A stretch of DNA of 64,000 nucleotides from Pelagomonas calceolata. Its lineage: Eukaryota; Sar; Pelagophyceae; Pelagomonadales; Pelagomonadaceae. Below, piece by piece: positions 1 through 64,000 of the stretch. Both the position numbers and the translations under genes were made by a program. The notes below the pieces were generated by a model. It made no database searches and was not told where the DNA came from. It saw only the letters and a program-made list of their open reading frames with translations. The DNA is taken from assembly GCA_918797485.1 (NCBI GenBank), contig CAKKNE010000005.1:2666001-2730000 (forward strand), read 5' to 3'. Positions within the stretch are counted from its first letter, which is position 1. Each line of letters starts with the position of its first letter.

Positions 1-1296
1 GAATTGACCCTCTAGCCATGTCTCGCCCCTTTTCGGGTCGGACGAGATTTCGTCGCAGTCGCCGTGCTTGTCGCAGCAACGACAACGGATCGACATGGCA
101 ATGTCCCGCCCCTGGATGTCGTTGAGCGATATTGCGATCCACTGGCCGTCGCGAATAGGCACGAGCGACGCGACGACCGTGGCGACGCCAAAGCCGTCGA
201 CGAGGCCGTCCGATGCCGGGGGCGGCTTCTCGGTCCAGAACGGCGACGCCTCGCCCCGCGCGAGTACCGTGTCGAACCGCTCCGCTTCCAGCCTATAGTA
301 GGACGACACGGACATGAACTCGCACGTGAGGAGGCCGACGCATTCGCTCCCCGGGCCCTGGTTCTTCGCACTCAGGCGAAGGTTCGCGAGCAACGCCTTG
401 AAGTACTCGGCCCTCTCCGCCGCCAGCTGCGGCATCACGCTCAGAGCCCGTCCCTCCGCGCTGTAGCGCTCACGGTCGGCCTCCTCGAAATGCGCCGCGA
501 TGGTCTTGCTCGCGCGCCACTCCGCCTCCAGCGACTTGAGAGCGTACGTGTCGTCAAACTCCCGCGATTCGCGCGCCATCGAGAGGGAGAGACCCAGCGC
601 GATGTCCGCGTAGTCCCTGCCCCCGACGCCCTCGACAGGCTGCGGCGGCGGTTTCCCGGTGAGCGCCGCCTCCGCGACCCGCCGGAGCAGAATCGACATG
701 TTCACGGCCAGGATAGCGGTGACCCGGCGCGCGCGCCGCTCGAGCTCCGAATCGCCGTCGGCGGCCGCGCGGCGGAACGAGGCGATGCCCGCCCGCAGCC
801 CCCAGTTGTAATCCCCGAGCGCGTCATTGTGGCGGCCCTCCTTGAGCCCCGCGTTGCCGCTGACCTTGGACGCCTCCGCGTCCTCGCAGATCGCCCGCGC
901 GACGTCCGTCCTCAGGCTGCTGCGGTCTTCCCCCTGGAGGCGTTTTACCTTGGGGAGCTGGCCCGCTTCGATCATCTTCTTCCGCATGCCACATTCCTGC
1001 TTGTGACCGAAGTTGTGCCAGTCCGTCTTCTGGCACCGCTGCGAGCAGTAGCTCCGCGTGCGGCAGCGCCCGCACGCGCGATATTGGAACACGGCCTCGT
1101 TGGACCCGCAGACAATGCAGCCGACGTGATGCCGGAGCGCCTTCTGCACGAGGGCGTCGCCCTGCTTGTACTTGCGCTTGACCTCGAAGCCGCAGCTGTC
1201 CTCGAGCCACCCCACGCTGAGCTTGCCATCCGCCGTCGACGCTGTCGACGCTGTGGATTTGTTGGGCCGCCGATTGCGGCTCTTCTTCTTTGGCAT
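1..1296 (-). CDS. MYND zinc-finger protein, 3' end off the window
   Basis: The reading frame runs from an ATG at 1294-1296 to the left edge with no stop, so the C-terminus is missing (432 codons seen). After a basic start (MPKKKSRNRRPNK), residues about 45-90 form a MYND finger: CIVC, then CGRCRTRSYCSQRCQ, then DWHNFGHKQEC, giving the expected Cys/His spacing. The rest is helical (repeated short Ala/Arg/Leu stretches) without a SET signature that I can see. A second Cys cluster, CRCCDKHGDCDE, lies near the window edge. MYND fingers bind proline-rich partners; the molecular role here is unknown. A tandem repeat lies just upstream of the start. A long open frame on the opposite strand is a GC-rich shadow. 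Confidence 0.75.
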   Translation of the reverse strand, partial: MPKKKSRNRRPNKSTASTASTADGKLSVGWLEDSCGFEVKRKYKQGDALVQKALRHHVGCIVCGSNEAVFQYRACGRCRTRSYCSQRCQKTDWHNFGHKQECGMRKKMIEAGQLPKVKRLQGEDRSSLRTDVARAICEDAEASKVSGNAGLKEGRHNDALGDYNWGLRAGIASFRRAAADGDSELERRARRVTAILAVNMSILLRRVAEAALTGKPPPQPVEGVGGRDYADIALGLSLSMARESREFDDTYALKSLEAEWRASKTIAAHFEEADRERYSAEGRALSVMPQLAAERAEYFKALLANLRLSAKNQGPGSECVGLLTCEFMSVSSYYRLEAERFDTVLARGEASPFWTEKPPPASDGLVDGFGVATVVASLVPIRDGQWIAISLNDIQGRDIAMSIRCRCCDKHGDCDEISSDPKRGETWLEGQF

Positions 1297-1315
1297 GGCT
1301 GGAGATATGCTGCCC

Positions 1316-1356
1316 GGCTGCCCGTGCAATTAGTTAGGCTGCCCGTGCAATTAGTA
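1316..1356. repeat. Two-copy tandem repeat upstream of the MYND gene
   Basis: The unit GGCTGCCCGTGCAATTAGT, followed by TA or A, occurs twice in direct succession (1316-1336 and 1337-1356). A third partial GGCTGCC follows. It lies 20 bp upstream of the MYND gene start, probably in its promoter or 5' UTR. Function unknown. Confidence 0.85.
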
Positions 1357-1508
1357 GGCTGCCGCCGTCGCCTCGATCCTCGCGCTCTCCGGCTAACTGG
1401 CGGGTATTCTGCGCGCGCGACGCGCTAAAATGACGCGCTAGGGCTCCGTGCTACTAAGAAGAGCGGGCGTGATGGATGGGCGGTAGAAGATAAACGAAAC
1501 AACGGTCT

Positions 1509-2199
1509 TTACTTCCTCGTCGAGACGGTATTCTCGGCGTAGGTGACGGAGCCCTCGGCGGGCGAGAAGTCGAAGAAGGCCTTGAAGAAGCCCTTGATCG
1601 GGTTCTGGGCGATGGCGAGCTTCAGGGCGGGCAGGCCGAGCTTGAGGTGCTTTTCCGCTTTGCGGTTCTTCTTGGTCTTGAGCGTCGTCTTCTCGTTCTG
1701 CGTCGCCGAGTTCTTTTTTTTGGGGAGCATGAAGAAGAAGCCCGTCTCCTCGCCGGGCGTGGGGAAGACGTTGCCGCCGAAGCCGCCGCCGAAGCCGCCG
1801 GGCGGGCCGCCGCCGCCTGCGCGACGCGAGAAGTGTGGTCTTTGAGCAGACGCCTCGAGGGCGTGGAGGGCGTCTGTCTCGAGCTCGGCGTCTCTCTCGA
1901 GTTCGGCCGGCGCGTCGCTGGCGTGGAGGCCGTGTGTGTCTCTCTCGGCTGGAGTTCTCGGCCAGCGCGCGGCCGTTTCGGCCGAACCGCGGACCAAGGC
2001 AGCGATATCGACGAGCAGCGCGCAGGGACTGTCCACAGTACTCACGACAAGACACATATCGACGCGTGCCGGCGGCGGCTGGTCGATTCTTCGGCCAAGA
2101 TTTTTGATGCGCTGGGGTGTTACCGCCTATCTTCCTGAAGAACGCCGAAGCCGGCGCGGCCAGCGCGACAAACGCAAGTAGTCGGAGAGGTCTGTACAT
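1509..2199 (-). CDS. Small plastid-type preprotein, two exons
   Basis: Exon 1 is 2124-2199 and exon 2 is 1509-1816, with an intron between. The phases match (one base plus two), giving 127 aa. The N-terminus MYRPLRLLAFVALAAPASAF is a signal peptide ending in the ASA/F motif typical of heterokont plastid preproteins. A Gly-rich stretch (GGGPPGGFGGGFGG) follows, then a basic region rich in Lys, then LKLAIAQNPIKGFFKAFFDF. I recognise no family. The splice model is mine: it joins the only frame with a start and signal peptide to the only downstream frame with protein-like composition. An unspliced 182-aa frame from 2057 is the alternative. The start is 58 bp from a copy of the GCTAG palindrome, which points away from it. 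Confidence 0.5.
1817..2123 (-). other. Predicted intron with introner-like core sequences
   Basis: On the minus strand it runs from GTAACACC to TCGCGCAG (307 nt). Inside, CCTCCACGCCAGCGACGCG (within 1909-1930) and CCTCCACGCCCTCGAGGCG (within 1849-1877) resemble the internal core CCTCCACGCCATCGACGCG of the introners elsewhere in the window. The terminal repeats and target duplication are not visible, so if it is an introner it is decayed or rearranged. Confidence 0.45.
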
Positions 2200-2257
2200 T
2201 GTGCAGTCTGCTGAAGCGCTCAAACGCGACCTCCTTGCTTAAAAATGCCGGGCCTCT

Positions 2258-2281
2258 TCTAGTGTGTTACGGACCGCTAGC
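2258..2281 (+). promoter_or_regulatory. GCTAG spaced palindrome upstream of the SAPS-like gene
   Basis: Left half TCTAGTGTGTTAC and right half CCGCTAGC are separated by GGA. The motif lies between divergent genes starting at 2199 (minus) and 2456 (plus), about 175 bp before the plus gene, toward which it points. It matches the consensus left half GCTAGTGTCTTAC with two changes. Confidence 0.6.
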
Positions 2282-2455
2282 TATGGTTTGCAAAAAAGGC
2301 AGGGCGTGCGCGATCAGAGCTGACTGGTTGGTTGTTGTGCGTCATTTTGATCGATTCGCAGCGTCAGCGACGAATAATCGCTGCGCGGCCACTGCAAAAA
2401 ACCCCCAAAAGCCAAAACAGCACAGCACAGCGCGCGCCGAGCGCCGACAGCAGCG

Positions 2456-3817
2456 ATGGACTTCCTCGACTACGAAGAAGAAACCGAAATCAATGAGAGC
2501 GACAGCCCCCATCAATCCATAACCAAACTACTCGACAACCGGGAATTACTCCAGGAGCTGCGCGCGACGCCGTCCATAGCCGAATTCCTCAAAACAAATG
2601 CATCATTAGTCCTGCAAGCCGCCCTCACGAAGGACGGAGAGGTCGACGACGACGACGACACTGTTGATCAGAAACAGCGGTACACGCCGGCGGATCGGAG
2701 GGCCTACGTCGCGTCTGAGGTCCTGTGCGGCCCCGACGTCGCCTGCGTCGCCATCCTCAAAGCCTGTGCTGATAGTGAAGAGTGCTGGGCCTTGCTGGAG
2801 GACCCGTCTCCGGTATCAACGATGCGCGACGCGCGCTGGGCGCGCATCTGGCTGCGGCTGTTAGAAGTAGCGAGGTATGATACTATAAAACACGCTCCAC
2901 CATTATCAAGGTTCGCCGCCGCCGTCTCAAAGAATTCGACGAGCGCGGCGGACGTGGCCGGCGCGTTACTGAAGGACGCGTGTCGAAGGGACCGCGCCGT
3001 CAAGGTCGCGTGGAATGATTTGAGATCAATCTGCGCGGCGTTGGATGTCGGTGCGTCGGCCCAATTACTGTTGAATGCTTTACCGGGCTGCGCCTCAAAA
3101 ATAGTGGACGACCAGCGGTGCCTCGCGAGCGTCGCGCGAGCGAGGTCCACGAAGGCGCTGCTCGTCATGGCGGAGATTTTATCAGAGGCCGCATCGGGCG
3201 ACTTCGAGAACAGGCCAGCTCTAGCCAAGGCGCTCGCGCCTCATTCAACACGGATAGCAAAGCAGTTATCACAAGGCGCGCGCCTCGAGAAAGTTGCCGC
3301 GGCACAATTGTTGAGAGGACTCGCGCGGTGCCCCGACGCGAACAGCGCGTTGTGCGATGCTTGTTTAGATGCCTGCGCGGATTCGTTATTCACGCATCCG
3401 CACGCCGATGTGTTACACGTCCACAGCGCTGACGTTCTACTAGCAATCATTGATAGAAAGCCTCTGCACGCGCACGCCGCGAAACGACTAGAAAGGCTCC
3501 TGTTCCGCGACAATAGTACAGAGGGCGGTTTATTATCAAGGATCCGCTCTACGTTAACCGGTCTCGAGCGACCGAAGAACTCGCGCGACGCCCACTTAGT
3601 CGTGCTGGGCGAAGCCGTGTGTGCCGCGTTAAGGGAAGATGAAGCGAAGCCCGGCGCCGGGTTGGTTCCTGATTTACTCTACGCGCGGAGGAATGAATTA
3701 GACGCCTGGCTGCACTTCGTGGAAGACCTCGCGCGGCTCACGGCGCGCAAGGTCGCGGCGGACTTTGCCGTGCCTGTTGTGAATGGGGGCGGCTGGGACG
3801 ACGTGAATGCCGGGTAA
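2456..3817 (+). CDS. SAPS / PP6 regulatory-subunit-like helical-repeat protein
   Basis: A 453-aa single-exon protein. The N-terminal LLDNRELLQELRATPSIAEF, followed by LVLQAAL and then YVASEVLCGPDVACVAILKA, follows the layout of SAPS proteins (Sit4-associated proteins in yeast, PPP6R1-3 in animals). There the start of the helical repeats reads as a leucine-rich 'commit to one residue block, then ELL/SEVL' pattern. The rest is a string of amphipathic helices rich in Ala and Leu. It is shorter than animal PPP6R proteins and lacks their long acidic tail. The family role is targeting PP6-type (Sit4) phosphatase, with cell-cycle and stress outputs. The assignment rests on pattern likeness only, and a generic ARM-type protein is the alternative. 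Confidence 0.55.
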   Translation: MDFLDYEEETEINESDSPHQSITKLLDNRELLQELRATPSIAEFLKTNASLVLQAALTKDGEVDDDDDTVDQKQRYTPADRRAYVASEVLCGPDVACVAILKACADSEECWALLEDPSPVSTMRDARWARIWLRLLEVARYDTIKHAPPLSRFAAAVSKNSTSAADVAGALLKDACRRDRAVKVAWNDLRSICAALDVGASAQLLLNALPGCASKIVDDQRCLASVARARSTKALLVMAEILSEAASGDFENRPALAKALAPHSTRIAKQLSQGARLEKVAAAQLLRGLARCPDANSALCDACLDACADSLFTHPHADVLHVHSADVLLAIIDRKPLHAHAAKRLERLLFRDNSTEGGLLSRIRSTLTGLERPKNSRDAHLVVLGEAVCAALREDEAKPGAGLVPDLLYARRNELDAWLHFVEDLARLTARKVAADFAVPVVNGGGWDDVNAG

Positions 3818-4062
3818 TTTTGTGTGTAGTGTTCGCGGCGATGGCGTCTAGGCGTACGGCAGGCTTCCGCACGGGAGGCTAGAGGGCTAGAGCTTGGAGG
3901 GGGGGGGTTCGCTTTTGCGCCGCTTGTTTGCGACCGCCGCGCCTATCGGTGGCGCGCCGCGGGGAACCGAGGCCAAAATACCTATCGCGAGCTATCGACC
4001 TGCTGGTCGCGCCCTGCGCACGCCAGGCCTGAGAAGCAAGAGGGCTTAGAAGGATCGATCCA

Positions 4063-5775
4063 ATGGACCAGAAGCGGACGCAGGAAGCGTCCGAGACCGA
4101 CTTCACGACCAGAGGCGGCCGCCCGGACGCGACGTCTGGCACCGGCAAGCCGCAGACCTCGCCGTGCAAGAGAGGTCCCGAGATTCCGGACGAGGCGGGG
4201 ACGGTCAATGGCGAGCAGGCCCCGGCGGCGTCGCTCGCCTGGGTCCTCACGACCTGCGCGGAAACGGTCGTCGAGTGCACCGACAAGGTCGACTTCGCGG
4301 ACGCCTGCGTCGCCGTCGGCCCGGTGCACTGCTCTCAGCTCACGACCGAGACGGTCCCGCGGCTCCTCCTGCGCGAGAACCGCGAGCTGGTCATCGAGCA
4401 GGGCCGCGGCTGGGCCGAGAACGACCAGCCGTTCGCACTCACCGTGGCGCAGCACCTCGCCGCGGTGCGCGAGTGGATCGCCTTCGAGGAGGACGGCCGC
4501 GGCCTCAGCGCCGAGAGGTGGGTCCAGGAGGACATTAGCCGGCTACTGAGCTCGATTAAAAATAACCAGAACTGGATCAAGAGCTACAACCCCGACGATC
4601 CGTCGCCGTATTATCGGGACCGGCCCGACCCTCGGCCCGGGTACGAGAAGAGGATCGCCGAGAACGAAGCTGAAATCAAGCTCATCCGGGAGCGGGGCTT
4701 TGAGACCGCGCCCGCGGATCCGCGCCGCGCCGCGTTGCTCTCGCGCCTCGAGGCCACCGTCTACTGCCACGGCGCCATCCACGTGCCCGCGGACATGGAC
4801 AACGGCGGCGAATACCGAGACTGGGGCAACTCCAAGGAGACCTCCGTGGTCGTTTCTCTCGGCGCGCCGGCCGGCCGGCGGACGCTGTTCGTGTGCAGCG
4901 CGGCGGAAGGCAACATCTGCGATGCCGGGTGCTGGTGCGCGGGGCACGAGATGTACTCCGTGCACGCGTTGCTCGAAGGCGCCGCCGCCGACGACGCGCC
5001 TCCCGAAGGCGGGAAGACGCGGGCTTTCGGTACGGATCAGCAAGTACTGACGAAGCGGGCGGCGCCTGAGGATGACAAGGAGGACAAGGAGGAGACGGGG
5101 CTTGGCTGGGTGCGCGTGCTGGCCTACGACTTCTCCACGGGCAATGCGGGCGGCATCCACGGCGCCGGCCTGTACACGGCCACCGAGGGCGACGCGGCGC
5201 GCCTCGTCGCGCGCCTCGGTGTCGATGCGTCGGACCTCGGTACTGCCGTGCGCCTCGTCGTGCTCGCGGCGAACGTCAAGGGCGCGGGCCGCAAGCAGTG
5301 GGGCAAGTTAGAGCAGGCGCACGTCGACCCCAAGCGGTTTGATTACGATAGTGACTGCGGCTACAACGTGGAGACCTGGCCCGACAACCCGCGGCCCGAC
5401 GACTATCGCATCCGCGGGGTCTGCGGCGCCGGCGCCGTCGTTACGTTCCCACGCATCGGCCCGGCCGACGCGGAGCGCAAAGAGCCTCGGTTTGCGCGCG
5501 ACGCGATGAGAAGCTGCGGCGAGTCTCCCCGCGGCGTCCTGAAGCGGCTCAAGAAGAAACTGTCGGAGGCGCTCGAGCCCGCCGCGCTCGAGTCGCTCCC
5601 GCGCCTCGTCGGAGCTCTCCCCAGCTCCTACTACCTCCACGACATCATTGACGAGATCGACGAGGCGCATTACCAGCGGGAGCTCAAGCATTTCAAGTCG
5701 TACAGCCCCGACCGGGACCCGGATCCGGAGGAGGAGGAGTACTGGCGCCACGAGACCAAGCACTCCATCTCCTAG
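4063..5775 (+). CDS. Hypothetical protein, 570 aa
   Basis: Not recognised. A polar N-terminus (residues 1-60, rich in Thr, Gly and Lys) is followed by a compact region with conserved-looking aromatic and Cys positions: CAETVVECTDKVDF, a Trp-rich stretch around QNWIKSYNPDDP, and CDAGCWCAGHEMYSVHALLE near residue 295. The middle part (YRDWGNSKETSVVVSLGAPA) and YDFSTGNAGGIHGAGLYTAT look like beta-rich enzyme or binding segments. The C-terminus is acidic and helical (PDRDPDPEEEEYWRHE). Strong bias to G/C at third positions supports this strand over the overlapping minus frames. The ATG at 4063 is the first of the frame. Confidence 0.7.
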   Translation: MDQKRTQEASETDFTTRGGRPDATSGTGKPQTSPCKRGPEIPDEAGTVNGEQAPAASLAWVLTTCAETVVECTDKVDFADACVAVGPVHCSQLTTETVPRLLLRENRELVIEQGRGWAENDQPFALTVAQHLAAVREWIAFEEDGRGLSAERWVQEDISRLLSSIKNNQNWIKSYNPDDPSPYYRDRPDPRPGYEKRIAENEAEIKLIRERGFETAPADPRRAALLSRLEATVYCHGAIHVPADMDNGGEYRDWGNSKETSVVVSLGAPAGRRTLFVCSAAEGNICDAGCWCAGHEMYSVHALLEGAAADDAPPEGGKTRAFGTDQQVLTKRAAPEDDKEDKEETGLGWVRVLAYDFSTGNAGGIHGAGLYTATEGDAARLVARLGVDASDLGTAVRLVVLAANVKGAGRKQWGKLEQAHVDPKRFDYDSDCGYNVETWPDNPRPDDYRIRGVCGAGAVVTFPRIGPADAERKEPRFARDAMRSCGESPRGVLKRLKKKLSEALEPAALESLPRLVGALPSSYYLHDIIDEIDEAHYQRELKHFKSYSPDRDPDPEEEEYWRHETKHSIS

Positions 5776-6176
5776 ACCCGCGCGAGGAGCGACGACAGAC
5801 CCCCACGTAACCGAGTAATAGCCACCTCTAAAATTTAACGTCAACGGGTTTCGAACGGATGCTTTTGCACTGACCGGTGTGCCTGCCTCTGGTTCTCCGC
5901 CCACAGCTATGCTTGCTAGTGCCTTACAAGCACGCTAGCTCGCTGCAAGCGCGGCAGAGCAGCTTTTTGGCTGTATCTCTGCCGCTACCGCGAGTTTGCA
6001 ACGCAGAAACGCAAGCCGACCTCTGCGAGGTCCGGGCTAGGCGCCAGCAACGCAAACAGCGCGACGGTGTAGCGCAGGAGCAAGATTCCACATTGAGAGC
6101 AGGGCTTGCAGGCAGCCGCAGCGCGCCGCGAAGGACACAGCAGAGCGGCAGAGCTATTGGCACATAGCGGTCAGCC
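5776..6176. other. Intergenic region before the SPX-EXS gene
   Basis: 401 bp without a credible gene. It carries one GCTAG palindrome at 5915-5939 and CAGAG-rich sequence just before the ATG (CACAGCAGAGCGGCAGAGC). Probable promoter and 5' UTR of the downstream gene. Confidence 0.5.
5915..5939 (+). promoter_or_regulatory. GCTAG spaced palindrome upstream of SPX-EXS
   Basis: GCTAGTGCCTTAC and CACGCTAGC with a three-base spacer, 237 bp before the SPX-EXS start and pointing toward it. The nearest alternative gene ends upstream on the same strand, so this copy belongs to a one-sided promoter. Confidence 0.6.
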
Positions 6177-9100
6177 ATGGTGCAGTTCGGCAAGCGCTTC
6201 GAGACGTCGCAAACCAGACGCTGGTTGCGGCACAACGCGGACTACGAACGACTGAAACTCTTACTGAACTTGGCCGGCGCGGCGCGAGAGCGCGAGCCGG
6301 CCGAGAAGACCATTGGATTGAACAACTTCGGGGATAGAGATAATGCTGGTCTCCTAGAATCCGACGTGGTCCTAGCGCCGGGCGTCTTCGATTCGGGCCT
6401 AGAGGCCCTGGAAAAGCAAGCTCTGGAAACGCTCTGGCGGAAGAACCGCAAGCGCGGCCCTTTGGCAAAATCCACTTCATTAAGCAACATGGAGCGCTTC
6501 GCCTTCGCGAGCCCCGGCTCGCCCACGAGTGACGCCGACGACGACGCGTGGCACTGGACGCGGTGGTTGTTTTCGTCTCGATTACCTAGATCTTATGCTC
6601 TACTCGCGCATGGTTTCGACGTCGCGTTAGTTGCTGAATTAGACAAGGTCGACGCTTTGTATGCGCGAGAATTACGCGTACTGAAGAGTAGGTGGCAAGA
6701 TGCGTTACAAGATGATTTTGAAGAAGCGATAGACACGGAAGATGAAGGTTCATCAATAGCCACGGAAAAGTCGAAATTAAGACAAAAAACATCCACACTT
6801 AGTAGCGCCTATTCCGCGCTGGACGTCGAGGATCAACGGACGCCGCACGCGTCGCCCCGTCGAAGAAAACGTTCACTAGATGTGGCCGACGCGGCTACAA
6901 GAGCTTCTCTGAAACGATCGTTGGCGCAACTCGACGCCGATGCTCGAGAACTCATCGATTTCACGGTCTGGAACTTTACCGCGTTTACTAAGATAACTAA
7001 AAAAAGGGACAAGCGGTTGAAAAGGGAGCCCGCTATTAGGGAGCGATTTACGACTTTGGTCAAGAATCGGGATTGCTGTGCTGCTACTTCTGCAAGGAAG
7101 TTGATCAAGGACGTCCACCGGAGGTATGCGGACCTGTTTTGTGGCGGGAGTACTACCGAAGCGGAACTTGAGTTGCGGGAAGCGGCTCGAGCCGCAAATG
7201 AAAGCGCGCAATCGTTGTATGGAGGGCAGAACACGATCGCAACTTTAAGGTTTGGCTATCGGGCGGGCGTCGCCGCCACCCTAGCGGTCTGGGTCATGTG
7301 GGACTGTGTGGAGGTCGTGAACAGTGTGCACAAAAAAGTGAGTCATGATTCGGTAGCCGCGAAGGCCGCGTGGCCGTTGTTCCGAGCCTGTGGGGTATTA
7401 TTGGCGTGGCACTGGCTCTGGGGGTTGAGTCTGTGGGTCTGGAATAGATTTAGGGTGAACGCGCCGTTTCTGTTCGACGTGGTCGACACCTGAGTGGAAA
7501 TCAAATTTCGGGCGCCCCACGCCATCGACGCGACGTGCTTCCGTAGCTGCGTCTGCGCGATGGCGTGGCGATTCTACGCCATCGACGCGACGTTGTCCCC
7601 GTGGCCGCGTCGTATATCCTAACTCACTGGTTGATTTCCACACAGGTCGACACGGCGCAGACGCCGGCCGCCTCGCCCGCGGACGTCTTTGATGAATGTA
7701 TTTTGGAGACCAACGTCCTGTTATCGTTACTGCTATGCTACTACAAGAGTACCTACCGGGGCGGCATGCCGAAATTCATCGAAAAAGATGGGTACATCGC
7801 TACGACATTACCCCAAGCTCTACCTCTCATGCTAGTGCTCTTCCTCTTCAAGTGCTTGGTGCATCCTTGGAGTAGACGTAAACAACTCTGGTCCATCATC
7901 TCACGGGTGATACGGGCGCCGTTCTGCGAAGTGCGGTTCGTGGATACGTATGTCGCGGATGTACTGACAAGTATGGTCAAAGTTTTGCTGGATGCCTTAT
8001 GGTGCTGCTATTTTTTCTTGTCTGGCGCATTTTTACGATCGGAATCGGACAGGAAGAACCTCGACGAGTTGCAAAAGACGACCCATGCTTTTTGGTATAA
8101 ACAAGTACTGGCTCCAGCCGTATGTTTTTTTCCGATTTGGTTCCGGTTCGCCCAATGTTTACGGAAGTATGTGGATGTGGGCGACGGCCACAGAAGATGG
8201 GTCCATTTGTGGAACGCCGCCAAATATGCGTTTAGCTTGATTGTTACGATTACTACCGTGGTAAGAGGCACGGAGAAGTTCAAGTCGCGGTGGAGTATAC
8301 TGTTTTTCGGTTCTTCAATATTCTCATGGGTCTGGGACGTGCACGTCGACTGGGGGCTAAACTTCTGCAAGGTAGAGTCGTCGGAGGACACGTCGTTTCG
8401 GCGGCCGTCGTCCTTCGACGATGCGCCTCGGAAAAAGAGGTGGCATATCCTCTCGAGGCAGACGCGGATGTATCCGAAGGTGTGGTGGTACAGGGGTGCG
8501 GCCCTGTGTGGAAATCAACGAGTGCGTCGGGTGCTTCACTAAGTCATTGCTCGGCGATGATGCGGCCGAGCTGGCTCCGTCGAGCGGTGAGGAACCGACA
8601 CGGCCACGCCATCGAGCAGGCGTCGCGTTGATGGCGTGGAGGTCGACGCGGCGATTCAGGACGAACGCGCCGTAAATTTGATTCCCACACAGGTGCTGCT
8701 GTCCTAGATTTGTTCGGGCGGTTCGTCTGGTTAGCTACTGTGGTCCCTCCGAACGCGTTTGGTTCGCATTTGACGTCCTACATCCCCGACTATCTCACAC
8801 CAATCTTGGCGTTGGCGGAACTAGCTCGTAGATGCGTCTGGGGCTTCTTTCGGCTGGAGCACGAACATCTATCGAACGCGTTTCAGCATCGGAGGGAGGG
8901 GCAGTTCGTGCCGTCGCATCTGCGGACCTTACGGCCTCGGAAAGCGCCGAAACGCGTCTTGTCGGTCGTCGAGACGGGCTTCATTGCCGCTCTCGTCATT
9001 GCCCTCGTGTCGCGCATGACGATCCTCGCGCACGATTCGGACAAATTGGCGCACTTGAACGGGACGTCGCCCGTACACAGTGTGTACCCGGACACGAATA

Positions 9101-9270
9101 AATCGCTACCCATTGACGTCGACGACGACCTGACGGTGGCGCACCACCACCACCACCACACGCATAACGACGACGTTGCTGATGATGATGCCATTGACGA
9201 CGACGCGCCGAAGAAAGCTTCCGGTAAAAAGAAGAAGGAGGAGGACGTTGTGGACGACGACGATAAGTAG
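6177..9270 (+). CDS. SPX-EXS phosphate exporter/sensor (XPR1/PHO1 type), three exons
   Basis: Exons 6177-7481, 7646-8495 and 8693-9270 join in frame to 910 aa. The SPX domain starts at once (MVQFGKRFETSQ..RRWLRHNADYERLK) and runs to about residue 330. It has the Lys-rich RARDLK-like helix region where inositol pyrophosphates bind in this family. Hydrophobic helices follow, then the EXS domain: LDELQKTTHAFW, the signature WDVHVDWGL, RFVWLATVVPP (which spans the second splice junction) and ELARRCVWGFFRLEHEH. The C-terminus has a seven-His cluster and an acidic tail. The family exports phosphate across plasma or internal membranes under SPX control. Both introns are introners. The gene converges on the amidohydrolase with 25 bp between stop codons. 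Confidence 0.9.
7482..7645 (+). mobile_element. Introner in SPX-EXS, intron 1
   Basis: The intron is 164 nt. The 8-bp sequence GTCGACAC occurs at both splice junctions (7482-7489 and 7646-7653): the first copy supplies the GT donor and the second begins exon 2. Between them are imperfect terminal inverted repeats, CTGAGTGGAAATCAA at the left and TTGATTTCCACACAG at the right, the latter supplying the AG acceptor. Inside are two copies of CGCCATCGACGCGACG and one inverted GCGATGGCGTGG. Removing it restores ...FLFDV then VDTAQ in frame. Confidence 0.92.
8496..8692 (+). mobile_element. Introner in SPX-EXS, intron 2
   Basis: The intron is 197 nt. The flanking 8-mers GTGCGGCC (8496-8503) and GTGCTGCT (8693-8700) match at six of eight positions, so the target duplication is slightly aged. 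Terminal repeats are CTGTGTGGAAATCAA and TTTGATTCCCACACAG. The internal core reads CACGCCATCGAGCAGGCG, then TTGATGGCGTGGAG. Splicing restores the EXS stretch WWYRGAAVLDLFGRFVW. Confidence 0.92.
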
Positions 9271-9295
9271 GATAAGTATGTTGTACATTTATTAT

Positions 9296-11062
9296 TCACA
9301 TAGCCTCTTCCCAGGGTCGCGCCCACGCCCTATCTTCAGCGGTATCGTCGACGAGCCGCCGCTCCCACGCCGCCGCCGCGCTCAGCGCTCGCTCCGAGAG
9401 CCGGGGCCCGGCAAACGCTCGCTTTGGTCGCGCGAGGCCGGCGAGCGGGCCGCGCGGCGCCGCGTAGACGACGTCGCCGCCGACGACAGTTCCCAGGACC
9501 GCGAGTCCGGGAAGCCGCGCCGGATCGCACGTCACGGGGTCGGCTGCTAAAACAGTAATGTCTGCTTTATAGCCAGGCTCGAGAGCGCCCAGCTCGTTCT
9601 CGCTGAATCCAGCGAAGGCCGCGTCTGCGGTGTAGCCTCTGAGGGTCTCCAGGGGCGTCAATCGTTCCTCCGGATGCCAACCACCGCTTGGCGTACCGTC
9701 AGGCCGCTCCCTGGTAATACCGGCGTGAAGGCCCAGCAAGGGAGGAATAGTTCCTCCTGTCGGAAAGTCGCTCCCAAGCGGTAGAACAGCGACGCCACTA
9801 TCCTTCAGGGCGCGCCAGGCGTAGGACAGGTTCGCTCTGGCCCCCAGCCTCGCATCCGCGTAGCCTAGATCCGACGCGCAATGCGTCGTCTGCATGCTCG
9901 GAATGACGCCGAGCCGCGCGAACCGCGGCAGGTCCTGTTCTGATAGTATTTGAACGTGCTCGACGCGGAAGCGGTCGGAGGGTGCGACGCCCGCCTGCTC
10001 GTAGACGTCAAGGACCTGACGGTTCGCGGCGTCGCCGATGGCGTGGGCGGAGACCTGGTAGCCCGCATTGTTCCACTTTTTGACGCCGGCGAGCAGCTCG
10101 CTCGCGTTGTAGATCAGCGTTCCCTTTGTCGAAGGCCGATCTGAGTAGGGAGCTAGCATGGCGGCCGTCCAGGAGCCCATGGCCCCGTCGCAGAAGAACT
10201 TGGCGCCGCGCACGCGCACGAGTCGCGACTCGCCGCTCGCGACCGGCGGGATTTGATCGTGGCTCGCGGCATCTCTATAAACGTTGAGGCGCAGCGTGAG
10301 CTGGTCCGCACGAGATGAGTAGTAGTCGATGTCCCCCGGTAAGGCTGCCAGGTCGTGGACGCCCGTCAGGCCTGCGGCCGCACATGCCTCAAGGACCGCC
10401 TGGAAGGAAGCGTCGACGGCCGACGCGCGCGGCGGCGGCACGACCGCATCAATGAGGTCCATCGCGTCGTCCGTCAGGATGCCCGTGGGGCGGCCCAGCG
10501 CGTCGCGCACGATCGTGCCACCGGGCGGAGACTTCGTCGCGCGCGTGACGTTCGCAGCTCTCAGCGCGGCGCTGTTAACCCATACGGCGTGGCCGGAGAT
10601 GTGGTCGGCGCGCGCCGGTCGGCGGATCACGTCTAGGTCGTGCCGCGTCGGCCACTTGCCGCCGGCCCAGGATGTCTGATCAAAGCCGAAGCCTTGCACC
10701 CAGTTTTGCAGCGGGTGCGCGGCGCCCCACTTCGCAAGCACGGATGCGCACGCGGTAGCGTCCTCGCAGCTCGACAGATCAGCTTTCCGTCGTCTCGCCG
10801 CCTCGAGCATGATGTGCGCGTGCGAGTCCGTGAGACCCGGCACGGCCGTCGCGCCGCCGAGGTCCACGCGGCGGGCGCCCGGGCACGCGGCGGCGACGGC
10901 TTCTAGGCTGCCGGTCGCTCTGACGACACTGTCGAAGCATAGCGCCGGCGCGACGACGGCGTCGAGGGAGCGCGTGTTTGTTCTTATCGTGCCATTGAAG
11001 AATAGTAGCGCAGCTGTTGTAGCTTGAATTGCCACCATCGGCATCGCAGCACCAAAGATCAA
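9296..11062 (-). CDS. Amidohydrolase family 3 (YtcJ-like metal-dependent hydrolase)
   Basis: 588 aa. After a hydrophobic start (possible signal or membrane segment, with a second Met at residue 7) comes VPGLTDSHAHIM, with metal ligands at H81 and H83. Later family blocks are visible: YQVSAHAIGDAANRQVLD (third His), FRVEHVQILSEQDLPRF (fourth His) and LPLGSDFPTGG (catalytic Asp), then LLGLHAGITRE and a C-terminal TADAAFAGFSENELGALEPG typical of the composite beta-sandwich region of YtcJ/NfdA proteins. Members hydrolyse amide or formamide bonds; the substrate here is unknown. The start lies in a divergent promoter shared with the giant EF-hand gene. The ATG at 11062 is the first in frame. Confidence 0.9.
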   Translation of the reverse strand: MIFGAAMPMVAIQATTAALLFFNGTIRTNTRSLDAVVAPALCFDSVVRATGSLEAVAAACPGARRVDLGGATAVPGLTDSHAHIMLEAARRRKADLSSCEDATACASVLAKWGAAHPLQNWVQGFGFDQTSWAGGKWPTRHDLDVIRRPARADHISGHAVWVNSAALRAANVTRATKSPPGGTIVRDALGRPTGILTDDAMDLIDAVVPPPRASAVDASFQAVLEACAAAGLTGVHDLAALPGDIDYYSSRADQLTLRLNVYRDAASHDQIPPVASGESRLVRVRGAKFFCDGAMGSWTAAMLAPYSDRPSTKGTLIYNASELLAGVKKWNNAGYQVSAHAIGDAANRQVLDVYEQAGVAPSDRFRVEHVQILSEQDLPRFARLGVIPSMQTTHCASDLGYADARLGARANLSYAWRALKDSGVAVLPLGSDFPTGGTIPPLLGLHAGITRERPDGTPSGGWHPEERLTPLETLRGYTADAAFAGFSENELGALEPGYKADITVLAADPVTCDPARLPGLAVLGTVVGGDVVYAAPRGPLAGLARPKRAFAGPRLSERALSAAAAWERRLVDDTAEDRAWARPWEEAM

Positions 11063-11466
11063 TCCTAGCTAATACAACACGTCTTTTGCACCGGACACAT
11101 GGAGTGCAGAGCAAAATGTCGTGGCTCGGGCATAATGTTAGCGTCGCGTAAGTCTCTAGCACCATGCGTCCAAGACCGATGCGTCGCCGAGCCGTGGCGA
11201 CCGCCGCCGCCCGGCCCAGGACGTGCGGCGGAGCCGTCGAAGGCCCCCATGGACAAACCTACTAGAGACCGGTGCACGACAAACCAATTTGCCAGTTTTG
11301 GCTGCCCGGTGCACGACACAAGCCGTGCGACCAGCGAAAAGGCTGCCCAAGCCGCGGACGCGGCGTCGCGAGTGCGCTGCGCATACAAAACAGCGGCTGC
11401 GCGACCGACCGTTGGCGGTAAGCCGGTAGCAGCACAGCAGGGCGGGAGCAGCAGCGTGCCACGACC
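11063..11466. other. Divergent promoter region, amidohydrolase / EF-hand giant
   Basis: 404 bp between two start codons. No gene is supported. Besides the diverged palindrome, CCGGTGCACGACA occurs twice, 40 bp apart (about 11269 and 11309). The rest shows nothing I can name. Confidence 0.5.
11137..11160 (-). promoter_or_regulatory. Diverged GCTAG palindrome in a divergent promoter
   Basis: On the minus strand it reads GCTAGAGACTTAC, then a spacer, then GACGCTAAC: a looser copy of the consensus halves. It sits 74 bp upstream of the amidohydrolase start and points toward that gene. Confidence 0.4.
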
Positions 11467-14400
11467 ATGGACTACAAGGACGCCTACCACGCCCTGCGCT
11501 CGCAACATTCGGACCTCCAGCGCAAGTATCATGATAGAGCCGAGGAGCTGAAGCGCACGAATGTCCAGCTGTCGAAGATCGAGAACCTGATGCGGGCCAA
11601 GGAACGCATGGAGGGCGGCCCGCCGACGACTCTGGCCATGCGCGAGGAGAACGAGGCCATCATCAAGGGCTTGTATCAAGATAAAGCTCGGCTAGAACGT
11701 AGAAATGGTGAATTGGACCGGAAGTGCCGAGCGTTGGTCGATAGCCTCGAGAAGAAGAAACGGGAAGTTGCCGTGTTGAAACGAGCCGCGAGGACCGGGC
11801 CTCGACGTTTAGATAGGCCCACGACGGCGCCGGAGCACGTGGACTTGGGTGCTTCTCGAGTGTCGTTCTCGTCCAGTGGTGAAACGACGGGCCGACGGAA
11901 GAACGTCGATGCGCTCGTGGAAAAATTCAAGCGCCGCGTCGAAGAGGCCGAGGACCAGTTGCAACGCGTCAAGGAGGACAACAAGGAGTTGCGATCGAAG
12001 CTCCAAAGGCAAGGTAGGCCGTTAGTCGTGAACAGTGTGAAAGAAGTAAGATCGCCGATGGCCGACAAGAATAGAGGTTTCTCAGATGATAATAGTGAAT
12101 TGAGAGAGGCCAAAGCGGAAGCGCAGCTCCTGGAGATGCGCTATAAACAACTCGAAGAAAATACGCGCGCGCAGCGCGACGTGCAAAAGGCGCAGTTCGA
12201 CCAATTAGACGAATACAATAGACGTATCAGGGATCTGCGGCGGGCGTTGCAGGATTCCGAAACGGACAAGGACAAGTTGCGGCTGGACGCGGATCGCGTC
12301 GATGAGTTGCAGGAGCGCGTTACTGAATTACAGACGGCGAACCGACGCCTCGAAGACGAGCTGCTGAACTTGTCCGACGTTGCGTTGAACCAGGACTTTT
12401 CTGGACGTGATAGAGAGAAGGAGCGCGTCGCGCAACTGGAGAGGAACGACGCTCGGGCGCGGGCCGAGTTCGACAACCTGCGTAAAAGCGCGGAGGGCAC
12501 GCAGGAGGCCTTCGTGCAGCTCCAACAGCAGGTGGATGACCTACGAGCTGCTAAGCAGAGAGCTGAACATGAACTGCAGCAGCTCAAGCTTCGCAGTTCG
12601 ACCGAACAGGTCCAATCGACAGTCACGGAGGACAAAGCAAAGTTGTTCGGAGGCTTGGATGGTGTGGACATGGAGGAGCTCGAACGAGCGTTGACCATCG
12701 TCAAAAAACGAGAACACATGAAGAACCCCGATGATTTTGATTTCCTGGAAAAGATCGACCCGGAAATTGGCAATGACCTCAGGCAAGCGGACTTCAAGAA
12801 GAAGCTCGAAGAACTAAGGGAGCGCCATTTACAGACCCAGTACGAGCTCGAGCGAGCCGAGAAGATGCTCAAGGTCCAGATGTCGATTAACCGAGATTTG
12901 CACCTCGAGCTCGAGGACGCGTCCTCGAAAAAGTCGGCCAAGCATGCGGAGCTCTTGCAGAAGGTCGAGGATTATGAAGCGTTGAACGTGAAGCGGTTGC
13001 AGCGGATTCATACATTGGAGGCTCAGCTGAAACAAGCGAGGTATAGTACTGGTAAGTCAAAGCTCCGGAGCATTGATGAAGATGACCGGTCGGAGACCAC
13101 TGAATCGACGAACTTGTTGTTGGCGGAGTTGCAGGATGGCGATCTACAACCAGATGAAAATTTGGTCGAAGTGTGGGTCGTAAGTGCTTCGCTGGACGAA
13201 GGCGTCGTCTCCCCGAACGCCTCGACGTTCGCCGTCGTCGACTTCTTGACCTATGAAAGCCAGGCGACGCAGTGGTTGCCCGGGAGCAAGCCGGAGTTCG
13301 ACTTTGCTACCTCTTACAAGGTGTCAGTGGATGACTTGTTTTTGCGTTATCTGGCTACGGAATCATTATCCTTGGAGATCTGCGAGGCGCAACAAGCTGA
13401 TTATGAGTTATTAGCGAAGGCTTCGATCCCCTTAGCACCTTTGCTGGATAGCAAGCCTACTTTGATACTAGACAAGCAACCCCTGATAGCGGCTCGAACA
13501 GGCAGACAGGCTGGTTATGTACATGTGGAGATCCGCTTAGCTTTGCCAGTGACAGAATTATATCAAATGTTCTTAGATAGACATCCCGATCAAAGGGCGA
13601 CCATCGAGAAGGCCATGATGGAGACGCTCAACCAGCCCATGGTCGTCGGTGAGTCGGATGATAGTGCGAGACTCGAGAATGAAATAGAAGTCGTGGTCCA
13701 CTCGGCAGTAGACCTACCTACCAGAGAAGGGCGAAGCAAGCCGTCGCCGTACGTGCACTACCAGTTCCTGCAGTTCCAGGACGCCTTCACTCCAGTAACG
13801 AGATCTTCCTGCGACCCGACCTTCGAACATGTCCTGTCGTACCCGATGGCGACCACGACGCAAGCCTGCGCTTTATTGAGGACGGAGCGATTAACGTTCA
13901 CGGTCCTCGACTTTCAGGAGGAAAACGCGTCCATTGGCGACGCGGATGACGCGTTAATTGGTACGTGTGAAGTGCCTCTATCATTGTTGTCGGACGGCGA
14001 GTCCGTGTTCTCGACGGCTACGTTACTTAATGATACGGGCCGAGAGGTCGGCACGCTACGAGTTTGTGTGAGGTGGAAGCACGCGTTCAAGCAAGCGCGG
14101 ACGCCGGACGGCTCGGCTCTGGACGAGAAGGAGGTGAACTGGTGCTTGGAGCGGTTCTCGCCGCGCAAGGACGGCCAGGTCGACTACTTGTCGTTCCTCC
14201 ACGCGGTCGATGCGCCACCTCGCGTCGACGCGGCTCGTCAGGAATTGGTCCAATTTGTTGAGAAACGGCGCTTGGAGACCGGTGCGAGTGGCAGAGACAT
14301 TCTCGAGAGTATCGATGTGGAGGCTCTGTCTGAAGACGAGTTCGCCGATTCATTAAAGGCCATGGGCTGCCAATCGTCGGCCGACGAGTTGTGTGCGTTT

Positions 14401-17400
14401 TTACGACATGCTCGCAAGGCCCACTCCGGAAGGTTTGGACTTGAGGAACTGCTACAGGAATGCAGACGAGCGCCGCCCGCGGAAGCGTCGGTGCGAATCA
14501 AGATGAAGGCCCAGGCCGAAAGATTGAGACGTTTGGGAAGGGAGCTGGCCGGTCCCTTCGAGGACTTGGATCCGGCTCGCTCTGGGAGATTACCTCGGCC
14601 CCACTTCCGGCAAGGGCTACGAGGCCTCGGTTTTGATCTTGTCGATGAGCCCTCTCAGCAAGTAGAAGATATGTTTGAGGACAAGAGAAAACATGACGTC
14701 GCGCAACTGCTCGGCGCGGAGTTCGTGTCCGATGCCGAGTCTGAGGATGATTTGATCGATCGACACACGAAGGCCCGGCTCGCGGCGTTCGAGGTCGAAG
14801 AAGATCAGCAAAAGGCCTTTGAGGAGAAGATGCGTCGCATGGAAGAAGATAATCAACGTGCGTTGAGTGCGCCGGCGCCGGCGCCGGTCTTCGTGGAGCA
14901 GGACCCCATTCGGGGCTTGCGAGCGGAGGCGCCCGTGCCCTCATCACCTCCCGCGCATAGGGCGTCGGTCGAGGCCGTCAGGCCGGTCAGAGACTACGAG
15001 GATCTGAACGTGTCGGTCGCTGCGACACTACCTGTCCAGGATTCGAGGGAGGTCGAGACCTCTTCACTCTTAGACGCTGAGACAGCGTTATTAGCTGCAT
15101 TAGCGAAGAAGTCCTCTGACTTAGGGAAACAATTCAGAAAAGTAGATTCCTCCAGCAGCGGTGTTCTAGCCAGAAAAGAGTTCGCCTACGCGCTGGGCAA
15201 GAAAATACAACTTACCAGTGCTGATGTGGGATCACTCATGGACCACTTTTCTACATCAAGCGGCGTGGACTACAAAGCTTTCCTACGATTCGCCGAAGAC
15301 CAGAAGGTGCCTCTCTCGGCTGCCGCCAAGGCTCTGGATCGCATCGCCGTCCATGCTGGTACCCTACAGCGATTACAGTCCGCGGATTCATCGATGACGG
15401 GTAGTTTACCAGCCGACACCTTCGGTACGGTTCTCAGATCATTAGGCCACGACCTGGACGGTAATGAGTTACGCAACATCACGCAGCTCTTCCCTCCGAG
15501 ACGGGCGCCGAAGGGTGTCGAGCAGCACGTCGATTACGAAGCGTTTTACGAGGCCTGTGCCGATCGGAAGGCTTCGTTATCTTTGAAGGATGTCGATAGT
15601 CGCCTAAAAAAGGCCGTCCTTGACATACTTGCGAAGGGTGGTCCGGAAGCACTGAGGGAGGAGTTCCGTAGAGCAGACCGCCAGGGCCGCTCGTCGCTCG
15701 ATCGTACTGATGCGGAAGCGTTGTTAGACACGTTGTTGGGGTCGCCGGCGTGCTCCCGGGACGAAGCGCGAGCCGTCCTAGCGCGATTGGACTCGGTTGG
15801 CGATGGTGTGACGTATGATGCCTTGATAAAGTTCGCCAAGGAAGAAGAAGTGGTAAAGCCCTACTCCACAGAAACGCAGGACTGGGCCCACCTGAAGGTG
15901 CGCGTGAAGGCGTGTCTCGTTGAGTCGTACGATCGACTCGGTAATGAACGGGGCGACGCTGCGATCAAATCTTGCTTCAAGCGCTACGACTGGAAGGGCG
16001 CTGATGTTCTTTCTTCCGAACTCTTCGCCCAATCGTGTAGAAATGCGGGGATTTTACTGGGTGCCTCGGATCTAAGAGGTTTGGCAGAGAGGTTCGAGAC
16101 TGGAAGTAACACAGCCTACAGTCGGTTCCTGACCTGGGCCCTCGAAGCCGATGCACCTTCGACAAGAAAGGAGGAGAAGCACGCTCGAAGGGCCAAGGAA
16201 GCGCTGGAGCGGATCGCACCCTCGTTAAGGGAAGCGAGGAGGTGGGGCGTCCGCGCTTTTGAACGATACGATCGCGATGAAAGAGGTACTGTCGACAGAA
16301 GGGACTTCGAGCGCATCTTGGAGGACTTCAACTGCGACTTGGAGGGGAAGGAGCTGAAAGCTTTATGTCACCAGTATGCTAATGACGAGGGCATCGACTA
16401 CAAGTCCTTCGTGAAGGCAGTCGAGGGTGACAACGTAGAAAGCGTGCTGGTCGTCACGGCGGACGCCGCCGACGTGCTGCGGGATGCGCTCAAAGTCAAG
16501 GTGCGAGAAGGTATTGATTACCGAGCGGCCTTTGAGCGGGAAGACGGCTCGTACGCGGGCACGCTAGATAGGAAAGAAAGGGTCCTGAGGCAGTTAGACA
16601 TTAACTTGGAAGGGAAGCAACTCGACGATCTCGAGAGGAAGTTCCGAGCCGCTACGAGTGGCGGTATCCACTACGTTGAGTTACTTAACGCGGTATTACC
16701 TACACGACCTACAGTAGGAGACAATTGGAGGGTGGAGGAGAAGCTGCGGGCCATGATCAAGCGCCGCTTCGAGTGGTGGCAGCCCGGGGCGCTGCGGCGG
16801 GCCTACAAGCACTTTGATACCAAAAGGAAGAACAAGTTACTGCCTGCGGATCTGGCGGACGGTCTGAGAGCTCTCAAAGTTAAGTTAAGTGCACAGCAGG
16901 AACAGGATCTCTTCGACGGCATGGATTTAGATAAAGATGGTACGATATCATACACGGAGTTCATCGTCTTTGTGCGGGACCCCTGCCACCCCTTCCTCGA
17001 GCAAAAAGTACGGTATGCGACGCACCGAGCGAAATTACGACCGTCCGATGCGGAGGACGCGTTGCGGGATGTGGACGATAATAGATCAGGTTTGGTCGGT
17101 CTGCGGGACTTTGGAGTGGTGCTGGAGCGATTGGGTGTCGAGCTGACGTCTTCCGAGAGAAAACGCCTGGCGCAGCGGTTCGATGGGGATGAATCGGGCA
17201 ACGTGTCTTCCTCAGCGTTCCTGGCGTTCCTGAAGGGCGACGTCGAGAGTGGTGAGCAAGGTAATCCATCTCTAGCTTCGTTGAAACGGGAGCTGCGAAA
17301 CAGTAAAAAAGACATTGGCCGATGTTTTAGGGAGTTCGACGATGAAGATAGAGGTGTTTTGGGGTTGCGGGACTTCCGGCGGTTCCTGGAGGCGCTTGGC

Positions 17401-18459
17401 GTAGAGCTGGACGCGTCGGATGTCAAGGCCTGTGCGGAAGCGTTGGGCGACGACGGTCTGGTGTCCCTGAAAAAATTCCGGAAGTTCGCCGAGGACGAGT
17501 CGTCTGGAGATAATGATGATATGATCAGAAAGGCGGCGAAGAAGCTTAAGCTCTCTTCACGTGATGTGAAGAAGGCGTTCCTGCGCTACGACGAGGATAA
17601 TGAGGGCGAGGTGTCGTCGCGCAACTTCGAGCGCGCGTTGGAGCGCCTGGGCTTCGACCTCGACAAGGATATTATTGAAGCGTTCGACGGCAAGTATCTG
17701 AAATTCGTGAAGCTCATTGAGGGTGAAGACGAGGACGACGACGACGACGTCGACGGCGTCCTCAAGAAGCTGCGCAAAGAGTCGAGAGCTCTGCGCCGGT
17801 CGCTGGAGGGCGACATCTCCGAGCGCCGCCTGCGCAACGCGGCGGACGACGCCGGCGTGCGGCTGTCGACGCAGGACCTCAAGACGCTCACGAAGTCGTT
17901 CGAGGGCCGCCGCGACGACATCGACGGCGACAAGCTGCAGCGGGCCCTGTCCAAGGGCGACGCCAGCGACGACGACGACGACAAAATACTACGGAAGCTG
18001 TCCAAGGAGGTCAAGCGATTGAACAGGAAGGACCCCGACTACGAGCGGGTTTTGAGAGATTTTGAGCGCGATGAGGGTGAACTGTCGAAGAAAGATTTCC
18101 GGAAGGCCCTGGAGCGACTTGGTATGGAGTTCGACGATGACGATGTTGAGGAATTAGTTGAGAAATTTGGCAGGAGAGGTGTCGTGAAGTCGCGGAAATT
18201 CCTCGAGGCCATTGAGGAGGACCGCGAGTCGGACGACGACGACAAGGTCACGCGGGCTTGCAAAGGCAAGGAGAAGAAGCTCAAGAAGGCCTTTGAACGA
18301 GTTGATGAGGACGAGGAAGGTCGCGTGTCGCGGAAGAAGTTTTCTCGGGTTCTCGAGGATGTCGGTGTGGATCTGACGTCGCGGGATCTTGAGCGAGTAA
18401 TGGACAAGTTCGAGAAACGTGATAAAGTGGACTACGGGAAGTTCTTGAAATCTATTGCT

Positions 18460-18490
<31 letters not shown>

Positions 18491-19143
18491 TTTTTGGTGC
18501 CATAAAAAGCGCCTTGAAGGAGGCCAAGGACGAAGGTGAATCTCCGCTGAAGGTCTTCGAGAAACTCGACCGAGATTCCGCCGGTGAATTAGAGGCGGAC
18601 GACGTCAAGCGAGCTCTGAAAAAACTCGGCTACACGCCCACGGCCTTCGAGCTCAAAAAGTGCCAGGAGCGGTTCCCCGGGAAGAAGGAGGACGTCAACT
18701 ACGAGGACTTGGTTGGGGAGTTGCTGGGTTCCAAAAAGAAGCGTAGAGCCTCGTCTGACTCCGATGATGAAAGCGAGCGGGGCCGGTCGCCGTCGAAGTC
18801 TCGTTCTCATCTGAAGAAGCTCAAGAAGGAGCTGGCGAAGCTCGAAGATAAAAAAGGTCGGAGGCTGAAGTTCGACAAGTACTTCGAGGCCTACGATAGC
18901 GAGGGCAAGGACTACGTCTCCGAGCGCGACTTCCGGAAAGCATTACAGAAGCTCGGCGTCGAGTTAGATGATGACAAAAAGGCGTTCGAGGCATGTGCTC
19001 AAAAATGGGACAAGCGCGGCGACGGGCGGATACGGTGGCGCGACTTCGTATCATGGGCGCGGGACGACTCTTCCTCGGACGAGCGGAACCCGTCGCGGAC
19101 GCGCGAGCGGCGCAGTCGGTCGCGGTCGCGCGGTAGGAGGTGA
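11467..19143 (+). CDS. Giant coiled-coil, double C2, EF-hand-array protein (RPGRIP1-like N-terminal half)
   Basis: One exon of 2558 aa. Residues about 1-520 are heptad-rich coiled coil (MDYKDAYHALRSQHSDLQRK onward). A first C2-like domain spans about 558-700 and a second, beginning IEVVVHSAVDLPTREGRSKP, spans about 735-880. This coiled coil plus two C2 order is that of RPGRIP1/RPGRIP1L, ciliary transition-zone proteins. From about 890 to the end runs a long array of EF-hand-like units of about 65-75 aa, with phrases such as FERYDRDERGTVDRRDFERI. At least one loop is canonical (MDLDKDGTISYTEF, near 1816) and many are degenerate. Poly-Asp linkers (up to eight Asp) separate late units, and the tail is RS-rich. 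It is inferred to be a calcium-responsive ciliary or cytoskeletal scaffold. Confidence 0.85.
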
Positions 19144-19442
19144 GCTTACAGCGGTGTTCCTTTTCCCCCCTCTTCCGCGTGTAAGGTAGCGATTACTGGT
19201 CTTCCTCTCCGGGTGCCACGACTATCTACCTCGACTAGTTGGCCGTTGACACGAACGTCCACGAACGCGGGCGCGAAACCCGAAACTCCCCCCCGTATTT
19301 TAACCGTGAAGGACGCATGCTACGGGCTTAAAGCGAAGGTCCAGCCGTCCGCGAAGCGACGGACCAATCAGTTCGGACCTCGACTCCCGGTCATGGCACG
19401 AGGCCTGTGGCAGCTCGACGTCGCCGCGGATCCCACAGCACA
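19144..19442. other. Intergenic region before the lumenal NTF2-like gene
   Basis: 299 bp, tandem orientation. It contains the inverted pair AAGGTCCAGCCGTCCGCGAAG / GCGACGGACC and no open frame with coding character. Nothing else recognised. Confidence 0.4.
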
Positions 19443-20296
19443 ATGAATGCAGTTATGATGAAACTGTTACTTGCACTTGCCGTCGGCTGTAATGCACTGG
19501 CACCTGCACAAATTTTGAGCCGTCGCGGCATTGCGAAGGCTGCGGGAGCCGGTGTGGCTGCCTTGGTTGCTCCCCAGGTTGCCAATGCCAAGGGCAAAGC
19601 GATGCCGCCGCCGAAAGCGGCCAAAAAGGAGAGCAAGAAGGCTGAGGCAAAAACTGCAGCACCGGATGGCGTCGCATTGATGAAGACCCTCTTCGTGCGC
19701 GGCGGCGTCTGAGAAAATCATCGCAACTCGCCCGTCTGGGCGATGCGCGGCTTTGCGTCGCTCCGACGCAATGTCATACGAGTGCTGGAGGGACCAGCAG
19801 TACGCCATCGAGCAAACGTCGCCTTCCCGCGCAGGACGGCAGCGTGCCCGCGGGTGGCATCGTCGCGTGGTACGAGAAGAATCTCGCCAAGGACTTTACC
19901 GCGGATTTCGCCGGCGGCAAGATCGTCTTCGACCGCAAGCAGTACATCGGTCTGACGAAGGACATCCTCGCGTCCGTGCCGGATTTTACCTACACGTCGC
20001 CGAAGCACGACTTCAAGAAGAAGGGCAAGAACCAGGTCACGTGGACGGCCGTGGTCAAGGGCACGCACACAGGCAAGCCCTACTCGCCGCTCAAGGGCGT
20101 ACCGCCGGCCAAGCCGAACAAGAAGGCCCCCGCAAAGCTCCAGAACGATCCGGAGGCCATCACGGTGACTCTCAACGAGGCGGGCCAGATGACCAAGCTC
20201 TCGGTCGCCGCGATCAAGGGCGGCAAGGGCTTCTCGGGCCCGGTCGGCTTCTACTTACAGATGGGTGGCGACCCGTCGAAGTTGCCGAAGGCCTAG
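19443..20296 (+). CDS. Thylakoid-lumen-targeted NTF2/SnoaL-like protein, two exons
   Basis: Exons 19443-19706 and 19835-20296 give 241 aa. The presequence is tripartite: a signal peptide MKLLLALAVGCNA, a short transit region LAPAQILSRRG, and a second hydrophobic stretch AGAGVAALVAPQ ending VANA, a lumenal AxA cleavage site. The RR before the second hydrophobic stretch suggests the thylakoid Tat route. A Lys/Ala/Pro-rich linker follows. The mature part GGIVAWYEKNLAKDFTADF, then DILASVPDFTYT and VTWTAVVKGTHTG, resembles SnoaL-like NTF2 folds. The donor could instead be the GTG at 19695, shortening the protein by four residues. The intron carries an introner core. Role in the lumen unknown. Confidence 0.7.
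19707..19834 (+). mobile_element. Decayed introner in the NTF2-like gene
   Basis: A 128-nt intron, needed to bypass a TGA at 19710 and reach the NTF2-like frame. Near its left end CTGAGAAAATCA resembles a shortened terminal repeat (compare CTGAGTGGAAATCAA). Near its right end CGCCATCGAGCAAACGTCGC matches the introner core GCCATCGAGCAGGCGTCGC at all but two positions. The acceptor is CCCGCGCAG. No clear target duplication remains. Confidence 0.6.
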
Positions 20297-20483
20297 GGAT
20301 CTAACAGTATTCACGACTACTCCGCTCGACTCGGATCTCAACACAAGGGTCATGGCCGGCGCGAGTGATGGGGAGTCGATGCGCGCCATACTTACGTACG
20401 GGCTAGGGGAAAGACGTGGGAGAGGGGAGTCGTAGTCGACGATCGCGCGGCGCCGGCCGCCGGCGGGGGAGAGGGGACCGCGT

Positions 20484-20793
20484 CTACTTGCGGTCGTCGC
20501 CCGACGGCTTCTTGCCGTCGTCGCCGGTGCCGCCGCAGACCATCTGGTTCGCGCACGTCGTCATGCACCCGTCGCAGGCCGTGTACTTCTCGGCGGGACA
20601 GTCCGTGCCCTCGGCGCCCTCCTGGCCCATGTCCATGCAGCCCTTGACGAGGCAGCGCTTCTCCGGGAACATCGCCACCCACTCGCAGCCCTTCTCCGAA
20701 GCCGTCTCGCCCGTCTTGTGCCATGCAGATTTTATCAGCGGCCGAGGCCGTCGACGCGCCGAGCGCGAGGCAGAGGATAGCTTTGAGCGTCAT
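20484..20793 (-). CDS. Small secreted Cys-rich protein with an apparent frame break
   Basis: The start at 20793 gives a clean signal peptide MTLKAILCLALGASTASA, then ADKIC. The frame then loses protein character, while a second frame beginning at WHKTGETASEKGCEWVAMFP continues as a Cys-rich domain (CLVKGCMDMG, CPAEKYTACDGCMTTCANQ, MVCGGTG) and ends at 20484. The two overlap around 20720-20728 by one extra base. No GT-AG intron in the right phase can join them. So this is an indel in the read or assembly, or a real frameshift. The Cys pattern (eight or more Cys in about 70 aa) suggests an extracellular disulfide-rich protein; family not recognised. Confidence 0.5.
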
Positions 20794-21198
20794 TTTGTTT
20801 GCCTGCGCGGCGTCAATTCGTCGTTACCACGTGCGAAACATCGGGGTGCGCGCGACGTGGCGGCGTGGCCGCTCTTTTGCTCGGCTTCAATTGCAGATTT
20901 CGAGCCAGCGGCAAGGCTTAAAATGGCGGCGAGAGCTCAAAATTGGGCCGAGGGGTGGTCTGGGAGTCTACTTAACCGCGCTGGGGCCTTACTTCTCTTG
21001 TCACGTGCGTATGCGTTCCAGCTGGAAAGCGCGTGCTAGTATCGATGTGCGCTAGTATTTTGGCGTCGACAAGGCCGAGGGTCCTCATCCAGTCGCTTCG
21101 TCGTGGTGTTTAGCTATTGATCATGTAAGCAATATATTACAGTCCTGGTTTCGCGCGCGCGACGACGCGGCATACGTAATCAACAAAAGGGCAAAGAG
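20794..21198. other. Intergenic region with a diverged GCTAG palindrome
   Basis: 405 bp upstream of the secreted Cys-rich gene and downstream of the HAT/TPR gene. GCTAGTATCGATGTGCGCTAG at 21035-21056 keeps the GCTAG ends but not the TCTTAC centre. An AT-rich stretch (GCAATATATTACAG) close to 21130 may be the 3' processing signal of the HAT/TPR gene. Confidence 0.4.
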
Positions 21199-23061
21199 TC
21201 ACCAAGAGTCCTCCTCGTACTCCTCGAACTCCCACCGCGCCGCATAACACCCAAAGGTCTCGTCGAGCGGCACGGCGCGGTGCCGCCACTGCCGCGCGAG
21301 CGGGTGGTCCGGCTTCGCAGCAGCCGCGTCCCGCGCATCCGCCTTGCGCGCGCGGTCCACGAAGACCGCCGCGCGAGAAGAGCCGCGCTCTATCCTCGCC
21401 AAGACCCGCCACGCGTCCGCCTCGGTCCGGAGGTCGCGCTCTCGTCGCGCAAACCGCACCGCGCGCGCCGCGGCCCGCCGCGCGACGTCATGCCTCTCAA
21501 GCGACAGCTCGAACTTGGCGCGGCCCAATGAGACCCAGGGCGCCGCTCTTGGAGCTTTCCGTCGCGCTAATCGAGCCGCCCAGACGAAAAGCTTCCGAGC
21601 CCTCGATGCACCGGTTTCAGAAACACCATTGAGCGCTTGCCCCAGGGCCCACTCGGCGTGCGCCCACGCAAACACGAGCTGCACGAGGTCGTCGCCGCCC
21701 GACGCGCGCGCGCCGTCGTAGAACGCCCGCCGCGCGCTGTGCAGGCCCTGCACGGCGCAGTCCCGTACTAAATACTGCGCCGCCCACGTCGCCTCGAGCT
21801 CGCCCAGGGCCTTGTAGAGCTTGGCCGGGTTTTTCACACCCCCTTCGAGACCCGCGAAGATGATCTCCCGCGCTCGATCTTGGTCCACTTCTAGTCTAGC
21901 CCATTGCGCATGGACATCGGCATCGCGAGGAAACCGGACCGACGCCCGGCGACACAACGCCGCCGCGGCTTCGATATTGCCACAATCCTCCTCGAACCGG
22001 GCCCACGCGACCCACGGCGCGGCGGTGACGCCGTCCGGAGCCATTTCGTGCGTCCCTGGTGACCGCTTGATGAGACCGCAGGCGCGCTTATAAGCTGTTC
22101 GAGCTTCCTCGACTCGCCCGGCCTCCTCCTCGAGCCGCGCGATCGATAGTAAAGCCTCGTCGTGGCCCTTGATCGCGGCTCTTCGTAATTCTTTACGAGC
22201 AGCATCAGTAGCACCTTTCTTGTAGAGCTGGACACCTAACGCGTGTCTGAGGTGAGAATGGTCCGGGTGGATACCGACCGCCTTCCTTAAAATAGCTTCC
22301 GCGGCCTGGTCAGGATCGATGCTCGAACCGCCGCCGCCCGCCGCCAGTGCCAGAGCGTAGGCGTGCCACAGTCGCTCCGATTGCTGGGGCGGAACCTCAG
22401 CATCGAGAGCGCCTACTTTTGATAAACCCTTCTTGGCGAGTTGCGCGGCTTTCACTGGAAAACCCTCCCTGAGTTCTAGACGGGACCAGGCGTCCCAGCC
22501 CGCCACAAAGTCCGGGTCGAGCTTCGTGACGACTCCGTAGTGATTCCGGGCGCCTTCGATGTCGCCCGCGGCCTTGCAGGCCTGCGCTAGAGCCCTCCAT
22601 AATCTAGCATCTTTGGGGAGGTGCCGCGTGCCTCTTCTTAGTGCCGCTCGCGCCGATGACGGGTCCTTGAACTGTCTATGTAAGCGCGCGAGTCTGAGCC
22701 ACGCTAGAGCGGAATGCGAGGGCGCCAACGCGGTCGCCCGCCGGTAGAGTTCAAGGGCGTCCCGTGGTCTATCCAAAAACGCGGCCTCGGCGTCCTTGCG
22801 CATCTTCGCCGCGGCTCGATGCGCTTCGCGCGGGTTGGAGTACTTTTTGTCTTTGCCAAACGCGCGCGGCGTGAACTTGGGCGGCTTGTTGCCGCTTCCG
22901 CTGTTCTCCGTGCGCGGCTGGATGTCCGCTGGCGTCGAGCGGAAATCGGCCGGCGTCGAGCGGAGGGGCCTCGGGCCGCGGAGAACGGGACGCGGCGCCA
23001 GCAGCGCGGTGGACTGGAGAAGCGCCAGCAGGAGGGCCCATGGCCTCCGTCGTCGCTCCAT
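21199..23061 (-). CDS. HAT/TPR-repeat protein, probably plastid RNA-binding (HCF107/MBB1 type)
   Basis: 620 aa. The hydrophobic start (WALLLALLQSTALLAPRPVL) followed by a basic, Pro/Thr-rich stretch looks like a bipartite plastid presequence. From about residue 80 there are more than ten helical repeats of about 34 aa, with phrases such as DARLWRALAQACKAAGDIEG, DFVAGWDAWSRLELREG and AAPWVAWARFEEDCGNIEA. The W-x-x-(W/Y)-A-x-x-E pattern is that of HAT (half-a-TPR) repeats. Chloroplast HAT proteins HCF107 and MBB1 bind and protect specific plastid transcripts. The plastid role here is inferred from the presequence plus HAT type; nuclear RNA-processing HAT proteins are the alternative. A direct repeat in the linker encodes STPADFRSTPADI. 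Confidence 0.75.
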   Translation of the reverse strand: MERRRRPWALLLALLQSTALLAPRPVLRGPRPLRSTPADFRSTPADIQPRTENSGSGNKPPKFTPRAFGKDKKYSNPREAHRAAAKMRKDAEAAFLDRPRDALELYRRATALAPSHSALAWLRLARLHRQFKDPSSARAALRRGTRHLPKDARLWRALAQACKAAGDIEGARNHYGVVTKLDPDFVAGWDAWSRLELREGFPVKAAQLAKKGLSKVGALDAEVPPQQSERLWHAYALALAAGGGGSSIDPDQAAEAILRKAVGIHPDHSHLRHALGVQLYKKGATDAARKELRRAAIKGHDEALLSIARLEEEAGRVEEARTAYKRACGLIKRSPGTHEMAPDGVTAAPWVAWARFEEDCGNIEAAAALCRRASVRFPRDADVHAQWARLEVDQDRAREIIFAGLEGGVKNPAKLYKALGELEATWAAQYLVRDCAVQGLHSARRAFYDGARASGGDDLVQLVFAWAHAEWALGQALNGVSETGASRARKLFVWAARLARRKAPRAAPWVSLGRAKFELSLERHDVARRAAARAVRFARRERDLRTEADAWRVLARIERGSSRAAVFVDRARKADARDAAAAKPDHPLARQWRHRAVPLDETFGCYAARWEFEEYEEDSW

Positions 23062-23501
23062 GGCGCGGCGACAGCGAGGCTGGACGACGATGAGGATGTG
23101 TCCAAGAGTCGCTGTACTGGGTTAATATCTGCCTGCTTGCCGTGGAGAAGGACAGGCGTGGCGCTCTAGCTTTGCTCAAGCGCACCCTAGCCTATAGACA
23201 CACTAGGATTTTGAAATGTCCCGTGCATCCTTCCAGGGCTCCGAGAGGAGGTCGCTCGGCCACAAACGGGTCCTATCGACGTGTTTCAGCTCCATCTCTG
23301 GAGCCATCTCAAGCTCCTGAGACATCTCACAGAGGGCAGAGTCTCTGCGCGCAGTGCACGAACGCGCGAGCCGACGTGGTCTAAGAGCCGTGTCTCGGAG
23401 CCCAGAAGCACAAGCGCCCAGCGAGACCGCTCAGCAGGAGCCGTCTCAGCCGACCCACCGCACATCTGGTCCAAAAAGTTGAGACTAACACGCAGACAAC
23501 G
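23062..23501. other. Divergent promoter region, HAT/TPR and PPPDE-UBL genes
   Basis: 440 bp between two starts. A degenerate relative of the GCTAG motif (CCTAGCCTATAGACACACTAGG) lies near 23189-23211. GAGACATCTC/GGAGCCATCTC-type short repeats cluster at 23290-23345. No gene. Confidence 0.4.
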
Positions 23502-25181
23502 ATGGCCACGGTAGAACTCGCCATCTACGATTTAACGATGGGCATGGCCAAGCAGATGGCCGCGCCCCTCGCCGGTTTACTAGATGGCAAGAGCGTCGAG
23601 ATGGTCCCGCACACGGGCGTGCGAGTCTTCGGGAGGGAGATCGTGTACGCCGGCGGCGTGCTCTCGCAGCCGATCGCCACGGTCGAGGCGGGCATGGGCC
23701 GCAAGCCCAATACGGTCGAAAGATTAGGCACTACAACAAAAACCGAGGCCGAGGTCCAAACTTTTTTGCGGAGCATCTCCCACGAGTGGACGGCCCAGAA
23801 CTACGATTTGTGGGAGCACAACTGCAACAACTTCTCGGAGCGCGTCGCCCAATTTTTGGTAGGTAGTTCGATCCCCAAATGGATTCTGGACTTCCCGCGG
23901 GACATGAGAAGCACGCCGCTCGGCCAGATGCTCGCGCCGATGCTGGGCACGTCGCAGGACGCCCTGAATGGGCAGTTGGGCACGTCGGGCTACGTGGCTC
24001 CCGCTACGGCGGCGTCCGCGCCGGCGCCGGCGCCGCCGGCGCCCGGGGACGCCATGGCGGTCACGGTCAAGCCGGCCACGGGCTCCGCGGCCCCCCGGAC
24101 GCTGGCCATGTCGAAGACGGCGACGGTCGGCGATTTACGAAAGGCCCTCGGCGTCGACTCGGCGCCGCGCTTTGTTTTTATGGGCAAACTCCTCGCGGAC
24201 GACTCCAAAACATTAGCGTCGTACGGCGTCGCCGACGGCCTCACCATATTACAAGTGGCGGGCCGCGGATCTCCAGTAACGTCGCCTGCGCCCGCCGCGG
24301 CGGCGGCGCCTACGACGGCGACGACGCCGCTGGCCGCGTCCATCGCGCGCGCCGAGGCGAGCGGCGGCGCCGACGTCCTAAGGACGCTCCACCGCATCCT
24401 CTCGAACATCGTCCAGCACCCGACCGAGGCCAAATACAGACAACTCAAGACGACGAACGCGGCGTTCCAGCGCAAGTGCCTCAACCACGACGGCGCCCGG
24501 GACGTGTTAATTGCGGCGGGCTTCGTGGAAAATGACGGTGTGTTGACGATGACGCCGTCGGCCCAGGCCTACCCCATCTTGACGGCCGCGGAGCGGGCGT
24601 TATCAGCAAGATTGGACGCGATCGAGGCGGCGGCGCGGGGGCCCCCGGCCGCTCCTGGTATGCCGGACCTCTCGGCGCTCATGGGCGGCGGTGGTATGCC
24701 AGGTATGATGGGCGGCGCGGGCATGGGCAACGTCATGCAGGAGCTCCAGCGGAACCCGGTGCTGATGCAGCAGGTGCAACGCTTGATGAGCGACCCCGCG
24801 GCGATGCAGCGGGCCATGGAGACCATCCAGCGGAACCCGCAGCTGGCGCAGATGATGGCGCAGCGCATGCAGGGCGGCGGCGGCATGCCTGATCCACAAA
24901 CGATGGCGCGCATGATGCAGGATCCCGCCGTGCAGGCGCAGATGCGGCAGCTCCAGGCGTCGTTGGGTGGTGGTATGGGCATGCCTCCTCCCATGGGGGG
25001 CATGGGCGGCGGCGCCGGGCCCGACCCCGGCGCGCTCGCCGCGGCGCTCGCGGGCCTGAACAACGGGACCGGCGGCGCGGCGCCAGCGCCGCAGGCGAAC
25101 AACGTGAACGAGAACGGCGACGCCATGTCCGAGGAGGAGGCCATCCAGGAGGCCATCCGGCGGTCCATGCGCGAGCAGTAG
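23502..25181 (+). CDS. PPPDE peptidase-UBL-PUB-STI1-UIM ubiquitin-pathway protein
   Basis: 559 aa with five modules. Residues 1-150 are a PPPDE (DeSI-type) papain-fold peptidase: catalytic His at H37 (VPHTGVRVFG) and Cys at C108 (WEHNCNNFSERVAQFL). About 185-255 is a ubiquitin-like domain (VGDLRKAL, FVFMGKLLADDSKTLASYGV). About 283-370 is a PUB domain (LHRILSNIVQHPTEAKYRQL, the p97/Cdc48-binding fold). About 405-482 holds STI1-like Met/Gln/Asn-Pro repeats as in ubiquilins. About 542-557 is a ubiquitin-interacting motif (EEEAIQEAIRRSMREQ). This suggests a de-ubiquitinating or de-SUMOylating enzyme that also docks on the proteasome and p97. The 3' end is 33 bp from the convergent neighbour's stop. 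Confidence 0.88.
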   Translation: MATVELAIYDLTMGMAKQMAAPLAGLLDGKSVEMVPHTGVRVFGREIVYAGGVLSQPIATVEAGMGRKPNTVERLGTTTKTEAEVQTFLRSISHEWTAQNYDLWEHNCNNFSERVAQFLVGSSIPKWILDFPRDMRSTPLGQMLAPMLGTSQDALNGQLGTSGYVAPATAASAPAPAPPAPGDAMAVTVKPATGSAAPRTLAMSKTATVGDLRKALGVDSAPRFVFMGKLLADDSKTLASYGVADGLTILQVAGRGSPVTSPAPAAAAAPTTATTPLAASIARAEASGGADVLRTLHRILSNIVQHPTEAKYRQLKTTNAAFQRKCLNHDGARDVLIAAGFVENDGVLTMTPSAQAYPILTAAERALSARLDAIEAAARGPPAAPGMPDLSALMGGGGMPGMMGGAGMGNVMQELQRNPVLMQQVQRLMSDPAAMQRAMETIQRNPQLAQMMAQRMQGGGGMPDPQTMARMMQDPAVQAQMRQLQASLGGGMGMPPPMGGMGGGAGPDPGALAAALAGLNNGTGGAAPAPQANNVNENGDAMSEEEAIQEAIRRSMREQ

Positions 25182-25214
25182 TCCCCGTTCTAAAAAGTCG
25201 TGTATACAAAACTC

Positions 25215-26027
25215 TTAGTAGTCGTCTTCGGCCTCGGCCTCAAGGTCGGCCATATCGCCACACTTGTGGTCGCGCATACACGTTTCACACAACGTGTAGG
25301 CACACTCGTGCAGCGCCCCGAATTCCGGGTCCTCGCCGGCGGCCGAGCCCCGCTGCGTCCACCAGCGTTTCATGCGCGGGATCCGCCCGGTGTCGTGACG
25401 CCACCGCGCGCCGCGACAGCGCGTCCGGTGGGCGGGGCAATATGAGCGGAGATCAACCCCAAGATTGCGCTGGCATATGTCGCATCTACCCAATCGAGCA
25501 TTGTGATGGACCGTGCAGTAGACATTCTGACAGCCCAAGTGCCTGCACCTGCTTGGCTCGAACTTTAGGTGGGGTATTGGCATGGCCTCGGTGGCGATAA
25601 TTTCGCCAACGCCACTCCCATGATATGCGCACACCGGGTCGCCGCATCCGTCCGCCGCACAGCCGCGCATCGGGCAGCCCGACGAGGCGCAGTGGACGAC
25701 CACCTCGCCGAAGGGATTACCAATGCCAAACATAATTGCAAGTTGTAAAGCTTCACCAAGAGAGCACAGCGGCCGCCGTCGCGTGCCATCGGCGGCGTCG
25801 TCGCCGTTGGCCAGGTCGACGTGCCATGGCGATTTGGCCCGGCGATGCCGCCGCGCGCGCAAGATGTTGCCCTCGCGCGCGTCGTCCACGCTACGCTCCA
25901 GCAATTTGCACACGCATCCGCACGCGAGCAGCTCGTCGTCGTCGACGAGTCGCAACACCAGCTGGGTGGTGAGCTCACTTGTGCCAAACGCAGACGGCTG
26001 CGGGTTGGCTGAAGGCAGCGCATTCAT
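25215..26027 (-). CDS. F-box-like, Cys/His-rich hypothetical protein
   Basis: 270 aa from the ATG at 26025-26027. The open frame extends to an ATG at 26141, but the later start leaves the GCTAG palindrome outside the coding sequence. The N-terminus ELTTQLVLRLVDDDELLACG, then CVCKLLERSVDD, has the shape of an F-box or BTB-less adaptor helix pair. The remainder is Cys/His rich: CASSGCPMRGCAADGCGDPVC, then CRHLGCQNVYCTVHHNARLG, then RCDICQRNLG and CYTLCETCMRDHKC. This looks like several zinc-binding knuckles. No catalytic motif seen. Possibly a substrate adaptor of an SCF-type ligase (inference). Confidence 0.6.
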   Translation of the reverse strand: MNALPSANPQPSAFGTSELTTQLVLRLVDDDELLACGCVCKLLERSVDDAREGNILRARRHRRAKSPWHVDLANGDDAADGTRRRPLCSLGEALQLAIMFGIGNPFGEVVVHCASSGCPMRGCAADGCGDPVCAYHGSGVGEIIATEAMPIPHLKFEPSRCRHLGCQNVYCTVHHNARLGRCDICQRNLGVDLRSYCPAHRTRCRGARWRHDTGRIPRMKRWWTQRGSAAGEDPEFGALHECAYTLCETCMRDHKCGDMADLEAEAEDDY

Positions 26028-26348
26028 AATCAGTGCAGATGCTCTCGGTAGGCTTGCGCAGCACGCGGGGTCCACAGATGCCAGGTGTCCCACGGGAACG
26101 AGTTCGCCCGCAGTGGCCGATCCGAGGTGCGCCGCAAGCAAACCGAGCTAGCGGCCTGTAAAGACACTAGCGACCGGGGCCAGCCGGACGGGTGGGCCCG
26201 GGGGGAGCGGGAGGGGTACGGGGGATTCCGCGACGTAACTAGCCTGGGCCTGAGCCACGATTCCGCCCACCTAGTCCTAGCACCGCCAGGGGCTCCGCCC
26301 ACGAGTCCTAGCACCGCAACCGGGAAACGAGACGTACAAGAGAAAAGA
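26028..26348. other. Intergenic region upstream of the F-box-like gene
   Basis: 321 bp between two minus-strand genes. It contains the GCTAG palindrome (26147-26171) and a direct repeat of GTCCTAGCACCGC (near 26274 and 26305). An upstream open extension of the F-box-like frame crosses its first 114 bp. Confidence 0.4.
26147..26171 (-). promoter_or_regulatory. GCTAG spaced palindrome upstream of the F-box-like gene
   Basis: On the minus strand: GCTAGTGTCTTTAC and GGCCGCTAGC with a short spacer. It lies 119 bp before the preferred start at 26027 and points toward that gene. Its place argues that the upstream ATG at 26141 is not the true start. Confidence 0.65.
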
Positions 26349-27512
26349 TTAGAGCTCCCGCGACAGCAGGCAGTTCTTGTCCTCGTCGTCGACGAGCACC
26401 GACAGGCCCTTCCGCAATAGCTTCAGGCCCGCGAGCTGCCGCCGCGACACCTCGGTGATCGACGTCTTGTGCACATTGATTTGCTTCAGGTGCGGCGCGG
26501 CCCCCGCGGCGAGCGCGAACATCAATTTCTGGACGCCACTATCCGTAATTTCGTTGTAGGACAGGTCGATGCTCTCGAGACCGACTTCGCCCTCACTTAC
26601 CTCATAATTTTTGGGAGGCAGGGCCTCGACAATAGCTCCCATATCGTTATCAGACAAGGATAAACATCTCAAGTCACACTTGATACATGTCCGATCAGAA
26701 ACGGATGCGATCATCGGGGCAAATTTATCCGTGTTCCTCAGACCCGCTTTGACGCCTTTCACATACCGATCGGTCGTCTGCTTTTCTCGTAAAGCGATAT
26801 CGCATTCTAATTCAGGTAACAACTCAGGCATCAAGGTCACCCCATCTCTCTTCGCGTCGGCGACTTTCGCCAGATGTTTATGTAGGTGCGTCAACCGCTC
26901 CCGAACGGGCAACCAGCCCCGCTCCCCAACAATTTTTTTGAGATGAGCCTCCGCATCAGAAATATCAACCTCCGGAGCTTTTAGTTTGGGGTCCACCTGG
27001 TCCGCACCCGGTCCTTGCGGCGCATTGGACTTCTTGAACTCCCACTCGCCTTGATTCTCATGCGTCCCGACGTATTCATCCTCAGCCCCTTCCTTACACA
27101 AACCCGTTGGTAGGCAGTGCTCCGAACTGAAATCCGTGACCTTGAACCGCCCGCGACACTCCCCAATAATTTTGCCATCAATACGATGGCACGCGTACCA
27201 CTTGACCATGAGATCTAAGTTATATGTAGCAAACATCTTGCCCTTCCGCTGGTTGATCACAGCTTCGCCCGTGTCGCGGTAGCAGTTCCTTAGTCGTATG
27301 AGATACTCGTCAGAATCATACACAGTCTTCTGGTCCATGTTCAGCTCGAGCCAGTCCTTGAGCCACCCCCCGTTCTGCGTCAGGTCCCACTCGTTCCAGT
27401 GGTACCTATCTCTGTTCTCCTTACCCGTGTCCTCTTTCGAAGCGTCTTCAGTAGCGAAGCCGCCGCTCGGCGCGACATGTGATGGCGCCGCGTAGTGCTC
27501 GAGGGCGCTCAT
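26349..27512 (-). CDS. Aha1 N-domain-like plus leucine-rich-repeat protein
   Basis: 387 aa from the ATG at 27510-27512; an in-frame upstream ATG at 27599 adds 29 non-conserved residues. Residues about 25-170 resemble the Aha1 N-terminal domain (Hsp90 ATPase activator): YHWNEWDLTQNGGWLKDWLE near the start, then RKGKMFATYNLDLMVKWYAC and RGRFKVTDFSSEH. The C-terminal part has leucine-rich repeats: LRCLSLSDNDMGAIVEAL, VGLESIDLSYNEITDSGVQK and LKQINVHKTSITEVSRRQL. If right, it is an Hsp90 co-chaperone-like module fused to an LRR interaction surface. The C-terminal activator domain of Aha1 is absent. Confidence 0.65.
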   Translation of the reverse strand: MSALEHYAAPSHVAPSGGFATEDASKEDTGKENRDRYHWNEWDLTQNGGWLKDWLELNMDQKTVYDSDEYLIRLRNCYRDTGEAVINQRKGKMFATYNLDLMVKWYACHRIDGKIIGECRGRFKVTDFSSEHCLPTGLCKEGAEDEYVGTHENQGEWEFKKSNAPQGPGADQVDPKLKAPEVDISDAEAHLKKIVGERGWLPVRERLTHLHKHLAKVADAKRDGVTLMPELLPELECDIALREKQTTDRYVKGVKAGLRNTDKFAPMIASVSDRTCIKCDLRCLSLSDNDMGAIVEALPPKNYEVSEGEVGLESIDLSYNEITDSGVQKLMFALAAGAAPHLKQINVHKTSITEVSRRQLAGLKLLRKGLSVLVDDEDKNCLLSREL

Positions 27513-27886
27513 GGTGCTGCCCTCGCGTCGATGGCGTGCTCGGAGTACTCCTTGGAGCGCCGGCTGGCAAGCAGAGGCTGCCTTTGGATTCGGAATCAAC
27601 CTTTGCTGTCCGCTTCGGGCAGCTATTGGCGCTGTGCTGCTTTTGAGATCTCGATTTTTTTGCTAGCGTACGGGTTTTATCCCCTGGCGCTTCCGGGACT
27701 TCTGAAGGGCAGACTCGACGGATTTGAGCTTCGGCGGTCCGCCCCTGACGATTGGACAAAAGTCTGTCTAGTGGTTCTCCGATAGGGGGATCCGCGGTCG
27801 CTGCCGGTGCCAGTGCGCACGGAGTGGAGCTCTCGGAGCGCCCAGGAACCTGGGCCTCGAAAGCAAGAAACTACGAGTAGCCTAAG
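27513..27886. other. Intergenic region with an introner-core-like sequence
   Basis: 374 bp. CCCTCGCGTCGATGGCGTG at about 27522-27540 resembles the inverted introner core CGTCGCGTCGATGGCGTGG, but it is outside any coding exon and has no terminal repeats. Otherwise no feature. Confidence 0.35.
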
Positions 27887-28939
27887 TTACAACCGCCCCA
27901 TGAGGATGTTGTTCAGCACCGTCCGCCGGTTGCGCTCGCGGATGAAGCGTGACGCGCCCGAGTCGTCGCCGTGTTGCAACGACCCCGCCAGCCGCGGGTT
28001 GATCGCCCGCGACTCCAGGGCCCGCCGCTCGTGCGCGCGCAGCTTGCGAATCTCCTCCTTGCGGCCGCCCATGACCGGGCCGAGGTAGCGTCGCGGCGAC
28101 GGCGCGGGCGGTGGCGTGTACCACTTCTTCCGCCGCCGCGTCTTTCGCTGAAGAGCGGGTAACTGCACGTCGGACCGCCGCGCATGCACTCTACGTCGCG
28201 CCGCCGTCCGCGGGCCGGGCTTGTAGTCCGGCTCAATATCCACAATGCGCGGACCAGCCGGAACCACGGGAAAACGCCGTCGCCGCGGCTTCTCCTCAGG
28301 GGACCGCCGTTTCTTCGGCTTTTCGTCGGGCGAGAAGCGCGGCGTCGTCCTAAATTCCTTGTGAACTCTATCTTCCTCGGGCGACGGCGCCGGGAGTGAT
28401 ACCGAGAACTTCTTTGCCGCCACAGTATGGTGCGCTTCCGGCTTTCGTCTAGCTTCGTCCAACGAGGGAATCTGGAGCCCCACCCGGAGCTTGGGTTCGG
28501 TCTTCGCGAGCGGCGACTTGTAGGACGGCTCCTTCCAGCCTGGCAAGAGGGGCGGCGTCGCGTCGCGCGAGATGGCAGGGGCCACGCGCGGCTGGGGCCA
28601 CTGCGGCTGCAATAGATTCGTGGCCTGGACGCCTCTTCTCAGATTCGCCTTGGGCTTCGGCGCATCAACTAATTCCCAATTCCACCACTCCTCAGACGGG
28701 CCGCCGCGCTGCGGCCGCCGCGGAGGACTTCTACGGGGCCGGTTGAGCGGATCATTATCGCGAATCCCGGCGCCGTCCGCAATATAATTCAAGGTCGTGT
28801 CCGTGTTCTTGAGGCCCGGGATCTTTAACCCTTGTCTTAGTTTGGGGGGCGAGGCCTGGAGCTGCTGGAGGGCCGCGAGCTGCGCTTTCAGTTGCTTCAC
28901 TTCGTCCTGGGCCGCTCGCACTTCCTCTTGCGGGTCCAT
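27887..28939 (-). CDS. Basic, disordered coiled-coil protein, 350 aa
   Basis: Not recognised. It starts with a short coiled coil (EEVRAAQDEVKQLKAQLAAL). The motif LR-x-GL-x-IP-x-L then occurs twice (LRQGLKIPGL and LRVGLQIPSL). The middle is Pro/Arg/Lys rich with repeated EEKPRRRR-type runs. The end is basic and helical (ERRALESRAINPRLAG and FIRERNRRTVLNNILMGRL). Such composition suits a cytoskeletal or nuclear structural protein, but no function can be given. Start at 28939 by first ATG and loss of coding character upstream. Confidence 0.6.
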   Translation of the reverse strand: MDPQEEVRAAQDEVKQLKAQLAALQQLQASPPKLRQGLKIPGLKNTDTTLNYIADGAGIRDNDPLNRPRRSPPRRPQRGGPSEEWWNWELVDAPKPKANLRRGVQATNLLQPQWPQPRVAPAISRDATPPLLPGWKEPSYKSPLAKTEPKLRVGLQIPSLDEARRKPEAHHTVAAKKFSVSLPAPSPEEDRVHKEFRTTPRFSPDEKPKKRRSPEEKPRRRRFPVVPAGPRIVDIEPDYKPGPRTAARRRVHARRSDVQLPALQRKTRRRKKWYTPPPAPSPRRYLGPVMGGRKEEIRKLRAHERRALESRAINPRLAGSLQHGDDSGASRFIRERNRRTVLNNILMGRL

Positions 28940-29338
28940 AGTGACGCGCCGGAGCAGCCGTGTGCGCGCTGGGGCAGCCCTTCGTGATGGACAGGTGAAA
29001 CGGGAACCGCTTCGCCTCTCGTACTAGCCTCGCCGCGCCGGGGAGCGATCGGCAGCGGCCGAGGAGGGGTGCCTGGTCCTTTAACACCCGTGCGAGCGAT
29101 GGCCCCCGGTCCAAACCCGCACTTCGAAAACGCAAAATCTCTCCGCGCGCATCTCTCACTTTGTGAGCACAAGCGGGCAGCGATCGCGCGACCGCTGGCC
29201 ACCGTGCAAAGCTCTGAAAGCGGCTGGGCAGCGCTGCAGGCAGCCAAAGGCTAGACGCTCCAGCATCTGCCTTCATAGCAAGCACAAACAATCGCATCCT
29301 CCAGCTCCGAGCAGCATAGCTCGTAATAACAGCTGACA
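28940..29338. other. Divergent promoter region, basic protein / SLC44
   Basis: 399 bp with several shadow frames. No GCTAG palindrome of good quality is present, only isolated CTAGCC and GGCTAGAC. No gene supported. Confidence 0.4.
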
Positions 29339-31025
29339 ATGCGCCGGCCGACATGGACCGACCCTGACAAGGACAAGGAGTCGCAGGCGGCCGCCAGCGA
29401 CGACGCCTCGGACGACGACGGCATCGATCGCAATCCCTGCAAGTTCCCCGATCTACTGTTTGCTATCGCCTTCTCCGCGATGGTCGTTGCCATGATCTAC
29501 GCGGCCTTCTACTACCAGTATGCAGGGCGGGTAGATTTCGATGATTTGGCAAGCGAGGATGCCGCCGGAAATCTGTTCTCGTTGCTGATCGCGTGCTACG
29601 CGTCCGCGGCCGTCGTGAGCCAGCTCGTAGCGTCGATCGCGCTGCGGTCCGGAACTAGCGCACTGGACGTGCTGCTCGGCGCGTCCAACGCCCTCACGCT
29701 GGCGGGCTCGGTGCTCGCGTTTATCTTCGTCGGGCCTTGGACGGGCTGCGGTTTATTAGCAGTGTTCCTCGTGGGGGGCGCGTTCCAGGTGTTCGGCCGG
29801 AGCGATCGCTCGGAGTTTGCGGCGGCAACCGTGGCGGTCGGCTGCGACGCGGCCTTGGAATATCCCGAAATGGGCTGTGAGGCGGCCGTCGGCCTCGAGG
29901 GTGGCGCGTTTTTTCTGACGGTCGTGGCTACGCTGCTCTTCGGTACTTTTTCGGTGGCGGCCTTCGGCTACTACGCCTTCGAGGTCCAGAAGAGCGACGA
30001 CGATGATTGGGACACGGCGCTGTTCCTCGTCTGCCTCGCGTTCGCGGCGTGCTTCTTTTGGGCTTCTCAGGTGCTCAAGTATGTCATAACGGCCGCGACC
30101 GCGTCGACGGCGAACAGCTGGTGGTTCGGGAAGGACGTGGCGCCGCTTTCCGCGTTTTGTCGGGCCGTGACGTATCACTACGGCGCGATCTGCTTCGGGG
30201 CGTTAGTGGTCGCGCCGATCGAATCGATCGCGACGTCGATCAATTCGATGAAGCGAATGAGTGCGCGGGCCGAGAGCGGCGCGGTGAGCTCCGTACTCTC
30301 TGGTTGCTTGTGTTGCGTGACGACAGTCTTACAGTGCTGCGAAAGTATACTCGACTACTTTAACAAATTTGCGTTTGTGCTTCCCCGGCGTCCTCACGCC
30401 ACCTCCACGCCATCGACGCGACGCGTCCCACGCGCAGGTCCTCGTCGGCATGCGCGGCGCCTCATATGCGTACGCGAGCCGGCAGATCGTGGCGGTCTTT
30501 GGGAGTCAAGGATGTATTGCGGCTGGCGCCGACTTCTATTCAGAATCTGTGGTAGCCTTGTCGAGCATCAGCGTCGGCGCCGTCACGGCGGCCTTCGCCG
30601 TCGGACTGGGGGACGACAGTACGGAGCTGGAGGAAGGCATCTCCTCGACGTCGGCCGTCATCGCCGTCCTCGCGGGCGCCGGCGGCTACTGCGTCGCGGC
30701 GACGGCCTTCGCGATCGTCGAGGCCTGTGTGGAAATCAACCAGTGAGTAGGCTATCTTCGTCGACCTCCACGCCATCGAGCAGATGCAGTTCCGGGGACA
30801 CCGTCGCGTCGATGGCGTGGGGCGCCTGAAATTTGATCCACACAGGTCGAGGCCGCGGGAAAGGCCGCGCTCGTCTTATACCTCGAGGACCCCAACGCTC
30901 TAAAGCGCACGCATGAAAGCGACTTCGACCGGCTCTCAGGCGTCTGGCACCTCCTCGGCAAGGAGGTCGCGACCGTGCCCGAGGAGTACGAGCCGCTCCA
31001 GGCGCCCAACGACGGGTTCACGTAA
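29339..31025 (+). CDS. SLC44 / choline-transporter-like membrane protein, three exons
   Basis: Exons 29339-30376, 30438-30716 and 30846-31025 give 498 aa. A short acidic cytosolic N-terminus is followed by about ten hydrophobic helices (for example FAIAFSAMVVAMIYAAFYYQ and LFGTFSVAAFGYYAF). The family signature appears late: VTYHYGAICFGALVVAPIES, a Cys-rich SGCLCCVTTVLQCCESILDY, then FNKFAF joined across the first intron to VLVGMRGASYAYASRQIVAVF. CTL proteins carry choline or related cations, or act in lipid metabolism. Intron 1 was placed by phase and by this conserved junction. Intron 2 is a perfect introner. It converges on the Tudor/SH3-like gene, with stop codons 22 bp apart. Confidence 0.85.
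30377..30437 (+). mobile_element. Short introner-core intron in SLC44, intron 1
   Basis: A 61-nt intron from GTGCTTCC to CGCGCAG. It holds CCTCCACGCCATCGACGCGACG, the introner core, but lacks the CTGTGTGG terminal repeats. GTCCTC occurs in the intron (30390) and again at the start of exon 2 (30438). This may be the trace of a target duplication with a shifted donor. Confidence 0.6.
30717..30845 (+). mobile_element. Introner in SLC44, intron 2
   Basis: A 129-nt intron with a perfect 8-bp duplication GTCGAGGC at both junctions (30717-30724 and 30846-30853). Terminal repeats are CTGTGTGGAAATCAA and TTTGATCCACACAG, the latter one base short. The internal core is an inverted pair, CCTCCACGCCATCGAGCAG and GTCGCGTCGATGGCGTGG. 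The spliced frame is continuous (AFAIVEAAGKAALVLY). Confidence 0.93.
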
Positions 31026-31047
31026 TATGTATATTCTTAGCCAGAGC

Positions 31048-32006
31048 TCAGTAGTCGCCCTCGTCGGCGTTGGGGTCAGCGCAGGCGCGGACTTTCAACG
31101 TTTCGTGGTCGACCTTCTCCCAGGAGCCGTCTTTCTTCTGCCTCGTTACGAACTTGTCGAGGACGCGCGTCGCGCCGGTGCGCGGGCCCGGGGCCTGGAG
31201 GTCGCGCGAGCGGATGAAGCGGTGCTCCTCCCGATGCACGAGGACCGACCTCCCACCGGTGTCGTCGAGCCGGACGCGGTACGGCATCTTCGACGCGGCG
31301 CCGACATCAACATCCACCTGTACGACCTCACCGGCGGCCCAGTCCGTGTGGACATCTTCAGGGTCCTCCACCGCAACGCACACCTTATCGCCGACGGCGA
31401 AGCGCCGCTTCTTCGTGGGGTTGAGAGGTAGGCACCTGTGTGGAAATCAATGCCATCGAGCAGGCGTCGCGTAAATTTGATTGCCACACGGGTAAGGCAC
31501 GCGATCGAGAACTGCGCCCCGCCCGGCACGTCGCCGTCGAAGCAGATTTCGCTTCTACAAAAGTTCTTCCGGTCTTCCGGCACCGATATCAACTTGCCCA
31601 GTGGCGGGTCGAGCTTGACGACGTACGGAAAGAGTTCGGTAGGATCCTGCGGGTTCGGCTCATTCACACTTTGGACGGCGCCCGGCAGCCACCCGAAGCC
31701 GCCTCCGAGCGAGCACACGACCCTGTCTGATCTTTGAAACCGTCTGGGGGGGGGCGGCGGCCGCGGCGGCAGGTAGCTATACCCGGGCGGCAGCTCCCGC
31801 TGGTCGTTCAATCTCGATAAATCCGCGAGGTCCCTCTCGAGCTGTTCCCGCGAATCATAGCCCGGCGGCAGCTCGCCCGTCTCCTTCCACCGCTCGAGAT
31901 CGTCCAAGTCCCGCTCGAGCTGCTCGCGCTCGGGGTCTCGTCTCGGCGGGTCGGCGTCGGAGTCGTCCCGGCTGCGGCTGCGGCTGCGCTGGGGTTGGCT
32001 GGCCAT
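31048..32006 (-). CDS. Protein with two Tudor/SH3-like modules, two exons
   Basis: Exon 1 is 31501-32006 and exon 2 is 31048-31435, 297 aa. The N-terminus is RS-rich (SQPQRSRSRSRDD). Two near-repeats follow (REQLERDLADLSRL and EREQLERDLDDLERW, each leading to ELPPGY). Two related beta modules come next: FQRSDRVVCSLGGGFGWLPG, then PYVVKLDPP; and FAVGDKVCVAVED, then DWAAGEVVQVDV and PYRVRLDDTG. The first ends in SIACLPLNP, which spans the splice junction. The pattern GDxV, W, G-x-V, P-Y-x-V-x-L is typical of small SH3/Tudor-like barrels. The RS-rich start hints at a role in RNA processing. Intron is a miniature introner. Confidence 0.75.
31436..31500 (-). mobile_element. Miniature introner (65 nt) in the Tudor/SH3-like gene
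   Basis: On the coding (minus) strand GTGCCTTA lies at the 5' junction and GTGCCTAC at the start of exon 2, six of eight identical. Between them are terminal repeats CCGTGTGGCAATCAAATTT and ATTGATTTCCACACAG around a single half-core, CGCGACGCCTGCTCGATGGC. It is the shortest copy in the window and shows how little the element needs. Confidence 0.9.
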
Positions 32007-32444
32007 TTTCTAGCGTCTTGACGGCGTGCGCGCGCGGTGCTGGCCTGCAGAGCAGTGCTGGCTGTGCTAATTTTGCGTCGCGCTCCGACGCCGCGGCACC
32101 AATATCGCCTTTTGTGGCCTTTTTGGCAGCAGAGTGAGGCACTGTCGTGCTTCCTGCTTCTGTTTGACGATCCACGTGTGACCAGTTCCTTAGAGGCCTG
32201 TCAAGGCCTTGGCGCTCGCCGCGATTATTGCAACTATACGCGCCACCTAGTGCACGCACACACAGTTGGCAACGCTCAGCCGTTCGTCAGCACGCCTCAC
32301 CGCAACTCAGCGAGCCAGGAACGCCGGGAAACGCGTCCAGCAAGTGCTGTGTAATCCATACACATACAGCCATCCTCGTCGTACGCGACGAGCTAGACCA
32401 AAGCACTCCTCAGAGTCGACGACAGCATCGAAACGAACAGCAAA
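32007..32444. other. Divergent promoter region, Tudor-like / ZNG1
   Basis: 438 bp. CTAGCGTCTTGACGG just before the minus gene start recalls part of the GCTAG motif. No full copy and no gene seen. Confidence 0.4.
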
Positions 32445-33488
32445 ATGGCGAAAGACAAAGTACCAGTAACAATCTTGACCGGCTTCCTCGGCTCGGGCAA
32501 GACGACGCTGCTGAACCACATCTTGACCGCCCAACATGGCAAGAAGATTGCGGTGATTGAGAACGAGTTCGGCGAAGTTGGTATTGATGACGCCCTCATA
32601 AAACCGAAGCTCAAGACGGATACTGAAGAAGACGTCATCGAGATGATGAACGGCTGCATCTGCTGCACCGTGCGCCAGGATCTGGTGGAAGTGTTGAAGA
32701 AGCTGGCTAAACGAAGCGAGAAGGGCCTCAAGTTAGATGCCATCGTGATTGAGACCACTGGATTAGCCGATCCGGCGCCCGTCGCGCAGACGTTTTTTGT
32801 GGACGACGACGTCAAGGAGTTCTGCACGCTCGATGGCATCATCACGTTGGTCGACGCGAAGCACGTCGTGCAGCACCTCGACGATGAGAAGCCCGAGGGT
32901 GCCGAGAACGAAGCGGTGGAACAAGTAGCCTTCGCCGATCGGTTGATCCTCAATAAATGTGATTTAGTACCTGAAGAAGCGGAACTCAAGAAGGTCGAAG
33001 ATAGATTAAGGGCCATCAACAAGTTCGCGCCGATTGTTCGTTCTACGCAAGCGAAAGTTTCGGCAGACCAAGTCCTGAACATCAAGGCCTTCGACCTCGA
33101 AAAGACCCTAGAGATGGACCCCGAGTTCCTCAACACCGAGGGCGAGCACGAGCACGACGCGACAGTAACTTCGGTGGGAATTACAGTCGACGGCGAGGTC
33201 GACCTCGGCAAGTTCAACGCCTGGCTCGAGCCCATCGTCACGGAGAAAGGAGTCGATATATATCGAATGAAGGGCGTCATCGCCATCTACGGGGACCCGA
33301 ACAAGTACGTTTATCATGCGGTGCACATGATCTTTAGCGGCGCCTACACGGACCCCTGGGGGGATGAAGAAAGGTGCTGCAAGCTCATGTTCATCGGCAA
33401 GAACCTCGACAAGGAGGAGCTGGAGCGGGGCTTCGAGGCGTGCCGCGTCGAGGGGAGCGCGGCCAAGAAGCAGAAGACGTCGGCGTAG
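32445..33488 (+). CDS. COG0523 / ZNG1-type zinc chaperone GTPase (CobW family)
   Basis: 347 aa. Walker A LTGFLGSGKTTLLNHIL is at residues 11-27, and ENEFGEVGIDD follows at 40-49. The metal-binding CICC motif lies at 71-74 (MNGCICCTVRQDLVEVL). The guanine-specificity motif NKCDLV is at about 169. The CobW C-terminal domain follows: GVDIYRMKGVIAIYGDP and HMIFSGAYTDPWGDEER. This order and the eukaryotic length fit the CBWD/ZNG1 family, which transfers zinc to client methionine aminopeptidase. A short acidic/His run EGEHEHDA inside may also hold metal. No signal peptide, so cytosolic. Other COG0523 subgroups remain possible. Confidence 0.92.
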   Translation: MAKDKVPVTILTGFLGSGKTTLLNHILTAQHGKKIAVIENEFGEVGIDDALIKPKLKTDTEEDVIEMMNGCICCTVRQDLVEVLKKLAKRSEKGLKLDAIVIETTGLADPAPVAQTFFVDDDVKEFCTLDGIITLVDAKHVVQHLDDEKPEGAENEAVEQVAFADRLILNKCDLVPEEAELKKVEDRLRAINKFAPIVRSTQAKVSADQVLNIKAFDLEKTLEMDPEFLNTEGEHEHDATVTSVGITVDGEVDLGKFNAWLEPIVTEKGVDIYRMKGVIAIYGDPNKYVYHAVHMIFSGAYTDPWGDEERCCKLMFIGKNLDKEELERGFEACRVEGSAAKKQKTSA

Positions 33489-33592
33489 GAGACCCCTTCC
33501 CCGCCCACCCCTATAAGTTTGACCCTGTATTTTCTGGTGCCACGCAGCGGCGGCGTCGTGCGTCCTATTCGTTTCCTGCTGAGAGCTGCACA

Positions 33593-33615
33593 GCTAGTAT
33601 GTCGATCACGCTAGC
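33593..33615 (+). promoter_or_regulatory. Diverged GCTAG palindrome upstream of RINGv-TPR
   Basis: GCTAGTATGTCGATCACG followed by CTAGC keeps both GCTAG ends and the CGCTAGC right half; the centre differs from TCTTAC. It is 72 bp before the ATG at 33688, pointing toward it. Confidence 0.45.
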
Positions 33616-33687
33616 GAATTAGTCTGAATTGCTGCGCTTGTTGTGCTAGGCAAATTGGTCGAATACCAAGCCCTTGGCATCGTATCG

Positions 33688-35268
33688 ATGGAATTTAAGG
33701 GCCTGCGGCGCGCTTCTATGGCGTCGGGCGACGCGACGACATCTGCCGCATCAGATGGTAGCGCAGACTTGGCTGCAGCCGCTGAGGACGAGCTGCAGGG
33801 CAGCTCCGAGTTCCTGCCCGCCGGCGCATGCCACGCTACAGAAGCGGCCAAGGCTGCGGCGCAAACTGTCATCCAAGCGGTATTGGTGTCGGTCCGGAAC
33901 GGCGCGACGCCGGACGCATCGGACGTCGCCGCCGCCGCCGCGGCCGCGGACGCCGCCGCCCTCGCACAACGAAATGCCAACGCGAAACAGTTCGCCGAGC
34001 TCCTGAAAACCGTCAAGGCGAACCGCGACGACGACTTAGAAATTGCGGCCGGCATGGAGTGCGTCCTCAAGTGGCGGGCGGTGGTGGCGCTCACGCCCGA
34101 GGAACGAGCCCTGGCCATGGCGGCGGCGCCGTCTGTCGACGGTGCGAATCCGGCCGAGGCCATCGAGGATTTTGTGAGAAGGAATAGTACGCTGGATTTC
34201 GACGATATCAGGGCCATGCCGCGACCGTTGCGGCGGCACCTGCTCGACGCGCGCGTCAAGGAGCTGGCGACGTACGCTGATGAAGATAAGATCGAGGACA
34301 CGGACCGGAGAATGGTGGAAGCGGCGGCGTTCGCGGTGGAAAAATGCCTGAAACAAACGGAGGGCCAGGTGTGCTACATTTGTCTAGATGATGAAAGTGC
34401 GGAGGGCTTAGTAAGGGGCTGCGCCTGTAGGGGAGACAACGGCTTCGTGCACGTGTCGTGTCTCGCGCGGCAAGCACATTTACATTTCGGGGACAACCTC
34501 GCCAAGGGCATGCAATCAACAGAGAACGACAACGTGTTTGTCAGGTGGAATAACTGCCGGCTGTGCGACCAGTCCTTCTACGGGCCCGTCGGCACGGCGA
34601 TCGCGTGGGCTTGTTTGGCGTCGTACTCGTCGCGCGCGCGCCACGACGGCGTACTTCTCAGTGCGATGGGTCTCTTGGCGCGGTTCCTGGATCTGGACAA
34701 GCGGCACGACGAGGCGCTGGCGATTAGGGAAGGCGCGTGGGAGATCGTCCGGCACTGGGAGGACGAGTCGAGCCGCATCGTGGTCCGCGGCGACTTGGCG
34801 CAGTCCTACGAGGAGGTCGATCGCTTCGCGGACGCGCTCGAGATCTGGCGCGACCTCTACGCGCGGCAGATGCAGCTCCGCGGCGCGTCGCACGAACGGA
34901 CGCTCATGTGCCACACGAAAGTCGCGTGGACGCTGATCGAGGGCCTCGGCGGCTACGAGGAGGCCTCAAAAATCATGCGTGCGACGTTGGCCATCGCTGC
35001 GCGAGTGCTGCCGCGGGAGGGCGGCATCTTCCTCTCGTTCCGAAGCACGCTCGCCTACGGCCTCTACAAGAACCCTGGAGCGTCTCTGTTAGATCTACTG
35101 GAGGCCGAGGCGACGTTCGACGAGCTGTGCGTCGTGTCGCGGCGCGTCTTCGGCGAGGAGCACCCCGTCGTCGTGAAGCGCCAGAACTGCCTGAAGGAGA
35201 CGCGGGAGAAGCTCGCTGTAGCGCGTGGGGCGCCGAGAAGTGCGGTGGCGGCGAGCTACGCCTATTAG
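33688..35268 (+). CDS. RING-CH (RINGv) and TPR protein
   Basis: 526 aa from the ATG at 33688; a further ATG at 33718 (MASGDATTS) is equally possible. An Ala-rich helical N-terminal half is followed, from about residue 228, by a C4HC3 RING-CH-like finger: CYICLDDESAEG, VRGCACRGDNGFVHVSCLAR, then WNNCRLCDQSF. TPR-like helices of the kinesin-light-chain type then run to the end (RFLDLDKRHDEALAIREGAW, SYEEVDRFADALEIWRDLY). RING-CH fingers usually give ubiquitin-ligase activity. The finger-plus-TPR half is clearly paralogous to the gene at 52406-53515, which in addition has a MYND finger. Confidence 0.82.
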   Translation: MEFKGLRRASMASGDATTSAASDGSADLAAAAEDELQGSSEFLPAGACHATEAAKAAAQTVIQAVLVSVRNGATPDASDVAAAAAAADAAALAQRNANAKQFAELLKTVKANRDDDLEIAAGMECVLKWRAVVALTPEERALAMAAAPSVDGANPAEAIEDFVRRNSTLDFDDIRAMPRPLRRHLLDARVKELATYADEDKIEDTDRRMVEAAAFAVEKCLKQTEGQVCYICLDDESAEGLVRGCACRGDNGFVHVSCLARQAHLHFGDNLAKGMQSTENDNVFVRWNNCRLCDQSFYGPVGTAIAWACLASYSSRARHDGVLLSAMGLLARFLDLDKRHDEALAIREGAWEIVRHWEDESSRIVVRGDLAQSYEEVDRFADALEIWRDLYARQMQLRGASHERTLMCHTKVAWTLIEGLGGYEEASKIMRATLAIAARVLPREGGIFLSFRSTLAYGLYKNPGASLLDLLEAEATFDELCVVSRRVFGEEHPVVVKRQNCLKETREKLAVARGAPRSAVAASYAY

Positions 35269-35294
35269 CTGTGTTCTGTGTAAGTTTTTTGATT

Positions 35295-35319
35295 GCTAGT
35301 ATCTTTACCGGCCGCTAGC
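35295..35319 (+). promoter_or_regulatory. GCTAG spaced palindrome upstream of the HACD fusion gene
   Basis: GCTAGTATCTTTAC and GGCCGCTAGC, 207 bp before the start at 35527 and pointing toward it. The upstream gene ends 26 bp before the motif on the same strand, so only the downstream gene can use it as a promoter element. Confidence 0.65.
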
Positions 35320-35526
35320 CAAAAAAAATAAAGTCGATTGATGCGTGTGCGATTGTGGCTGCAAACACCAGCCAGTTGCACCCGGTACTGCAGACGACGT
35401 GCGCAAAGCGATCTCATTGATCGTACGCAGCACTACAGGAAGCGCCTTGCAAGCCCTTGCGCGGATCTCGCCAAGACCAGAGGCACGATCCAAGCAGCTC
35501 TCTGAAAGTGACAAAGCGACACGACC

Positions 35527-37824
35527 ATGGCGAAGGCGATCCAGGCCTACCTCGTCCTCTACAACGCGTCGTGCCTCGTCGGCTGGGCCTACGCCTTGTA
35601 CCAAGGACTCACGGTGCTGAGCGGTGACGTCTGGCCCTCATTAGAAGGCGTCTGGGCCGTCGCCGGCCCCACGGTACTGATCGTGCAGTCGGCGATGACG
35701 CTGGAGATCTTCCACGCCGGTTTAGGATTTGTGCGTTCACCGGTCTTCGTGACGGCGATGCAGGTCACGTCGCGGCTGTGGGTCATGCTCTGCCCCGCTT
35801 TTGGTGATGGCACTTCTTCGTGGACAGGGATGATGGTCATCTCCTGGGCCGCAGTTGAAGTAATAAGGTACTCCTTCTACCTCGCTGCTTTGTTGATGAA
35901 GGTCATCCCGTACCCGATCTTCTACGCGCGGTACTCGGCCTTTGCGATCCTATATCCTACTGGTATTGCTGGAGAATTAGGCACGGCCTACGTCGCCTTG
36001 CAACAACCTTCATTAACAGCCTACCACGCCATCATCCGCTTCATCATGTACTTGTACGTGCCGGGCGGCCCTTTTATGTATATGAACATGGTCGGCAATA
36101 GGAAGAACGCCTTCAAGAAGCGCTTCGCGCCGCCGCCCAAGCCCGAGCGCGGCTGCGCCTTCCCCCAGGACAAGAAGGGCACTAGATCTACGACGGCGCC
36201 GAACCGCGCGGCCATCGCCGCGGCTATTGAGGGATGTGGTCCTAGAGCTGCCAAAGCAGCGAAAGCTTGTGCGACCGAAAAAAGTTATCGCTTCGGTTAC
36301 GCTAGACATGTGAAGGAGCTCGTCAGGCAGGGCGCTTATTCTCCCCAAGCAGCTATAGGATCGGCCCAAAAAGGTCTCGACTACATGTATGCGAACTTCG
36401 AGTTCGTCGATAAAGATGGTGTTTTCACACCGTTTGGTGATGCCATGAACGGTACGTCCACGGTCACTGGTAGAAGCTTGAAGTCGGTCAAGGTCCAAGG
36501 TAACGGTAAATCTTCTTCTTCGTATGAAGTACCTTATGACGGCGGCTGGCACCCGTCGGCGCCGAAGCCGCCTACGTCTTCATTGAAAGGCGCGGCACTC
36601 ACGAAGCAGCTCGACAAGTGGGCCTCGACGGGCATCATCGAGCGCGACGCCGCCGACGCCGTGCAGTGGACGGCCGATTACGTGCAGAAAGAGTCCCTGG
36701 CCGACGCTCATTTTGTGCTCATTGGAGCTGGTTCGGCGATGGGCCCCTGCGCCAAGCTACTCGAGTTGGGGGCCAACGTGGTTGCGATTGACATTCCTGG
36801 CTCCTGGGGCAAAGGGGGCAAGCGCCCGGCGTCTGGTTTGTGGAAGCGGCTGTTCGCGCTGGCCGACAAAGGTGGCGGCTCATTAACGGTCCCCGTCGAC
36901 GCTAGTTCAAGGGCCACAGCCAGAGATAGGGACGCCCTAGCGGAGGTCGCGGGCTGCGACCTCATGATGGAGCCGCGCGAGATTGGTGATTGGTTAAAAG
37001 ACTGGGTGCAAACGTTGCCGAAGAAGGCGCGCGTTTGTATTGGCAATTACACGTACTTGGATGGGGCTCTACACGTGAAGCTCGCGTTATGTGCCGACTA
37101 CCTCATCCAGACGGTGCTCGATGCTTCCTCCCGCTTAGACAAGCCGGCCGCTTGTGCTTTCTTGTGCACCCCTACGGACGCCCACTTAGTTCCGGAAGAA
37201 GTGGCTCAAGCGGCTTCCGACAGCTTCGATTCTAGATTGTTGAAATCTTTCGGATTGGAGAAGCTCTTCAACTTATTAACGATGGGAAGCAAGCTAAGAC
37301 CCAACGTGGAAAAACCCGTCGAGACGGAGAATGGAGAGTGTCACATGGTCGACGGCTTATCCGTAGCCCAGGGCCCGAACTATGCGTTAGCGAAGCGCAT
37401 GCAGCACTGGCGCGCGGTAAGCGCGTATGAAAGCGGACACGTCGCGTCGACGATGGTCGCGCCGTCGACGGCCACGATCTCCGTCATCCACAACAAGACG
37501 TTTGCGTGGGCCTACGGCGGCATGCCTTCGTTCGGCTTCGAGATCTTCAAGCAGGAGACGACGAACGCCGTGATGAGCGCGGTGCTCGTCCACGACGTCA
37601 TGAACGGCAAGGGCCCGAAGAATCCGACGAATCGTCGCAAGTTCGGCGTCGACAACGCCCTGAAGCTGTTCTCTTCCGAAAGCGTGCACGGCGGGCTGTG
37701 GCGGGCGCCGTACACGGTCGACTCGCTGGGCGAGGCGTCCGCTTTGATCTACTTCGCGGGCGTGGCCAAGCCCGCTATTTTAGCTACGGCCTTCACGGCC
37801 GTGGCCGTGCGGTTCCTCTTCTAG
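35527..37824 (+). CDS. 3-hydroxyacyl-CoA dehydratase (HACD/PHS1) fused to a large unknown domain
   Basis: 765 aa. Residues 1-200 are a complete HACD/PTPLA membrane domain: EVIRYSFYLAALL, then ILYPTGIAGE with the catalytic pair Y143 and E150 at the family spacing of seven. HACD removes water in very-long-chain fatty-acid elongation in the ER. After a basic linker (KRFAPPPKPERG) comes a domain of about 550 aa not known in HACD proteins. It has a Rossmann-like DAHFVLIGAGSAMGPCAKLL, followed by LGANVVAIDIPG, VCIGNYTYLDGALHVKLALC, and a final hydrophobic segment (AKPAILATAFTAVAVRFLF). The glycine pattern suggests nucleotide binding. A dinucleotide-dependent step coupled to elongation is inference. 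Confidence 0.85.
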   Translation: MAKAIQAYLVLYNASCLVGWAYALYQGLTVLSGDVWPSLEGVWAVAGPTVLIVQSAMTLEIFHAGLGFVRSPVFVTAMQVTSRLWVMLCPAFGDGTSSWTGMMVISWAAVEVIRYSFYLAALLMKVIPYPIFYARYSAFAILYPTGIAGELGTAYVALQQPSLTAYHAIIRFIMYLYVPGGPFMYMNMVGNRKNAFKKRFAPPPKPERGCAFPQDKKGTRSTTAPNRAAIAAAIEGCGPRAAKAAKACATEKSYRFGYARHVKELVRQGAYSPQAAIGSAQKGLDYMYANFEFVDKDGVFTPFGDAMNGTSTVTGRSLKSVKVQGNGKSSSSYEVPYDGGWHPSAPKPPTSSLKGAALTKQLDKWASTGIIERDAADAVQWTADYVQKESLADAHFVLIGAGSAMGPCAKLLELGANVVAIDIPGSWGKGGKRPASGLWKRLFALADKGGGSLTVPVDASSRATARDRDALAEVAGCDLMMEPREIGDWLKDWVQTLPKKARVCIGNYTYLDGALHVKLALCADYLIQTVLDASSRLDKPAACAFLCTPTDAHLVPEEVAQAASDSFDSRLLKSFGLEKLFNLLTMGSKLRPNVEKPVETENGECHMVDGLSVAQGPNYALAKRMQHWRAVSAYESGHVASTMVAPSTATISVIHNKTFAWAYGGMPSFGFEIFKQETTNAVMSAVLVHDVMNGKGPKNPTNRRKFGVDNALKLFSSESVHGGLWRAPYTVDSLGEASALIYFAGVAKPAILATAFTAVAVRFLF

Positions 37825-38156
37825 ACGCGTAGGTCGCCCGCCGGGGTAAGCCGTTCTCGTCCAGTTATGGTGCATTCGCGTCGACGGCGTGAGGGGGGAG
37901 GACAGTACTCTACTGTTACGGGGCTAGGACTAGTGGGCGGCGTCCCGCGCGAGGTCGAGTTCAAAATTTTCGTGGTGAGCAGGGCGCGAACTGATTTCGT
38001 CCGATTTTCCACGCGTGAGCACCACTCTGCGAGGCCTACTCAGGGCTCCGCGCGAGAGCCGCACAAAAGCTAGTGTCTCTTGCTAGATCCCTTGCTCTCT
38101 CGCAACGCAGCCCCTGCACAACGATCCACGAGGGGCTGCACACCAACAGCAGCATC
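37825..38156. other. Intergenic region
   Basis: 332 bp between two plus-strand genes. GCTAGTGTC, then TCTTGCTAG near 38069-38087, is a fragment of the GCTAG motif. No gene. An upstream ATG (38073) in the frame of the next gene falls here. Confidence 0.35.
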
Positions 38157-39818
38157 ATGGGAGCCCAAAGGGTCGGCAGTCACACCGTCCAGCTCCCCAC
38201 AGACAACATCAAGCGCCGCCCCTCCCACATCTACATCGCACCTAAGGTGCCGGCCCAGCCCCACGCCCGGCCGACGACGGGTTTGTCCTACGAAATACGC
38301 AAACGTGCCCAACAGACGTGGATCGGACCGACCGGCGCCGTCGCCTTGCATGCGACGGGCGAGACGCGCAACCGCGGCGCTCTCACGTACGGGTTCCACA
38401 AAGCAACTACATTACGAGCGCGCGTCGTCACTCCGAAGGACGGGCCTTCATCAAACCAGCGCCTTCGGATAAGGAACAAGATCGTGCGCAAGTGGTTGTC
38501 TAATGGAGGTCGTTCGGTCGACCGCGTCGACACGGACTTTGTCGACGCGGCATCACTAAGAGAGTGCGACCGGTTTTTCGATGCATTGTGCGATTCTGGA
38601 AGAACCACGGCGTCCTTTGAGTCAATACGGGACTCGCTGGCCCACTGCTGCGGTCTAGAGGTCGACGACGAGAAGCTCGAGCACATCGTGAAAACGATCG
38701 TCCGGCGCGGCGACGACGGCTCGAAGCAGCAGTCGGACTGGCGGGGGCCGCACGACGGCCAACATTCTTTGGACATCTGGGACCCGGAGCCGGCGTTGGA
38801 TCGGGACATGTTCCGCATGTTGTATTTTGATGGAGACAAGGACTTCTTCGCGGCGGCGGGCGACCCTACAATGACAGTGGCATTGTGGGCGCAGGCGCAC
38901 TATAGAAGACGCACGATCGACGCAACCTTGGAAGAGCGGCCGCCGCCTCCACCTTTGGAGCTGCCCGCGACCATGGCGATTGAAGATAGGATCCAGGCGG
39001 AACTCGCGCACGAGCTCGCGGCGATTGAAAAAGGGAAGCCCGTGCCGGCGCTCGCGAACTGGCCATCCGTAGACCGCCCTGAAATCACGTCGCGCCCGCC
39101 GTCGCGCGAGTGTGGCGCCGGGGACGCGTGCGCTCGACGGCCGACGACGCCGACCCAGAACCGGTTGAGGCTGAAACGGAGCATGACGGAGGACGCCGTC
39201 GCCGACGAGCGCCTGTGGCCCGAGGCCGCCGAGGAGGAGGCCGAGGACGCTGAGGCGGGGATGGGCGGCGGGCGACCGACGGGCGGGGGCGGCCGGGCGC
39301 TCGACTGGTGGCGGCGGCCGGGCTTATCCAAGGGCAGCTGGCCGGCGCGGACGCGGCGCCTCGTGGACCGCGCGCGCGACGCGGCGACGCGGCGCCTGCA
39401 GGCCGGCGTGCTGGTCGAGCGCGTCCACACGAAACGCCGCCAGGCGTTGGCTACACAGCGGGGGGCCGTGCCCGCGTGGAAGCCGCCGCGCGGCCGCGGG
39501 CCGCGCGCGCCGCGGACCTCCGGCGACGGCTTCACGGAGACTTATGCGAAGGACCCGTTCCTTCGCGCGCCGCCGCACGGACATTTTTACGCGTCGCAGA
39601 AAGCGCGCGCCGCGGCCCGGCCCGGAACGGCAGGAGTTCTACTGGCGACGGCCTGGGCGACGACGGGTCCCCGCCCCCTCCGGGAGGGAAAGGCCCGGTT
39701 CCGTTCGGAGCGCAAGGAGCCCCCACCGAACATCGACCGGAGCGGCGTCTGGGACAAGCAGAACGACCCGCGCAACTGCAGCATGTCTTTTACGTTTAGG
39801 GACGGGCCGGGTGGGTAA
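38157..39818 (+). CDS. Hypothetical protein, 553 aa
   Basis: Not recognised. The ATG at 38157 starts MGAQRVGSHTVQLPTDNIKR; an in-frame ATG at 38073 lies upstream. The first third is basic with RRPSHIYIAPKVP and an alpha-helical region FVDAASLRECDRFFDALCDS, then FESIRDSLAHCCGLEVDDEK, which has the shape of an EF-hand pair without calcium ligands. The middle is acidic and Glu/Ala rich. The C-terminal third is Arg/Ala/Gly rich, ending DPRNCSMSFTFRDGPGG. The stop is only nine bases from the stop of the convergent methyltransferase-like gene. Confidence 0.65.
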   Translation: MGAQRVGSHTVQLPTDNIKRRPSHIYIAPKVPAQPHARPTTGLSYEIRKRAQQTWIGPTGAVALHATGETRNRGALTYGFHKATTLRARVVTPKDGPSSNQRLRIRNKIVRKWLSNGGRSVDRVDTDFVDAASLRECDRFFDALCDSGRTTASFESIRDSLAHCCGLEVDDEKLEHIVKTIVRRGDDGSKQQSDWRGPHDGQHSLDIWDPEPALDRDMFRMLYFDGDKDFFAAAGDPTMTVALWAQAHYRRRTIDATLEERPPPPPLELPATMAIEDRIQAELAHELAAIEKGKPVPALANWPSVDRPEITSRPPSRECGAGDACARRPTTPTQNRLRLKRSMTEDAVADERLWPEAAEEEAEDAEAGMGGGRPTGGGGRALDWWRRPGLSKGSWPARTRRLVDRARDAATRRLQAGVLVERVHTKRRQALATQRGAVPAWKPPRGRGPRAPRTSGDGFTETYAKDPFLRAPPHGHFYASQKARAAARPGTAGVLLATAWATTGPRPLREGKARFRSERKEPPPNIDRSGVWDKQNDPRNCSMSFTFRDGPGG

Positions 39819-39827
39819 AATCTATCC

Positions 39828-40754
39828 CTACTTAAACTTCACGACGGGGGATCCGATGAACTCCGCCTCCGCGGCCTCCACTTCCCTATTGGTCGTCTCG
39901 AAGCTGCTGCGCTCGGGCGAGGCGGCCTCCGAGACGCTCCGCTCGGGGGAGGCCGGCAGCTCCCGCCGCATGGTGTCGAGGAACGGGTCGAAATGGAACG
40001 GTCTTGCTTTCCTCCCCGGCGACTCGACCTGCCTCCCAAGATACGCCGGCGACGCGCCGACCCAGGACGTCGCGTCCTGGGCGCCCTCCCAGCGCGCGCA
40101 GTACAGCCACCGCGTGTCGGTCGCGAGGCGTCCGAGCGTGATCGAGCGGTGATTGTTCCGCAGGCCCGCCAATGTGGAAGGGAGGCTCTTCCACGGCGCG
40201 ATCTTGCAGCACGGCACCACCGCAAAAGGCAGCCGCCGCCTTCTGGCGAACTCGACGACGTCCTTCGTCGCGCCGCAGGGCCGATATCCCAAAACGCACC
40301 GCGCCCTACCAATGACGGTGTTCAGATCTCGACCCTGTATTGTCGTCGTCGTCGTCGCCTGGAGCCACGCGTCGCCGTCGTGCGCGTGCTGCGGCAGGCG
40401 GAATCTTGCCACGGCGACGTCGAAGGCAGCATCGTCGTCGCCCGTCGCCGTCAGGCCGAGTGGGTCGACAACAATTAATCCCTTCACGCCGCGCTTCGCG
40501 AGTTCGCGCGAGAGCGCGCCGTCGCCGCCCGCGACGTCGAGCACGGTGCTATTGACGTCGTAGTTGTTCAGCAGCACCTGGCGGAACGTGACGTTCGCGA
40601 GCAGCGCGTCGACGAAGAGCTCGACGTCCTCCGCGTAGCCGCGACCGACGTCGTGTATCGTGTGCGGCGCAAATTGTTTGACTCTGCTGCGGGGGTGTTG
40701 GCCGACCTTGGAGGGAGAGCCGGCGCCTCGTGTGGCGCTGCTCGACTCCTGCAT
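39828..40754 (-). CDS. SAM-dependent methyltransferase-like protein
   Basis: 308 aa from the ATG at 40754; an ATG nine codons upstream (40781) is in frame. A class-I methyltransferase motif I is clear: TVLDVAGGDGALSRELAKRG, followed by VKGLIVVDPLG (acidic residue at the end of strand 2). A later LPFAVVPCCKIAPWKSLPST has the VPCCK phrase found in methyltransferases acting on tRNA or protein. The C-terminal 60 residues are Ser/Glu rich. Substrate unknown. A short-range Thr-rich run (ATTTTTT) lies in the middle. Confidence 0.72.
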   Translation of the reverse strand: MQESSSATRGAGSPSKVGQHPRSRVKQFAPHTIHDVGRGYAEDVELFVDALLANVTFRQVLLNNYDVNSTVLDVAGGDGALSRELAKRGVKGLIVVDPLGLTATGDDDAAFDVAVARFRLPQHAHDGDAWLQATTTTTIQGRDLNTVIGRARCVLGYRPCGATKDVVEFARRRRLPFAVVPCCKIAPWKSLPSTLAGLRNNHRSITLGRLATDTRWLYCARWEGAQDATSWVGASPAYLGRQVESPGRKARPFHFDPFLDTMRRELPASPERSVSEAASPERSSFETTNREVEAAEAEFIGSPVVKFK

Positions 40755-41092
40755 CGTTCTCACAGCCTTTTTTATGCACAACTACGACTTTATACCATCA
40801 GCGGCAGCCTAGGTCCCGCGTGACGCCTGCCCAAAAGTTAGCGCCTGAGAGCCAATCTGCGCTAGCACCTATACGACGCTAGCAGCAACGGGCCTAAAGC
40901 CAAAAACCGATGTCGGCTCAGGCCCGCACAGATGTACAAAACTGGCCTGGTGCGATCAATTGGGATGCAATGAAGCGCTGGAGACGGCCCGCGCATAAAT
41001 AGTAGCTCGCACGCGACGCCAGAGACGCCAGAGCCTGAGACAGTCTCTCTGCTGATTTGCGGCGCGGCGGCTAGCGATCGTCAGTAGAAGAA
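40755..41092. other. Divergent promoter region, methyltransferase-like / zinc finger
   Basis: 338 bp. It contains the loose palindrome GCTAGCACCTATACGACGC followed by TAGC (40861-40883) and, before the plus gene, CAGAGACGCCAGAGCCTGAGAC. No gene. Confidence 0.4.
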
Positions 41093-41896
41093 ATGGCCGC
41101 CTGCCCAGCATGTACCTTTATCAACGCCGACGACGCGACCGCGTGCGAGATGTGCGGCGCGCAGCTCGGAACGCGCAACGCACCGCCCACCGACGCCGCC
41201 GTCAAGGCCTGCGCCCACTGCACGCTCGAGAACGCGGCCGACGCGAGCGCCTGCGTCGCGTGCGGCGCGTGGTGGTGCCCGCGGTGCACGCGCTGCGTGC
41301 CCGCGGCCGTCGCGTGCTGCGACGTTTGTAACTACCCGGACGATGAGGCGGCACCAGTGGCGGACGCGGCACCACCGGCGCCGATCACGCCGGACGACGT
41401 CGCGAACAAGGACTACCGGCCGCGCCGCGTCGAGCGCGCGCTCGCGGCCATGCCCCTGGACGCCCTGGAGCGCATCGTCGACGAGCCGGCGCGCTTCGTG
41501 GCGCGGGCCTGCGGCGAGCAGCCGCCGGCGGCGCGGCCCGTCGGGCGCGTCGCCGACCCCGAGCCCGGCGAGCCGGCGGCGGGGCGCGTCGCCGACGAAG
41601 ACGCGTCCGAGGACGGCGCCGGCTCCGAGTCTGACGCGGATCTCGCGGCGGCGGAGAAGCTGCTGGGGGACGCGTCGTCGTGTCCAGTGTGCGGCGCGAC
41701 GGCCACGACGCGCGAGCTCCTCGTGGCGCACTGCGTCGCAAGGCACGTCTGGGACGCGGGCGAGGTGCGGCGGCGGCGCGCCGCGAGGCCTCCGAAGAAG
41801 AAGCGCCGCCGCGCTGCCGCCGCTGCGGACGACCTTGACGATTTTATTGTGGCTGACGACGAGGAGGTCGAGGAGTACGACTCCTCAGGGAGCTGA
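41093..41896 (+). CDS. Protein with two RanBP2-type zinc fingers and a C2H2-like finger
   Basis: 267 aa. Two RanBP2/NZF-type fingers open the protein: CPACTFINADDATACEMCGA and CAHCTLENAADASACVACGA, each C-x2-C, ten residues, C-x2-C. A further Cys cluster follows at once (WWCPRCTRCVPAAVACCDVC). The middle is Ala/Pro/Glu rich. Near residue 211 is CPVCGATATTRELLVAHCVARH, a C2H2-like or UBZ finger. A basic nuclear-type stretch (PPKKKRRRAA) and an acidic tail (DDEEVEEYDSSGS) end it. NZF fingers commonly bind ubiquitin, and UBZ does too, so a ubiquitin- or RNA-reader role is likely (inference). Confidence 0.75.
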   Translation: MAACPACTFINADDATACEMCGAQLGTRNAPPTDAAVKACAHCTLENAADASACVACGAWWCPRCTRCVPAAVACCDVCNYPDDEAAPVADAAPPAPITPDDVANKDYRPRRVERALAAMPLDALERIVDEPARFVARACGEQPPAARPVGRVADPEPGEPAAGRVADEDASEDGAGSESDADLAAAEKLLGDASSCPVCGATATTRELLVAHCVARHVWDAGEVRRRRAARPPKKKRRRAAAAADDLDDFIVADDEEVEEYDSSGS

Positions 41897-41923
41897 TGTG
41901 TAAATGTGACAACACTGGCATAC

Positions 41924-42325
41924 TTACAATCCCACAAGAGTCCTTGCCTCCTCGCCGAGTTTCTTCCGCGCCCGGTCCCGCCGCTCGTTCAGCTCCGCGA
42001 CCTCGACCTTCGCGGAGCACAGCTCCGCAACCAATCGATCGTGCGTCGCCGCGCCCGTCGACCGCGCCGCCGCGAGCGCGTCGCGCACGCTGTCGCGCTT
42101 TGCGCGCTTCGTCTCGAGCTCCTTCTTGAGCTCGTCGACCTTGAGCAGGTTCGTGCGCACGATGTCGGACCAGGCGTTCTTCAGCGTCTTGTGCTGTTCT
42201 TCCAGCGCCTTGATCTGCTGGCGGTAGCCCTCCTCGCGGCGCGCCCAGGCGGCGTCATCCAAGTAGCGCTGGTCGTCGTCGTCCTCGAGCGAGGTGGTCG
42301 AGGTGCGCGTGGCGTCGTCGGCCAT
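41924..42325 (-). CDS. Small coiled-coil protein
   Basis: 133 aa. An acidic N-terminus (TSLEDDDDQRYLDDAAW) is followed by a long coiled coil, EEGYRQQIKALEEQHKTLKN onward, with heptad leucines and alternating charges nearly to the end. No known family recognised. Size and structure recall axonemal or centriolar small coiled-coil proteins, but that is only a guess. Its 3' end is 27 bp from the stop of the zinc-finger gene. Confidence 0.7.
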   Translation of the reverse strand: MADDATRTSTTSLEDDDDQRYLDDAAWARREEGYRQQIKALEEQHKTLKNAWSDIVRTNLLKVDELKKELETKRAKRDSVRDALAAARSTGAATHDRLVAELCSAKVEVAELNERRDRARKKLGEEARTLVGL

Positions 42326-42845
42326 CGGTTTTTTTTTCGCGGCGGCGGCGTACCGCTGCAGTCAGGGAGAGCGTGCTGTTTAGAGAGCAGTTTTCGAGCG
42401 TCCGCAGCGAAACCGATCGTAACTCGCGAACCACAGTCGAAAAATATAGCAGTGGTATTCAGGAATCTACACAGGAGCGCCACCCCGGCCCAATCCAGCC
42501 TGCTTTTTGCCCCAGCCCCAAGCCCAGGCGCCCATAGGCCTAGTACCTTACCTAGTGCGCGGGAGTCCCAGAACGTGCCACGACGTAGTATCGTGAGCCA
42601 GAGAGCATGCCCTGACCCGCAGACACGGCCCCAGCCCCCCAAGCTCCTCGACCCCCCTCTGTCCAATTTTTTTGTCGAGGGCTGCACGCCGCACATAGCA
42701 CAAGGGAATCTTGATCGCGGAAGCCTCGACGAACGCGAAGAAGAAAGGACTGCGTCGGCTCCCGACGAAGTCGTTGAGAAGGGCAGCCTGCCACAAAAAA
42801 GTGACAAGGGCAGCCTGCCATTGCCAGCAGCCTATAGCTGAAGCC
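42326..42845. other. Divergent promoter region, coiled-coil / TMTC-like
   Basis: 520 bp with low coding character. A near-direct repeat GGGCAGCCTGCCA occurs twice (about 42781 and 42809). An ATG at 42711 opens a frame running into the TMTC-like gene, giving a possible N-terminal extension of 45 residues. Otherwise nothing seen. Confidence 0.4.
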
Positions 42846-44891
42846 ATGCGCACGCCGCCGAAGAACGGCCGGGCGCCCGCTTCAACGCCCAAGCCCCAAT
42901 CAAAGAAGAAGCTCCTCGAGGGGTTGGATCAGGCGACGCTGTGCCGGGCGGCGGCCGTTTCATTAGCGTTAGTCGCGCACCTGCCTTCTTTGTTAGATGG
43001 AGATCTACGAGACGTGCTGGACCCGGACTACGACTCCGAGGAGAGTTTGATTGAAGCATTGAGGACCTGCGCTTTTGGTGTGGACGGTGGTGGTTGCAGA
43101 AGACCGGCGAGCTGTGTCCTTTCACTGTTGTTAAAGGGCTCGTCCACCATCACAAAACGTCTGATCAATGTGCTGCTCCACGGCCGCGTCGCCTGGCGCG
43201 CCTTTGACGTGGCGCTTGCTATTACGCAAGACCACGCGGCTTCTTTAGCTGGTGTTGGCCTGACGATCTGCGCGCACCCTTTACATGCCGAGGCCGTGAG
43301 CTGGACGGGGGCTAGATCGTTGTTACTAGCGACGGTCTTCGTGCTCGAGGCCGTCAAGAGGCATATCGACGGGGATTCTGTTGGAGGCGCGTTGTTCACA
43401 CTCGTCGCGTGCGCCGCGCACGCCGCAGCGGCGGCCTCACCATTTCTAATGATGGCAATTCACAGTAATGACCTCGCCCCCTCAATGCTGGCGGCCTGTC
43501 TGGGCGCGTGGCTGTTTCTGGGCATCGACGGGTCGCGCGTCTACGACGCGCAGGCCCGAGCGCCGCTACCCGTATCCTTGCCGCCCCGCGAGTGGTACGC
43601 TTCGGTCCGGGACGGCCTCGCGTCCCTAGCATGGTACGCATCTTCCTTCGTGATCCCGCCCGAAAATCCCATTGCTTTACGCCCCGCGCTCTTCGACCGC
43701 GCGCAGCTGGCGCATCCGTCATTAGCTTTGGAAAGGACGGTGTATGCCCTGGCCTTTTCCTGTTTGGTTACTCTTTTTGTGCTCTTGCGGAAGCATCATA
43801 CCATAAAAATTGCCCTGCGCTTCATGATGGCGTTCTCGCTGTCCATCGCCGTATGTTCAACGGCCTGCGCGTCTTCAGTGGTTTCCGATAGAGTCGCCTA
43901 CCTGCCATCCATCGTGGCGGCCTGCCTCCTGTCGATCGGCGTCGCTTTTTGCAGAGGCCGCGGGCCCGCGATTGCACCCCACCAGGAGCTCGACGAGGAT
44001 TATTCGTCGTCCTCGAGCGACGACCACGCGACACCGTCCAAGAAGCGCAAGAACGGTATCCATCAAAAACCGAGCGGCCTCGCGAAATTGGCTGGAGACT
44101 GCTGCGTCGCGCTGTCGGTCTGCTGCGCGGGCCTCCAAGCGCTACGGAACCATGTGCGTGCCCAACCTTATTCAAATGAGCTCGCGTTATTACGCGCGGC
44201 GACTAGATCATCGCCCGACGACGCCGTGAGTTGGGCCCAGTTGGGCGACGCGCTCCGGACGGCTCCAACGGATGAGCCCTGGTTCCGCGAGACGGACGCG
44301 ACGAAGGCCTATGAGGCCGCCGTCGACGCCGGTTTGGAACCGGAGCCCTGCGGGCTGTTGGCGCTGCGGCCGCGGCCCGTACCTTCTAGTATAGCGGGCT
44401 GCTACGAGCAGCGCGCGGACGTTTTTGGGCGGGGGTCTCATGATGGTGTTTTACAACTCTTTGAAGCCGCCAAATGGCATACGAGAGGAGGCGACTTCAA
44501 GAAGGCGACGCGGAATTTGCTGAGAGTTAAAAAAGCACTACCTCGGGATCCCGAGCTTTGGGTCCAGTTCGGCCTCGCGCGGAGGGGAGCGGGGAAACTG
44601 GCGCCTGCTGTGGAAGCGTATGAACGGGCTGTTGAATTAGATCCGGCATGCGTCGAGGCCTACCAAAACTGGGGCAATTTGGAGCTCGGCCGGGAGAACC
44701 GGCCGCGGGCGCTCGAACTATTTAGACGGGAATTGGAACTGGACCCGTCTCACAGAAGTCGGTTTGAGAACTACGCGAGCGACCCGGACATCCAGGCGCT
44801 GCTCAAGGGCGAGCCCTTCACGGAGCGGCCCGTTCCGCCGCCGGTACAACCTCCGGCGGACCCGCCCGAGGAGGTCTGGGGCGAAAGTTAG
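42846..44891 (+). CDS. TMTC-like multipass membrane protein with C-terminal TPRs
   Basis: 681 aa from the ATG at 42846. After a basic N-terminus come several membrane helices. The phrase ICAHPLHAEAVSWTGARSLL matches the lumenal-loop signature of TMTC O-mannosyltransferases (HP-x-H-x-EAV, then a GR/GAR-x-x-LL). Later VSDRVAYLPSIVAACLLSIG matches the family's (D/E)RV-x-Y-(L/I)PS helix. After an acidic linker (DEDYSSSSSDDHATPSKKR), TPRs occupy the last 200 residues: DPELWVQFGLARRGAGKLAP, YERAVELDPACVEAYQNWGN. TMTCs sit in the ER and mannosylate extracellular domains. A short form, with activity inferred from family only. Confidence 0.75.
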   Translation: MRTPPKNGRAPASTPKPQSKKKLLEGLDQATLCRAAAVSLALVAHLPSLLDGDLRDVLDPDYDSEESLIEALRTCAFGVDGGGCRRPASCVLSLLLKGSSTITKRLINVLLHGRVAWRAFDVALAITQDHAASLAGVGLTICAHPLHAEAVSWTGARSLLLATVFVLEAVKRHIDGDSVGGALFTLVACAAHAAAAASPFLMMAIHSNDLAPSMLAACLGAWLFLGIDGSRVYDAQARAPLPVSLPPREWYASVRDGLASLAWYASSFVIPPENPIALRPALFDRAQLAHPSLALERTVYALAFSCLVTLFVLLRKHHTIKIALRFMMAFSLSIAVCSTACASSVVSDRVAYLPSIVAACLLSIGVAFCRGRGPAIAPHQELDEDYSSSSSDDHATPSKKRKNGIHQKPSGLAKLAGDCCVALSVCCAGLQALRNHVRAQPYSNELALLRAATRSSPDDAVSWAQLGDALRTAPTDEPWFRETDATKAYEAAVDAGLEPEPCGLLALRPRPVPSSIAGCYEQRADVFGRGSHDGVLQLFEAAKWHTRGGDFKKATRNLLRVKKALPRDPELWVQFGLARRGAGKLAPAVEAYERAVELDPACVEAYQNWGNLELGRENRPRALELFRRELELDPSHRSRFENYASDPDIQALLKGEPFTERPVPPPVQPPADPPEEVWGES

Positions 44892-44927
44892 TAAGTGAGT
44901 TTTTGAATTAATCCCTTGTGGACTCGC

Positions 44928-45431
44928 TCAGTTGAGCGGTGACGGCGGCGCCGCGAAGATCTCCGCGCAGCTCCCGCACTCGGGGCCGTTGCCGTGGAGG
45001 CAGGTGGCCGTCTTGCCCTGTTTCTTGGTCGGTGTGGGCGCCGACAGGTTCTGGACCGCGGCGAGCGCCGCCCGCGACGGGATCGGCTCGGCGGCGTCGC
45101 TGCCGGCCTCGGACGCGACGTCGTCCGCCGGCGCTTCCTCGGCCTCGCCTTCTTCCTCGATCTTCGACTGCTCGAGCTGCTTCGCGATGCGGTCGAACGC
45201 CTCCTCCTGCTCGGACTCCTTCAGCGCCGCGGCTAATGCATCAGCTTCGTCATAGCACGGTTTGAGCGGCGTTTCGCCCTCGCTCTCGTGATAGGAATAC
45301 TCGCTGGCGAAGGACTGGCGCGACGACACCGCGGAGGCTTGGCTCATGTTGCTCGTGCGGCGCGGCGACGGCTTCGCGGGCGCCGGAGACGGCTTATCGG
45401 TTTCAGGGGCAGAGCTGACGAGGGACGCCAT
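44928..45431 (-). CDS. Acidic hypothetical protein, 167 aa
   Basis: Starts at the ATG at 45429-45431; an in-frame ATG lies 16 codons upstream. It is Ser/Pro rich at first (PSPAPAKPSPRR), then acidic and helical: YDEADALAAALKESEQEEAF has the shape of a ubiquitin-interacting motif (acidic run, Ala, x-x-x, Ser). It ends with CLHGNGPECGSCAEIFA, a small Cys/His group. The UIM is a suggestion only. A loose copy of the GCTAG motif (TAGCGGAGCGAGGCACTAGC, 45561-45580) lies 130 bp upstream. Stop codon 36 bp from the TMTC-like stop. Confidence 0.6.
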   Translation of the reverse strand: MASLVSSAPETDKPSPAPAKPSPRRTSNMSQASAVSSRQSFASEYSYHESEGETPLKPCYDEADALAAALKESEQEEAFDRIAKQLEQSKIEEEGEAEEAPADDVASEAGSDAAEPIPSRAALAAVQNLSAPTPTKKQGKTATCLHGNGPECGSCAEIFAAPPSPLN

Positions 45432-45613
45432 TAGTCCCGGCTCTCTGTGGCTGGCCGCGGTGGCTGTGATGTTTGTCACTGCTGAGAGGCTTGGTAAGGC
45501 CGCGCGCGCAGCGGGGGCCGCAAAACGCCGACGGCAAAAAATAAACTGCGGTCTAATCCTTAGCGGAGCGAGGCACTAGCGAATGCTTGAACAGATCACT
45601 TACACAAGAGCAC

Positions 45614-47098
45614 TCACCACAAAGCCACGACCGCCGCGGCCCCGACGAATCCCGCGGCCGCAGCGGACGTCAACGCGCCCGTAGATGTCCCGTTGAGGCC
45701 GCCTGCCGCATCGCTGACGAAGAACGGCGAGGCGTCCAGGGCGGAGCACTCCGTCCACTGGGAAGCGTCCGTGAGCGCGTCGCGTAGCTCTTTTTGGGTC
45801 CCCGACCGCAGCCCGTCGTAGCAATAGGCGTCCGGGGTCTCCTCGAACGTGATCGAGGCGTCCTCGAGGCCAGGAGGTAATGCCGAAGTCGACGAATCGG
45901 TGGCGTCCGACCAGCCGCCGCCGGTGTGCAAGCCCGCCACGGCCTCGCCGTTGTCGACGACAAATATCTGATCTCCGCTCGCCGAGAGGGCAAAGCTTCC
46001 CGAGACGGAGTCCATGTCCGCCAGCGTCACCGTCTGGCCCGCAGCGACGCTTGGAAGGCTCAGGGACAGCGTGCCCTCGTTGTCGCGCCAGTTACCGCTC
46101 TCGAGCCAGCCGTTGTCCGTGATCGTCAGCGCGATCCCGTTCGGAAATGTCTTCAGAAACACGATCACCAGGTCGTCCGGGTTGTCGAAGCGGGCCCCAG
46201 CGATCAGCACGTCGCCCGCACCGACGCGGTCGGCGCCGGAGCCATCAAAATCGTCCGCCGCGGGCGGATCGTCGTTGCACGCGTCGGCCCGGATCTGCGC
46301 TTCGGCCTCATCGTCAAAGACCGCTGCGACGAGCTCGGGGTAATCTACGTAGGGATTCCGGTTCCCTTGGTAGTCGGTGCAGATCTGAGCGTTGCGTAGA
46401 CGCTCAGCGTCATCGACCGGGTCATCGATGTGCCACTGGCGCAGCCAGGCGTAGCTCGCGAGGCGGCCGCTCTCGGCGCAGCCGCAGCCGTCCACGAGCT
46501 GCAGCGCCTCCGTGTCCTTTTCGCCGCCGTCGTAGCGCGTCACCATGTAGAACGCGGCGCGGGCGATGTCGCCTCTGGTCGACGGCGGCGGCAGGAACGA
46601 ATCGACGTCGTCCGCCGTGTCCGGCGCCTCCGTATGGGCCGGCGCCTCGCAGGTCGGCGTGCCGTCGGAGAGACAGTCGCCGAAATTTTTGTTTCCCCTG
46701 GCAGAGTTGACGGACCAGTCGGCCGGGAACAGGTGGTGGAGGTCGCTGAAGTCGGGCCCCTCGTAGCCCACGCCACACGACTTCGGCCACGAGTGCTCGC
46801 GGTTCCAGCCGTCGCTGTCGCCGCTCAGCGAGTCCGGCATCGACCGCCGCGAATAAATGCCGAGCACGTTGTCCGTGTTAGCAGGATCTGCGTCGATGAC
46901 CTTCAGGGCGTCCCAGACGTCGGTGGCGGACGACGTGTAGGGAATGACGTCGTGCGGCGACTTGATTCGCGCGTGCAGCGCAGCGCGTAGAGCACTGCCC
47001 GTCAGCGTCAGGTCGACGTAGGCATAATAAGTGGCTGTGTCGCAGTCACTTGCGGTCGCGCCGCGCAGGACTAGAACCAGCGCTGTGAGCCGTAACAT
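45614..47098 (-). CDS. Secreted/surface endonuclease I (EndA/NucM family)
   Basis: 494 aa. A signal peptide MLRLTALVLVLRGATAS leads to an endonuclease I domain (about 20-260): GWNREHSWPKSCGVGYEGPD with the catalytic His region, then DLHHLFPADWSVNSARGNKN with the second His pair and Asn/Arg of the active site. A second domain (about 285-430) is lamin-tail or beta-sandwich-like: DVLIAGARFDNPDDLVIVFL, ITDNGWLESGNWRDNEGTLS. The C-terminus ends in a hydrophobic Ala-rich stretch AAAAGFVGAAAVVALW after small residues, as for a GPI anchor. It probably degrades external DNA/RNA, releasing phosphate and nucleosides at the cell surface. Start in a divergent promoter with a GCTAG motif pointing toward it. 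Confidence 0.92.
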   Translation of the reverse strand: MLRLTALVLVLRGATASDCDTATYYAYVDLTLTGSALRAALHARIKSPHDVIPYTSSATDVWDALKVIDADPANTDNVLGIYSRRSMPDSLSGDSDGWNREHSWPKSCGVGYEGPDFSDLHHLFPADWSVNSARGNKNFGDCLSDGTPTCEAPAHTEAPDTADDVDSFLPPPSTRGDIARAAFYMVTRYDGGEKDTEALQLVDGCGCAESGRLASYAWLRQWHIDDPVDDAERLRNAQICTDYQGNRNPYVDYPELVAAVFDDEAEAQIRADACNDDPPAADDFDGSGADRVGAGDVLIAGARFDNPDDLVIVFLKTFPNGIALTITDNGWLESGNWRDNEGTLSLSLPSVAAGQTVTLADMDSVSGSFALSASGDQIFVVDNGEAVAGLHTGGGWSDATDSSTSALPPGLEDASITFEETPDAYCYDGLRSGTQKELRDALTDASQWTECSALDASPFFVSDAAGGLNGTSTGALTSAAAAGFVGAAAVVALW

Positions 47099-47493
47099 CG
47101 CGACAAAAACCGCAGGAGGAAGGAATCACTCTAAGGCGTGCGAAAACGCGTGCGCGCACCGACTTTTTGCCCAGCGAGCTACCCCACAGCGCAGCGATGG
47201 CCCTGTCGAAGCGGTGTTAACGAAACCGACGAATGCGGGACGTGGAGGCTCCAAAATAAGACCGGCCAGGCTCGCTAGCGGCGGTAAGACACTAGCAAGC
47301 AGCCAGGCGGACGCGCCGACGTGACAGGAGAGCAAGTCAGCAGCTCAGAGATCATAGAAATAGTCTTCTCATTATTGTCTGTCGACGCGGATCGAAAACT
47401 GCTGCGCCGCGGGGTGCGAGACCACCTTCTCACCATACACATTGCGATTTGGCTGGGACGCGGCCGGCGCGCGCAGACGAGAAGCGATAAAAC
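47099..47493. other. Divergent promoter region, endonuclease I / 312-aa protein
   Basis: 395 bp with a good GCTAG palindrome at 47274-47296 and no gene. The rest is featureless to me. Confidence 0.45.
47274..47296 (-). promoter_or_regulatory. GCTAG spaced palindrome upstream of endonuclease I
   Basis: On the minus strand GCTAGTGTCTTAC and CGCCGCTAGC join to 23 bp, an exact consensus copy. It lies 175 bp before the endonuclease I start and points toward it; the divergent plus gene starts 198 bp away on the other side. Confidence 0.7.
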
Positions 47494-48432
47494 ATGGCCA
47501 GCAACGTCGACCAACAACCATGGGACGACGGCGTCGACATCTGCGGCCAGTCGGTCCCGATGGACAACGACGAGGGCTGGCGCCGGGCCGTCGCATCGAT
47601 GAAACAAAAAGACGAACCGATGGAATCAAATGAGGACGACGACGGCGGCCTCTACGAGCGTTTGATGCGGGACGACGCGCGGATCAACGCGCAACTTAGT
47701 GATTTAAGAGCGGCGCACCGCGCGGGCGCGCTGGACAGGGAGGCCTTCTCGGCGCAAGCGCTCGAGCGGCTCCGGCCGAAGCCTTTGAGAGATATGCTGG
47801 AGGTGGACGCGTCCGACCCGATCGCCGTGGTCGGCCGTAGTAAAGCCGTCGACGAGGCGACACTGAGAGCGCTCTCATCTATAGTGAGCGGCCCGCGCTC
47901 GTCACCTGAGCAGAGGAAGCGCTGGCCTGTTTCACTAGGACAGGATCCAATCATAAAGGCGACGTCATCGGGCGATCGGCTGGTCCTGCGGTTTCGCTGC
48001 GAGGACGACGTCAAAGTGTGGTGCTGGAAGATGGCGCACCAGGTCTTCGCCAACGAGGGCGCTGGATTGTTATACACGCAGAACGTCTCTTTCGAATACC
48101 CGTGCGCGCCGACCAACTTATCTCGGCTGTTCCGCTACGTCTCCGAGGGTGTTGTATCGGCCGATGCGAGTGGGACCTTGGTGCTGGCGGCGTCAGATAG
48201 GACCCTCGCGTACCCCGACGCCGAGTACGGCTTCGAGGGCGAGCTCCTGTCGCGCTGGGTCGCGCGGACGGTCGGGCGCCTCGCCGGGACTCAGAGCTAC
48301 GCGACGCGGGACCCGCCGGGCTTTACTTCTGGTGAGGACGACGACCTGGATACTGCTTTTGAGAAACGCTGGGTGTCGAAGGCGGAGGAGGAGGACATCG
48401 ATCGTGCGTTCGCGGACGACGCGCCCGAGTAG
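47494..48432 (+). CDS. Hypothetical protein, 312 aa
   Basis: Not recognised. The acidic N-terminus (QPWDDGVDICGQSVPMDNDE) is followed by a helical region (LYERLMRDDARINAQLSDLR, then LRPKPLRDMLEVDASDP), a middle beta region (DRLVLRFRCEDDVKVWCWKM, LLYTQNVSFEYPCAP), and an acidic tail. No signal peptide or membrane segment. Third-position G/C bias supports the frame. Its stop is 15 bp from the convergent TraB gene's stop. Confidence 0.65.
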   Translation: MASNVDQQPWDDGVDICGQSVPMDNDEGWRRAVASMKQKDEPMESNEDDDGGLYERLMRDDARINAQLSDLRAAHRAGALDREAFSAQALERLRPKPLRDMLEVDASDPIAVVGRSKAVDEATLRALSSIVSGPRSSPEQRKRWPVSLGQDPIIKATSSGDRLVLRFRCEDDVKVWCWKMAHQVFANEGAGLLYTQNVSFEYPCAPTNLSRLFRYVSEGVVSADASGTLVLAASDRTLAYPDAEYGFEGELLSRWVARTVGRLAGTQSYATRDPPGFTSGEDDDLDTAFEKRWVSKAEEEDIDRAFADDAPE

Positions 48433-48447
48433 GAATCTATGATAGAC

Positions 48448-49560
48448 TTAGACCGTGCCCTCGAGGGCCTCCTGGACCGCCGCGACGCCCCGGTACGTGT
48501 CGTAGCGCTGCCGCACGATGTACATCTCGTAGACCGCCGGCAGCACGGCCCAGGCCAGCCACATGGCCCGCTTCGGCACGGGCGGCAGGAACCGCTGCCC
48601 GAGCGCGAGCGGCGCGCCCACGGCTATTGTAGGTGCTGCCACCGCTATCAATGAATCGGACACAGGCGGCCCCGCGAGGAGCTCCTCGATTTTTTTCGGG
48701 TCCGTCTTTCCAAATTGCCGCCCGATGGACGCGACGTGCTCGGACCCGACGACGGCCACGGCGACGCCGCCGGGGCCGAGCGTTTTTAAAGCTTCGTGGC
48801 ACTTGTGCGCGAGGATCTCGGACCGCTCGGCGCCGATCGTCTCTCGCGCGGCGCGGAACGCGGCGGCGGCCGCCGTCGCCGAGGGTGCTCCATCATCATC
48901 TGAGGCCAGCTCCCTACAAACCGTGTCGATGGCGCCGCGCCGCGGGTCGAGATTGTCGGCGTCGACCGGCGCCAGGACGACTGATAAAGCGTCCGCGAGT
49001 TCATCAGCACAGCTGCTCCCGGAAAAGAACGCGTACTCCCTCCAAGCCCGGCAATAGACCCGGTGGAGCGTGCTGCTCACCTGGCGGTCGATCAAATGCG
49101 TCGAGGCCTGGAGCCGCGCGGCCTCGTGCGCCGCGGACGCCTGCGCCGCCCCCAAACAAGTGCCGTTCAAGGCGGCTAACCCTTCGAGGTCGAGCCCGCC
49201 GCCGAACCACCACTGGAAGCTCCGCAATCTTGCATCGCTCGATGCCGTATTCCAGTCGAAGGGGTTCGCGGGGAGCGGGTCCCGCAGACTTCCGTCGGCG
49301 CGCTTCGTGCCTCGCTCAATCAGCTCCCAGACCGGCGGCACGCGCTCGTCGCAGAGCTGTAATAAGACGGAATCGGGCGTCGCCGCACGAATCACCTTTC
49401 GGACTATGTCCGGCCCTGCTGCCTCGAAGGCGCGCACGCCGACGACGTGGACCACCGACCCGTTCGGGTGCCGCAGCTCCAGGTACTCGTCGGGCAGCTT
49501 GCGGATCTTTTTTGGTAAGCTGTCGGGCGCCCAGGACGGGTGGGAGCTTCCCGCGCCCAT
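48448..49560 (-). CDS. TraB-domain protein, possibly N-myristoylated
   Basis: 370 aa. The TraB/PrgY/gumN-type fold is recognised by VVHVVGVRAFEAAGPDIVRK near residue 37, followed by SVLLQLCDERVPPVWELIER and, late, VAVAVVGSEHVASIGRQFG. These are the family's GxxH-like and E/R blocks, but with VGVRA in place of the usual G-T-x-H, so the first catalytic-type His is missing. A C-terminal hydrophobic segment (MWLAWAVLPAVYEMYIV) suggests membrane anchoring. The start MGAGSSHPSW has Gly2 and Ser6 as in N-myristoylated proteins. Family members (TRABD) act at organelle membranes. Confidence 0.7.
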   Translation of the reverse strand: MGAGSSHPSWAPDSLPKKIRKLPDEYLELRHPNGSVVHVVGVRAFEAAGPDIVRKVIRAATPDSVLLQLCDERVPPVWELIERGTKRADGSLRDPLPANPFDWNTASSDARLRSFQWWFGGGLDLEGLAALNGTCLGAAQASAAHEAARLQASTHLIDRQVSSTLHRVYCRAWREYAFFSGSSCADELADALSVVLAPVDADNLDPRRGAIDTVCRELASDDDGAPSATAAAAAFRAARETIGAERSEILAHKCHEALKTLGPGGVAVAVVGSEHVASIGRQFGKTDPKKIEELLAGPPVSDSLIAVAAPTIAVGAPLALGQRFLPPVPKRAMWLAWAVLPAVYEMYIVRQRYDTYRGVAAVQEALEGTV

Positions 49561-50128
49561 CGCTTGTTGTATGTAACTGTGCGCGTCGCCCTATCGTCGG
49601 CGCGGCGGCGTGCTCAGCAGTGATCAATGCTGTGAGCAGGGTGTACCGCAGCTTTTCGCGTCGCGTCGGCAGCGTCGCTGCAGCAGCGATCGATGCCGTT
49701 AAATTTGACCCTATCAGCAGACAGAAGAGCCCCGCGCGCGGTACAGACAGCTCACAAAGCCGCCTCTGTCTGCTTGCTAGTGTCTTAGGCCGCTAGCGAA
49801 TCGGGCCGCAGAAAGACGCCTCGCCCTTTCAAGCTCGCGACCGCGCTCGTGCACGACGGATCGGGAGACTGCTTGGGGTTCGGAAAAACCGCTAGAGCTC
49901 ACAAAGAGCAATGGCAGGCTCTCACTAATAGAGCGTGGGTTACATGCCATAGCGTGCCCGCGGCAGCAAGTTTTGCATTTCCCGTATTCGTATTTGGCCA
50001 GCAACGATTCATCGTGCAATCGCCGACGCTCCAGGGCCGCCGCACCAGTTTTGCCTTCCACAGTGCCCACAGTGCCAGGCACTGTTTCATTCTTGCGCGG
50101 GAACCACTAAAGCGCGCGCGCCGACGCC
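49561..50128. other. Divergent promoter region, TraB / JmjC
   Basis: 568 bp, the largest non-coding gap here. Holds a GCTAG palindrome (49776-49797) and short repeats near the JmjC start (CACAGTGCCCACAGTGCCAGG). No gene. Confidence 0.45.
49776..49797 (+). promoter_or_regulatory. GCTAG spaced palindrome upstream of JmjC
   Basis: GCTAGTGTCTTA and GGCCGCTAGC, 22 bp, the shortest spacer of the set. It points to the JmjC gene 331 bp away; the TraB start is 215 bp away on the other side. Confidence 0.65.
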
Positions 50129-52270
50129 ATGGCCCAAGTAGCACCCATGAAGCGACCCTCGCGCCGGTGCGCCGAGATAGCGCAGGCGTGCGCAACCGGT
50201 GCCAAAAAAAAAAATAATCCCGCGACGGCCTCGAGAGGGAATAACTCGCCCGCGCAAATACGCCGTCGAGCGCGCCAAAACCCACTCATATGAACACACA
50301 GGTGCGCCGTCAAGGTCTGCGTCGCTTGCAAGCGCGCTCCGGTAAGAGGCCATGTTGACGACGCGTACCACTGCCGCGAGATTCTCGGGCATGTGGCGCC
50401 GAACTGGGACGCGCCCGGCGCCGACGCCTTCTTCACGGAGGACGCGAAGCCCGAGGAAGTAAGAGCGTGGGCCGATTTGGAGGCGGTACCGGTCCAACGA
50501 AAGAAAAAACCACAACAACAACCGAAGAAGCGGAGCCACTCGCCCAAGTTCGGCACGCCCTCGCACAAACGTAGTAGATTGCCGACGGGGGCCATGTCCG
50601 ATTTACCTTCAGCAGATCCGGGCGCGGCCGCGGCGGCGGCGCCGCGCGGCGACTTTGGTTTAAGGAAACCTCTCGTGTTCGGCGAAGTCGTGCAACTCGA
50701 CGCGACGAAGGATACTACTTCGTTAAGGGCCAAGGAGTTACGGCGGGCGGGGACTCCTTGTGTCTTGACTGGTGTCGAGGCGAGGGACGTCGCGCCCTTC
50801 GCTGGAAGGTGGCTGCGGGAAGATGGCTCTTTAGATGACAACGCGTTCGTCCGAGACGTCGGGAACGAGCGGGCGCCCATCTTGAGGTACGACGCCACGT
50901 ACACGGATCAAGCACCTATTCGGGAAGCGATGCGCGTGTCAGAATTTGTGGAGAAACATTGGCGCGCGCAAGATTCCTCGGCCTATCTCCACCAGTGGCA
51001 GTTTCCCCTTTCTTCGCCCGAGGCCTTCCGCAAGCTGCTCTCTGAAAGTCCATCAGAGAACCTACCTGGATTGGACGACGATCTATTGGACCACTGGCTG
51101 GAAAGGTGCCGGGGCCGTTCCGCTTTGCAATACTTATTTATGGGCGGTGTCGGTACGAGATCTCGTTTACATGTAGACCCGGGCGGTCTTGATTTGATTA
51201 TAGCGCCGTTGGTCGGCTGGAAGGAGGTAACTCTCGTACACAGAGACGACGCGGAGCTCGTCGGAGCTATGTGCTCGGACTCGGCTCAAGAAGTCGAAAG
51301 GGGTAAGCGGACTCCGTTAGATGAACTCCTCGCGAACGAGACGCCTCCATCATTGGAAGAGGAGCCTATCTTGTCGTTGGTGCGGTGCTGGCGCCACGTC
51401 CTGAAGCCGGGCGAAGTGCTCATCATGCCGGAAGGGACCTTACACGCTGTCAGAAATGTGACGCCGGCGTTGAGCTACCACCGGTTCCACCTCGACACGA
51501 CGAACCCGGCGGGCTTCTGGCGCGCTCTGGTGGATGGCGACTGCCCCGGCATCCGACCGGCGGAGATCCTCTGGAACGGCGCGCACGGGGCGATGACGGC
51601 GCTGGACAATGCCGTGGATATTGGGGATCGCGAGGATGCGGTCGATCGGGCCGAGTGCTTACTGAAACTACGCCACTTAGTAGGAGCCATCGTGCGCGAG
51701 TTCTCGGAGAGCGACCAGCGAGGCCTGGGTCAGCGGGGCGACAGCGTGAATTCGTTCGACTGGAGGGCGTTGCTAGCGGATGCAGATGATGCTCTAGGTT
51801 TGTGGGCCGGCGGCGGCGGCCAGCGCAAGAACGTTCCATCTCCAGCGCAAAAATCGCAGAAGGTCGAGGGCGACGTCGGCGCATCGCCTAGGGACTCGCT
51901 CTACGAACCGTCGGTCGGCGACGTCGTCGCCGTGCGCTTCCACGCGAAGCAAGTGCGCGCGCGCGTCGTCGACGTCGCCTCCCCGTCGAAGCCGCCGCGC
52001 TTCTGCCGCGTCCACTACGCCACCTACGGCAGCAAGTACGACGAATTGGTCGAGTGTTCTTCTTTGAGACCGCGCACGGACGGCGCCAAGCTGGTTGTTA
52101 AAGTAGGCGCCAAGTGCAAGGTGCCCTGGGGCGACTCGTCAGACGAATACGACGCCGAGGTCGTCGCTTTGCATTCGTCGGCCGCGGTGCGGCTCCACTA
52201 CCTGACCGTCGGGTCGGACTGGGACCAGTGGGTCGGGCGGCGCAAGATCATCCGGCAGCTCCGGGCCTAG
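50129..52270 (+). CDS. JmjC-type oxygenase with C-terminal Tudor/SH3-like modules, two exons
   Basis: Exon 1 is 50129-50166 and exon 2 is 50302-52270, 668 aa. Exon 1 (MAQVAPMKRPSRR) joins in phase to CAVKVCVACKRAPVRGHVDD, then AYHCREILGHVAPNWDAPGA, a Cys/His-rich start that would be missed without the intron. The JmjC domain has the iron triad H303, D305 (SRLHVDPGGLD) and H394 (MPEGTLHAVRNV), with LFMGGVGTRS before it. The C-terminus has one or two barrels of the GDVVAVRFHAKQVRARVVDV type and VHYATYGSKYDELVECSSLR, then SDWDQWVGRRKI, as in chromo-barrel/Tudor readers. It is likely a 2-oxoglutarate/Fe(II) hydroxylase or demethylase acting on chromatin or protein (inference). Confidence 0.82.
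50167..50301 (+). mobile_element. Intron flanked by a perfect 8-bp duplication in JmjC
   Basis: A 135-nt intron. The same GTGCGCCG is at the donor (50167-50174) and at the first bases of exon 2 (50302-50309), the hallmark of the introners here. The acceptor end ATGAACACACAG keeps CACACAG, but the left end AGATAGCGCAGG does not match the CTGTGTGG terminal repeat, and the interior has a run of eleven A. It may be a different element family or an altered copy. Confidence 0.65.
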
Positions 52271-52405
52271 TGTATCGCCGGCGCGAAGTTAAGTCGGTAC
52301 TATCTATTTCATCGGTGGGAAGTCATCTACGTTGGTACTTACTCGGTGCAGGAGCGAGGGCTGCTTGCGCTTCCCGCAGATTTGGTACTTATCGGCTGCG
52401 ACGTC

Positions 52406-53515
52406 TCACGGGGCGTGGAAGGCTGCTCGCAACACTTCTAGGGCGTCCTCAATCCCAACTGTGAGCGGATGCGCGCCGCCAAGCACGCGCCGCGAGATCC
52501 GTTCCGTGTCCGTGAGCGTGGCCACGGCCTCGCGGAGATCGTCGAGCGTGGCGTCGACGTCCTTGTAGAGAGCTTGCGCGTAATTCCACCTCATCTTGAG
52601 AGTGAGTCTATGTCCTTCTCCGAGAACGCGCCGCGCCACAGGTATCGTTTTGGGCAGCAGAGACCTAGCTTCTTCGAAGCGTTGGAGACGAACAAGGGAC
52701 AACGCGTAGTTGTTGGCTGCTCGGAGGGTTTCTTGATTATCTCGTCCATCGAGCTTCAAACGCCCGAAGTATATGTCTCGTTCCATGCTTAGGGCCTTCT
52801 CAAGGTGTCCAAGCTCTGCATACGTAATCGCAAGGCAGCTCTTCGTTACGAGAATTCTCTCTTCTGATACGCCAACGCGCCGCAGCATAGACAACCCGGC
52901 CTCTCGCACGGACAACGCGTCCTCGTAGTGTTTTCCATCGAATAGACCGTTCCCAAGCAGCCCCATCGCCAATTTCCGAGCCTCATCCGTCTCCGGCCGC
53001 CCCACGTACGTTTTCCAACACGCCCAGGCGAGCGCGCACGCCACGACGCCGTGGTGCCTTTGCTTGCAGAGGCTACAGTCGGACCACCGCAACCACCTCT
53101 CATTCATCACCTTGTCACTCAAATTGTTTTCCTCGCCCTCCGCCACCAATATCTTCGCCTGCTCCGCCAAACACGACACATGAGCAAAACCGGCCGTCCC
53201 GCGGCACGCACACCCGCGCACGAGGCCCTCCTTCGTCTTCCAGTGGAGGGCCTGCGTGCAGATGTAACACGTCTGGCCCTTCGTGTCGGCCGCGCACGCC
53301 TCGACGGCCTCTGCGACGGCCTCCTTGTATTTTTTGTCTGCATTATACTGTTCCGCGTTGCCACCGCGGTGTATTTTCTTGCAGATCTGCTTGTGGCCGC
53401 GGCGCCAGTGGTCATGCTGGCAGGTTGAGTCACAATATCTCGTCCAACATCTAACGCATCGCGGCGCGGTGTGGGCCAGTGGGGCGGCGCAGGCGGCGCA
53501 ATTTGTGAGGATCAT
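52406..53515 (-). CDS. MYND, RING-CH and TPR protein
   Basis: 369 aa from the ATG at 53513-53515, just before the MYND finger; the open frame upstream lacks protein character. Residues 5-45 are a MYND finger: CAACAAPLAHTAPRCVRCW, then YCDSTCQHDHWRRGHKQIC. From about 80 comes a RING-CH-like finger: CYICTQALHWKTKEG, VRGCACRGTAGFAHVSCLAE, WSDCSLCKQRHH. TPR-like repeats follow (GLFDGKHYEDALSVREAGLS, LGHLEKALSMERDIYFGRLK, RRVLGEGHRLTLKMRWNYAQ). The last two thirds align with the gene at 33688-35268, so both derive from one ancestor. Probable ubiquitin ligase or adaptor. Confidence 0.85.
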   Translation of the reverse strand: MILTNCAACAAPLAHTAPRCVRCWTRYCDSTCQHDHWRRGHKQICKKIHRGGNAEQYNADKKYKEAVAEAVEACAADTKGQTCYICTQALHWKTKEGLVRGCACRGTAGFAHVSCLAEQAKILVAEGEENNLSDKVMNERWLRWSDCSLCKQRHHGVVACALAWACWKTYVGRPETDEARKLAMGLLGNGLFDGKHYEDALSVREAGLSMLRRVGVSEERILVTKSCLAITYAELGHLEKALSMERDIYFGRLKLDGRDNQETLRAANNYALSLVRLQRFEEARSLLPKTIPVARRVLGEGHRLTLKMRWNYAQALYKDVDATLDDLREAVATLTDTERISRRVLGGAHPLTVGIEDALEVLRAAFHAP

Positions 53516-53620
53516 TTTGCGTTGGAGGGGCGTCTGTGGAGCGTTCCCGTCGCGCGGAGATTTTATATCGAGCGCGCCGCCGACGCGGTCACCATCGCCT
53601 CCGCGAAGGACCTCAACGGC

Positions 53621-54079
53621 ATGGTGGCCGTCGCCGAGACGACGCTGCGCTACTGGTACGACCCCGTGTGCCACCTCCTCGCGCAGAAGGCGGCCAACAA
53701 CGTCTCGTCGCTCGTCCTGCGCGCGATCCCGTGGTCGCCGGCCGTGCACTCGCTCTTCCCGCGGGGCCCGCGCGCGATCGTCAGGACGGTCCTGCTCGCG
53801 ACGGCGCGCGGCGCCGTCGCCGTCCCCTTCGACGTCGTCGTGTCAAAGATCCTGCCGTTCGCAATCACGCTCCAGCGCGGCGCGTCCTCCCGGTCCTACT
53901 CGGCCTTCCGGCCGAACGACGTCGGGTCCGACGACGAGGAGGATCCGGACGACGACGACGGGAGTATTGCGGAGCTCACCGCGGTCCTCAGCGCGGCGGC
54001 GGTCGGCGGCTCGGACGACGACCTCGACGACGGGAGCCTCTCGAGCGCCGCCGACGACGTCGCTGCGGCGACGGCCTAG
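53621..54079 (+). CDS. Small hypothetical protein with hydrophobic helices
   Basis: 152 aa from the ATG at 53621. The open frame extends upstream to 53471, where it overlaps the start of the divergent MYND gene, so the later start is preferred. It leaves only 105 bp for a shared promoter. Hydrophobic segments (AIVRTVLLATARGAVAVPFD and VVVSKILPFAIT) may sit in or on membranes. The C-terminus is acidic (PNDVGSDDEEDPDDDDGSIA). No family recognised. An upstream exon cannot be ruled out. Confidence 0.5.
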   Translation: MVAVAETTLRYWYDPVCHLLAQKAANNVSSLVLRAIPWSPAVHSLFPRGPRAIVRTVLLATARGAVAVPFDVVVSKILPFAITLQRGASSRSYSAFRPNDVGSDDEEDPDDDDGSIAELTAVLSAAAVGGSDDDLDDGSLSSAADDVAAATA

Positions 54080-54122
54080 CACTCCAAGACCCAAGACCCA
54101 AGAAGAAGACCTAAGCTCAAGA

Positions 54123-55193
54123 TTAATTATCCCAGGGGTGGCCCGGCGCGAGCGGTATCCAGACCTCGTTGCGCCGGTCCCCGACGCTGAAGATCGCGTC
54201 GTACTGCGCGACGACGTAGTTGGTCTCGTGGCCGGGGGCGCCCGAGAGGCCGTCCGCCGCGAGCTTTTTTTCCAATTCGCGTGCCCAGTACTGCACCGCG
54301 TCCTCCGTCGCGGCCTGGGGGAAGACGAGGCACGCGACCGTCAGCTCGCGCGCGCGCCGCGTCTTGACGACGCGGCTCCCGGGCAGGTCGTCTTCCGCCA
54401 GGCTCACGGGCCAGGTCATCGTCTTCGCGCCGCCGCCGGACCGCGGCACCGTGATGATCGACGGCAGGAAGGGCGTCATCTTCGCGTCGTTTTCGTTAAA
54501 CCCACCGGTATACGACCCGAGCATGTCGTAGCCCTCGGGCCGCACGTCGTAGGCCACCTCGGCCACCGACACGGCGGGGTACCTTCTCACAGAATAGTCC
54601 GCTCTTCTCAAGAGCTCGTAGGGCAGCTCGCCATCGGACGTTTTGTCGCCCCCGAAGAGCTGATTTGCGAAGTCCTGGACGGCGTCGGGTTTCGACGAGC
54701 GGCTGTAGGACCCCTGTTTCAGATCAATAGAGTCCCAGTAGTCCGTCTGGCCCTTAATTTTATTCTCCGCATCGAGGTCATATACCGAAATGCCTGTAAA
54801 CCTAGCGGTAGGGGCCCACGGCAGCGCGGAGAAGCACACGCGCAGCGTCCATCTCGTTTGTAATCGGCCGTCGTCCAACTCGCGGACGTCGTGCAGGTTG
54901 ATCGCCGCGTCGCTAAATAAAAGACCTCCAAACAACGTGCGGCCCGCGAGCATGTCCACGTTGTTCCGGTAGGCCTTGAGGCCGCTCAGGCTGTTCAGGG
55001 GGTCGTCGAAGGTCACGCTGGACGAGTAGTACTCGTCCTCTAGAGGCGCGAAGAAGCTCCGGTACTCGCGGCCGAGGCACTTCATGACGTCGGCCTTCGA
55101 GACGGCGGCGCGCAGGGCTGATCGTGGCCTTTGTTGCGTTGGTGGGGCCACGAGGGCGTTGACGCCGGCTGCGAGCAGCAGGACTCGAGCCAT
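54123..55193 (-). CDS. Plastid-type DUF2358 and SOUL heme-binding protein
   Basis: 356 aa from the ATG at 55191-55193. The presequence MARVLLLAAGVNALVAPPTQ then QRPRSALRAAV is a signal peptide with cleavage after VNA and Leu/Ala/Pro following, then a basic transit-like stretch. A DUF2358-like domain comes first (YYSSSVTFDDPLNSLSGLKA, then LRVCFSALPWAPTARFTG). A SOUL/HBP domain follows: PYELLRRADYSVRRYPAVSV, then FLPSIITVPRSGGGAKTMTW and WARELEKKLAADGL. This two-domain order also occurs in plant plastid SOUL proteins, which bind heme or other tetrapyrroles, perhaps for transport or chlorophyll breakdown. Confidence 0.85.
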   Translation of the reverse strand: MARVLLLAAGVNALVAPPTQQRPRSALRAAVSKADVMKCLGREYRSFFAPLEDEYYSSSVTFDDPLNSLSGLKAYRNNVDMLAGRTLFGGLLFSDAAINLHDVRELDDGRLQTRWTLRVCFSALPWAPTARFTGISVYDLDAENKIKGQTDYWDSIDLKQGSYSRSSKPDAVQDFANQLFGGDKTSDGELPYELLRRADYSVRRYPAVSVAEVAYDVRPEGYDMLGSYTGGFNENDAKMTPFLPSIITVPRSGGGAKTMTWPVSLAEDDLPGSRVVKTRRARELTVACLVFPQAATEDAVQYWARELEKKLAADGLSGAPGHETNYVVAQYDAIFSVGDRRNEVWIPLAPGHPWDN

Positions 55194-55533
55194 GGTGATG
55201 CTGACAGCGTTTTGCTTGCGGTGGGTTGCCGGGCTCGCTGGCAATAGCGGTGCTCTCCAGCTGTTCTACGAGTGAAGAACTACTCCAAAGGCTGCGAACA
55301 ACGTCGCAAAGCCACGTCTAACACGTCTACGGCTCTCAGCTGATGATCATGCGCTGCTTGCTAGTGTCTTACGACCGCTAGCTTTGGGTGGCTAAACGGG
55401 GTGAAATCGCGTCTAGGAACCAGCGCGCTTTTAGTTTCACAAAAATTGACGCCTCCGTAACAGGCGCGACGAATTGGACGATCGCGAATCGCCTCAAGCT
55501 TGAGTTTCAGCCTCAGGCAGATTCCTGGCAAGG
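55194..55533. other. Divergent promoter region, SOUL / secreted cupin
   Basis: 340 bp with an exact GCTAG palindrome (55360-55382). No gene. Confidence 0.45.
55360..55382 (+). promoter_or_regulatory. GCTAG spaced palindrome upstream of the secreted cupin
   Basis: GCTAGTGTCTTAC, then GA, then CCGCTAGC: an exact copy of the commonest form. 151 bp before the cupin start, pointing toward it; the SOUL gene starts 167 bp away on the other side. Confidence 0.7.
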
Positions 55534-57096
55534 ATGAAGTTCTTAGCCTTGGCCCTCCTGGGGACGGCGAGCGGCACCCTCGGTCCGCATCTCCTCGGCG
55601 GCGCGGCGGAGTACCATCGCGGCCTCGCGGAAGCGGACGTGAAGCTCCAGGACCTCGTCGCGCCGTTCGCCGGCCGCCCGACGATCGCCGTGCGCGTCCA
55701 CCACGACAACGACGACAAGACCCATGAAGGAGTCGCGGAAGCCGTCGTCGCGGCGCTCCGCCAGGAAGGGTTGCCGCCGGATCCGGCCGAGGCCGCGGCC
55801 CTCGTCGATTCGACGGTGCCCCTCTCGATCACGCTGCAGTTCGAGCACCTGGACGCGGAGGCCTGGCCCGCCGCCATTTCTGAGCTCGTCGCTCCGTTTG
55901 GGGAGACGAGTACGCGCGCCGAAGTCGACGGCGGATTGCTCGTCCACCTGTACATCTCGTCCCCGGGCGCCGCCGCGCTGCCGTCGCACGAAGACGTCGG
56001 CGACGTCCTCGTCCTCCAGCTAATCGGAGAGAAGGTGTGGACGGTCGGAGGTGACACGTTCGCGCTCGGGCCCGGCGACGCCCTCTCGGTCCCGTCCGGC
56101 GTGACGCACGCGGCCCGCGCGACGGCTGCCGGATCGGTCCACCTCACGATCCATCGCATCAGCCCCGAGCAGATCGAGCGCCGGCGGCTCGCGTCGGGCG
56201 ACGACTGCTACCCGGGCACGGACGCCTACTGCTCGTGCTCCTGCGACCAGTGCGAGTACTGCAACGACGCGGCCACCGTCTGCCGGGACGACGTGCCCCC
56301 CTTCTACAGCAAGAACATCTGCTGCCTCAATGGGGGCTACGTCTTCGAGACCGCGAGGCCCGGCGAGTGCGAGGATCTCTCCGGCGGCGGCGACGACGAC
56401 AAGCCTGACGACGCCGTGCTCTGCCCCGGGGTGAAACCGGGGACGAACCAGTTCTGCGACTGTAGCTTAGACTGTCGCGAATACCGCGACAAGTACTGCT
56501 TCTGCGCGGAAGCGCGCGCCGAGTCCTGCTGCGGCATCTCGCCCGCCTGTGTCGACGCGCCGGAGGACAAATGGACCTATGACGGCGGTTGGAAGGGCCA
56601 GCTCGGCTGCGCGCACATCAGAAACAGCGAGGACAAGAAGGTCCGCGACAAGCGATGTGCCCGCGTCGGGAAGAACGGCGCCACGGGCGCGGAGGCTTGC
56701 CCGAAGGCTTGCGGCCTTTGCAAGGGGGACATCGTCTGCGCTGATGACGCGGACTTCCGCTACTATGCGGGAGACAAGGACTACGTCGGCTGCCCGCACG
56801 TCGCGGGGGGCACGGACAAGGAGAAGGAGAAGCGTTGCGAGCGCGAGAGCGACAACGGCGTCAAGGCGAAGGACGCGTGTCCTGTTGCCTGCGGCACCTG
56901 CGAACAGTGGATCGATAGGCGCATGAACCTCTTCGCCGTCGAGGACGTCGACCCGGGCCCGGCCACCTCCTTCGCCAAGCTCCTCGGAGTCCTCGCACTC
57001 ACCGCGGGGGTTCTACTCACTGCTTTCGCGGCAAAGAAGTACCCCCTCGCGGAACCGGCGGGGGCCGCGGCCCCGCTGCTGAAGAACGGCGTCTAG
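55534..57096 (+). CDS. Secreted type-I membrane protein: cupin/JmjC-like domain plus Cys-rich repeats
   Basis: 520 aa. The signal peptide MKFLALALLGTASG leads to a cupin-like lumenal domain (about 20-215). This includes SHEDVGDVLVLQLIGEKVWT, with an HxD-type pair at its start, and VPSGVTHAARATAAGSVHLT, with a later His. That is the layout of MINA53/NO66-type JmjC cupins. Next are Cys-rich segments: CYPGTDAYCSCSCDQCEYC, CDCSLDCREYRDKYCFCAEA. Two related modules of about 60 residues follow, each with a GCxH core (GCAHIRNSEDKK..CARVGK..CPKACGLCKG and GCPHVAGGTDKE..CERESD..CPVACGTCEQ), resembling ShK-like repeats. A membrane segment LLGVLALTAGVLLTAFAA is near the C-terminus. Surface or ER oxygenase is inference. 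Confidence 0.75.
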   Translation: MKFLALALLGTASGTLGPHLLGGAAEYHRGLAEADVKLQDLVAPFAGRPTIAVRVHHDNDDKTHEGVAEAVVAALRQEGLPPDPAEAAALVDSTVPLSITLQFEHLDAEAWPAAISELVAPFGETSTRAEVDGGLLVHLYISSPGAAALPSHEDVGDVLVLQLIGEKVWTVGGDTFALGPGDALSVPSGVTHAARATAAGSVHLTIHRISPEQIERRRLASGDDCYPGTDAYCSCSCDQCEYCNDAATVCRDDVPPFYSKNICCLNGGYVFETARPGECEDLSGGGDDDKPDDAVLCPGVKPGTNQFCDCSLDCREYRDKYCFCAEARAESCCGISPACVDAPEDKWTYDGGWKGQLGCAHIRNSEDKKVRDKRCARVGKNGATGAEACPKACGLCKGDIVCADDADFRYYAGDKDYVGCPHVAGGTDKEKEKRCERESDNGVKAKDACPVACGTCEQWIDRRMNLFAVEDVDPGPATSFAKLLGVLALTAGVLLTAFAAKKYPLAEPAGAAAPLLKNGV

Positions 57097-57253
57097 AGGA
57101 GGCAACGATCCCCGACGGCTATATGCCCGTAGTCCGTAGCATAAGCATTCCCCACAAAAATAGAGGAGGAGGACTAGGAGCCACCAATAGTAAATACGCG
57201 TTGAATTAGACACGTGAGAAGTAACAGGAAGAAAAGGGGACACACAGAAAGAG

Positions 57254-58369
57254 TCATGCGGGGTCTTTGGTCTCGCCGCCGTCCTCGGAAGCCGGCACGT
57301 GTGCAAACTTCCGCCGCAGCAGGACCGCCCCGCCGACGAGCACGAGTAGCCCGCCGAGGAACCCGAGCTGGATGAAAAAAGCCAGCTCCCACGGCCGCCA
57401 CTCGGCGACGTCGCGTTTTTCGGGAGGCGTCTGGCCCGCAGCCAATAAAGTCGGGCCCGTTGATAGGGGCGCAATCGTGGAAGCGACCATGAGCGCATTA
57501 AACCGGCGGCCCGCCGGCGAGAAGTGGACGCCGTCGTCTTGGACGTGGGGACAATCACAACTGTCGGGGTAGCACGTCGACTCAGGATCGTTGTGGCACA
57601 CGTCGACGATGTGCTGATACAAGTCGTTGATAATAACGTCCGTATACTTCCCCGTGGGCCCGAATAGTGTCTTTGCGACGTCGTTGATAGCTATGACGTC
57701 CTTGTTGTCTCTGCCTCTCGTGTAGGAGGGCGGTACGGGCGTGGTGGTCTGGAAAACCACCGTAGCGGCTGGTGCGGCCCGCTTGAAAGTCAGATAGAGC
57801 TTCTCCATATTCGCATAATATTGGGAGTGAGATATGTGCGTCCTATATATATGCGGGTCGATGTCGTGCAAACCCCAATTAAAATGGATCACCGACAGGT
57901 TCGCATTCAGTTCATTCAGGTAGCCGTCGACGCACTGTAGTACACCATGACTCGTGCCGCACCAGCCGTCGCCGCTCCCGAAGCGCCCCAAAATCACGCC
58001 CGCGATCGATGATAATCCACCGGTATGCCCCGCGTCGTAGCACGACGCCGCCGGCGCGCGGCCGTCCAGAATGCCGGCCACGTCCGGAAAATAGCCCGCC
58101 GTGATCGAGTCGCCCACGAGTAGTACGGTCCCGTTGTCCGTGCGGAAGGGTGCCTTACAGGTGTGCGAGCAGTCCTGCTCGTCGGCGCCCGTGCGCGCGA
58201 TCGCGAGCGCCGCGGCGTAGGACCCTACACAAATGCCGCAGCAGAGCCAGGTCAGGCCCAACCGTTTAAAGAGCTTCCACGTCGCCGCCCGGGCCACGTT
58301 GTAGCGGCCCGAGTGGAGGTCGGCGTTTGTCGGGGTGGCGGCGGCGGCGCGCCCGCAGCATTGCTCCAT
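57254..58369 (-). CDS. SGNH-hydrolase-like membrane protein
   Basis: 371 aa from the ATG at 58367-58369; an open upstream extension of 94 residues has no coding character. A membrane helix (RLGLTWLCCGICVGSYAAALA) near the N-terminus is followed by an exposed domain with a GDS-type block I (VLLVGDSITAGYFPD), block III (FNWGLHDIDPHI) and block V (DDGVHFSPAGRRFNALMV). The Ser, Asn-like and Asp/His positions of SGNH esterases are all present. A second membrane segment (ELAFFIQLGFLGGLLVLVGG) lies near the end, before a short charged tail. Likely an esterase or acyl-transferring enzyme at the cell surface or endomembranes. Substrate unknown. Confidence 0.82.
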   Translation of the reverse strand: MEQCCGRAAAATPTNADLHSGRYNVARAATWKLFKRLGLTWLCCGICVGSYAAALAIARTGADEQDCSHTCKAPFRTDNGTVLLVGDSITAGYFPDVAGILDGRAPAASCYDAGHTGGLSSIAGVILGRFGSGDGWCGTSHGVLQCVDGYLNELNANLSVIHFNWGLHDIDPHIYRTHISHSQYYANMEKLYLTFKRAAPAATVVFQTTTPVPPSYTRGRDNKDVIAINDVAKTLFGPTGKYTDVIINDLYQHIVDVCHNDPESTCYPDSCDCPHVQDDGVHFSPAGRRFNALMVASTIAPLSTGPTLLAAGQTPPEKRDVAEWRPWELAFFIQLGFLGGLLVLVGGAVLLRRKFAHVPASEDGGETKDPA

Positions 58370-58573
58370 GTTTCGCTGCCTTGACCTCGCGTACTGCGCG
58401 CAGCCGACGAGCTTGTCACGTGACCCCCTGAGGAGTACGAGTTGTAGGACGGTGCTCACCGGCGCGCCGGGGCTCGGGGCAGCGCTTGCGAGGCAAAATA
58501 TGGACCCGGCTCGTCGTCGTCGCCGGGCTAGCCACCGCTGGGCGTGCCGGCGCGACCTGCAAAAATTGGAAAA

Positions 58574-58597
58574 GCTAGCGGCCAGTAAGATACTAGC
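58574..58597 (-). promoter_or_regulatory. GCTAG spaced palindrome upstream of the SGNH gene
   Basis: On the minus strand GCTAGTATCTTAC and GGCCGCTAGC. 204 bp before the SGNH gene start and pointing toward it; the neighbour at 58642 ends here on the same strand, so the motif serves only the SGNH gene. Confidence 0.65.
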
Positions 58598-58641
58598 GCC
58601 CGCGTGGACGAAGGGAAGTCTAAGAAAGCACAACAAAATCC

Positions 58642-60060
58642 TTACACACACAAAGCAAAGCGCTCGTCCCCGCCCACATACGCGTAGCGCCCGCCGGTCG
58701 GCCGGACGACGGGCGCGCCCCGGTACCAGAAGGTCCAGGAGCCGTTGCGGCCGCGCTCGCGCGGCGCCGCCGGCGTCGACGCTTTGAACGAATCGAAGTC
58801 GAAGGGGACGAGGGCCCGCTGGGCCGCGTCAAGATTTGTGGCCGCCGCGGCGCGCCGCTGCGCCCGTGCGCCCTCGTCGGCCGCGAGGACCGGGCTGACG
58901 CCCAGCGCGCGTTCCGCGACGGCCCGCTTCCGTGTTGTGACCCTGCAAGGCAAACCTAGCGCGTGGAACGCGTCACAGGCGCGCAAGAGGGCCGCGAGCG
59001 CGCCGCGGCCCCGCGCCGCCTCGAGCAGCACGAGCCGCGACACCGTCGCGCAGTCGAAGATCCGCGCGTCGCCCGCCCACGGCCAGCCGCCGTCACACGC
59101 ACATGGACCGCCGAACGACGTCGCCCCGATGGACACGAAGCCGAGCGGCACGCCGTCGATCAGCAGCTCGAAGCAGGCCTCGTTCCGGTCCGGCGGCGTC
59201 GCGACGTAGTGTTTGGTAGCGTAGCCGCCGTCGACGAAGCGCGCGGCCGTCGACGGTTGTAACCGTGCTGACGCGCCGTCGGCGAGGGGCGTTGGCGGTA
59301 GTTCTGTGACACGCCGGTCGACGCGCCGCTTCAGCGCGGCGAGCTCGTCCGCGACGGTCCGCAGCAGCGGCGCGTCGAGATCCACGGCGCCCGCGGAGAC
59401 GGATTTCGCGTGGGCGAGGGCGAGGCCCTCCGTTATCTCCGCGCCGCGCGTCGCGCAGACGCCCCGTAGCGCGTCGCGCCATTTGGTGGAATCCTCGCCC
59501 AGGACCTTGGCGGCGATGCCGAAGGCGTGTGGGTCCGGAGCGTACGCCATCTTGCCTCGCCCGTGCTGCTTCGCCGCCGCGGCGGGCGCGACGCTTGCCA
59601 CGACCACGCGTTCCACCGGCGCCGCGCAGAAGAGCCGCGCCGCTCGCACGGCGGCGAGGCCCTCGAGCGCGTCGACGGCGACGACCGCCGCGCCGGGCGC
59701 GAGCAGGCCGCGCAGCGCGCGGCGCGCCGTCGAGCCCGCGCCGTCGCGGCGGGCGACGAGCTTCGCCGAGAACCCGTCGAGGTGTCCGGGCGCCTCGATC
59801 GAGCCGCGGCCGGCGCCGCCGAAGTAGCGGTCGTCCAGGAGCGCGACTACAGTATCCGCGGCGCAGCGGTGGGCGAGGCACGCCGCGAAGCAGCCGTCGC
59901 CGGCGCGGAGGACCACGATGCTGTGCCGCGGCTTGTCCAAGTCCAGCGCTGCGGCGACTCGCGCCCAGCGTTCAGCATCGTAGTCCTGGGGCCATCTCTC
60001 CTCGCCGACGTAGGCGCGCACGGCTGCTACGGAGGCCTGCCAGGCGTCTAGGGCTGCCAT
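58642..60060 (-). CDS. GNAT-like C-terminal domain protein, 472 aa
   Basis: The N-terminal half (to about 240) is not recognised. It has a strand-like HSIVVLRAGDGCFAACLAHR, then DTVVALLDDRYFGGAGRGSI, and Ala-rich VVAVDALEGLAAVRAARLFC. The second half looks like a GNAT acetyltransferase fold: RNEACFELLIDGVPLGFVSI, then CATVSRLVLLEAARGRGALA, then LLRACDAFHALGLPCRVTTR. An R-x-x-G-A/G acetyl-CoA loop (ARGRGALAAL) is visible. The tail WTFWYRGAPVVRPTGGRYAY recalls DNA- or RNA-acetylation-type tails, but no closer family can be named. The GCTAG motif upstream points toward this gene. Confidence 0.6.
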   Translation of the reverse strand: MAALDAWQASVAAVRAYVGEERWPQDYDAERWARVAAALDLDKPRHSIVVLRAGDGCFAACLAHRCAADTVVALLDDRYFGGAGRGSIEAPGHLDGFSAKLVARRDGAGSTARRALRGLLAPGAAVVAVDALEGLAAVRAARLFCAAPVERVVVASVAPAAAAKQHGRGKMAYAPDPHAFGIAAKVLGEDSTKWRDALRGVCATRGAEITEGLALAHAKSVSAGAVDLDAPLLRTVADELAALKRRVDRRVTELPPTPLADGASARLQPSTAARFVDGGYATKHYVATPPDRNEACFELLIDGVPLGFVSIGATSFGGPCACDGGWPWAGDARIFDCATVSRLVLLEAARGRGALAALLRACDAFHALGLPCRVTTRKRAVAERALGVSPVLAADEGARAQRRAAAATNLDAAQRALVPFDFDSFKASTPAAPRERGRNGSWTFWYRGAPVVRPTGGRYAYVGGDERFALCV

Positions 60061-60142
60061 TATCGAAGCATGCTGCAGTCTATTGCCTGGGCTTCGATCC
60101 GTTCGATCGAATTTGCGGCTTTTTTTTCAAGGCAGCCTGAAA

Positions 60143-60165
60143 GCTAGCGGCTGTAAGACACTAGC
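60143..60165 (-). promoter_or_regulatory. GCTAG spaced palindrome upstream of the GNAT-like gene
   Basis: On the minus strand GCTAGTGTCTTAC, then AG, then CCGCTAGC: an exact copy of the commonest form, 82 bp before the start at 60060 and pointing toward it. The divergent plus gene starts 182 bp away. Confidence 0.7.
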
Positions 60166-60347
60166 AAGCCGGGACCTCAAAGCCAAAAAGCATCGATTTT
60201 AACATCGCTGACAGTGCGCGAGGTGATTAAGTGGGCCTCCAGTGTCCGCCTCGCAGGGCTGCTGGGACACGCAAGGCCGCACGTACACAACAGCCAAAAC
60301 CACAGAGGTGCCTGACGCCGCCGCCGTGCGCTGCAGCTTGACAAGCG

Positions 60348-61604
60348 ATGTTCAAAAAGCGCAGCGCCCGAGCCGGCGGCGCGCGCAAGACGACGCCCAA
60401 AGTCCAAGCTAGCAACGCGACGAGTGCCCCCTCGCTCCTCTCGTTCGGCGCCGACGACGACGAGGGCCCGACCTTCGAGGTGAAAAAGCGCAAGCTCAAA
60501 CAAAAAAAGAAAAGGAAGGAGGACCCAGCGCCCGCGCCCGCGCCGCAACCCTCGGCAGACTACAGCGCGGCGGGCCTCGCGGCGCTCCGCGGCGCGCAGA
60601 CGGCCCTGCCCGCGGAGCTCCTCGCGGAGTCGTCAAAGCGCGCGGCGGAAGAGGCCGCCCAGCATGAAGCAGCGGAGGAGCCCGCCGAGGACACCGCCGC
60701 GCGCGCGCGCAAGGCGCGCGTCGCGCGGGCCTCGTCGCGCGCGGCGACGGAGGAGCTCGACCGCACCGTTAATGTAGAGGACTTCGACGCGCGAAATCTT
60801 TCGGATGACGACGCGTCCGACGATGGGTTGGGCGGCCGCGCTACTGCTCAAGATTTCGTGCCCGTGCCGGGCCGGGCGAACCATAGCATCGCGGCGCGGC
60901 TCCAGGACGAAGAGCGGCGGCGCTGGCTCCAGGCCGGCGCCGACGCGGGAGATGTGGATGCGCCGGCGGCGCCGGGCGGGGCCATGGACGCGGCGCTGCG
61001 GAAGGCGGGGGGTTTACACGAGGACGACGATGAATTGGAAGCGCACGAGGCCGAGGTCGCGCGGCGCGGCGCGTCCACCAAGGCCGTCGCGGGGGCGGTT
61101 CTTCCAGAAGCGGCGCCGCGGCGGCGGCCGACGACGTATCAAGACGTCTACGCGACGGTGGCGACGCGCGCCGACGAGCTCGAGATTGGTGAAGGCGAGT
61201 GGGAGCCGCGGCGGAGACTGAAAGAGGCCTGCGACCACGCGAGGGCCGAGGCCGCGCAGGCGGAACGCCAGGTCGAGGCGCGGCGCGCGGCCCTGCAGGC
61301 CTGGGAGGGCAGCGTATCAGCGGCGGCGGCCGACGAGGCGGCCGCTTCTAAAGCCATCGCCGACCTCGACAAAGCCAAACGCGTCGTCGAGGAGGCCGAG
61401 GCCGCCTGCGGCGCGGCGCCCGACGACATGGGCCTGGCGCGGTTACGGGCCGCGTTGGCCGAGGCGGCGTCCGTCGTCGCGACGGCGGCGTCTGATGATG
61501 GCGCGGCGCCGCCCGACTTTTTTGCGGTGTACGCGAGCGATGCTCCTCCTCCAGCTCCTGAAGTTGCAGCGCCTCCGCGGGCTGCGGCGACGGACTTCTT
61601 CTAG
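60348..61604 (+). CDS. PAXBP1/GCFC N-terminal-like, splicing-associated protein
   Basis: 418 aa, disordered and helical. The start has the phrases of PAXBP1/GCFC and NTR2-like proteins: basic MFKKRSARAGG, then SLLSFGADDDEGPTFEVKKR with Lys-rich KLKQKKKRKED, then a YSAAGLAALRGAQT segment. A middle acidic block includes NVEDFDARNLSDDDASDDGL and FVPVPGRANHSIAARLQDEE. The C-terminal part is a coiled coil (RLKEACDHARAEAAQAERQV). GCFC proteins work with the spliceosome disassembly factor. The assignment is from motif order only; the large C-terminal GCFC domain is absent, so this could be the short NTR2-type partner. Confidence 0.6.
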   Translation: MFKKRSARAGGARKTTPKVQASNATSAPSLLSFGADDDEGPTFEVKKRKLKQKKKRKEDPAPAPAPQPSADYSAAGLAALRGAQTALPAELLAESSKRAAEEAAQHEAAEEPAEDTAARARKARVARASSRAATEELDRTVNVEDFDARNLSDDDASDDGLGGRATAQDFVPVPGRANHSIAARLQDEERRRWLQAGADAGDVDAPAAPGGAMDAALRKAGGLHEDDDELEAHEAEVARRGASTKAVAGAVLPEAAPRRRPTTYQDVYATVATRADELEIGEGEWEPRRRLKEACDHARAEAAQAERQVEARRAALQAWEGSVSAAAADEAAASKAIADLDKAKRVVEEAEAACGAAPDDMGLARLRAALAEAASVVATAASDDGAAPPDFFAVYASDAPPPAPEVAAPPRAAATDFF

Positions 61605-61634
61605 CGTAATTGTTGTTGGATTCTTCTTAGGCGC

Positions 61635-62551
61635 CTAGCCGAGCGTCGGGTGCATGAGCGCGAGGTAGAGCTCGCGTTTTCCGGGCAGCGGGTGGCCGCC
61701 GAAGGACACTCCACTGCGACTTCGAAGCCGGCCGACGTGAGCGTTTCCACGAGGATGTCGGCCGGCGCCCCGATGGCCTTCAGCGTGGCGGTTCCCTCCG
61801 GTGCGACCGCGTGGACGAGCGGCAGAGCTGCCTCGTGAGAGCCGAGCAGGGGGCCAATGACGCGACCGCCGTCGCGCCCGACAATAGAGATCGCGGCGCC
61901 AACTACTTCGCCCGACGCCTTGTCGCGCGCAATCGCGGAGAGGGCGCCATCTTTATCCAGGAGCGTCTGCAAGGCCCGTTTCCGGTCCAACCCCGTAGCC
62001 GTCTGGTCGATCGCGGCGATCGCGTCGACGCTGGCGCAGCAGCCATCGACTTCGACGTCGGCGCTCATAGTCCCCTTGAGTTTGCTCGCATCGGCGACGC
62101 GTAAGGACGTGATCTGATTCGTGACGCCGTAGCCCATCTTCTCGTACATGGGGCGGCCCATGTCGGTCGCGACCCCGAGGATGACGGGACACGCCTTGCG
62201 GTCGGCCGGCACCGCCCCGAGACCCGCGTTCATTAGCTTCTTGCCGAGGCCCTGGCCGCGCGCCGCCGGACTCACGAGCATCATTCCGAGGCCGTTCGCT
62301 CGCTCGTAGTCCGCTCGGAAAAGGCAGCCGAGTAACTTGCCGTCGTCGCCCTCGACGACCCAGCCCGAATCGCACGCGGCGTCGGCGAGGAACGTCCACT
62401 CGTCCGGTCCGTAGAAATCCCAGCCACATGCTGCTGCCAAATCCACAAGCTTGGGGACTTGTGCGAGGACCGCGGCGCGGGTCGCGAGCGGTTTCACGAG
62501 AGCTGTGACGGACGAGGCCATCGCGACGGCGAGAGTCAAGCGCACACGCAT
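61635..62551 (-). CDS. GNAT acetyltransferase with two domains and a frame break near the C-terminus
   Basis: The main frame from 62551 has a signal or plastid-type start (MRVRLTLAVAMASSVTALVK), then a GNAT domain: LAAACGWDFYGPDEWTFLAD, then LGMMLVSPAARGQGLGKKLM with the acetyl-CoA loop RGQGLGKK, then GRPMYEKMGYGVT. A second, related domain begins near ASGEVVGAAISIVGRDGGRV. This two-domain order is that of YitH-type acetyltransferases. After GFEVAVE the frame turns to low-quality sequence, but the next frame reads GVSFGGHPLPGKRELYLALM then HPTLG and stops at 61635, which is the normal family ending. So one base is lost or gained at about 61704-61715. Confidence 0.75.
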
Positions 62552-62852
62552 GCGACGGACGCGCTAGGAGCCTCGATTTGTCTCTTGGTCAGGAGAGCAT
62601 TTCCTTGGGATCTCAGGGGCGCATACGACACGCCCAAGTGCCAAAACCGCTCGCACACACCAGAGTCCGAACGCGACTGACAACTAACGACGTCGCTTGC
62701 AGCGAATCACGCCTTAGGCTGAGGCCAAAGGATCATTCAGAGCAGCTTGCGAGCGGTTACGAGGAGGGAAAGAGCGCCTTGGCCCACGCAAGGGCACGAT
62801 TGGGAGGCTCTTATTCGTCGCCCACGCGCAGGCGCTAGAAATTGTCCGACCA
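62552..62852. other. Divergent promoter region, GNAT / glyoxalase-family
   Basis: 301 bp without a good GCTAG palindrome (only GCGCTAGGAGC near the minus start) and without a gene. Confidence 0.35.
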
Positions 62853-63401
62853 ATGCTGTCGCGCGCCTTCGCGCGACTCGGCGCCGCCGGCCTCGTCGGC
62901 GCGTCCGCCCTGTCCGCAAACGCGGCCTCGAGCCTCGCCGCGCCGAAGCAGGCCGATACACCATTCACGTTCCAGCGCATCGATCACATCGTCCTGCGTT
63001 GTCGCGACACGCAAAAGATGCTGGATTTTTACGTCGGAGTACTTGGTGCGGAGCCGGAATGGGTCGGCCGGATGGACGGGTGCTTGAGTCACTTGCGCAT
63101 CGGATCGAGCCTAATCGACCTCCAAGGTTACGAGTCGCCGGGCGGCCGAAAATTGCACGCCGGCGGCCAGGGCCTCCCCGCCGACGCGCCCGAGCCGGAG
63201 ATCGATCCCACGAAAGGAACGCTGGACCATTTCGCCATCAACCTGGCGCCATACGATGCGGAGGCGGTAACAGAGTACCTCACCGCTGCCGGCCACGCGC
63301 CCTACGCGCAGGGCCGACGCTACGGCGCGGACGGCGACGGCTACTCGATCTACCTCAAGGACCCCGAGGGCACCGTGGTAGAACTGAAATCGGGCAACTG
63401 A
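62853..63401 (+). CDS. VOC (glyoxalase/bleomycin-resistance) family protein
   Basis: 182 aa. A hydrophobic, Ala-rich start with a cleavable look (LGAAGLVGASALSANAAS) may be a targeting presequence. The mature part is a single VOC fold: FQRIDHIVLRCRDTQKMLDF (metal ligand His), then YVGVLGAEPEWVGRMDGCLS, SLIDLQGYE (Asp/Gln), LDHFAINLAPYDAEAVTEYL (second His) and YLKDPEGTVVELKSGN (final Glu). These four positions are the usual metal site. Substrate unknown; close relatives include methylglyoxal- and lactoylglutathione-lyase-like proteins and dioxygenases. Convergent stop codon 17 bp away. Confidence 0.85.
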   Translation: MLSRAFARLGAAGLVGASALSANAASSLAAPKQADTPFTFQRIDHIVLRCRDTQKMLDFYVGVLGAEPEWVGRMDGCLSHLRIGSSLIDLQGYESPGGRKLHAGGQGLPADAPEPEIDPTKGTLDHFAINLAPYDAEAVTEYLTAAGHAPYAQGRRYGADGDGYSIYLKDPEGTVVELKSGN

Positions 63402-63418
63402 GTAAAAACAGTATATAG

Positions 63419-64000
63419 TTATGATGCAGACACTCGCGGCGACGACGGATTCGACGGAAGCCTCCGTCGCCGGAACAGGACGAAGCACGCGCCGGGCCGC
63501 GCGGACGAAAAGTCAGGCAGCCCCGGCGGCTTCTCGTCCACAGTGAATTCGCCGAACGTCGAGAGGTTCGCGCGCTCGACGCGCCCCGGCAGCAGCTCCC
63601 GATCCATGTTGACTGCTATTTTGGCCAGTGCCGGGTCGCGCGTCCAGAGACACGCCTCGTACGCGAACTTGTCCGACGTGTTTTTGGGGGCAACACACGT
63701 CACCCCTGACGCTATAGCCCCCGGCCCGCCCAGAAGCGACGCGTCGAGCGTGTCGCGCAGCTGGCGCTGCAAGCGCGAGAACATGCGCATCTTCTCGGTC
63801 GTCGAGTTGCCGCCCCAGGGCCACGCATCCAAATCCGGCTCCTCGATGAACCGCCGCGCCCAGCCAGCCGCGTCGTCCGGCGCTCGTTCCAGGTCCTCCA
63901 GATAGAGCTCGTCCTGTTTCAGGAGGTCATCAGCTTCCCGCGCGTTCGCCTCCGCCGGCGCCTCGCCACTGAGCATCGCGTCGACATCGCGGCGCCAGTC
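63419..64000 (-). CDS. Hypothetical protein, 5' end off the window
   Basis: The frame stays open from 63419 to the right edge with no start required (the last codons read DWRRDVDAM), so the N-terminus is missing. At least 193 residues are visible. The visible part has a helical region (ADDLLKQDELYLEDLERAPD), then GWARRFIEEPDLDAWPWGGN and TCVAPKNTSDKFAYEACLWT, and a basic C-terminus. No family recognised. Confidence 0.65.
   Translation of the reverse strand, partial: DWRRDVDAMLSGEAPAEANAREADDLLKQDELYLEDLERAPDDAAGWARRFIEEPDLDAWPWGGNSTTEKMRMFSRLQRQLRDTLDASLLGGPGAIASGVTCVAPKNTSDKFAYEACLWTRDPALAKIAVNMDRELLPGRVERANLSTFGEFTVDEKPPGLPDFSSARPGACFVLFRRRRLPSNPSSPRVSAS

What the first reader, a model, noticed from the sequence alone, without database searches (positions are those of the whole stretch)
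7482..7645. Active-looking introner family: TIR element makes introns with one acceptor supplied by the element and one donor by the target duplication
Four introns in the window (7482-7645, 8496-8692, 30717-30845, 31436-31500) share terminal inverted repeats related to CTGTGTGGAAATCAA, an internal CCATCGA(C/G) core and 8-bp flanking duplications. Each duplication begins with GT (GTCGACAC, GTGCGGCC, GTCGAGGC, GTGCCTTA). So the first copy becomes the 5' splice site and the element end CCACACAG becomes the 3' splice site, leaving the second copy in the exon and the reading frame unchanged. Because both ends are the same inverted repeat, insertion in either orientation gives an acceptor. Introners with 8-bp duplications and this mechanism are established for Aureococcus. 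What is new here is this particular family with its size range (65-197 nt) and the strict GT start of targets.
Basis: partly seen in the sequence, partly recalled or inferred. Interest (0 to 1): 0.85.

Follow-up and report, generated by a model that had tools for sequence, protein, structure and literature searches.

The report
Transposon that makes splice-ready introns
A small cut-and-paste DNA element has spread to over a thousand places in a tiny marine alga, mostly inside genes, and its copies look like introns that can be spliced out cleanly because the element brings one splice site and the duplicated target supplies the other; this way of making introns is already known from related algae.

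Summary
The window fits the pelagophyte alga Pelagomonas calceolata. The 15-bp terminal repeat occurs 2,516 times genome-wide at ≤1 mismatch (reversed-pattern control: 2). Of 99 exact left ends examined, 90 had a partner and 79 had 8-bp duplications with ≤2 mismatches. In the 69 of these that were clearly coding, the intron-side copy always begins GT or GC on the coding strand. In 47 of 47 testable copies excision restores the frame.

'Strict GT' is wrong: 15 of 69 use GC. Per available site GT is used about 8 times more, and GC donors are enriched for G at +5. Ends whose acceptor AG is destroyed lie almost only on the donor side: 95 of 100 listed begin GY, against 987 of 1,562 intact ends, which is genomic evidence that splicing is what is kept. 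The interior lies in either orientation (40 of 72 the same way).

I found no copy with an intact duplication at a site lacking GY. Uniform insertion plus selection does not readily explain that. No RNA, second strain or transposase was available. It is a new member of a known kind, the introners.

The parts
7482..7645 (+). Introner intron 1: intron-side target copy GTCGACAC (7482-7489), element 7490-7645; exon copy 7646-7653
   Evidence: spliced gene model; EXS domain spans the junction
8496..8692 (+). Introner intron 2: target copy GTGCGGCC (8496-8503), element 8504-8692 (derivative of the 203-bp type, 86.7% to consensus); exon copy GTGCTGCT 8693-8700
   Evidence: EXS domain spans the junction
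30717..30845 (+). Introner intron 3: target copy GTCGAGGC (30717-30724), element 30725-30845; exon copy 30846-30853
   Evidence: spliced choline-transporter model
31436..31500 (-). Introner intron 4 (65 nt, minus strand): donor-side copy GTGCCTTAC 31492-31500, element 31436-31491, exon copy GTGCCTAC 31428-31435; the donor-side repeat has lost its AG (CCGTGTGG)
   Evidence: frame restored on splicing
30377..30437 (+). Fifth, older relative: 61-nt intron carrying the CCACGCCATCGACGCGACG core with decayed terminal repeats and duplication (GTGCTTCC / GTCCTCGT)
   Evidence: BLAST of the consensus, sequence; removing it restores the frame and gives a 498-aa protein with a near full-length choline transporter domain
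6177..9270 (+). Host gene of introns 1 and 2: EXS-family protein, 910 aa when spliced
   Evidence: PF03124, E 2.5e-63, residues 399-778; junctions at codons 435 and 718
29339..31025 (+). Host gene of introns 3 and 5: choline-transporter-like protein, 498 aa when spliced
   Evidence: PF04515, E 1e-38, residues 141-455; junctions at about codons 346 and 439
31048..32006 (-). Host gene of intron 4, 297-aa protein when spliced, no Pfam match

Best explanation
These introns are copies of a short, non-autonomous cut-and-paste DNA transposon (an introner) with 15-bp inverted ends. On insertion it duplicates 8 bp of target. Each element end, read outwards, finishes TTGATTTCCACACAG, a ready 3' splice site, and because both ends are the same inverted repeat an acceptor is present in either orientation. 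The 5' splice site is the first two bases of the upstream target copy, which must be GT or GC on the transcribed strand. Splicing from there to the element end leaves one target copy, so the mRNA is unchanged. Insertions without GY on the sense strand are nearly absent from coding sequence, presumably purged by selection. After insertion the donor GY and the acceptor-side AG are kept, while the AG of the donor-side end is free to decay. Shown by sequence: ends, duplications, sense-strand GY, frame restoration, both orientations, one-sided AG loss. Inferred: actual splicing of each copy, the branch point (TTGAT in the repeat is a guess), the transposase, and purging as the cause of the GY rule.
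For: TSD: 44 of 90 paired copies identical and 79 of 90 with <=2 mismatches; random pairing gives 0.05% identical. Sense-strand GY: 69 of 69 clear coding copies, with the strand called from flanks with the duplication masked; background GY 17%. A second set, the 20 best matches to the consensus outside contig C1: 20 of 20 GY on the called strand, 19 of them clear, 19 with a direct duplication. Frame: 47 of 47 flank pairs on the same strand with shift 0 after excision; 44 of 47 would break if unspliced. Protein domains run across the junctions of two of the three host genes in the window. AG loss: 95 of 100 listed ends (of 118) with destroyed AG begin GY, against 987 of 1,562 intact ends, Fisher 4e-13. 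Intron phase follows the availability of GT by codon position (22/10/22 observed, expected fractions 0.44/0.15/0.41). Orientation relative to sense 40 of 72. GC donors enriched for G at +5 (29 of 48 against 32% background); two U1-like loci keep ATACTTACCTG.
Against: No RNA reads were available, so splicing is inferred from genomic pattern. One of 79 (L047) begins TG on the nominally better strand, with weak strand support, and GT on the other. Nine of 99 left ends had no right end under the criteria used, and 11 of 90 pairs had more than 2 TSD mismatches. Among 21 of the 31 worst rule-breaking ends genome-wide, 11 would put the donor at a non-GY flank on the better-scoring strand; 4 of these (L099, L109, L110, L114) are clearly coding by the same cut-offs, so exceptions to the sense-GY rule exist, though only L099 of the four has a duplication with <=2 mismatches. 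Five of 100 AG-lost ends do not begin GY. No transposase could be linked.
Confidence: 0.93

Rival explanations
1. RNA-based propagation: the excised intron reverse-splices into other mRNAs and returns to DNA by reverse transcription.
For: Copies are nearly confined to splice-able sense-strand positions, as such a route would give.
Against: The first 8 nt of each intron match the exon behind that same intron (44 of 90 exactly), not the source intron; inverted 15-bp ends; interiors lie in both orientations relative to the gene (40 of 72), which reverse splicing of one RNA strand would not give.
Confidence: 0.03
2. The GY rule is a target preference of the transposase and not a splicing filter.
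For: The antisense end of the duplication also shows GY more than background: 20 of 69 against 18% (p 0.03) and about 27% genome-wide by (987+1002)/1562-1, which assumes that all copies obey the rule. So a mild symmetric G-Y-N4-R-C preference may exist.
Against: The sense strand is 69 of 69 while the antisense strand is 20 of 69. A DNA transposase blind to transcription cannot make that asymmetry. One-sided AG loss also points to splicing selection.
Confidence: 0.04
3. Ordinary inverted-repeat elements scattered at random, with the intron reading imposed by the reader.
For: Fold-back elements with 8-bp duplications are common in eukaryotes (general knowledge).
Against: 0 of 79 copies with a duplication lack GY on both strands, against about 70% expected at random window positions; frame restoration 47 of 47.
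Confidence: 0.01

Closest known systems
Introner elements of Aureococcus anophagefferens (Huff, Zilberman and Roy 2016; recalled, paper not held)
   Same: Recalled abstract: short non-autonomous DNA transposons in a pelagophyte; one splice site carried, the other co-opted from the duplicated target; perfect removal; phase bias follows co-optable sequence. The P. calceolata genome paper links its ~210-bp intron length peak to these (PMC9481584, passages).
   Different: Whether the terminal repeat is homologous was not tested (no Aureococcus genome in the collections I searched).
Symbiodinium microadriaticum introners (PMC9860276, Fig. 2B legend)
   Same: Inverted ends; element carries the 3' site and the 5' site comes from the target duplication.
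   Different: 4-bp duplications there, 8-bp here.
Aureococcus sp. family 4 introners (PMC9860276, Fig. 2F legend)
   Same: 8-bp target duplication, pelagophyte host.
   Different: That family carries both splice sites and adds 12 nt to the mRNA; this one adds nothing.
GC-AG introns of A. anophagefferens and Micromonas pusilla (PMC3033335, passages)
   Same: High GC-AG share (39.6% and 22.2% of introns), with canonical U1 5' end AUACUUACCUG; here 15 of 69 (22%) in the broad sample and canonical U1-like loci.
   Different: That paper calls the origin of its GC-AG introns an enigma; here the GC donors lie in the target copy of an inserted element.

Membership tests
Introner (intron-generating transposable element) | Many similar introns at unrelated positions in the genome | tested here: met
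   1,562 exact ends; 906 first-look candidates for the 203-bp consensus, of which 40 were scored; 66 of 90 sampled copies derive from that consensus
Introner (intron-generating transposable element) | Insertion creates an intron with splice sites from element and/or target | tested here: met
   Sense GY 69/69, frame 47/47, AG-loss asymmetry; genomic evidence only
Introner (intron-generating transposable element) | Copies are spliced in RNA | not testable with these tools
   No RNA-seq available
Introner (intron-generating transposable element) | Presence/absence against an ortholog or strain lacking the copy | not tested
   No second strain held; empty sites only joined in scripts
MITE-like non-autonomous TIR transposon | Short, inverted ends, fixed-length target duplication | tested here: met
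   56-206 bp, 15-bp ends, 8-bp duplications
MITE-like non-autonomous TIR transposon | Autonomous partner with the same ends | tested here: inconclusive
   hAT-dimerisation ORF on C4 has no such ends in the 8.5 kb fetched; MULE none; KDZ and P-type searches silent in controls too
hAT superfamily | 8-bp duplication | tested here: met
hAT superfamily | hAT-type transposase linked to these ends | tested here: inconclusive
   Only one hAT-dimerisation match, unlinked; the superfamily's terminal motif (recalled as YARNG) does not fit CTGTG
Aureococcus anophagefferens introner family | Homologous terminal repeat | not tested
   No Aureococcus genome in the collections searched

The most novel reading that the evidence does not exclude
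The family is confined to splice-able positions more tightly than selection after random insertion should give: I found no copy with an intact duplication at a site lacking GY, although about a quarter of random window positions are not clearly coding and a non-coding copy should be nearly harmless. Insertion may therefore be steered to exons of transcribed genes, or mobility itself may depend on the copy being transcribed and spliced, so that being an intron is part of the element's life cycle and not only a disguise.
Probability: 0.15. Interest if true: 0.75.

Novelty: new member of a known kind. Interest (0 to 1): 0.45.

Why it matters
It gives a large natural splicing experiment: over a thousand related copies, most of those sampled sharing one interior, with different donor sides. 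From the genome alone one can read that GY is nearly always required, that GT is used about 8 times more than GC per site, that GC goes with G at +5, and that the acceptor AG is needed at one end only. It also offers a simple source for the unexplained abundance of GC-AG introns reported in other picoalgae (PMC3033335, passages).

Tried and rejected
Mobilising transposase: family searches for hAT-dimerisation (one 721-aa open frame on C4, no matching ends in the 8.5 kb fetched), KDZ (none, controls silent), MULE (none, 3 of 14 controls rang) and P-type RNase H (none, controls silent). No partner was identified; other superfamilies were not searched, and ends 1-10 kb apart could not be paired genome-wide.

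Viral carriage: an exact 15-mer scan of viral contigs gave 43 stretches. Two have a loose inverted partner (4 mismatches) but with 4 and 5 mismatches in the flanks; none has a matching duplication. This does not exclude diverged viral copies.

AT donors: many of the 31 rule-breaking ends have flanks ending AT, which suggested AT-AG donors. I fetched 20 stretches holding 21 of them. Of the 21, 17 have more than 2 mismatches between the two flanks, one has no right end within 1,200 bp and three match with ≤2 mismatches; in 8 the flank on the other side gives a GY donor on the called strand. Dropped.

GC-to-GT conversion with age: GC is commoner among the youngest (9 of 19 against 15 of 69, p 0.04), among full-length copies (9 of 23 against 6 of 46, p 0.03) and among less diverged copies in the pooled 88 (p 0.04). 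But divergence in the broad sample alone does not separate them (p 0.15), TSD identity does not either (p 0.57), and it is 24 of 95 among copies that have lost an AG. Left open.

Branch point: TTGAT in the repeat looked like the only shared candidate, but one of 33 acceptor-side ends has that A changed. Not settled.

In the sample alone, AG loss by side was only suggestive (0 of 33 against 5 of 42, p 0.06), which is why the genome-wide test was made.

A first orientation count (42 of 78) also took copies whose interior is unrelated to the consensus; it was replaced by a count of consensus-derived copies only (40 of 72).

Full report
WHERE IT IS. The window is G000:C5:2666001-2730000 of an assembly of 32,445,274 bases in 8 contigs. 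This fits Pelagomonas calceolata RCC100 (six nuclear contigs of 32.4 Mb plus plastid and mitochondrion; PMC9481584, passages read). The identification is an inference from size and contig number. [quoted passage not shown] its Supplementary Note 3 on this could not be read.

OBSERVATION. The four introns are as described, with two corrections: the duplication of 8496-8692 matches at 6 of 8, and that of 31436-31500 carries a one-base insertion (GTGCCTTAC against GTGCCTAC). Spliced gene models are coherent: an EXS-family protein of 910 aa whose domain runs over both junctions, a choline-transporter-like protein of 498 aa, and a 297-aa protein on the minus strand without a Pfam match. The choline-transporter gene needs a further 61-nt intron at 30377-30437, which carries the family's CCACGCCATCGACGCGACG core but has lost recognisable ends.

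GENOME-WIDE FAMILY. The 15-bp end occurs 1,261 + 1,255 times at ≤1 mismatch (reversed control 2 + 0), so at two ends each there are over 1,200 copies, some of them in duplicated chromosome ends. Exact ends number 1,562 (control 0). I fetched loci for 99 of the first 100 exact left ends listed, all on contig C1. Of 99, 90 had a right end under the criteria used (≤4 mismatches, within 780 bp) and 9 did not; on reading, several of the 9 show diverged or indel-bearing right ends. Of the 90 pairs, TSD mismatches were 0 in 44, 1 in 24, 2 in 11 and more in 11; random pairing gives 0.05% for identity. Element lengths run from 56 to 206 bp with a mode at 203. In 66 of 90 at least 60% of the interior derives from one 203-bp consensus; 18 of the other 24 form one further cluster, and 83 of 90 carry the CCATCGA core. 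The 27 copies of 195-210 bp differ from their consensus by 5.2% on average (2.9-8.7%). A search of the genome with the consensus gave 906 first-look candidates, of which 40 were scored, best 99%. So the family is young, but present activity is not shown.

DONOR RULE. The coding strand was called from codon use in the flanks with the duplication masked. Of the 79 copies with ≤2 TSD mismatches, 69 were clearly coding: on the sense strand 54 begin GT and 15 GC, none otherwise (background GT 5%, GC 12%). Of the 10 unclear ones, 9 begin GY on the better-scoring strand and the tenth (L047) on the other. A second set, the 20 best matches to the consensus outside C1, gives 20 of 20 GY on the better strand (11 GT, 9 GC; 19 clear; one of the 20, L161, has inverted rather than direct target copies). 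Per available dinucleotide in the same exons, GT is used 8.2 times more than GC (54 per 1,670 against 15 per 3,807). In 174 pooled donors (88 clear ones from the two samples, and 86 taken to be donors because they begin GY, after removing duplicates and loci already sampled) GC donors have G at +5 in 29 of 48 (background 32%, p 6e-5) and GT donors in 46 of 126 (background 28%, p 0.04). Two U1-like loci, both below the Rfam cut-off, keep ATACTTACCTG.

SPLICING EVIDENCE FROM DNA. (i) Of 47 copies in which both flanks score as coding on their own, all 47 agree in strand and frame once the copy is removed; left in, 36 shift the frame, 8 add a stop and 3 stay open. (ii) Phases follow the supply of GT by codon position. 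(iii) If only the downstream end must act as acceptor, the AG of the upstream end should be free to decay. In the sample alone the same trend is not significant (0 of 33 against 5 of 42). Intron 31436-31500 in the window is such a case. (iv) Among clear coding copies whose interior derives from the consensus, 40 of 72 lie in the same orientation as the gene (p 0.41), as expected from inverted ends. One full-length intron RNA is predicted to fold with the two ends paired, -89.3 kcal/mol, z -3.1 (one copy only); whether this matters for splicing is unknown.

TARGET PREFERENCE AGAINST SELECTION. The antisense end of the duplication is GY in 20 of 69 (background 18%, p 0.03) and about 27% genome-wide if all copies obey the rule. 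So the transposase may mildly prefer G-Y-N4-R-C, but that cannot make the 69-of-69 sense bias, which points to loss of non-splice-able insertions. Yet selection alone has a difficulty. About 26% of random window positions are not called clearly coding (this includes coding stretches the score misses), and copies in non-coding DNA should persist without GY; 70% of random window sites lack GY on both strands. Instead 0 of 79 lack it. Genome-wide only 31 of 1,562 ends have neither G first nor C last in the flank, a class that should hold a little under half of random sites by base composition. I read 21 of these: 17 have flanks with more than 2 mismatches, one has no right end within 1,200 bp, and three match with ≤2 mismatches, none of which lacks GY in both copies (in L099 the exon copy begins GT and the donor copy TG; in L100 and L102 the other copy reads GY on the antisense). 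If absence of clean cases in 21 is representative, copies with intact duplications at sites without a donor are below about 1%; counting every rule-breaking end regardless of its duplication, my estimate is about 3%. Four of the 21 (L099, L109, L110, L114) are clearly coding with a non-GY flank where the donor should be, so the rule has exceptions among old or rearranged copies, which may use another donor. Either insertion is aimed at exons, or non-coding copies are also removed, or mobility depends on transcription. These were not separated.

COMPARISON. This works like, and by every feature tested to a result is, an introner. PMC9860276 (outline, sections 8-11 and 26, and passages read) describes families with the 3' site carried and the 5' site from the duplication (Symbiodinium, 4-bp), an 8-bp Aureococcus family that carries both sites, and enrichment in genes in 161 of 175 genomes. 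The Aureococcus anophagefferens mechanism of Huff et al. 2016 is recalled, not read. Two 2025 papers on horizontal transfer of introners are known from a reference list and from recall, and are not held. PMC3033335 (passages) reports GC-AG introns as 39.6% of A. anophagefferens and 22.2% of M. pusilla introns and calls their origin an enigma; co-option of GC from target duplications in GC-rich genes would account for them, if those introns too are introners. I do not claim this link is unpublished; the paper searches do not settle that.

LIMITS. No RNA, no second strain, no Aureococcus genome and no transposase. The broad sample comes from one contig and from copies with one perfect end. Strand calls rest on codon scores trained on 23 open reading frames of the window.

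Noticed in passing
30377-30437: An older 61-nt intron with the family's core but decayed ends, in the same gene as the intron at 30717-30845; removing it restores the choline-transporter frame.
   Followed up: yes
L096 3381-5543 (G000:C4, minus strand): A 721-aa open frame with a hAT-dimerisation match, the only one found, without this family's ends in the 8.5 kb fetched; perhaps a domesticated transposase.
   Followed up: partly
L161 601-803 (G000:C5:4041166): A young full-length copy flanked by inverted rather than direct target copies (GTTCTGGC and ACCAGAAC), yet still beginning GT on the coding strand; could be chance among the copies examined.
   Followed up: no
L180 1501 and L181 1501 (G000:C1:553941 and C1:5464782): Two divergent U1-like RNA loci, both with the canonical 5' end ATACTTACCTG, both below the Rfam cut-off.
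   Followed up: partly
L011, L064 and window 7490-7645: Elements or ends with the same terminal repeat but interiors unlike the 203-bp consensus, suggesting several interiors mobilised through one type of end.
   Followed up: partly
sample: Where the two target copies differ at base 2 (5 of 69), the intron-side copy is GT and the exon copy GC every time, never the reverse.
   Followed up: partly
whole genome: Ends with a destroyed AG are uneven between strands of the assembly (43 forward, 75 reverse, p 0.004), for which I have no explanation; intact ends are even (790 and 772).
   Followed up: no
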